NCBI GenBank assembly: GCA_009918005.1
Contig: RGDC01000007.1
Location: forward strand, 1 to 32,229
Direction of reading: 5' to 3'
From: Actinomycetota bacterium
GTDB lineage: Bacteria > Actinomycetota > Actinomycetes > S36-B12 > UBA5976
Length of the DNA stretch: 32,229 nucleotides
Below are positions 1 through 32,229 of the stretch, piece by piece (position 1 is the stretch's first letter; the number at the start of each line of letters is the position of its first letter). A program made the position numbers and the translations under genes. Below the pieces are notes generated by a model. The model was not told the DNA's origin and did not search any database. It saw nothing but the letters and a program-made list of their open reading frames with translations.

Positions 1-150
1 GCCTTTGCCTATGCTTTGGTCGCAGCCATAGTCGGTCCGGCTATTCGTGGAATTGATAAGAGCGATCCGGGTTTTGGTCGCGTGGCTGATTTAGTAACAC
101 TCGAATTAGACAAGTTAGCCAAAGCAGACAAAAAGAAAAAGACAAAGTAG
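1..150 (+). CDS. C-terminal fragment of an unknown protein (5' truncated by window edge)
   Basis: Frame 1 open from base 1 to TAG at 148-150: AFAYALVAAIVGPAIRGIDKSDPGFGRVADLVTLELDKLAKADKKKKTK*. Confidence 0.6.
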   Translation, partial: AFAYALVAAIVGPAIRGIDKSDPGFGRVADLVTLELDKLAKADKKKKTK

Positions 151-154
151 AGTT

Positions 155-177
155 AGCCCCGCTACGGCGGGGCTTTT
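155..177 (+). terminator. Rho-independent terminator
   Basis: GCCCCGC-TACG-GCGGGGC stem-loop followed by TTTT just after the stop at 150. Confidence 0.8.
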
Positions 178-192
178 CTCATTGGGGGCAGC

Positions 193-429
193 ATGGGTCT
201 ATCTGAGTCAATAAATAAGTTTGCTAATGGGTTGAATAACGCTTGCCCTTTTCAGCAATTATTGAATAGATTAAGCAAGGAAGATCAAGCAGTTATTGAT
301 AATGCTTTTGAACGGGGAGTATCCGGTTACGCAATATGTAAAGCACTTAGATCCGAAGGCTATCGAATAGCCGAAGTATCTATTTACGATCATAGAAAGA
401 AAATATGCCGATGCTTCAAGAAATCTTAA
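193..429 (+). CDS. Small HTH-like hypothetical protein
   Basis: ORF of 78 aa; 'AVIDNAFERGVSGYAICKALRSEGYRIAEVSIYDHRK' resembles a helix-turn-helix. Confidence 0.6.
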   Translation: MGLSESINKFANGLNNACPFQQLLNRLSKEDQAVIDNAFERGVSGYAICKALRSEGYRIAEVSIYDHRKKICRCFKKS

Positions 430-659
430 ACGATAGAGAAGATCAATACGGCAGCGCAGCAGTTAATTTTGCTCAGGCTGGTCGCGGTTGGGGCGCTATT
501 TTAGGAATAGACGATATCCCGGCGTATAAAGTTGCGTTAATGCTGGACTTCTTCAAGAGTATTCGCTGCGTAGCCAACCCTGCTTACGAAGATAGTTGGT
601 TAGATAAATTGGGCTATACCCGTCATGGCATGGATATAGCGTTATCTGATGAGCCTTGA
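405..659 (+). CDS. Small phage protein, DUF6378-like
   Basis: 'LNDREDQYGSA...YKVALMLDFFKSIRCVANPAYEDSWLDKLGY' pattern; overlaps neighbouring genes by a few nt. Confidence 0.6.
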   Translation: MPMLQEILNDREDQYGSAAVNFAQAGRGWGAILGIDDIPAYKVALMLDFFKSIRCVANPAYEDSWLDKLGYTRHGMDIALSDEP

Positions 660-1683
660 AAAACGACTTAACGATATGCCGGAAGGCATTGACTCCGAGA
701 ATGTCGCAGAGCTGCGCCAAGCCCTACTCCGGCTACAAAAGCAATTAAAGAGATCGAAAGAGCGCACCGAAGATCTAGTAGAAATTACTCAGCAAGCTGC
801 GTATGACGCGATGCTGACTATGGGCAAGATCCCACCGGTACCGGAAGTCGTACCGGATAAAAGAAAAACAAAAGCCGAAGCAGCTCTATGGCACATGACT
901 GATTGGCAGGGAGCCAAGCGCACAGTCTCTTACAACTCGGAGATAATGCGCAAAAGAGTTATGGAGTTTGCGTCTAAAGCAGTTCGCATTACCAATATTC
1001 AGCGAGCAGATCACCCGGTAAAAACTTGCCACATTTTATTTGGCGGCGATATGGTAGAAGGCTTATTTAATTTTCCTACGCAAGCGTTCGAAGTCGATGC
1101 GACTTTGTTTGAGCAGTATGTCCAAGTCTCCCGGCTATGCGTAGATGTGGTCCGGTTTGCGCTCGCCAACTATGAGCAAGTCACAGTAATCCCGGAGTGG
1201 GGTAATCATGGGCGTATAGGATCTAAGCGCGACAATGTGCCGAGATCCGATAACTTTGACCGGATGTGCTATGAGTTAGCGCGGCAGCTTTTGGCTGGAG
1301 AGAAACGATTAACTTGGCTGGACTGCCCGGAAGATGTTCAACGCGTAGAAATAGGAACCTATCGAGCGTTGCTTATTCATGGAGACGAAGTAGGTAGAAA
1401 TGGATTTGCTTCACCGGGCGCGATAGTCCAACACATGAACCGGTGGAGATCGGGTTCTTATCCTTGGGAGTTCCGAGATGTTTATGTTGGGCATTACCAT
1501 ACTCACGCAGAATGGCCTATGGCTAACGGCTTAGGATCCGTTTATCAAAGTGGATCTACCGAGTCAGATAATCGCTATGCCGGCGTAATGCTAGCTGCGA
1601 GCGCTACCCCGTCTCAACGCCTACACTTTGTTGATCCGGTCAAAGGCAGAGTAACGGCGGTGTATAAAGTATGGTTAGACTAG
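649..1683 (+). CDS. Calcineurin-like metallophosphoesterase family protein
   Basis: Motifs FGGDMVEG, EWGNHGR, LLIHGDEVG, YVGHYHTH in the expected order. Confidence 0.75.
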   Translation: MSLEKRLNDMPEGIDSENVAELRQALLRLQKQLKRSKERTEDLVEITQQAAYDAMLTMGKIPPVPEVVPDKRKTKAEAALWHMTDWQGAKRTVSYNSEIMRKRVMEFASKAVRITNIQRADHPVKTCHILFGGDMVEGLFNFPTQAFEVDATLFEQYVQVSRLCVDVVRFALANYEQVTVIPEWGNHGRIGSKRDNVPRSDNFDRMCYELARQLLAGEKRLTWLDCPEDVQRVEIGTYRALLIHGDEVGRNGFASPGAIVQHMNRWRSGSYPWEFRDVYVGHYHTHAEWPMANGLGSVYQSGSTESDNRYAGVMLAASATPSQRLHFVDPVKGRVTAVYKVWLD

Positions 1684-2360
1684 ATAGGCTACTAACTCAA
1701 AATAGCGAGCTGCGCCCTGACGGGATCTATAATTGGTCTATTCCGGCGCTCGCCGCTAAGTTGTCCAACGGCAAAAATATAAAGACTTGCCCTAACGCTG
1801 GAGCGTGTGCCAATGTCTGCTACGCCCGCAACGGCACTTACAATTTTAGTAATGTTAAGGCGCGGCATACCGCTAACTTAGAGTATGTAATCAATGATCC
1901 GCAGGGCTGGTTTGCGCAGATGCTTGAAGAAGTTAATCACCCGCGTATGCGTGGTAAGTATGTCCGGATCCACGACTCAGGAGATTTCTTTTCAGAAGAC
2001 TACTTGCTCCTATGGCTTAAAATAGCGCTCTTGACTCCGGATGTAACTTTCTATTGCTATACCAAAGAAGTCTCAATGTTTAAGCGCATAGTCGAATACG
2101 ATTGCCCCAAGAACTTCCGCTATCTCTACTCATTAGGCGGCAGGGAAGATTACTTAATAGATCTCGAACTGGATCGCCATGCCGATGTGTTCCCTGATGA
2201 CGCGGCGATACTAGAAGCCGGCTACGCTAATCAAGATGCTTCGGATCTATTGGCAATAACCTTGACTTCAAACAAAATAGGCATACCGCAAAACAATATT
2301 CCGCAGTTTAGAAAGCGGCTGGCTGGTCGGACTTTCGGAGAAGTTCAGAAGGAACGCTAA
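1671..2360 (+). CDS. Actinophage gp88-like protein
   Basis: 'LLTQNSELRPDGIYNWSIPALAAKLSNGKNIKTCPNAGACANVCYARNGTYNF' and 'RIHDSGDFFSEDYLLLW' are typical of the gp88 family. Confidence 0.75.
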   Translation: MVRLDRLLTQNSELRPDGIYNWSIPALAAKLSNGKNIKTCPNAGACANVCYARNGTYNFSNVKARHTANLEYVINDPQGWFAQMLEEVNHPRMRGKYVRIHDSGDFFSEDYLLLWLKIALLTPDVTFYCYTKEVSMFKRIVEYDCPKNFRYLYSLGGREDYLIDLELDRHADVFPDDAAILEAGYANQDASDLLAITLTSNKIGIPQNNIPQFRKRLAGRTFGEVQKER

Positions 2361-2436
2361 CTCAGCTCGCTCGCGTCAATAGAGTCATCAGCGCTATACG
2401 GATGTTCCTGAGCGCATTTTCCGCATTTCAGGCACA

Positions 2437-2646
2437 TTAATCTTCTTCTTCGTCATACTCGAAGTCGGAGTCTCGTATGTCTATGCCGGCTTCTTTAGCG
2501 GTATGGAGCGCCCCTGCCATGAGCATCACTGCTCGATTACACATATCGGTTAATTGATCCGGGTAAGTCGGATCCGCAGAGATCTCTATTTGTAGATTGT
2601 AAAGAACAAGGAACACTCTTGCTTGATGAGATTTTGAGTCAGCCAT
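2437..2646 (-). CDS. Hypothetical acidic-tailed protein, the only convincing reverse-strand gene
   Basis: 69 aa ORF with AAGGAG 5 nt upstream of the ATG on the minus strand; occupies a gap with no + strand gene. Confidence 0.65.
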   Translation of the reverse strand: MADSKSHQARVFLVLYNLQIEISADPTYPDQLTDMCNRAVMLMAGALHTAKEAGIDIRDSDFEYDEEED

Positions 2647-2781
2647 AACTACTCCTTACCGGTTCCCAAAGGCTACCAAAAGTTACCCCGCGACTCGCCA
2701 AGCGAAATCCGAGAAAACCGTAATGTATCAGCGACAATAGGCGAACTGGGGCAGAGCGCCCCTTATAGGAAGGAATAAATT

Positions 2782-3345
2782 ATGGCTAAGTTCGATTTAG
2801 ACTCGTACGAAACCGTAGAAAGCCGCTTGGCTCGATTTTGGAAAGATCACCCAAAGGGCAGGGTTTTGACGGATCTAGTATTTCATGATGAGCGCAGGTT
2901 CATTGTTAAGGCAGAAATCTTTTTTGATAGAGATGACTTAAGCCCGGTATCTTCCGGCTATGCCGAAGAGATCGTAGGTGCTTCTCCCGTCAATAGGGTC
3001 AGCGCCCTAGAAAATGGAGAGACTTCCGCGATTGGTAGGGCATTAGCCAATTGCAATTACGCGTCTCAGGGTAAGCGCCCTAGCCGCGAAGAAATGGAGA
3101 AGGTCGAGCGCTATAACGCCGAACCCCGTAAAGCAGTTGCGCCAAAGAAGACCGAAGTAACGGAATACTCTCAGGCAGATAAGGATCTCGCAGCAGCTCT
3201 GATTGTAAGCGTTGCGGCAGTAAAAGACATTGAAGAATTGAAGAAGATTTGGGCAGAAAACCCGGATCTACGCGATATTCCGATAGACAACACTACGCTC
3301 AAAGACGCAGTAACAAACAAGAAAAAAGAACTTGAAGCAATATGA
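2782..3345 (+). CDS. Possible ssDNA annealing/recombination protein (Erf/Sak-like)
   Basis: 'SSGYAEEIVGASPVNRVSALENGETSAIGRALANCNYA' pattern; AGGAAGGAATAAATTATG start; near Cas4/RecB-like exonuclease. Confidence 0.5.
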   Translation: MAKFDLDSYETVESRLARFWKDHPKGRVLTDLVFHDERRFIVKAEIFFDRDDLSPVSSGYAEEIVGASPVNRVSALENGETSAIGRALANCNYASQGKRPSREEMEKVERYNAEPRKAVAPKKTEVTEYSQADKDLAAALIVSVAAVKDIEELKKIWAENPDLRDIPIDNTTLKDAVTNKKKELEAI

Positions 3346-3659
3346 GATCGCTGGACCGGAACACAGTTATCTTATCTGCGAAGGCTCAACGCACTTCGCG
3401 AGCTGCGGGGGAAAAAGTATTACCCCGAACTGGATCCTTACGCCGAAAGGTTTATGAGTATCTAGTTACACAAGGATTTCGCGGGGCAACCGATCAAGAA
3501 ATTGAAACGGCGCTAGGAATAGACGGCAATACTGTCCGACCTACTCGCGGAACTTTATTCAAAGACGGCTACATTATTGATAGCGGAACTACCCGAAATA
3601 ACGCCAACGGAAACTCTTGTATCGTATGGCGCGTGGCTCAGGAAGGAATGCTCTTATGA
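3342..3659 (+). CDS. Winged-helix DNA-binding protein
   Basis: 'SLRRKVYEYLVTQGFRGATDQEIETALGIDGNTVRPTRGTLFKDGYI' winged-helix pattern. Confidence 0.6.
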   Translation: MRSLDRNTVILSAKAQRTSRAAGEKVLPRTGSLRRKVYEYLVTQGFRGATDQEIETALGIDGNTVRPTRGTLFKDGYIIDSGTTRNNANGNSCIVWRVAQEGMLL

Positions 3660-3919
3660 GTAAGCAAAAAAAGTTTGAACCGCCTATGGGCTGGATAGTA
3701 GGCGTTAATCATCAGCAGGTTGCGATAACGCGATTTGCGCAAGAATTAAAGATGAGTCCGATAGAAGTAGGGCAAGCGCTGGAGAGAGCCGGTTATTATC
3801 TTCAACCGGACATTATGGATCTTGCTGCGGACTCATGGAAAGTATTGCGGATCGAGTTAGACAAAGCAAGCACCAACACTATGTTGAAAATAGTGAAGGA
3901 AGAAGGCGCTGATGAGTGA
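3656..3919 (+). CDS. Hypothetical protein
   Basis: ATGA overlap with upstream gene at 3656 is preferred to the longer 3617 start. Confidence 0.55.
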   Translation: MSKQKKFEPPMGWIVGVNHQQVAITRFAQELKMSPIEVGQALERAGYYLQPDIMDLAADSWKVLRIELDKASTNTMLKIVKEEGADE

Positions 3920-4274
3920 AACAATAGTCACGCCGCAAATGATAGAAAAGCGGTTAAAGGATCTATCTAAAGAAGTAGATAGTTCTCACCGAGATCTAGC
4001 AGACGCAGAAAAGTTTTATTATGAAACGAAAGCGCAATACGAATTAGCGCTCGCTCATGCTCGATTATCGGTGGCTACTAACAAGGAAGCCAAATACACA
4101 GTAAGCGATAAAGCGGATCTTGCCTTGATTTCTACTGAGAAGTTACATTTACAAATGGCTACTGCGGAAGCAGTAGTTCGCGCAGCTCGCGCAAACTCAA
4201 ATCGCATACGGACTCAGGTAGATATTGCCCGGTCCATAGGCACAAGCGTTCGAACAAGTATGGAGATAGCATGA
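3912..4274 (+). CDS. Hypothetical coiled-coil protein
   Basis: 120 aa ORF, Ala/Lys/Glu-rich, coupled to neighbours by overlaps. Confidence 0.6.
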   Translation: MSETIVTPQMIEKRLKDLSKEVDSSHRDLADAEKFYYETKAQYELALAHARLSVATNKEAKYTVSDKADLALISTEKLHLQMATAEAVVRAARANSNRIRTQVDIARSIGTSVRTSMEIA

Positions 4275-4939
4275 TAGATCTACAAGAATTACTCACTAAA
4301 TCGCTGGTAGCGCACGATAGCCAACGGGATCGCAGTAAGCAGGTTGAGATAGGTCCGAGTTCGCTTGGCGGTTGCCGGCGGCGTGTTTATCATGAGTTGA
4401 TAGAGACTCCGCAGACTAATCAAACCGAGAAGTTAGCGGCGATCTTAGGCACTTTTATTCACTCCGGTATCGAAAGCGTTATGGAACGCGAAGATCCCTT
4501 CGGAGATAACTACCTACGGGAAATAGAAGTATCCTACGGCGGGATTAAAGGTCATGTTGATCTTTATATTAAGAGCGAAGGCGCAGTTATTGACTGGAAA
4601 ACAAAGAAGAAAGCCGGCTTGCGGTATTTCCCTAGTCATTCGGAGATATGGCAGGTTCAGACTTACGGCTATCTACTAGACGCTAACGGCTACGAAGTAA
4701 AAACAGTATCGCTGGTCGCTATTCCGCGTGACGGGGAAATGGCAGACATAAAGGTTTATACCGAAGACTATAACCCCGAAGTTGCGAAAGCAGCTCTATC
4801 TTGGTTACAAGAACTGAAAGACATTGTGGCGGGCGCTGGACCTGCTCCGGATCCGGAAGAAAAAGTAGCGTTTTGCTCTAAGTATTGTTCCTTCTATGAT
4901 CCGAGCGGAGAAATAGGGTGCCCAAGTACGGCGAAGTAG
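4271..4939 (+). CDS. PD-(D/E)XK exonuclease, Cas4/RecB-like
   Basis: 'GIKGHVDLYIKSEGAVIDWKTKKK' nuclease motif; 'GGCRRRVYHEL' plus C-terminal 'FCSKYCSFYDPSGEIGCPS' Cys set typical of Fe-S Cas4-like nucleases. Confidence 0.8.
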   Translation: MIDLQELLTKSLVAHDSQRDRSKQVEIGPSSLGGCRRRVYHELIETPQTNQTEKLAAILGTFIHSGIESVMEREDPFGDNYLREIEVSYGGIKGHVDLYIKSEGAVIDWKTKKKAGLRYFPSHSEIWQVQTYGYLLDANGYEVKTVSLVAIPRDGEMADIKVYTEDYNPEVAKAALSWLQELKDIVAGAGPAPDPEEKVAFCSKYCSFYDPSGEIGCPSTAK

Positions 4940-5244
4940 ATTGGGAAGTGGCTGAGTGCCGCGACCTTTACACCGATCTGTTCTACTCAGTAGAAGAAGA
5001 ACGGAACGCAACCGCGTATAACAACATCAACGCGTTGCGCTCGGTCTGCTCCCGGTGTCCGATATGGAAGGCTTGCTTGACTTATGCGTTCGAAAACGAA
5101 AGTTACGGCGTATGGGGCGGATTAACTTCCGTAGAACGGCAAGCCTTCCGACACCCGGAGAAGTATCCGCAGCAACGGCAGCGAGCGCTAAAGGCTCTGA
5201 TTGAAACAGGAATTACCTTGACTCAGATTAGGGAGTGTCTATGA
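4918..5244 (+). CDS. WhiB-family Fe-S transcriptional regulator
   Basis: 'AECRD...ALRSVCSRCPIWKACLTYAFENESYGVWGGLTSVERQ': 4 Cys and GVWGGLT turn; GTG start. Confidence 0.9.
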   Translation: MPKYGEVDWEVAECRDLYTDLFYSVEEERNATAYNNINALRSVCSRCPIWKACLTYAFENESYGVWGGLTSVERQAFRHPEKYPQQRQRALKALIETGITLTQIRECL

Positions 5245-6047
5245 GTATTCGGCTCATGTCCGATGTATGGAAAACGGATCTCCCTACTACTGAGAAAATG
5301 GTTCTCTTGGTTATAGCCGATCACGCTAACGATGAAGGAACGGAAGCATGGCCAAGTCAAGCCACCATAGCCAAGAAGGCTTCTATAAGTGTGCGCACAG
5401 TTCAGAGAGCGGTTAATTCGCTGGTCCGGGCTGGATTTCTACGCATGGAAAAACACGCCGGCGGATCCGCGAGCTGCCGCGATGACCGCAGACCGCACCG
5501 ATATACGATTAACTTAGGAAGGCTACGGGGCGGCAATACGACTACCCGTAATCTACGACACGACTTAGAAGCCGATAACGACACGACTTCTACGCCCGTT
5601 ACGGAGCGACTTTCACGCCCTAAGAAACATCCTTTAGATCCACCCATAGAAACACCCGGCTTTTTTGATTTTTGGATTATTTACCCAAAGAAGGTAGCAA
5701 AGAAGGCTGCGCTCCAAGCATACGAGAAGGCGATCAAGCAAACCGATCCGGCGGTTATCTTGGCTGGAGCGCGGCGGTATGCGGAAGATCCGAACCGCCA
5801 CCCGTCATATACGGCTAACGCGGCTACTTGGCTTAATGCTGAGCGCTGGTTAGATGAGCCGCTACCGCAGCGAGAGTTATCCATAGAAGAAAAGCGAGAG
5901 ATCGAGCGGCAAGAAAGCGAGCGCCGCCGGCAGCTGGAGCAGGAAGCACATGCTAAGTGGCAAGCCGAACTTGAAGAAGCCCGAAAGAAGGCTACGCCTA
6001 TGCCCGAAGACTTCAAAGCAGAGCTGAGAAAACTGTTGCGTAAGTAA
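5241..6047 (+). CDS. Replication initiator-like HTH protein
   Basis: 'LPTTEKMVLLVIADHANDEGTEAWPSQATIAKKASISVRTVQRAVNSLVRAGFL' HTH_36-type; C-term 'FDFWIIYPKKVAKKAALQAYEKAI'; ATGA start at 5241. Confidence 0.7.
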   Translation: MSIRLMSDVWKTDLPTTEKMVLLVIADHANDEGTEAWPSQATIAKKASISVRTVQRAVNSLVRAGFLRMEKHAGGSASCRDDRRPHRYTINLGRLRGGNTTTRNLRHDLEADNDTTSTPVTERLSRPKKHPLDPPIETPGFFDFWIIYPKKVAKKAALQAYEKAIKQTDPAVILAGARRYAEDPNRHPSYTANAATWLNAERWLDEPLPQRELSIEEKREIERQESERRRQLEQEAHAKWQAELEEARKKATPMPEDFKAELRKLLRK

Positions 6048-6062
6048 TTTATACCCTACAAT
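6036..6062 (+). promoter_or_regulatory. Candidate promoter TTGCGT-15-TACAAT
   Basis: Weak -35/-10 match just upstream of the 6066-6080 palindrome and the 6092 gene. Confidence 0.3.
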
Positions 6063-6065
6063 TAT

Positions 6066-6080
6066 GCGTAATCATTACGC
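6066..6080. promoter_or_regulatory. Perfect 15-bp palindrome, operator candidate
   Basis: GCGTAAT-C-ATTACGC in an intergenic region. Confidence 0.45.
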
Positions 6081-6091
6081 TTGGGGGTGAA

Positions 6092-6283
6092 ATGAGCAAA
6101 GTAGTAAAGTTATCTCCGGATAAATTACAATGCGGCGATCAACTAATACTTAAAAATCATCTATGGCAAGTAGCGTGTATTTCCGGTCCGGATCGTATCG
6201 GAACTTATGATGTGTCTCTTGTTGATAACTATGGAAATAAAACACAAGAGATAATCGTAGAACCCGTTACACTCCTTATGTGA
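6092..6283 (+). CDS. Hypothetical protein
   Basis: 63 aa ORF preceded by GGGGGTGAA RBS-like sequence. Confidence 0.55.
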   Translation: MSKVVKLSPDKLQCGDQLILKNHLWQVACISGPDRIGTYDVSLVDNYGNKTQEIIVEPVTLLM

Positions 6284-6654
6284 TTTCTTTCTTCGTTGGC
6301 GGTCAGCCGATCTCTCAGGGGTCGATGAAGGTCATGAACGGGCGCGTGATACATAGCGCTGGATCTGCGCTCGCAGCTTGGAGATCTGCTATTGCCTTAG
6401 AAGCCAAGCGCGCTGGAGCGAAGCCTTCTATAAATGCTATTGGCATGGAACTTATTTTTGTTTTTCAGAAACCTAAAACTGTAACGCGATCCCAACCGAG
6501 TGTGCCGCCGGATCTCGACAAACTTATTCGCGCAGCTCTTGATGCTTTAACTGCTATTGCGTATCGTGATGACGCACAAGTAACAGAGATCCGCGCACAA
6601 AAATGCTACGGAGATTATCCCGGAGTTCAAATAACTTATTCAGAAATAAAATAA
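6280..6654 (+). CDS. rusA: RusA-like Holliday junction resolvase
   Basis: 'PISQGSMKVMNGRVIHSAGSALAAWRSAIA...PPDLDKLIRAALDALTAIAYRDDAQVTEIRAQKCYG'. Confidence 0.9.
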   Translation: MISFFVGGQPISQGSMKVMNGRVIHSAGSALAAWRSAIALEAKRAGAKPSINAIGMELIFVFQKPKTVTRSQPSVPPDLDKLIRAALDALTAIAYRDDAQVTEIRAQKCYGDYPGVQITYSEIK

Positions 6655-6752
6655 AAAAACTTCAACTAAATCCTAGACTTTTTTATTGACTCAGGCTAGA
6701 TTTATCCTAATGAGATCGAGAAGGCTCGATCCAATTAGCGGAAGGCAATCCG
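6655..6752 (+). promoter_or_regulatory. Intergenic promoter/leader region with hairpin
   Basis: AT-rich tract, TTGACT at 6686, TAATGA at 6708 (16-nt spacer), then GATCGAG-AAGG-CTCGATC hairpin at 6714-6731. Confidence 0.45.
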
Positions 6753-7070
6753 ATGACAGTAAAAAACGATATCCGGTCAATGGTTTCAGGCACTTGCTAT
6801 CAAGGCAAGATTACCTGCACCTACAATCAGTTGGCAGATCTAGGTCTGCTTACAGATCTCGGACCACAAGATAAAAGCACCTGCGAATTCGTGGGCATGG
6901 TAGGCGGTCAAGTAGTAACTGTTTATGATTACTACAACACCAAGGCTCTTGATAAAGACACCGAATACACTTTCAATGTTGGCGGTAAGAATAAATACTC
7001 AGTATTGTTTTTAGAAGACGCTATGTATAAGAGATACGGCAAGCCTTTCAATACACAGGTAGGTCTTTAA
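6753..7070 (+). CDS. Hypothetical protein
   Basis: 105 aa ORF with upstream purine-rich AGCGGAAGG. Confidence 0.6.
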   Translation: MTVKNDIRSMVSGTCYQGKITCTYNQLADLGLLTDLGPQDKSTCEFVGMVGGQVVTVYDYYNTKALDKDTEYTFNVGGKNKYSVLFLEDAMYKRYGKPFNTQVGL

Positions 7071-7411
7071 TGCCAAAAGTCGGTAAGCGCGGTCATTTAC
7101 TGATGACCCAAGAGATCCGCAAGCAGATACCACAATTACAGAACGCTGCCGAAGACTCGATTGTATGGGTTAAGTTCTTTTCTCCTTACTCGAACTGGAC
7201 TTGGTATGCGACAGAGTTTGACGGCGTAGATACTTTCTTCGGATATGTCTGCGGCTTCGCTAATGAGTGGGGTTATTTCTCACTTAAAGAGTTAGAAGAA
7301 ACAACACTTGGTCCGGATCTACCGGCTATCGAGCGTGATTGCTCATTTACTCCAACACCGCTTAAAGATCTATTAGAGAAGGCAGGGAAGATTTATGGCG
7401 CGCTCTATTAA
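7070..7411 (+). CDS. DUF2958 domain protein
   Basis: 'WVKFFSPYSNWTWYATEFDGVDTFFGYVCGFANEWGYFSLKELEE...LPAIERDCSFTPTPLKDL'. Confidence 0.8.
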   Translation: MPKVGKRGHLLMTQEIRKQIPQLQNAAEDSIVWVKFFSPYSNWTWYATEFDGVDTFFGYVCGFANEWGYFSLKELEETTLGPDLPAIERDCSFTPTPLKDLLEKAGKIYGALY

Positions 7412-7631
7412 AGAAGTGATCGAAACTTTATCTACGCTGGATCCGAACGCGAGCTGCGTTTGGCAGTTATGGACTAAAGACCATGTTGCCGAAGATCTAA
7501 CCGACAATGAGTGGGAGTCGGTAGTTGATTACTACGACAAGCACCATTCGATCACAAGTGATGAAGTCGGTCTTCCTGATCTAATCAGAGAAGTCAAAGA
7601 AAAGCGCGTGTTCAAAGGATCGTGGGATTAA
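7395..7631 (+). CDS. Hypothetical protein
   Basis: 78 aa ORF overlapping the upstream gene. Confidence 0.55.
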   Translation: MARSIKEVIETLSTLDPNASCVWQLWTKDHVAEDLTDNEWESVVDYYDKHHSITSDEVGLPDLIREVKEKRVFKGSWD

Positions 7632-7807
7632 TGGCAAAGCCTTTACACCCAAGCCCATACAAGCCTAATCGCGCTTCCTGCGAAGTGTGTTGGGCGGACT
7701 CTTCGGAAACAACAATTTATTGCCACAAGCAGAGTTCTTACTGCGAGCAACATTACTACGAAGTCAAATATAAGTCATTGGAGAAAAAATGCGCAAAACA
7801 ACAATAA
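7631..7807 (+). CDS. Small Cys-rich (zinc-binding-like) protein
   Basis: TAATG coupling at 7629-7633; 'CEVCWADSSETTIYCHKQSSYCEQHYYE'. Confidence 0.55.
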   Translation: MAKPLHPSPYKPNRASCEVCWADSSETTIYCHKQSSYCEQHYYEVKYKSLEKKCAKQQ

Positions 7808-7965
7808 CGCCGCGTGGCTGGTTTGTGCTGGGCTTCGCAGCTGGAGTTCTACTTTGCCTATTTACTTGGGCTACGCACGATACTTGCTATGTCGGTCCGG
7901 AACATGGAAATTGGCTTGGCTACGGATCCTGTAAGGCTATGGTAGATCGCGTGGTTACGCCATGA
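7789..7965 (+). CDS. Small single-pass membrane protein, below the ORF-track cutoff
   Basis: 58 aa: MRKTTITPRGWFVLGFAAGVLLCLFTWATHDTCYVGPEHGNWLGYGSCKAMVDRVVTP*; overlaps both neighbours. Confidence 0.6.
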   Translation: MRKTTITPRGWFVLGFAAGVLLCLFTWATHDTCYVGPEHGNWLGYGSCKAMVDRVVTP

Positions 7966-8165
7966 GATTTCGCGTAACGCTGGAAGTTAATCTTGACGAT
8001 GATATTGGCGCGTTAAAGAAATATGTTCGGTGGGAGAAAGGCTTAATCTCCGTATCACACCTTAACGCGTTGGTAAAACATCAAATCAAAACAGACATAG
8101 AAGACGCTCTGCGTTCCTATGGATCCGAAGGCGAAATAGTGTCGGTGGTAAAGGCAAATGTCTGA
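7962..8165 (+). CDS. Hypothetical protein
   Basis: ATGA overlap with the 7789 ORF; 67 aa. Confidence 0.6.
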   Translation: MRFRVTLEVNLDDDIGALKKYVRWEKGLISVSHLNALVKHQIKTDIEDALRSYGSEGEIVSVVKANV

Positions 8166-8424
8166 TACCGATTACTCCGGCTGGAAGAACCGGGCAACAT
8201 GGAATGTCTCTATGTGGATCAATAATGATGAAAGCCTATATCGCGGTGCGGTTGAGTTTATGAGAGAAAATCCAAAGACTCGCCACCCATATCTGCGGTT
8301 TATTGAGTCCTGCGGGCTAGACTCGCAGACCACTCCGGACCGCATTAAATATAAGTCCGCGCAGCTGGACTACGCGGAATTAGACAAAATGATGAAGGAA
8401 CTAATAGAAGGAGAAGGCAAGTGA
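8158..8424 (+). CDS. DUF7249-like phage protein
   Basis: 'YSGWKNRATWNVSMWINNDESLYRGAVEFM' pattern. Confidence 0.6.
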   Translation: MSDTDYSGWKNRATWNVSMWINNDESLYRGAVEFMRENPKTRHPYLRFIESCGLDSQTTPDRIKYKSAQLDYAELDKMMKELIEGEGK

Positions 8425-8615
8425 TAAATCCCGTTGTTCAGAATTACTTAGCAAGCACAGGTCAAATGTTTATCAAGGCTGCGGAGTCGGAAGATCCGGC
8501 GGCTATGTTCGTAGCAGTATCGAATGCTATGAGCGTAATCGAGTCTATTCATAGTCAGGCACTAACGGCTAACTTGATTACTCTTGAACCCCGTATGTCG
8601 GAGCATTTAGCATGA
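8421..8615 (+). CDS. Hypothetical protein
   Basis: 64 aa ORF, GTGA coupling. Confidence 0.5.
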   Translation: MINPVVQNYLASTGQMFIKAAESEDPAAMFVAVSNAMSVIESIHSQALTANLITLEPRMSEHLA

Positions 8616-8929
8616 TGATCCAAGAAAATACAGATTACGGCGCGAGCGCTACTTACGAATTCGTTATAGTCTGCGTTACAGACGGCGGAACTGTTTGGGA
8701 ACAGATATGGACCAAGTCATACGACAACGCCTTAGACGCAGTTAAGGGTTATCTTGGGTTCGTAGATCATGCTACTTGTGTGCTGGATCGCGTAGTAACG
8801 CTGGTCGAGCCTAACGGCAAATCTCATACAAAAGTATTTCATTATCCTTACGGAAGTGAGAAAGAATACGAAGCCGCTTGCGCAAGATTACGCAAGTCGG
8901 ACCGGTTACTGAGCAGTAATCAAGGCTAG
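8612..8929 (+). CDS. Hypothetical protein
   Basis: 105 aa ORF, ATGATG coupling. Confidence 0.55.
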   Translation: MMIQENTDYGASATYEFVIVCVTDGGTVWEQIWTKSYDNALDAVKGYLGFVDHATCVLDRVVTLVEPNGKSHTKVFHYPYGSEKEYEAACARLRKSDRLLSSNQG

Positions 8930-8967
8930 ACTTATCTATGTCCATGCCCGAACCGAAAGGAATTGAT

Positions 8968-9063
8968 ATGGATCAGAAACTAAATCGGTGCGCCTATGGC
9001 GCTTGGCATTATGGAGATCAGCTCTGCGAAGTCTGTAGAAAGGCGGCGGAAGGTCCAAGATAG
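8968..9063 (+). CDS. Putative small Cys-containing protein (31 aa)
   Basis: GAAAGGAA upstream of ATG; MDQKLNRCAYGAWHYGDQLCEVCRKAAEGPR*. Confidence 0.4.
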   Translation: MDQKLNRCAYGAWHYGDQLCEVCRKAAEGPR

Positions 9064-9110
9064 TAAGAGCTGCGCGATGCCTTTTAGTAGCCCTAATTGG
9101 GGTAGGTATC

Positions 9111-9500
9111 GTGATAGTGCCTTCGTATGCTTACGCTCCGGTGATGACACCGACCCAAAAGCATGAGTTTGTGTTGGCACAACTAGCGCCAAAAGATTAT
9201 GCTAGACACCTGCTAAAGCAGGAGTATTCCGATTCGAGTAAGCAGTTCCGCTGCCTTGCTCAATTATGGGGTAAAGAAAGCGGCTGGAACTACCGGTCCA
9301 AATCTCCGACCCATGATTACGGAATACCGCAACGGCACATGAAGCACAACACGCCAAAGGAGATCCGAGACTTTATGAAGCACCCGCATACTCAAATTCG
9401 TTGGGGCTTGGGCTATATCGAACACCGGTATAAGTCTCCATGCGGAGCGCTCGCAGTATGGTTATCGAGATCTAAAAACGGCAGGGGCGGCTGGTATTAA
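9111..9500 (+). CDS. Transglycosylase-like cell-wall hydrolase (start uncertain)
   Basis: 'QFRCLAQLWGKESGWNYRSKSPTHDYGIPQRHM...HTQIRWGLGYIEHRYKSPCGAL' typical of actinobacterial transglycosylase-like domains. Confidence 0.75.
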   Translation: MIVPSYAYAPVMTPTQKHEFVLAQLAPKDYARHLLKQEYSDSSKQFRCLAQLWGKESGWNYRSKSPTHDYGIPQRHMKHNTPKEIRDFMKHPHTQIRWGLGYIEHRYKSPCGALAVWLSRSKNGRGGWY

Positions 9501-9592
9501 TGAGTATCATTCCGCACCATGTTGAACCCGTTTTCCCTTCGATAGATCCGGGAGAAATCTACGAAGATGACGAAGAAGAAGACGATGATTGA
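9500..9592 (+). CDS. Putative 30-aa acidic protein
   Basis: TAATG coupling; MSIIPHHVEPVFPSIDPGEIYEDDEEEDDD*. Confidence 0.4.
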   Translation: MSIIPHHVEPVFPSIDPGEIYEDDEEEDDD

Positions 9593-9917
9593 TAAAAAAG
9601 TAGTCAGCCTAGTCAAAGAGCGGGCAGGGGGATACTGCGAGAAATGCGGACTCCCTGCCACCGACTCTATGGCGCTACACCACCGCAAGCTGCGCTCGCG
9701 GGGCGGCAAAGATACTCCGGCTAATCTGCTGGTAGTTCATCACTCTTGCCACAACTTAGCCACAGACTCAATCCACCTTAACCCCGAAAAAGCAGAAAAC
9801 AAAGGCTGGATGTGTCCGGGCTGGAAAGAGCCGGAAGATCATGTCTATGTAACGCCGGAAGGATCCTTTGCTTTATTGGACAATGAAGGTAATATCAAGA
9901 TACTAGGGAAGGCATAA
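9567..9917 (+). CDS. HNH endonuclease (start 9567 or 9585)
   Basis: 'GGYCEKCGLPATDSMALHHRKLRSRGGKDTPANLLVVHHSCHN'. Confidence 0.85.
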   Translation: MTKKKTMIDKKVVSLVKERAGGYCEKCGLPATDSMALHHRKLRSRGGKDTPANLLVVHHSCHNLATDSIHLNPEKAENKGWMCPGWKEPEDHVYVTPEGSFALLDNEGNIKILGKA

Positions 9918-9918
9918 A

Positions 9919-10281
9919 ATGAATATTTCAGTTAAGGGTAATGTCGGACAAAATCCGGAGTTCAAGGTAAGTAAGTCAGGCACACAGGTTTGTTCTTTCT
10001 CGCTGGCATACACGCCACGCAAGAAGCAGGGCGCTGAGTGGATAGACGGGGAAACAATGTGGTTCCGCGTAGTTCAATTTGGCGAGAAGGCTGAGCAGCT
10101 CGCGGATCTAATTACTAAAGGTGACGCGGTTATCGTAGTAGGATCTCTGTCGCAATCTACCTATCAAGCCAAAGACGGATCTGAAAAGACAAGTCTTGAA
10201 ATAACGGCTACCGATGTAGGAGTATTGCCAAAGAAAACACAAAGTAATCGAAGTAGCCGGAAGGAAGATGTGCCTTGGTAG
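9919..10281 (+). CDS. ssb: Single-stranded DNA-binding protein
   Basis: OB-fold SSB signature 'GNVGQNPEFKVSKSGTQVCSFSLAYTPRKK...MWFRVVQFGEKAEQLADLITKGDAVIVVGSL'; C-terminal EDVPW tip. Confidence 0.92.
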   Translation: MNISVKGNVGQNPEFKVSKSGTQVCSFSLAYTPRKKQGAEWIDGETMWFRVVQFGEKAEQLADLITKGDAVIVVGSLSQSTYQAKDGSEKTSLEITATDVGVLPKKTQSNRSSRKEDVPW

Positions 10282-10463
10282 ATGAAGAATGGCTGAGTGC
10301 GGCAGAAGTAGCACAATTACTGGGAGTCAATCTCAATAACTTACGGCAGATCCAATATAGAAAGTCGTTAGCGTGGGGCAAGAAAAAAGGCAGAAGCGTG
10401 TTCTACCTTAGATCCGAAGTAGAAGCCTACGCAGCTCGGCGCGCAGCCCGTAATAAACTGTAA
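10275..10463 (+). CDS. Excisionase/MerR-like HTH protein
   Basis: 'EEWLSAAEVAQLLGVNLNNLRQIQYRKSLAWGKKKGRSVFYLRSEVEAYAARR'. Confidence 0.75.
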   Translation: MVDEEWLSAAEVAQLLGVNLNNLRQIQYRKSLAWGKKKGRSVFYLRSEVEAYAARRAARNKL

Positions 10464-10472
10464 GATCTTTCT

Positions 10473-10649
10473 ATGATAGTCATAGATGATCGCCCGATTA
10501 CGGTAGCCGATATTGACGAAGCCTTATCGCATATTTGCGAAATGCTTCAAGATCGCTACGGCAACCGCCTGACCCACCAACGAAAGCAAATGTTGCTGGA
10601 GTCTATTGACGATCTACTTGACTACCGATTACAAATTACATTACAGTAG
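10473..10649 (+). CDS. Hypothetical protein, below the ORF-track cutoff
   Basis: 58 aa: MIVIDDRPITVADIDEALSHICEMLQDRYGNRLTHQRKQMLLESIDDLLDYRLQITLQ*. Confidence 0.5.
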   Translation: MIVIDDRPITVADIDEALSHICEMLQDRYGNRLTHQRKQMLLESIDDLLDYRLQITLQ

Positions 10650-10653
10650 ATCT

Positions 10654-11352
10654 ATGAACATAGAGAAGGTAGCGCTGGACTCAATCCGCGAATATCACAA
10701 TAACCCACGCAAAGGCAACACTTCGCTAATTGCCGAGTCGCTTTCGACTTACGGACAATACAAGCCAATAACAGTAAATAAAAGATCCGGAGAGATCCTT
10801 GCCGGTAATCACACTTACCGAGCTGCGAAAGAACTTGGTTGGTCGGAAATAGATGTTGTTTATGTTGATGTAGATGAAACTACCGCCGCCAAGATCGTAG
10901 CCATAGATAATCGGTCCGCAGATTTGGGCGAATACGATAACGAAAAGTTAGCAGCTTTACTAGAAACTTTACCTGAGTTAGACGGATCCGGTTATACGCT
11001 AGATGAGTTTGACGCACTTATTGCCGACATACAAGAAGAAACAACTCCGGAGTTATCAAAGTCCGCTTTCTCTCAGGTTCAAGTAGGGGAGACAGGGCAG
11101 AGCGGAACCCGTTATATCGAGACGCTGGCTGCGTATGGCGAGCGTTACAATCAAAGAGCAACCCGTATGCTCATGGCAGACTTTCCGCCGGAGATCTATG
11201 TGTGGCTAATTGATAAACTTATCTTTGTGCGAAACACGCATAATTTAACAAGCAACGGAGATGCCATAGTAAAAATGGCAGAGATAATCTCAGGGGAGAG
11301 CGCGCCACATGAGTCAGATCAAAATAGCGGATCTACCGATACACAGGATTAA
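10654..11352 (+). CDS. ParB-like domain protein
   Basis: 'VALDSIREYHNNPRKGN...GQYKPITVNKRSGEILAGNHTYRAAKELGWSEIDVVYVDVDETTAAKIVAIDNRSADLGEYD'; ATG 10654 preferred to 10606. Confidence 0.85.
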   Translation: MNIEKVALDSIREYHNNPRKGNTSLIAESLSTYGQYKPITVNKRSGEILAGNHTYRAAKELGWSEIDVVYVDVDETTAAKIVAIDNRSADLGEYDNEKLAALLETLPELDGSGYTLDEFDALIADIQEETTPELSKSAFSQVQVGETGQSGTRYIETLAAYGERYNQRATRMLMADFPPEIYVWLIDKLIFVRNTHNLTSNGDAIVKMAEIISGESAPHESDQNSGSTDTQD

Positions 11353-12187
11353 GCGAGTTCTATCAGAAGAACAGGCAACCGAGTTGGTAGGCACAGTAGT
11401 TCCTGACTACGAACCTACTTGCAACGAAGCCGGTATTTGGATAGATGACGATACGGAAGAAATCGTATTTGTTTATTTCCCTATGCCTGACGAAGTCAAT
11501 ATCTTGCGCAAGGCAGTTCTCAACATCAAGTATGGAGAGACTATTCGCCAATCAACCGGACTCAAAAATAAGTCACGCACTTTCGGAATGGCTCCGAGAA
11601 AGATCTATCAGAAGCGCGAGAGCTGCCGCCCTACTACGCTGGCACAAGAACAACCTATGGAACACGCAGTATTGGTGAAGTTTGCGGAAAAGTTTGCCGA
11701 TATGTATAAAGAGTTTGCTCCGCACTTATACGAAAACGATAAGAAAAACTTGGCTGACGCTGGACTTGACGATGAGTGGAGAATGACCGATGACGCGCTT
11801 TGGACTTCCGGCGTAGTCAATAAGTCTTCTACTTTGCCTTATCACCGAGACGGCTTCAACTTTGCAACTTGGTCTGCTATGCCGGTAATCCGAAAGAATA
11901 TGGCTGGTGGCTATTTAACTATTCCGGAGTATAACTTTACTTGCTCATGTCGAGACGGGTGGGTGACTTTCTTTGCGGGATACAAGTATGTTCATGGTGT
12001 AACTCCGATGAGTCCAAAGACAAAAGACGCATACCGATACTCAATAGTTTATTACGCGCTACGCGGCATGAAAGATTGTTTTACTTACGCAGTTGAAACC
12101 GCTAAAGCGAAAGAGCGCCGGACCGCTCGCGAAGACAAAATGGCGGCAGTTCTCAAAGGCGAAGCGGAAGCACCCGTATTTAGATAA
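11309..12187 (+). CDS. TET/JBP-family 2OG-Fe(II) DNA base dioxygenase
   Basis: 'LPYHRDGFNFATWSAMPVIRKNMAGGYLTIPEYNFTCSCRDGWVTFFAGYKYVHGVTPMSPKTKDAYRYSIVYYAL': HxD, distal H and R in the phage TET/JBP context. Confidence 0.85.
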   Translation: MSQIKIADLPIHRIKRVLSEEQATELVGTVVPDYEPTCNEAGIWIDDDTEEIVFVYFPMPDEVNILRKAVLNIKYGETIRQSTGLKNKSRTFGMAPRKIYQKRESCRPTTLAQEQPMEHAVLVKFAEKFADMYKEFAPHLYENDKKNLADAGLDDEWRMTDDALWTSGVVNKSSTLPYHRDGFNFATWSAMPVIRKNMAGGYLTIPEYNFTCSCRDGWVTFFAGYKYVHGVTPMSPKTKDAYRYSIVYYALRGMKDCFTYAVETAKAKERRTAREDKMAAVLKGEAEAPVFR

Positions 12188-12204
12188 CGCAAGGGGAAGG
12201 CAGT

Positions 12205-13260
12205 ATGAGCAATTTAAAGGAAGGCTTAGATTTCCGCCTACCGCAATACCGATACGATGTATTTCTTGATTTCTATGAGTTTCACTTGAAGTATCGCGCA
12301 CATCCCGGTTGCGTTTATTATCTAATGCCCTATCTCCGGGATCGCTACGGGTGGGATAACGAAGCAGCTCTATGGTTTGCGTTTATCAACGGCAACACGC
12401 AGAACCCGGTCACAAGCCTAATTCTCCACCGGAGATTTCCGGATAAAGGTCAATGGCTGGATCTAGTCAAGTTCTACAAAGAAAACTATGAGCGGCTGGA
12501 GTTCGATACCGATAGGCGCTATCACAAGAAGTCTATGCCGGCAGCGATAGAGAGTTATCTTGCGCTGGTCGGTCCGGATCAATGGGAGTTTTATACCGCT
12601 ACGGCGCAACGCGGCTTCGTAGAGATGTGGAGAGTTGCTACTTCAATCTCTACCTTTGGGCGATTATCTGCTTACTCCTATCTTGAATATGTGCGGATCA
12701 TGGGTATAGATTTCGATTGTGACAATTTGATGTTGGCAGATCGAGACGGCTCGCGCTCGCATAGGAACGGCTTATGTATTGTTAGCGGACTTGATCATTA
12801 TGATTGGCATAAAAGCAACCCAACTTTTGACGGGAACTACCCGCCGGAGCTGATTACTTCGCTCGAAACTATGGGCGCACAGATCCTTGCCGATATGAAA
12901 AAGCGAGCAGCTGGAAAGGATTACGAAAGAGATGTCTCTTACTTTACGCTGGAGTCGGCACTATGCACTTACAAGTCATGGCACCGACCAAACCGCCGAT
13001 ATCCCAATGTCTATAACGATATGTTATTCAATCGGATTAGAAAGAACGAAGCAGCTTGGCCCGAAGAAGATCTCTCGGTATTTTGGGAAGCGCGAAAGCA
13101 TTACTTACCGGACTATCTCCGACTCGAAGATAACCCAAAAGATCTCGGACTCCACCCAAGAAAACAAAATCACTATCTCACTACCGGTCAAGTAATCATG
13201 ATGAACCGGGATTATCCCTACTACAAGAATGAATATAACGATGAGTACGATCTTTCCTGA
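12205..13260 (+). CDS. Amino acid:DNA transferase (alpha-glutamyl/putrescinyl thymine pyrophosphorylase-like)
   Basis: 'YRYDVFLDFYEFHLKYRAHPGCVYYLMPYLRDRYGWDNEAALWFAFINGNTQNPVTSLIL...' pattern; between TET/JBP and PLP genes. Confidence 0.75.
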   Translation: MSNLKEGLDFRLPQYRYDVFLDFYEFHLKYRAHPGCVYYLMPYLRDRYGWDNEAALWFAFINGNTQNPVTSLILHRRFPDKGQWLDLVKFYKENYERLEFDTDRRYHKKSMPAAIESYLALVGPDQWEFYTATAQRGFVEMWRVATSISTFGRLSAYSYLEYVRIMGIDFDCDNLMLADRDGSRSHRNGLCIVSGLDHYDWHKSNPTFDGNYPPELITSLETMGAQILADMKKRAAGKDYERDVSYFTLESALCTYKSWHRPNRRYPNVYNDMLFNRIRKNEAAWPEEDLSVFWEARKHYLPDYLRLEDNPKDLGLHPRKQNHYLTTGQVIMMNRDYPYYKNEYNDEYDLS

Positions 13261-14290
13261 GCAGACCATAGACCGCTCGGTAATGCGGTGGGAAGATTAC
13301 ACATACACTCTTACGCCATTTGAGCAACATCAAGGCTTATGGTGGAAGCGAGAAGATCACTTCGCCCCGCTCGGATACGGCGGACCTAACGGGAGCAAGC
13401 TGCGCCAATTATTATTTTTAACGGGGCAATATGTGGCAAAAGGTGGCAACGCTGGACTGATTACCGGCGCAAGTGTTTTATCTCCGCAGCTCTCGATGAG
13501 CGCGTTGGTATCGAAGCATTATGGACTTACGCCTACGCTTATACTTGGAGCGACTAAACCGGAAACGGCGATCAAGCACGAAAATGTTTATATTGCCGCC
13601 GCAGCTGGAGCAGAGTTTATTTACACGCCCGTAGGCTATAACCCGGCTCTTCAACGCGCAGTAAAACAATACTCAGAGTCCGAGCGCTATAAAGATCATT
13701 ACCGCTTGTGCTATGGAATTACAACGCCGGAAGACGCTACTGATGACGATATAAGAGCGTTCCACGAAGTAGGCGCGTATCAAGTCAAGAACCTGCCGCC
13801 GCACATTACCACGCTTGGTATGACGGCAGGTTCGTGTAATTCTTGCGTATCGGTGCTATACGGCATAGCCAAGTATCGCCCCGCAGACTTAGAGCGGATT
13901 ATCTTGTTCGGTATCGGTCCAACCCGGCTTAACTTTATAGAAGAAAGATTACGCAGGATCGAGAACGCCACAGGCATAGCCATACTGGATCTATTTCGGC
14001 GTAAATATCATCATCACCGAGATCTCGAAGCAGAACATCAGACCGGTGGAGAGATCCTTATTGAGCATTACGATCTTCACCATACTAAGTTCTCCGGCTA
14101 TCAGGACAAAATGCCCTTCGAGCTGAGAGACAAGTCAATATCGTTTCACCCAACTTACGAAGGAAAGGCGCTTACATATATGGATCGCAATAGGGGAATG
14201 TTTGATTGGTATCACGAACCTGACGGGAAAGCAGCGTTTTGGATAGTAGGGAGCCAACCCAACCGCGAGATAGTCGAGCGAGCGCTATGA
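13229..14290 (+). CDS. PLP-dependent enzyme, fold type II (tryptophan synthase beta/ACC deaminase-like)
   Basis: 'LWWKREDHFAPLGYGGPNGSKLRQLLFL' candidate PLP-Lys region; 'LITGASVLSPQLSMSALVSKHYGL'; C-term 'MDRNRGMFDWYHEPDGKAAFWIVGS'. Confidence 0.8.
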   Translation: MNITMSTIFPEQTIDRSVMRWEDYTYTLTPFEQHQGLWWKREDHFAPLGYGGPNGSKLRQLLFLTGQYVAKGGNAGLITGASVLSPQLSMSALVSKHYGLTPTLILGATKPETAIKHENVYIAAAAGAEFIYTPVGYNPALQRAVKQYSESERYKDHYRLCYGITTPEDATDDDIRAFHEVGAYQVKNLPPHITTLGMTAGSCNSCVSVLYGIAKYRPADLERIILFGIGPTRLNFIEERLRRIENATGIAILDLFRRKYHHHRDLEAEHQTGGEILIEHYDLHHTKFSGYQDKMPFELRDKSISFHPTYEGKALTYMDRNRGMFDWYHEPDGKAAFWIVGSQPNREIVERAL

Positions 14291-14823
14291 AAACTATCTA
14301 CCTAATAGGCGCACCGGGATCCGGCAAAACTACTCTTACCGAAGCCCTAACTCGGAACTGGATCGAAGTAGCCAAGCACGATGATCCGGTGAAATGGAGA
14401 GAACATCAGACTCCTTACGGAACGGCGATCTCACTTGGCTGGCTACGCCCTACCTTTGGGGGAACCGACACATTGGGAAATGCCGCAATACTGGAGATTG
14501 AGCCTTGGTATCCGACAATAAATCATGACATTGTGTATGGAGAAGGTGACCGCTTAGCCAATAGGCGCTTCTTTGATCTAGCAATCATGTATGGAGAGTT
14601 TTACTTGTTCTACCTAGATACTCACCCGGAGAGAGCTGCGCAACGGCGTAAGGCAAGAGCTGCGATTACCGGTAAAGAGCAGAACCCGTCATGGGTCAAA
14701 GGTAGAGAGACCAAGCACCGTAATCTAGCGCAAGAATATAACGCAACATTTATCCCTGATGCCTTGACTCCGGAAGAAGGCGCAAGCATAATTCGCGAAG
14801 TCGTATTTCCTACATTACAGTAA
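14287..14823 (+). CDS. P-loop kinase, candidate 5-hydroxymethyluracil DNA kinase
   Basis: 'MKTIYLIGAPGSGKTTLTEAL' Walker A; ATGA overlap with PLP gene (14287-14290); operon context. Confidence 0.75.
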   Translation: MKTIYLIGAPGSGKTTLTEALTRNWIEVAKHDDPVKWREHQTPYGTAISLGWLRPTFGGTDTLGNAAILEIEPWYPTINHDIVYGEGDRLANRRFFDLAIMYGEFYLFYLDTHPERAAQRRKARAAITGKEQNPSWVKGRETKHRNLAQEYNATFIPDALTPEEGASIIREVVFPTLQ

Positions 14824-14827
14824 ATAC

Positions 14828-15319
14828 ATGGCAGGAAAAAAACCGCGTAAAGTGCCGGATCCGGAGATTATTGACCGGGAACTCGCAGTAGTCGAGTTAC
14901 GGAGAACAGGGGAAACTTGGGATCGAATAGCGAAGGTAGTTGGCTACGCGAACGCAGCAGGGGCATACAAGGCTTACAAGCGCGCCTTATTGCGGACCCT
15001 TCAACAACCTACCGAAGAAATGCGGGATCTCGAATTAGACCGGCTGGACCGGCTACAAAGGGCATACTGGAAGCGAGCCATAGAAGGGGAGACGCGAGCT
15101 GCGGATTTTATCCTGCGCGTAATAGATCGCCGCGCCAAGATCTTGGGCTTAGACGCTCCACAGAAGATACAAGCGGAAGTGGTGAATTATGACGGAAGCA
15201 GCAACATTGACTCCGATATCGAACGAATTATCCGATTACTCGACCAAGTGGATCAGAGCCGCCCGCTACAAGTGGAGAGCGGAATTAGCGAGAGCGGAAC
15301 AACTACCACCGGAGAGTGA
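14828..15319 (+). CDS. Terminase small subunit-like
   Basis: 'VELRRTGETWDRIAKVVGYANAAGAYKAYKRAL' HTH; immediately upstream of terL. Confidence 0.75.
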   Translation: MAGKKPRKVPDPEIIDRELAVVELRRTGETWDRIAKVVGYANAAGAYKAYKRALLRTLQQPTEEMRDLELDRLDRLQRAYWKRAIEGETRAADFILRVIDRRAKILGLDAPQKIQAEVVNYDGSSNIDSDIERIIRLLDQVDQSRPLQVESGISESGTTTTGE

Positions 15320-16568
15320 TTGGCATATTTGGCTTTACATGGCTGGTCGCGGTGCTGGTAAGACTAGAACGGCGGCTGAGTGGCTGGCATGGGAAGCGAT
15401 CCAACAACCGGGAACGCGTTGGGCAATAGTCGCGCCTACTTTTTCTGACGCAAGAGATACTTGCGCCGAAGGTGAGTCAGGCGTAATCTCGATCTTGCGT
15501 AGATACAAAATGCTTAGCAGCTGGAACCGATCTATTGGAGAGATCTTGCTGCGTAATGGATCTCGGATAAAGTTATTCTCAGCCGATCAGCCGGATCGCT
15601 TTCGTGGTCCGCAACATCATGGAGCGTGGTGTGATGAGTTGGCGGCGTATAGATACTCAGACGCTTGGGATCAATTACAGTTTGGATTACGCTTAGGCGA
15701 TAAGCCACGCATTATCGTTACTACTACCCCGCGCCCTACCCCGTTAATCCGAGCGCTCGCCAACCGCGATGACGGCTCAGTAGTAATCACTCGCGGATCT
15801 ACTTTTGATAACGCTGCTAACTTAGCGCCTAGTGCGTTGCTGGAGTTACAGGCACGATACAACAATACCCGGCTAGGTCGGCAGGAACTATACGGAGAGA
15901 TCCTTGAAGATGTAGAAGGCGCATTATGGACTAAAGGCTTGATAGATCGAAATAGACTAAATAAAGCACCAAGTTTGGCACGAATTGTTGTATCAATAGA
16001 TCCGGCAGTAACGAATACCAAAGACTCTGACGAAACCGGAATAGTGGTGTGCGGATCTGACGCAGCTGGACATGGCTACCTGCTAGGAGATTACTCATTT
16101 CGGGGATCGCCGCTTGATTGGGCTTCTAAGGCAGTATCGGTCTTCGATGAGTTCAAGGCTGACTCGATCCTAGTAGAAGTAAATCAAGGTGGAGATATGG
16201 TTACTAGCGTTCTCCAACAGATCCGACTTGGCTTACCGATCCGGGAAGTGCGAGCGCATGTGGGCAAGAGACTCCGAGCTGAGCCGATAGCGGCTATGTA
16301 TGAGCAAGGGCGTATTCACCACATTGGAGAGTTCCCGCAGCTGGAAGATCAGATGACACTCTGGACTCCGGAAGAAGTTAATTCACCGGATCGCCTTGAC
16401 GCTATGGTGCAGGGTTTTGCGGATCTTCTTGGTACTATTAATGTTGCGAATTACTTTGGAGCGCTCGCTAATTTCTGCCGTAAGTGTGGATTGCCAATGC
16501 CTAAGTCAATGAGCCATTGTAGTAAATGCGGAACGGCTATGATAGCGCCGGATAGTAAGGGAGTATAA
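15189..16568 (+). CDS. terL: Terminase large subunit with C-terminal zinc ribbon
   Basis: 'MAGRGAGKTRTAAEWLAW' Walker A, 'GAWCDELAAYRY' Walker B-like, 'VSIDPAVTNTKDSDETGIVVCG' nuclease; 'CRKCGLPMPKSMSHCSKCG' at C-term. Confidence 0.95.
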   Translation: MTEAATLTPISNELSDYSTKWIRAARYKWRAELARAEQLPPESDWHIWLYMAGRGAGKTRTAAEWLAWEAIQQPGTRWAIVAPTFSDARDTCAEGESGVISILRRYKMLSSWNRSIGEILLRNGSRIKLFSADQPDRFRGPQHHGAWCDELAAYRYSDAWDQLQFGLRLGDKPRIIVTTTPRPTPLIRALANRDDGSVVITRGSTFDNAANLAPSALLELQARYNNTRLGRQELYGEILEDVEGALWTKGLIDRNRLNKAPSLARIVVSIDPAVTNTKDSDETGIVVCGSDAAGHGYLLGDYSFRGSPLDWASKAVSVFDEFKADSILVEVNQGGDMVTSVLQQIRLGLPIREVRAHVGKRLRAEPIAAMYEQGRIHHIGEFPQLEDQMTLWTPEEVNSPDRLDAMVQGFADLLGTINVANYFGALANFCRKCGLPMPKSMSHCSKCGTAMIAPDSKGV

Positions 16569-16912
16569 TGGCAGTCGCGTATAACACCACCATAGATCAA
16601 GGCGCGGATTGGTATTTAACAGTAACCTATGAAAATCCAAACGGCACTCCGATCAATATTACTAACTACACTTCTGCCTTACAGATCCGTTCGCTACCTT
16701 CTGATCCGACAACAGTATTATCGCTTTCTACGGGAAGTGGGATTACCATTACCGGAGCAACAGGAACAGTTGAAGTCCATGCCACCGCAGCGCAAACGCG
16801 AGACATAGACGAAGGCACTTACTACTATGATTTAGAAATTACCGCGCCTACCGGCGTAGTAACCCGTCTAGTGCAAGGGCAGGTTGTTGTGAGTCCGGAA
16901 GTAACACGATGA
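16568..16912 (+). CDS. Putative virion/tail-associated beta-rich protein
   Basis: 'TTIDQGADWYLTVTYENPNGTPINITNYTSALQIR' baseplate/fibre-like pattern. Confidence 0.6.
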   Translation: MAVAYNTTIDQGADWYLTVTYENPNGTPINITNYTSALQIRSLPSDPTTVLSLSTGSGITITGATGTVEVHATAAQTRDIDEGTYYYDLEITAPTGVVTRLVQGQVVVSPEVTR

Positions 16913-17199
16913 GCGAAGATGTAATAGTAGTTCAACCGGTAATCAATCAGATTACTGTCGCAGCTCCGGGTCCGCAAGGTCCGGCTGGAGCCTTTACTCC
17001 AAGCGATATCGCATACACCCACACGCAATCAGTATCAAGTGCGACATGGACTATAAATCATAATCTAGGCTTTAATCCGGTAGCAGTTGTATTAGACTCT
17101 GCCGGAACTCAATGCGAAGGCGCTATTTCTTACCCAAGCGTTAATCGAATGGTGATAACCTTTACGGGTGCTTTCACCGGCGTAGCATACATAGTTTAG
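16909..17199 (+). CDS. Putative fibre-tip-like protein with short collagen-like motif
   Basis: 'GPQGPAG' followed by 'WTINHNLGFNPVAVVLDSAGTQCEGAISYPSVNRMVITFTGAFTGVAYIV'. Confidence 0.65.
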   Translation: MSEDVIVVQPVINQITVAAPGPQGPAGAFTPSDIAYTHTQSVSSATWTINHNLGFNPVAVVLDSAGTQCEGAISYPSVNRMVITFTGAFTGVAYIV

Positions 17200-17209
17200 G
17201 AGAACACAC

Positions 17210-18646
17210 ATGGCGCGTAAGTTTTTAGTTTCAATAGATCTCACCAAGAATGAGTTACAGAACGCGGTTATTCAAAACCTTGCTTCCGCACCTGCATCTC
17301 CAAACACCGGACAGATCTACTTTAACACAGTAGATAATCAACTTTATATTTACAATGGAACGCGTTGGGAAGTAGCCGGTAACGCAGTTCAGTCAGGCTT
17401 ACTAGCGTCTCGACCATTAGCAAACGCAGTCGATGCTGGAACTATTTACTACGCCACCGACACTTATCTTTTCTATTACTCAGACGGATCTACTTGGACA
17501 CAGACAAATGCGTTCGGATCCGTAACTGCGCAAACTTCTTACGGCGCTTCTAGTGGCAACGGATCCGCGACTACTTATGCTCGCGCAGATCATACTCATG
17601 GAACTCCGGCGCTCGGAACCGCTACACCTAACGCAATCTCCGGCGCAGCTGGATCCGCAGGAAGCGGAACCGCGCCTTCGAAAGAAGATCACACACACGC
17701 TTTCACACCAAGTCAAAATCTCAACATGGGCGGATACAAACTCACCGCTCTCGGAACTCCTAGCGCAAGCACAGACGCAGCGACCAAGCAATATGTTGAT
17801 GATGTTGCGCAAGGTTTAAATATTCACGCAGCTTCCTATGCCGCAACTACCGCTAACTTAAACGCGACTTATAGCAACGGAACAAGCGGCGTAGGAGCAA
17901 CATTAACTAACGCTGGAACGCAAGCTGCTTTCACTACTGACGGCACAACGCCTTCTCAGGGTGATCGTATTCTTGTTAAAAATCAAACTACAACATCACA
18001 GAACGGTATCTACACACTTACCACAGTAGGTAGCGGATCTACAAATTGGGTATTGACTCGCGCAACCGATTTCGATACCGCAGTAGAGATCGCTGGCGGT
18101 GACTTTACTTTCGTAGATAACGGAACTACCTACGCAAATACCGGTTGGGTGTGCGTTGATGAAGTAACAACAGTAGGCACAGATCCGATTGTGTTTCAAC
18201 AGTTCTCCGGTGCTGGAACCTATACCGCAAGCAACGGCATTACTCTTACTGGAACTAACTTTACTTTCACTCCAAGATCCGGATACGGCTTACAAACCGG
18301 AGCAAGCGGCGCAGAAATCAAACTTGCTACTACTTCCGGACTTAACCTATCTTCCGATCTAGCAGTAGGCGCTGGAAATGGTATCTCTGTTCTCGCCAAC
18401 ACAGTAGCCATTGACTCAGCAGTAGTAGTAAGCAAGTATGCCGCTACCTTCGGTGACGGATCCGCTACTTCTTACACAATCACTCATAACCTAAATACAA
18501 GAGATGTAGTAGTGTCGGTCTATGAAGCTGCTTCACCATACGCAGAAGTTATCTGCGATGTTGCGCATGCGACTGCTAACACCATTACGCTTGCTTTCTC
18601 CGTTGCTCCTACAAGTAATCAATATCGAGTAGTCGTACACGCATAG
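17210..18646 (+). CDS. Tail fibre/receptor-binding-like protein
   Basis: Repeated 'GQIYFNTVDNQLYIYNGTRWE', 'RADHTHG', 'MGGYKLTALGTPSASTDAATKQYVDD' fibre motifs. Confidence 0.75.
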   Translation: MARKFLVSIDLTKNELQNAVIQNLASAPASPNTGQIYFNTVDNQLYIYNGTRWEVAGNAVQSGLLASRPLANAVDAGTIYYATDTYLFYYSDGSTWTQTNAFGSVTAQTSYGASSGNGSATTYARADHTHGTPALGTATPNAISGAAGSAGSGTAPSKEDHTHAFTPSQNLNMGGYKLTALGTPSASTDAATKQYVDDVAQGLNIHAASYAATTANLNATYSNGTSGVGATLTNAGTQAAFTTDGTTPSQGDRILVKNQTTTSQNGIYTLTTVGSGSTNWVLTRATDFDTAVEIAGGDFTFVDNGTTYANTGWVCVDEVTTVGTDPIVFQQFSGAGTYTASNGITLTGTNFTFTPRSGYGLQTGASGAEIKLATTSGLNLSSDLAVGAGNGISVLANTVAIDSAVVVSKYAATFGDGSATSYTITHNLNTRDVVVSVYEAASPYAEVICDVAHATANTITLAFSVAPTSNQYRVVVHA

Positions 18647-18664
18647 TAAAAAAGGGAGATACAC

Positions 18665-20509
18665 ATGGGTCTTCGTGACCGTATCGCAAAGGCATTACTG
18701 GCTGGAGACTTAGACAAGAAGCCTAATTTGCCGGCGGGTGCTACCACCATGTCGGAAAATGAAATGCGTAACGCAGCTCTTAATCAGATTGCGCAGAACT
18801 ACGGCAACTCGAACCCATTACCGCGTAACCCTTGGCTCAACATGGTTCCGTTCGGACCGGGTATGCCGATTACTCCCGGTGCGATCAACCCTTTACGCCC
18901 TGACGGCAGACCGGATCCACGCCGCTACGAATACCAAGTAGCACAAAACATAAATGTAACGGAAACACGCTTAGTTCCTTTTAAGACTCTGCGAGCTGCT
19001 GCCGATCAGATCGACATATTGCGGCGTTGTATTGAAGTATTAAAGAGCAAGATTACTGGACTCGATTGGGATATTGTTTTAGGCACAGACGCTTCTGAAA
19101 AGATCGCAGCAGAGTCCGGTGGAGATCATGTTCGCGCTATGGCTAAGGCTCGCCAAGAATATACCGAAGAAATCAACCGCATTAGAACCTTTTGGGAAAA
19201 CCCGGATAAGGCCAATGGGCTTACTTTTGCCGATTGGTTAATGATCGCTTTAGAAGAGATCCTAGTTATTGACGCTTGGGCAGTTTGGCCACAAAAGAGC
19301 GTAGGCGGGGATCTCTACGGCTTACAGATCCTTGACGGATCTACTATTAAGCCTTTGCTCGATGATCGCGGTATGCGCCCTATGCCGCCTAATTCAGCCT
19401 ATCAACAGATCCTTTACGGCTTTCCACGCGCCGAATTTACTGCCAATGACGATGATCCAAAAGCTGACGGAGAATTTACGGCTGACGATTTGGCGTATAT
19501 GGTGCGTAATCGCCGCACAATTAGCGTATATGGACAGTCTCCAACCGAGCGAGCGCTACCCCTAGCCGATATTTATTTGCGCCGCCAACAATGGCTACGC
19601 GCCGAATATACAGACGGCGTATTGCCGGAGCTGATGTTTGAAACAGACGCTACTTGGGGAACTAATCCGGAGCTGCTACGCGCCTATGAAAATATCTTTA
19701 ACGATGATCTAGCCGGTCAAACTGAACAACGCAAGCGCGCTCGCTTACTACCTAGCGGCATGAAGCCGGTTCAATACGAAGGTTATGGCGAGAAGTTCAA
19801 AGACACGCTCGATGATTACTTGATTACTTCTATCTGCGGACACTATGGCGTTCAACCGGCAGAAATTGGATTTGCTCCGAAGTCTGGACTCGGTGGCGCT
19901 GGATTTGAAGAAGGCAGGGCTTCGAGCGCAGAAGCAATCGGCGCGCAACCGCTTGTTAATTGGATTAACAAAATGCTTACCAACCTTTCTTATACTTATC
20001 TTGGTATGCCACGCGAATTAGAGTTTAAGATGATGACTTCTAAGCGACTAGACAACGAAGAAAATGCTCGTAAGGCTCAGATTGAAGTAACAAGTGCCGG
20101 TAAAACTATTAACGAACGCAGATCCGAGTTAGGCTTGCCATTACTAGATACACCGCAAGCCGATATGCCGCTATTGGTCGGTGGAGCGGGGATCTATCTA
20201 TTCTCACCTGACGGAATTATCAACGCGGCTGATGTTGTGAGCGCTCCGGCTCTTGCTGGACCCGAAGCAGCTCCGGCAGCTCCGACTACGGAAGTAGGAG
20301 AGAAGCCGCAAACCGAGCCTAGCCCGGAGCAAGAAGAAACAATAGAAGAAGAAGTCAAGGCATTTCTAAAGTGGGCAAGCAAAGGCAAGCGCGCTCGCCA
20401 ATTTGAGTTTTATGAAATAGATCCGGTAGTAGGAGAAGCGTTAAATCGTTGCGCGTTCGAAGGAGATCTTGAAACTGCGCGATCTATTGCTAAAGCGTAT
20501 ATCTCATGA
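18665..20509 (+). CDS. Portal protein
   Basis: 'LRAAADQIDILRRCIEVLKSKITGLDWDIVLG...ICGHYGVQPAEIGF'; position after terL. Confidence 0.9.
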   Translation: MGLRDRIAKALLAGDLDKKPNLPAGATTMSENEMRNAALNQIAQNYGNSNPLPRNPWLNMVPFGPGMPITPGAINPLRPDGRPDPRRYEYQVAQNINVTETRLVPFKTLRAAADQIDILRRCIEVLKSKITGLDWDIVLGTDASEKIAAESGGDHVRAMAKARQEYTEEINRIRTFWENPDKANGLTFADWLMIALEEILVIDAWAVWPQKSVGGDLYGLQILDGSTIKPLLDDRGMRPMPPNSAYQQILYGFPRAEFTANDDDPKADGEFTADDLAYMVRNRRTISVYGQSPTERALPLADIYLRRQQWLRAEYTDGVLPELMFETDATWGTNPELLRAYENIFNDDLAGQTEQRKRARLLPSGMKPVQYEGYGEKFKDTLDDYLITSICGHYGVQPAEIGFAPKSGLGGAGFEEGRASSAEAIGAQPLVNWINKMLTNLSYTYLGMPRELEFKMMTSKRLDNEENARKAQIEVTSAGKTINERRSELGLPLLDTPQADMPLLVGGAGIYLFSPDGIINAADVVSAPALAGPEAAPAAPTTEVGEKPQTEPSPEQEETIEEEVKAFLKWASKGKRARQFEFYEIDPVVGEALNRCAFEGDLETARSIAKAYIS

Positions 20510-21408
20510 AGTGGGGCGCTCATCAGGCAGACGGGCGCATAGCTGCGAATAACGCTCGAAAGATCCGAGCTGCGTTAGGGCTGGAGATTAATGCCCGCCA
20601 AGTGTATGACCGCTATCTTGAAACTCAACCTACTGTAAGCGACAACATAGCCCAAGATCGAGCCAAAGCCCGCGCATGGGCGATGCTAAATGTCGGACTC
20701 AACGAAGACGCTCTCTATCAAGTTTTATCTAGGTTATGGGCAGAAGGCGTGGTTACGGGATACGCGGCTGCGGAAGAACTGATACTACGGCTGGAGCGCC
20801 GGAGATCTCGCAAGATTGCTAAAGAAAACGCGTATATCGATTGGGCAAACTGGAGACCCGGTGACCTAGCTGCTGCGGCGCTGGTCCGACCTAAAGGCGC
20901 TTTAGCCCGCTTACTGGAGCAAGCTGCGGTTAGCATTAGATCCTTAGCGAAAGAGACATACAATGAACTTGGAACAGCAATTGCAGACTCTTTGGCGGTT
21001 GGTTTGTCTCCGGAACGCGCAGCCAAACTCATTAACGACAAGATCCGGAACCCTAAGCGATCTCTTACTATTGCGATTACTGAACTTAACCGCGCTATGT
21101 CTGCCGCCGCAATCGAACGATACCGACAAGCCGAAATAGAGTATATGGAGTGGGCAGTTAGCGATCCTTGTGATTTGTGCGCACAAAACGCTGGACAAGT
21201 AGTGCAAATGGGCGGAACATTTAACTCCGGATCTACGCAACCGCCCGCACACCCGAACTGCCGATGTGTTTTATTACCGGTCATTCCGGAGTATGACGAT
21301 AACGGGGTCATAGATGTAGCGCCTAAAACTGCTAAGATTACTACCGAAGATCTTGCTCGATTAGACGCAGCTCTTGAAAAAATAGAAATAGAGTGGGTGA
21401 ATTTATAG
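20506..21408 (+). CDS. MuF-like head morphogenesis protein
   Basis: 'ITELNRAMSAAAIERYRQAEIEYMEWAVSDPCDLCAQNAGQV...PPAHPNCRCVLLPV'. Confidence 0.85.
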   Translation: MKWGAHQADGRIAANNARKIRAALGLEINARQVYDRYLETQPTVSDNIAQDRAKARAWAMLNVGLNEDALYQVLSRLWAEGVVTGYAAAEELILRLERRRSRKIAKENAYIDWANWRPGDLAAAALVRPKGALARLLEQAAVSIRSLAKETYNELGTAIADSLAVGLSPERAAKLINDKIRNPKRSLTIAITELNRAMSAAAIERYRQAEIEYMEWAVSDPCDLCAQNAGQVVQMGGTFNSGSTQPPAHPNCRCVLLPVIPEYDDNGVIDVAPKTAKITTEDLARLDAALEKIEIEWVNL

Positions 21409-23501
21409 TGGCAGACAGTTATGTTCCACCCGCCGGAGCTGCTGCTGCCGCGAAACGCGCTATTAAGTGGATCGAAGAAGGTAAGGCTGGATCCGGATTT
21501 ACTTCAACAGGTAGAACTCGCGCAGGGCAGATCGCCCGCCGCGAAGCATTAAGCAGAGATACAGTAATGCGCATGGTGTCGTTCTTTGCGCGACATGAGC
21601 CGGATAAAAAGGCAGAAGGCTTTAGTGCCGGAGAAAAAGGTTATCCTTCTCCCGGTAGAGTTGCGTGGGATGCTTGGGGTGGAGACGCTGGAAGATCTTG
21701 GGCAAATAGAACTGCTGAGTCAATTAGAAATAAGGAGAAAGCAACAATGACCGATTTAACTACTTCGTATTTTGCGATTGAGAAGGCGGATCGAAACGCA
21801 GACGGAACACTCATGGTGTATGGCAAGGCTACCGATGACTCCGTAGATATAGATCAACAGATTTGTGACGCTACTTGGCTGGACCGCGCTATGCCTGATT
21901 GGTTCAAAACCGGTGGCAATATCCGCGAGCAACATAGTTCTATCGCAGCTGGAGTTGCGAAGGAATACGAAGCCAAGTCAGACGGGCATTATATTCGGGC
22001 GCTGGTAGTAGATCCGATCTCAGTTCGTAAAGTAGAAACCGGCGTTCTCAAAGGCTTCTCTATTGGTATCAAAAACCCACGCGTAGCCCGCGACAACAAG
22101 GCTGCTAACGGAAGAATTATTGACGGGCAAATCGTAGAAGTATCCCTAGTGGATCGCCCGGCTAATCCGAACTGCCAATTAGTTCTTGCTAAATCTACCG
22201 CGTCAGACTCGACCCTAGTTATGGTAGAAGATCTGATCGAGAAGAAGGAAGAAACAGATTACGAAAGTATCAATGTTGGTGGCGCTGGATCCGAACCCGC
22301 AGATAAAGAACTCTACAACCGCGTTAAGGCAGAAGCCAAAGAGAAGTTTGATGTTTATCCTTCTGCGGTAGCCAACGCTTGGGTGGTCCGGGAGTATAAA
22401 AAGCGCGGCGGTAAGTATAAGAAGAAGACCAAGAAGAGCCTGACTAAGTGCTTAGAGTGTGGATGTAATCAACCGGAAGTAAGTCATGGCGGCGGTCCAA
22501 CAGTATTGCCTGACGGAACTACTACTTCTCACATGACTACCGCCAACATTATTTCCCCTACGGAAACACCGAAGTTTGCCCTACAATCAGACAGTAATCT
22601 ATCGACAGGAGCGGATTTAATGGAGCAGGTTAAAGAAATATTAGATCTTTCCGCCACATATAAGAACGCAGACCTGCTAAAGTTCGATAAGAAGACATAC
22701 GACACCGCTCGTACGGCTCTCGCTCAACTTATTGCTATTGAAGCAGAAGAAATGGGCGCTGGATCGAACGAAGAAATGTCGTTACAACATTTACTATCCG
22801 CAGTACATCACCTTTTTGCTTGGTATGAAGGTGAAGAAGCAGAAGGAGAGATCATGCAGGAGACAGAAATCGAAATGGCTGCTGGAGCCGATAAGAAAGA
22901 TATGAAGCCGAAAAAAGGCGAGTCTAAAGAAGACTTTATGAAGCGTTGTAAGGAAGTCGGCATGAGCGACAAAGAAGCAATCGAATGCTTCGACAAATAC
23001 ATGGCGGCAGATAAAATGGAAGACGAAGAAAAACCGGCTAAGAAAAAAACCGACAAAGAAGATGACGAAAAGAAAACCGGTCATAAGTCGGTAGAGTCCG
23101 AAGACGCAGCTCCGGAAGCAGTTGAACCGGATGTCGTAGAAGAAGAAAAAGATAATTCTGATGATGATAAGTCAGCAGATGTAGAAGCCATAATCGAGCA
23201 AGTGGTAAAGAGTGCAACCGAGTCTCTACGCAAAGAGATCGCTGACTTAGTGACTGCAACAAAGGCGGCACAAGAGAAAGCATCTACGCTGGAATCCGAG
23301 TTGGCTATTGCCAAATCTCTCGCAGTGGCTGGCGGTCCGAAACGAACAGGACATTCAGTTGAGCAATCAAATGACTTACTGGTTAAGGCTGCCAATTACA
23401 AAGCGAAAGCAAACGCAACAACCGACCCAACACTAGCCCAAGGCTATAAGCAGCTCGCGCAAGAATTCTTTGCTAAGGCAGCCGAAGCCAACAAGCAGTA
23501 A
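21408..23501 (+). CDS. Prohead protease fused to N-terminal domain and C-terminal scaffold-like region
   Basis: Protease-like 'MVYGKATDDSVDIDQQICDATWLDRAMPDWFKTGGNIREQHSS...VLKGFSIGIKNPRV...EVSLVDRPANPNC'; Lys/Glu-rich C-terminal half; GTG 21408 in TAGTG overlap. Confidence 0.8.
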   Translation: MADSYVPPAGAAAAAKRAIKWIEEGKAGSGFTSTGRTRAGQIARREALSRDTVMRMVSFFARHEPDKKAEGFSAGEKGYPSPGRVAWDAWGGDAGRSWANRTAESIRNKEKATMTDLTTSYFAIEKADRNADGTLMVYGKATDDSVDIDQQICDATWLDRAMPDWFKTGGNIREQHSSIAAGVAKEYEAKSDGHYIRALVVDPISVRKVETGVLKGFSIGIKNPRVARDNKAANGRIIDGQIVEVSLVDRPANPNCQLVLAKSTASDSTLVMVEDLIEKKEETDYESINVGGAGSEPADKELYNRVKAEAKEKFDVYPSAVANAWVVREYKKRGGKYKKKTKKSLTKCLECGCNQPEVSHGGGPTVLPDGTTTSHMTTANIISPTETPKFALQSDSNLSTGADLMEQVKEILDLSATYKNADLLKFDKKTYDTARTALAQLIAIEAEEMGAGSNEEMSLQHLLSAVHHLFAWYEGEEAEGEIMQETEIEMAAGADKKDMKPKKGESKEDFMKRCKEVGMSDKEAIECFDKYMAADKMEDEEKPAKKKTDKEDDEKKTGHKSVESEDAAPEAVEPDVVEEEKDNSDDDKSADVEAIIEQVVKSATESLRKEIADLVTATKAAQEKASTLESELAIAKSLAVAGGPKRTGHSVEQSNDLLVKAANYKAKANATTDPTLAQGYKQLAQEFFAKAAEANKQ

Positions 23502-23521
23502 AGACGAAAGGAAACACAAAC

Positions 23522-25152
23522 ATGGCGGAAATGCCACGCGCAACCGATCTGTTTGGTGACGCTTCTCCCGTAGAAGCCGCGCAACGCCACGAAGAGTATT
23601 TGGGAGAACTTAATAAGTCTCTATCTAATTCTTCAAGCGTTCCCGGACAAGCACCAACACAAGATCCGCTTGCGGCTATGGAAGCACTAGCTGCTACCAA
23701 GTCACTTACCCCTGACGCGCTCGCTGGACTACAGAACGCGCTATCAGCACAAAGAGTCGCTATGCAAGAGATCCAAAAGGATATTACTCTTACTAGCCCA
23801 CTCAGCACATCCTTCGCAGCCTTCGATCTTGAAGCACCTGCTAAGTTGCTTACTCCACGCCCAACACCACTTCGTAACCGCATTCCGCGTAAGAAGGGTG
23901 TCGGTACTTCACACCGCGTCAAGAGAATTCTTGGTTACACCGGTACTGGAACTGGCGGCGTAGGAAATACTTGGCCGGGAATTACCGAGTCAAGCACCGC
24001 AACATTCGGATCTATCAACTATGAGCGTGGTCCAAAGATCACATACGCAGCTGATGATCTAGTATTGCCATACAACTCATACTCACTATCTGACTCCGTA
24101 TCATTCGATGCGAACTTCTCAGGTTTGGGTTATCAGGATCTTCGTCAGCTATCAAGCACATCAACTCTATACGCAACAATGCTTATGGAAGAACGCATGA
24201 TGCTTATGGCACGCGGAACCGCGAGCGGTTACTCAGGCGCACTATCAGCACCAACTTTCACAAAGGCTTCACCTGTTGCTTCCGGATCTCAGACCGCTCT
24301 TGCGGCTGGAACTTATTACATCAATGTCACTGCTGACGCTGGTGTATCGGCTAACGGCTTTGGTGAGTCCATTCTTGGCACTGAAGTATCTGAAACCGTT
24401 GCCGCTGGCGATGTTCTTACTGTCACAGTAAGCACCGCTGTTGCTGGCGCTCTCGGTTACAACATTTATGTTGGTACTGCTACCGGCGCAGCAAACTTGA
24501 AGTATCAGGGAACCCTAAAGGGAACCGGTACCTTCACAATTCAAGGTGCTGCCGCAGCTGGACTTACCGGCAACAATGCTGCTTACTCAACATCAGGAGC
24601 AGCAGCAAGCCGCGCTTCCGCAGATACATCTGCTTACGCAACCGGTTATGACGGAATTCTCCCAACAGTATTGGGCTCAGCACCGCTAATCCGGGCAGCG
24701 AGTTCCAAACAGTATTCGCTCAGCTCTATCAGTCAGTAAAGGCTGATCCGGACATTGTGTTGCTAAATGGAAATGATCGTAAGCAACTCTCTGACGCAAT
24801 CAAGAGTGGATCTACCGCTAACTATCGCTTGGTAATTAATGATCCGGGCGAAGGCGGAACAACATACGGATCTATTGTTACTGGACTTCAGAACGAAGTT
24901 ACCGGTAAAGCAGTAGATCTCATGGTTCATCCTTGGCTAAATCAGGGTGTGGCTCCGGTCTTATCCTTTACTCTGCCAATTCCTGATACAGAAGTGTCTG
25001 ATGTTTGGGCTAACTTCTTAGTTCAGGATTACATGGGTATTCAATGGCCTGTAACTCAATTCAGTTACGACTTCTCAACATACTTTAGGGGAACATTCTT
25101 CTGCACCGCTCCTGCTTGGAACGGCGCAGTCTCAGGAATTATCTCTGCATAA
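23522..25152 (+). CDS. Major capsid protein, HK97-like, interrupted by an apparent -1 frame disruption
   Basis: ORFs 23522..24739 and 24757..25152 join in the -1 frame as '...YDGILPTVLG/...LSTANPGSEFQTVFAQLYQSVKADPDIVLLNGNDRKQLSDAIKSG...'. Confidence 0.8.
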
Positions 25153-25164
25153 GTAAGGCAATAG

Positions 25165-25200
25165 GGGGCGCGACACATTTGAACAGTCGCGCCCCTTATT
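25165..25200 (+). terminator. Rho-independent terminator after the major capsid gene
   Basis: GGGGCGCGAC (25165-25174) / GTCGCGCCCC (25186-25195) perfect 10-bp stem then TTATTT. Confidence 0.8.
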
Positions 25201-25220
25201 TCAGTTATCAGGGGGCATAA

Positions 25221-25499
25221 ATGGCACGCATGGTAGCGCCGGATCGCGGCGTTAAAGAAACAGTAATTGGCGGATCGAAATATAATCCGGACAAAGGCGG
25301 GATCTACAATGTAGATAACTCGCGGCATGTAAATGCGATGAAAGCAGAAGGTTATTTTGAAGCGGCTCTTAATCCGCACTCAGCTGGAGACGCACAACGG
25401 GGCTTTTGTTGCGTAGAATGTGGCTTTAATGGTTGGTTCCGCAAGTGCGGGCGTTGCGGAGTAGAAGCAGTAAGTCCGCCACCAAGAGACGGAGAGTAA
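25221..25499 (+). CDS. Hypothetical protein with zinc-ribbon-like C-terminus
   Basis: 'RGFCCVECGFNGWFRKCGRCG'. Confidence 0.65.
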   Translation: MARMVAPDRGVKETVIGGSKYNPDKGGIYNVDNSRHVNAMKAEGYFEAALNPHSAGDAQRGFCCVECGFNGWFRKCGRCGVEAVSPPPRDGE

Positions 25500-26393
25500 A
25501 TGGCTACCGGAGTAACAACAAATACCTTTTCGGAAAACCCTTACATAACTGTTGCCGAGTATAAGAACGCTCCGACTAGCATTGATTACGATAATCTCGT
25601 AGTAGGCGGCAACGCCAATGCCCAAGACGGAGAGCTGAGCCGCGTTATTCTGCGCGCTTCTTCCTATCTTGATGAATACCTTAATCAAAATCTAGTAGCT
25701 GATACTCAGACCGAGACTCAACGCACCCGTATTACTCCGCAGGGCTATGTCTCGCTCCACCCGGACCGCAACCCTATTATTTCTCTAAGTTCTTTTCAGT
25801 ATGGATCCGATCCCAATAACCTACAAACAATGACGGATCCGAGCCAATCTTGGTTTGAAAATCAACAAATCATTATTCCGCTTTCGCAGCTCTCTACTAC
25901 TTATTCAAGCGCTGGACCGCTTGCGTTCGGCTCAGGTCTAGGATCTCGCACTCAGATCTTCTGTAAATATACCTATGTCGCGGGCTTTGTTAATACTACG
26001 CTGGCTTCTGCCGCGAGCGCAGCCGCAACTTCTCTTACGGTCAAGTCCGGAGCAGGGATACTTGCCGGCGCGCAGCTCCGGATCTATGACGGGGCAAATC
26101 AAGAGACAGTAACAGTAGCAAGCAACTACACCTACGGATCTACGACAGTTCCGCTAACGGCTGGACTTACCTATTCTCACGCAGCTGGAGTTGCCATAGG
26201 CAATATGCCCAACGCAATCAAAGAAGCAGCGATCTTGATTACTACGGCGTTGATTAAAGTGCGTGGCGATAACTCGATGACTATGAATATCACTACGCAA
26301 CCGAGCGCTAACCTATCTACCGGAACAAGCCGCTACGGATCCGAAATACAATTAGCGCTGGATATGGTAGATAAATACCGCAGGGTCCGATAA
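25500..26393 (+). CDS. Head-tail connector/adaptor-like protein
   Basis: 'VILRASSYLDEYLNQNL...YTYVAGF...NAIKEAAILITTALIKVRGD' gp6-like pattern; genomic position. Confidence 0.7.
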   Translation: MATGVTTNTFSENPYITVAEYKNAPTSIDYDNLVVGGNANAQDGELSRVILRASSYLDEYLNQNLVADTQTETQRTRITPQGYVSLHPDRNPIISLSSFQYGSDPNNLQTMTDPSQSWFENQQIIIPLSQLSTTYSSAGPLAFGSGLGSRTQIFCKYTYVAGFVNTTLASAASAAATSLTVKSGAGILAGAQLRIYDGANQETVTVASNYTYGSTTVPLTAGLTYSHAAGVAIGNMPNAIKEAAILITTALIKVRGDNSMTMNITTQPSANLSTGTSRYGSEIQLALDMVDKYRRVR

Positions 26394-26881
26394 TGGCAGG
26401 GCGCACCGGAGTTCGGCAGCAGCTCTCGGAGTTTATTTCGAACCCGCCGATAGCCACGCTCAATCAGGTATTTACTTCTTTTCCGAAGCGCATTAACTAT
26501 CAAGTCAATTCGCAACCGGGTCAGTTATCGCGAGCTGCCGCAGTAGTTTTTATTCAAGCGGAAGATGAGTCACGCATAGCGGTAGGCGGTGCTACTAACG
26601 GCTGGAAGCGCGTTGATTACACAGTAATTATTCAGATCTATCAGCACTCGCTGGAGCGCAATAGCGAAAATGCGATGACGGCGTTTGATACCCTAGTAGA
26701 TAACATCAAGGATAGACTACGCAGCGATCACAACTTTGGGGATACTACGGGAACGCTAGTATGGCAGGGAGCCGAACCCCGTATCTCAGCTCGATACGGC
26801 GAGCCGGCAACTTCGCAAGAAGGCGCTACGGAAACCTACGCTGAGATAGAATTCGTTGTTACCGAGATGATCCAAGCATAA
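26393..26881 (+). CDS. Tail terminator/neck-like protein
   Basis: Size and order upstream of tail tube; 'YTVIIQIYQHSLERNSENAMTAFDTLVDNIKDRLRSD'. Confidence 0.6.
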   Translation: MAGRTGVRQQLSEFISNPPIATLNQVFTSFPKRINYQVNSQPGQLSRAAAVVFIQAEDESRIAVGGATNGWKRVDYTVIIQIYQHSLERNSENAMTAFDTLVDNIKDRLRSDHNFGDTTGTLVWQGAEPRISARYGEPATSQEGATETYAEIEFVVTEMIQA

Positions 26882-26886
26882 GGAGC

Positions 26887-27078
26887 ATGATGAAATATAC
26901 ATATAACGGAACAGAAGAACGCGTGTTCCCAACGCTAGGGATCACAGTTAAGCCCGGACAAGAGTTTGACGCGCCTGAGAATTTCAGCGCGGCAGATGTA
27001 ACTCCTGCTGGCGCGAAAGTAGCACCAAAAGCACCAACAACCCCGTCTGCCGCGTCAGACATGAAAGCAGGAGAGTGA
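26887..27078 (+). CDS. Hypothetical small protein
   Basis: 63 aa: 'YTYNGTEERVFPTLGITVKPGQEFDAPENF...'. Confidence 0.6.
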   Translation: MMKYTYNGTEERVFPTLGITVKPGQEFDAPENFSAADVTPAGAKVAPKAPTTPSAASDMKAGE

Positions 27079-27082
27079 TTAA

Positions 27083-28069
27083 ATGACAGTACAGAATTCC
27101 GTACGCAGTTATTTAGGTATTGCGAAAGAAGCAACTAAAGGAACTGCCGTAACGCCAACAGACTTTATCCCGGTAATGGTTGATAGCCTAAAGCCGGTTG
27201 ATCTAATTGATCCACTTTACGATACTGGACTACGCGGATCTATGGTTACTAACTATAACTATATTCCGGGTCGCACAAGATCTACTTTTGATTTCGGCGG
27301 TCATGTGTTTGCCGATACTATTGGTTATCCGATTGCTGGAATTATGGGATCCGTAGCCACATCAGGAGCGAGCGCACCTTACACTCACACAGTATCCTTG
27401 CTCAACGCAAGCGCTACCGGAGCTGACTCACAACCGATCTCCTACACTCTCACCGACTTCTATGCTGCGAATGTTCGCGCATACGCCGGTATTCAATTCC
27501 ATGACTTCTCTTTGAAGTTTAATGCTGACGGAATGCTCGAATACGAAGCAAAGGGAACAGGTTGGGCTTCGGCTGCTTCTGCTACTCCTACTCCTTCGTT
27601 CTCAACTGTTCTTCCTACTCCGGTATGGCGTGGAGCGGTCACTATTGGCGGAACTACAATCACCAACTCTATCTCCGGCTCATTAGATCTAAAGCGTTCA
27701 GTAACTCCGATCTACGGCATTTCTACTACGCAAAATCCTTATCAGATCTTTACCGGACCGCTAGAAGTTACCGGCAAGTTTGAGTTTGTTATGGAAGCGG
27801 ATACCGAATTAACCCGCTATCTCACCAACACTCAACCTGCTATTGTTCTAAATTGGAACTACGGATCAGGCGCAAGCGAACTACAACTACAAGCAACCTT
27901 ATCTAAGGGCGCTTATGTAGCAGCTGTAATTGATCGCGGAGAAGACTTCGTCAAGATCGCGGTAGATGTAAATGCGCAAGCACAAACTACTGACGCTGGA
28001 TCTTCCGGCGGATTTGCTCCGATCAAGTGGGTTCTAAAGAACGCTAAAGCAAGTGGTACTTACGCGTAA
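27083..28069 (+). CDS. Major tail (tube) protein
   Basis: 'SYLGIAKEATKGTAVTPTDFIPV...DLIDPLYDTGLRGSM' typical tail-tube N-terminus; position before chaperones. Confidence 0.8.
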   Translation: MTVQNSVRSYLGIAKEATKGTAVTPTDFIPVMVDSLKPVDLIDPLYDTGLRGSMVTNYNYIPGRTRSTFDFGGHVFADTIGYPIAGIMGSVATSGASAPYTHTVSLLNASATGADSQPISYTLTDFYAANVRAYAGIQFHDFSLKFNADGMLEYEAKGTGWASAASATPTPSFSTVLPTPVWRGAVTIGGTTITNSISGSLDLKRSVTPIYGISTTQNPYQIFTGPLEVTGKFEFVMEADTELTRYLTNTQPAIVLNWNYGSGASELQLQATLSKGAYVAAVIDRGEDFVKIAVDVNAQAQTTDAGSSGGFAPIKWVLKNAKASGTYA

Positions 28070-28080
28070 CAAATAGATCC

Positions 28081-28136
28081 GAACAGGCGGGGTTGGTTGA
28101 TAACGATAGCCTTCCCGTTATCCCACCAGCCTGTTC
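28081..28136. other. Long imperfect intergenic stem-loop
   Basis: GAACAGGC...TGGT..ATAACG-[loop]-CGTTAT..ACCA-GCCTGTTC between tail tube and chaperone genes; no poly-T. Confidence 0.65.
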
Positions 28137-28181
28137 CTTACGCTACGATAGGCGGAAGGCAACTACTAGGAAAGGCAAATA

Positions 28182-28535
28182 ATGTCTAAGCAAATCAAAC
28201 TCCCTTCGGGAAACACAGTAAAACTCAAAGATCCTAAAGATTTGCGCGTAAAAGATCGTAAGCGCGTAATCAAAACTACTGACTCGCAAGAAGGCGATCT
28301 ATCTAAGGCTATGGCTTTAGGAGAAGCAATTATTGCTATGCTCGTAGAAGAGTGGTCGTTCGATCTAATTATTCCTTCTATCAAGATCGAGTCTATTGAA
28401 GAACTAGAAATGGCAGATTACGATTACCTTATCGAGCAGACCAAAGACGCGCAGAAAGCATTGTTCCCTAGCCTGACGGAAAGTGACGATAACGCCGCAG
28501 ACCCAAAAGCGATTACCGCCGACTCCAAAGATTAA
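28182..28535 (+). CDS. Tail assembly chaperone, short form (gpG-like)
   Basis: Order tail tube - chaperone - tape measure; contains in-frame C_CCA_AAA near the 3' end. Confidence 0.8.
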   Translation: MSKQIKLPSGNTVKLKDPKDLRVKDRKRVIKTTDSQEGDLSKAMALGEAIIAMLVEEWSFDLIIPSIKIESIEELEMADYDYLIEQTKDAQKALFPSLTESDDNAADPKAITADSKD

Positions 28536-28732
28536 AGTGGTTGCTCAAAGGCGGTCATAGGGTCGCTGAGTTCGATTATCCTGATGAGCAGTGGTTTTAT
28601 TATCAAATGGCGGAACGCTTCGGCTGGACTCCGGATCAAGTAGATAATCTACCGGCTAATACGGCGGATTGGTTAATGGCGATAGCGGTGACAGTAGAAG
28701 AAGTCAAAGCAGAAAGGATAGATCCGAAGTGA
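28182..28732 (+). CDS. Tail assembly chaperone, -1 frameshift product (gpGT-like)
   Basis: Slip at C_CCA_AAA (28502-28508) yields ...DNAADPKSDYRRLQRLKWLLKGGHRVAEFDYPDEQWFYYQMAERFGWTPDQVDNLPANTADWLMAIAVTVEEVKAERIDPK. Confidence 0.8.
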
Positions 28733-29187
28733 GCGGTGCGATAATAGTCAAGAACTTGAAAGAAGTTCTAGCTGCTATTGACGGCGCTGGAGATCGCATA
28801 GAGCAAGGCGCGCAGATAGGCATAGCCCAAGCCGGCTTAGCAATTCAACGCCAAGCACAAATCAACGCCAACACCGGAACACGCCGCCGCGAAGGTAGCC
28901 GAATTATTCCGCCTAAGCACATTGGCCCTAGCGGATCCGGACCAAATGTAATTACTGGAACGCTCCGGAGATCTATCCGCACATCAGTAGCGTTTGGATT
29001 TGACTCGTATATTGCCGTAATTGGTCCGACAGTTGAGTATGCGCGAGCGGTTGAATTAGGCTCACCACGCTGGAAATCCGGCGTAAAATATCCCTACTTA
29101 GAACCGGCGGCTATTGCTCTAATCAAGAGCGGTAAGATTAACCGGATCTTTGTTGGCGCAATCAAGTCTAAGTTAGGTAGGGGATAA
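28729..29187 (+). CDS. HK97 gp10-like/minor tail-type protein
   Basis: GTGA coupling at 28729; 'GLAIQRQAQINANTGTRRREGSRI...GTLRRSIRTS...IGPTVEYARAVELGSPRW'. Confidence 0.65.
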   Translation: MSGAIIVKNLKEVLAAIDGAGDRIEQGAQIGIAQAGLAIQRQAQINANTGTRRREGSRIIPPKHIGPSGSGPNVITGTLRRSIRTSVAFGFDSYIAVIGPTVEYARAVELGSPRWKSGVKYPYLEPAAIALIKSGKINRIFVGAIKSKLGRG

Positions 29188-32100
29188 TGGCTACAACGCT
29201 TGAAACCCTAGTAGTCAAATTACAGGCTGATGTTGCGGATCTCAAAGGCGGATTAGCACAAGCGCAGACTTCTCTCAAAGGCTTGGACTCATCAGTATCT
29301 ACCGCTAGTGCGGGCATGGGTAAGTTTGGATCTAGTCTCAAAAAACTAGCCGGGGTAATGGCGGCTACTTTTGGAGCGCAACAGATAATTCAATTTAGCA
29401 AAGACTCGGTAATGGCTGCTTCTAATATGGCAGAGTCTTTATCAAAAGTCCGAGTAGTGTTCGAAGACGGAGCTGCGGCAGTAGAAAAATGGGCTGCGAG
29501 CGCGGCTACGAACATGGGTATTTCTAATCAAGCCGCTTTAGAAGCAGCTGGAACCTACGGCAATTTATTTCAAGCGTTCGGACTCGGACAAGGTGAGTCA
29601 CAGAAAATGTCTATGTCGCTGGTCCAACTAGCCGGAGATATGGCTTCGTTCAACAACACTAGCATTGATGACGCAATACTTGCGCTGCGATCCGGTCTAT
29701 CAGGAGAAACCGAACCGCTTAAACGATTTGGTGTTGCTCTATCTGACGCTCGATTAAAAGCCGAAGCAGCCGCTATGGGCTTAGGAACTTTTACCGGAAC
29801 ACTTCCACCGGCGATCAAGTCGCAAGCCGCTTATTCGTTGATTATGAAAGATACAACATTGGCGCAAGGCGATTATGCCCGGACCGCAGACGGAACCGCA
29901 AACACAATGAAGACTATGCAAGCGCAGTTTGCTGACGCGAAAGTAGCGCTCGGAGAAGCGCTTATGCCGGCATTTCGGGGATTACTGGGAGTATTAAAGT
30001 TAATTATTCCTATGCTAAAGGCGCTCGGCAATTTCTTTAAGAATAATCAAGATGAAATTAAAGCCTTCGCAATAGCGGTAGGTATTGGATCCGTAGCGTG
30101 GGGTATCTATACAGTAGCGGTAAAGAGAGCTGAGATAGCGCAGAAGTTATTGAACCTAGCGCAAAAAATGAACCCTATTGGCTTGATTGTGATAGCAGTA
30201 GGCTTGCTCGCAGCTGGACTCGTAAAGTTATGGAAAAATAGCGAGACATTCCGTAATGTGGTTTTATCGGTAGCCAAGGCTGCGATTAAGGCTTTTGCTT
30301 CTGTAATACCTATGGTCGGTCAAGTCTTCGAAGCAATTATGAAAATAGTCACCGGACCCATGAGATTATTCTTAGGCGTATTGTCTAAGTTGCCCGGAGT
30401 CGGTAAGTACGCAAAGTCTGGACTTGACTTTATCAATAAAGGATTAGACGGGATCTCTGACTTTGCAGATAAAGCAGCCAAGAAAGCCAATGACTTAATT
30501 AAGACTCTTGACAATGTCGGTAAGGCTAAAGACAAAGCAGATAAGGCTGGATCCAAAGGTAAAGGCAAAGGCGCGGGCAGAGCTGCGGCTGACGGCTTCG
30601 TAGATCCTGCTGCGGCAAAGAAAGCTGCGGCTGCGGAAGAAAAACGCTTAAAGAAATTAGAAGAATACAAAGACAAAGTTCAAGATATCTATAAAGACAT
30701 GAACGAAGTCATAGCCGAAAGCCAAGAGAAAATGGCGGAAGCGGCTAAAGATCGAGATGAAGCAATGGCGGCTGCGCAAGAGCGCTATGCCGATACAGTA
30801 GCGGATCTTAATAAGTCATACAACGAAGCATTGGCGAGCGCTCAGGAAACCTATGATGACGCAGTAGGAGACGCTCGGAAGCGCCATACTCTTGCGCTCG
30901 CAGACATAGCCAAAGATTACGCCAAGAAAACCGAAGAGATCGAGTTCCGCTTACAGGAACGACTCAACGATATTCGTGCGCGAGCTGCCGAGAAGTCTGC
31001 GGATCTTCAACAGAAAGCAGCTGATAAGCAAGCAGACATAATCCGTCAATCAGTAGATCGCTTACGCAGCGCTTTCGCTTCCGGCACCGGGTTCTCAATA
31101 GCCGATATGTTCAAAGACTCCAAGAGCGGTGGCGGCTTATTAGCGGCTATGAAAAAACAACTTACCGCAGCTCGCACACTTCAAGAGAACGCCGCTTATC
31201 TAGCCGGACAAGGCTACTCACAGACCTTTATTGAGCAGGTAGTCAAGGCTGGACCCGAAGCCGGTAATCAAATTGTCGAAGGATTAAAGAACGCGTCACC
31301 GGAGCAGCAAGCTGAGATCCGAGACACCTTCTTGGCTATGGAAGATATCCAAGAGTCCGGATTAGATGTGTTGGCTCGATCTATGAGCAACGGGGCAAAA
31401 CTTGCAACTTCCGAGCTGCGCCGCGCTTACGATAAAGTAGCAGAAGATCTAAAAGACTCATTAGCCGAAGTCGATGCCGAACTCAAAGAAAGCCTTGCTG
31501 ACGCACATGCCGAGTATCGCCGGTCTATGTCTGCGGCTATGGCTGAGTCGCTGGAGCGGACCGCCGAAGCCAAGCGTCAATTAGAAGAAGCCTTAGCGAG
31601 CGCTGCCGAAACGCTAGAAAAGTCTCGACTAGCTGCTAAAAAGAGACTTGACGAAGGATTAGCGGAAGCGCAAAAAACTTTACAAGACGCATTAGTAAAA
31701 GCGCAAAAAGCATACGAAGAAAAGATAGATGAAATTGCTAAAGCAACGGAAAAGAAGTTAGCAGATCTACGGGCTAAATTAGCCGAAATTGCTGACCTTA
31801 TGCGTAAATTAGGAGAAGCGCAAGCAGCTCTTGACGCTATGAAAAAAGCGCCGGTCTATACCCCGCTTCCACCCGGAGTCACTTACGATCCAAACAAGAA
31901 ATTATTTACTGCTGGCGGTAGCGGTGCTGGATCTAGTGGTATTACAACTGACGCAGCAATTAAAAAAGCAGACGCAATAGACCTGCTTTATGAAAAAAGT
32001 GCTACTTATTATGCTGATAAAGCGGCTACTCTAGTGGGAACAACAGGATATACAGGCATGACCGCTGCTGAAATAGAGTCAGAAAGAAGAAGAGAAAGCG

Positions 32101-32229
32101 GCAATAGGTTCCAAATAACAGTAAATGCCGCCACAAACGCGTCACCTTCTTCTATTGCTAATAGTGTAGTAGCAGCACAAAAGTATGGATCCGCAGTTGT
32201 TGTAGGTCGCGGATACGGGCGTGGGGCGG
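29187..32229 (+). CDS. Tail tape measure protein (3' truncated by window edge; absent from ORF track)
   Basis: Open from ATG 29187 to the end; 'FSKDSVMAASNMAESLSKVRVVFEDGAAAVEKWAASAATNMGISNQAALEAAGTYGNLFQAFGL' TMP signature plus hydrophobic segments and long coiled coil. Confidence 0.9.
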   Translation, partial: MATTLETLVVKLQADVADLKGGLAQAQTSLKGLDSSVSTASAGMGKFGSSLKKLAGVMAATFGAQQIIQFSKDSVMAASNMAESLSKVRVVFEDGAAAVEKWAASAATNMGISNQAALEAAGTYGNLFQAFGLGQGESQKMSMSLVQLAGDMASFNNTSIDDAILALRSGLSGETEPLKRFGVALSDARLKAEAAAMGLGTFTGTLPPAIKSQAAYSLIMKDTTLAQGDYARTADGTANTMKTMQAQFADAKVALGEALMPAFRGLLGVLKLIIPMLKALGNFFKNNQDEIKAFAIAVGIGSVAWGIYTVAVKRAEIAQKLLNLAQKMNPIGLIVIAVGLLAAGLVKLWKNSETFRNVVLSVAKAAIKAFASVIPMVGQVFEAIMKIVTGPMRLFLGVLSKLPGVGKYAKSGLDFINKGLDGISDFADKAAKKANDLIKTLDNVGKAKDKADKAGSKGKGKGAGRAAADGFVDPAAAKKAAAAEEKRLKKLEEYKDKVQDIYKDMNEVIAESQEKMAEAAKDRDEAMAAAQERYADTVADLNKSYNEALASAQETYDDAVGDARKRHTLALADIAKDYAKKTEEIEFRLQERLNDIRARAAEKSADLQQKAADKQADIIRQSVDRLRSAFASGTGFSIADMFKDSKSGGGLLAAMKKQLTAARTLQENAAYLAGQGYSQTFIEQVVKAGPEAGNQIVEGLKNASPEQQAEIRDTFLAMEDIQESGLDVLARSMSNGAKLATSELRRAYDKVAEDLKDSLAEVDAELKESLADAHAEYRRSMSAAMAESLERTAEAKRQLEEALASAAETLEKSRLAAKKRLDEGLAEAQKTLQDALVKAQKAYEEKIDEIAKATEKKLADLRAKLAEIADLMRKLGEAQAALDAMKKAPVYTPLPPGVTYDPNKKLFTAGGSGAGSSGITTDAAIKKADAIDLLYEKSATYYADKAATLVGTTGYTGMTAAEIESERRRESGNRFQITVNAATNASPSSIANSVVAAQKYGSAVVVGRGYGRGA

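Follow-up and report, generated by a model that had tools for sequence, protein, structure and literature searches.

A TET/JBP-led gene cassette of a freshwater actinobacterial phage predicted to make amine-bearing thymine

A compact five-gene cassette next to the terminase

The window analyzed here, a stretch of 32,229 nucleotides (contig RGDC01000007.1 of assembly GCA_009918005.1), carries five intact open reading frames on the plus strand between positions 10654 and 14823. They encode a ParB-like protein, a TET/JBP-type 2-oxoglutarate/Fe dioxygenase, an amino acid:DNA transferase (AADT), a fold type II PLP enzyme and a P-loop kinase (Table 1). The genes are closely packed or overlapping: neighbors share 44, 20, and 4 nt, the remaining spacing is 17 nt, and an alternative in-frame ATG at 13229 is possible for the PLP gene. 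The terminase genes adjoin the cassette directly. A sequence-only reading had proposed such a block of five genes, and its positions as well as the families of the ParB-like, TET/JBP, AADT, and kinase proteins were confirmed, the latter by Pfam matches. The PLP protein has no Pfam match and was placed by profile and fold searches.

Table 1 Cassette genes and adjoining terminase genes in the window
Feature	Positions	Strand	Supporting matches
ParB-like protein, opens the cassette	10654..11352	+	Pfam ParB_N PF02195, 2.7e-7; phrog_723, 1.2e-46
TET/JBP-type 2-oxoglutarate/Fe dioxygenase	11309..12187	+	PF12851, 3.8e-10; phrog_6059, 1.9e-82
AADT, ViI class	12205..13260	+	PF18724 (ADDT), 8.9e-18
Fold type II PLP enzyme	13241..14290	+	Homology to ViI Vi01_182 (orf00226); phrog_3650, 1e-90
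P-loop kinase	14287..14823	+	Ploopntkinase3 PF18751, 7.1e-29
Terminase-associated gene, probable small subunit	14828..15319	+	phrog_645, 8e-33 (label: Rnase E)
Terminase large subunit (TerL), right flank	15189..16568	+	PF03237, 4.9e-26; PF17289, 6.2e-13

The cassette belongs to a freshwater actinobacterial phage. Compared with a sister phage, all five genes show dN/dS values of 0.046–0.067, indicating purifying selection, and the identical gene set was seen again in 42 distinct IMG/VR contigs. A nucleotide search of phage records returned nothing beyond a 58-base match, and a scan of genome contigs yielded a single MAG fragment (L208). In PHROGs and in several GenBank records such genes bear the labels “queuine tRNA-ribosyltransferase” or “terminase small subunit”, which would fit a relic or a role outside DNA, such as tRNA or small-molecule modification. 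Neither the catalytic motifs nor the Pfam families agree with these labels, and given the dN/dS below 0.07 for every gene and the recurrence of the set, we regard this explanation as highly improbable. A promoter scan of the window remained at chance level, and terminator-like matches (10 versus 5.9 in shuffles) lie mostly on the minus strand.

Enzyme families and predicted reaction sequence

TET, AADT, and PLP proteins were matched to PDB structures by alignment profiles, following single-sequence PDB searches; alignments for structure prediction consisted of window and viral-contig rows only. The dioxygenase scores 39.7 bits against PF12851 (cut-off 34.9), and its profile matches TET2 and Naegleria Tet structures (9e-6 to 7e-5). 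The HxD...H iron triad and the 2-oxoglutarate-binding arginine lie within the Tet_JBP domain, the catalytic residues H179, D181, H229, and R243 being intact and invariant in 25 sequences. The kinase exceeds its family cut-off clearly (PF18751, 101 bits versus 27) and retains a conserved Walker A motif, GAPGSGKT; its family profile also finds M6 gp054 and, weakly, Vi01_061c (E 2.7e-10). Among the 77 TET contigs with AADT, 71 also carry the kinase (p 1e-22).

The AADT reaches 65.3 bits against PF18724 (cut-off 26.2), and its profile matches the solved AADT 25qc (M6 gp51, 1.4e-39) and the glycinyltransferase 8z2m (3.7e-21). Its predicted fold (pLDDT 95) has 8z2m/8z2n as best Foldseek matches, with a TM of 0.63 and a weak E of 0.012. 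The protein belongs to the ViI class and not to the M6/glycine class, since it matches ViI at 1e-29 and M6 at 0.02, with class profile scores of 163 versus 6 bits for ViI and 2.7 versus 50 for M6. The PLP protein is a fold type II enzyme, as proposed from sequence. It shares 37.7% identity with Vi01_182 over 98% of its length, its family profile matches structures of ACC deaminase and of D-cysteine desulfhydrase (1e-12), and Foldseek agrees on this fold for the predicted model (pLDDT 95.5). The Schiff-base lysine K53 is intact and invariant in the family. In TET contigs, PLP was never seen without AADT (43 with, 0 without).

In 98 of the 113 TET contigs a ParB-like gene precedes TET by no more than 2.5 kb; the count for contigs with a hydroxymethylase is 0 of 13. 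The ParB-like protein probably assists in recruiting the oxygenase to DNA.

Collectively, these families point to a post-replicative DNA base hypermodification pathway that probably produces an amine-bearing thymine. In phage DNA, the dioxygenase would oxidize the methyl group of thymine to give 5-hydroxymethyluracil (5hmU), whose new hydroxyl would then be phosphorylated by the kinase. The AADT would exchange this phosphate for a free amino acid, which on comparison with ViI would be serine, and the PLP enzyme would finally remove CO2 from the adduct, giving 5-(2-aminoethoxy)methyl-dU (5-NeOmdU) or a near relative. The finished amine-bearing base would shield the DNA from host nucleases. Oxidation, phosphorylation, amino-acid replacement, and PLP tailoring had been suggested from the DNA letters, and this order still offers the best reading of the five families.

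The product had been described as a 5-substituted pyrimidine of unreadable structure. The pyrimidine stands, with thymine favored over 5-methylcytosine, whereas the structure can now be guessed because the AADT/PLP pair is of ViI class. 5-NeOmdU itself is a plausible but tentative assignment, drawn by analogy; serine as the amino acid and decarboxylation as the PLP step are assumed from the ViI pathway and homology to its enzymes. The amino acid could differ, because identity to the ViI AADT is only 30% and to the ViI kinase 23%. Within the thymine route, a sub-case with another amino acid, such as glycine, or with PLP chemistry other than decarboxylation is somewhat less likely. The ACC-deaminase/D-cysteine-desulfhydrase fold usually serves deamination or beta-elimination, the solved relative 8z2m is a glycinyltransferase, and 17 TET contigs harbor a ViI-class AADT with no PLP gene seen. 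Against such a variant stand the ViI class of the AADT and the end-to-end alignment of the PLP enzyme with its ViI counterpart.

Exchange of the entry enzyme and the probable substrate base

Known amino-acid modifications of thymine begin with a 5-hydroxymethyl nucleotide made before replication, so that 5hmU initially takes the place of T. A census of 108 AADT-bearing viral contigs identified TET in 77 and a hydroxymethylase in 13, with both in none (Fisher p=1e-8). TET-route and hydroxymethylase-route members are interleaved in the AADT tree, with 7 switches, at least 4 of which are forced by starred branches. In the PLP tree, the ViI enzyme is placed among TET-route PLPs with moderate support, and the M6 PLP is distant. 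The thymidylate-synthase homolog family PF00303 had no match in G001 and G002 (contigs of L010/L012; G002 complete) or in five complete TET-bearing isolate genomes. The complete sister genome (39.8 kb), which has no PF00303 match, corresponds to a contig of 39,972 bp that carries a terminal repeat of 154 bp with one mismatch. A thymidylate-synthase-type dUMP hydroxymethylase supplying 5hmdU, as in the ViI pathway, was not found, and TET is present. TET stands in for the ViI-type dUMP hydroxymethylase in this phage. As entry enzymes are mutually exclusive and interleaved, we arrive at the testable claim that thymine in DNA is what the phage TETs of this clade hydroxylate. Entry via TET would allow a 40-kb phage to retain a normal dNTP pool and to modify its DNA after replication.

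Judged from gene content, the base on which the pathway acts is probably thymine. 5-methylcytosine (5mC) would be the substrate if a C5-methyltransferase of phage or host generated 5mC, TET oxidized it to 5hmC, and kinase, AADT, and PLP enzyme turned it into an amino-acid-decorated cytosine. Among the relatives, the contig of L131, whose TET is 73% identical and neighbored by a glycosyltransferase-like gene, encodes a complete C5-methyltransferase; C5-methyltransferase-like genes are present on the contigs of L132, of L138 (AADT, FAD enzyme, and kinase), and of L015 (AADT and PLP). The Pfam family of TET-associated glycosyltransferases (TAGT) also matches in related loci. C5-methyltransferase genes or pieces nevertheless occur in just 6 of 54 records tested, and their presence as a rule alongside TET in the family was rejected on this count. 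The C5-cytosine methyltransferase family PF00145 has no match in the complete sister genome, in five complete TET isolate genomes, or in the MAG (84% complete), and no glycosyltransferase is encoded between TET and TerL in the window, so that neither companion of a TET acting on 5mC for glycosylation was found. The same AADT and PLP families moreover act on 5hmU in systems where their partner is a hydroxymethylase of thymidylate-synthase type. We therefore consider a 5mC substrate unlikely here. A cytosine version confined to the C5-methyltransferase-bearing relatives L132, L138, and L015, where TET would oxidize 5mC, kinase and AADT would decorate it with an amino acid, and the available methyl group would set T or C, appears quite unlikely as well. 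We know of no description of amino-acid-decorated cytosine as a DNA base type.

Related systems and a swap site for decorating modules

ViI-type phages carry 5-NeOmdU at ~40% of T (PMC11721090). Salmonella phage ViI encodes homologs of the window PLP (Vi01_182, 38% full length) and AADT (Vi01_199, 30%), and a distant kinase (Vi01_061c, 23%) adjoining the thymidylate-synthase homolog Vi01_060c; the predicted chemistry following 5hmU is the same. Whereas in ViI a thymidylate-synthase-type enzyme makes the 5-hydroxymethyl nucleotide before replication, the window phage lacks it and has TET instead, and the genes scattered in ViI form a single compact block. For a five-gene system of Rhodococcus phage Tonitrus, thymidine hypermodification primed by TET was proposed earlier (PMC11955845); the variant with ViI-class AADT and PLP is what is new here. 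Tonitrus likewise harbors ParB-like, TET-like (47% identical), ADDT-family, and kinase genes in a block upstream of the terminase, but its AADT is of M6 class, PLP is absent, and Pfam gives no match for the fifth gene, which was grouped with the FAD/DAO enzyme of Microbacterium phage Kozie (TET-AADT-FAD) only through shared profile seeding.

Pseudomonas phage M6 (5-NedU) and the PaMx glycinyltransferase (8z2m) share the AADT fold and family and the kinase, and M6 also a PLP enzyme. Their AADTs belong to another class, the M6 PLP is very distant, and M6 has a radical SAM enzyme and a hydroxymethylase in place of TET. Mycobacterium phages of the Hangman, KayaCho, and Vincenzo type display ParB-TET-(AADT)-kinase-TerL or ParB-PLP-kinase-TerL at the same site, yet none of the three combines TET, AADT, and PLP; Hangman has TET-AADT-kinase and KayaCho TET-kinase. 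Phages with TET and TAGT share the ParB-TET-terminase frame, but there the oxidized base is presumably glycosylated rather than phosphorylated and aminoacylated; at least some contain C5-methyltransferases.

The TET–terminase interval is a swap site for decorating modules, and the cassette is exchangeable in related phages. In one relative, whose TET is 81% and whose TerL is 88% identical, an M6-class AADT and a FAD enzyme lie between TET and terminase, and others harbor glycosyltransferase-like genes there. With its several modules, this site offers a convenient place to look for new base-modifying enzymes. The terminase-associated gene starting at 14828, placed immediately ahead of the large-subunit gene, is kept in sister phages.

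A five-gene cassette on a phage contig

Five genes that overlap or almost abut were found where the sequence-only reading had placed them, directly followed by the terminase genes. The window, a complete contig of 32,229 bp within a 1.5-Mb MAG, reads as a phage, judging by WhiB, RusA, SSB, HNH and terminase genes and by structural genes assigned by position. Because four WhiB genes lie on other contigs besides that of the window, the MAG is actinobacterial; phage and MAG WhiB genes together fit an actinobacterial host, and from the small actinobacterial MAG we infer a freshwater origin. All five cassette genes display dN/dS values of 0.046-0.067 between window and sister phage; the gene set is therefore kept.

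Coordinates of features in the window and in related loci (L-handles; G016, contig of L131)
Feature	Locus	Position	Strand
WhiB-like regulator gene	window	4918-5244	
Five-gene cassette	window	10654-14823	+
TET gene	window	11309-12187	+
Kinase gene	window	14287-14823	+
C5-methyltransferase gene or piece	L131	G016:C1:31495-32658	
Glycosyltransferase-like or HAD-like gene	L127	4765-6134	
Glycosyltransferase-like or HAD-like gene	L131	10890-12271	
Glycosyltransferase-like or HAD-like gene	L149	4510-5484	
Asp/Asn beta-hydroxylase-like 2OG enzyme (PF05118)	L158	5181-6266	

Pfam matches above cut-offs (ParB_N, Tet_JBP, ADDT, Ploopntkinase3) confirmed the proposed ParB-like, TET/JBP (TET), amino acid:DNA transferase (AADT) and P-loop kinase. 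The Pfam search gave no match for the PLP protein; its assignment is borne out by membership of phrog_3650, a family profile matching ACC deaminase structures (1e-12), a predicted structure (pLDDT 95.5) resembling D-cysteine desulfhydrase and ACC deaminase, and K53, invariant across the family. Likewise invariant are TET H179, D181, H229 and R243 and the kinase Walker A. The AADT profile matches both solved AADTs, 25qc (M6 gp51) and glycinyltransferase 8z2m, the latter being the top Foldseek match of the predicted AADT (TM 0.63, weak E of 0.012). Two families seem to be mislabelled in public resources, GenBank records (NC_022061, NC_007809, NC_015296) included: phrog_6059, the TET family, as 'queuine tRNA-ribosyltransferase', and phrog_800, the kinase family, as 'terminase small subunit'.

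Entry enzyme and modified base

Three IMG/VR scans yielded 167 distinct contigs, collected by similarity to window proteins, so that counts are valid for this family only. Among 108 AADT contigs, 77 carry TET, 13 a thymidylate-synthase-type hydroxymethylase, always accompanied by an aGPT1 homologue, and none both (Fisher p 1e-8, overstating independence since contigs are related to one another); in 18, neither was seen within the stretch examined. Better evidence comes from the AADT tree, a quick tree in which the two routes interleave with seven switches, at least four forced by starred branches. The PLP tree is also interleaved with weaker support, the PLP enzyme of Salmonella phage ViI falling among TET-route members. 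The entry enzyme has been exchanged. Downstream enzymes thus seem indifferent to their entry enzyme, pointing to a common intermediate, 5-hydroxymethyluracil (5hmU) in DNA. ParB accompanies TET in 98 of 113 contigs and the hydroxymethylase in 0 of 13, a pattern suggesting that it is connected with the oxygenase.

The sister contig, 39,972 bp long and with a nucleotide identity of 91-94% over its main aligned blocks, carries a terminal repeat (154 bp, one mismatch). It therefore very likely represents an entire genome, about 39.8 kb in size. Neither a C5-methyltransferase nor a thymidylate synthase homologue was found in this contig or in five complete TET isolate genomes (Tonitrus, Hangman, KayaCho, Kozie, Margaery), and a search of the MAG for PF00145 found none. 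The modified base is very probably thymine. A C5-methyltransferase gene or piece occurs in 6 of 54 records tested, AADT-bearing relatives included, and some of these may have a cytosine version of the cassette. TET-phage contigs with such genes or pieces include those of L131, L132, L138 and L015; in L132 and L138, two small ORFs lie close together, and the match of either one is limited to the N-terminal portion of the family.

The tailoring pair and its relation to ViI

By sequence comparison, the AADT/PLP tailoring pair is of ViI class. Vi01_199 is an AADT of the window's class (class scores 163 vs 6 bits), and the window's PLP enzyme shares 37.7% identity with Vi01_182 across 98% of its length. 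AADT and PLP of Pseudomonas phage M6 are both far from those of the window. Vi01_061c, a distant relative of the window kinase (E 2.7e-10), adjoins a thymidylate-synthase homologue in ViI. The ViI AADT reportedly uses serine, and its PLP enzyme is said to be a decarboxylase. Given the class of the pair, our leading guess for the product is 5-(2-aminoethoxy)methyl-dU (5-NeOmdU), which replaces about 40% of thymidines in ViI-type phages (PMC11721090).

The interpretation as a DNA hypermodification pathway holds, and is extended here by the probable base, the ViI-class pair and the exchanged entry enzyme. TET-containing thymidine hypermodification is not a new concept, as a five-gene set including TET was proposed for this possible role in Tonitrus (PMC11955845); no description of TET combined with ViI-class AADT and PLP was found in accessible literature.

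Swap site in the TET-terminase interval

This interval holds differing modules among related phages, and module kinds are mixed in the TET tree. In L115 (identity to the window 81% for TET, 64% for kinase, 88% for the large terminase subunit), an M6-class AADT and a FAD-dependent DAO-family gene replace the ViI-class AADT and PLP. Among TET contigs, PLP genes accompany ViI-class AADTs in 42/59 and M6-class AADTs in 0/17, FAD genes M6-class in 12/17 and ViI-class in 0/59. A TET-primed route with the M6-class/FAD pair may end in aminomethyl-uracil. This pair lies between TET and kinase in the TET phages L115, L116, L118-L121, L123, L124, L132, L136, L138 and L155. L041 combines M6-class and ViI-class AADTs with TET, kinase and PLP on one contig, and in L158 the 2OG enzyme is flanked by AADT and kinase.

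Other TET relatives carry glycosyltransferase-like genes at this site, two matching or approaching Pfam TAGT (TET-associated glycosyltransferase) and several without Pfam match; in kinase-less L127, L131 and L149, the genes following TET, glycosyltransferase-like apart from one HAD-like gene, lack a Pfam match. In some TET relatives the kinase stands alone, and their AADT-less loci may yield phosphorylated 5hmU as end product or encode a transferase escaping recognition. TET and kinase without AADT occur at this site in L145-L148, L150, L152 and phages KayaCho and Margaery.
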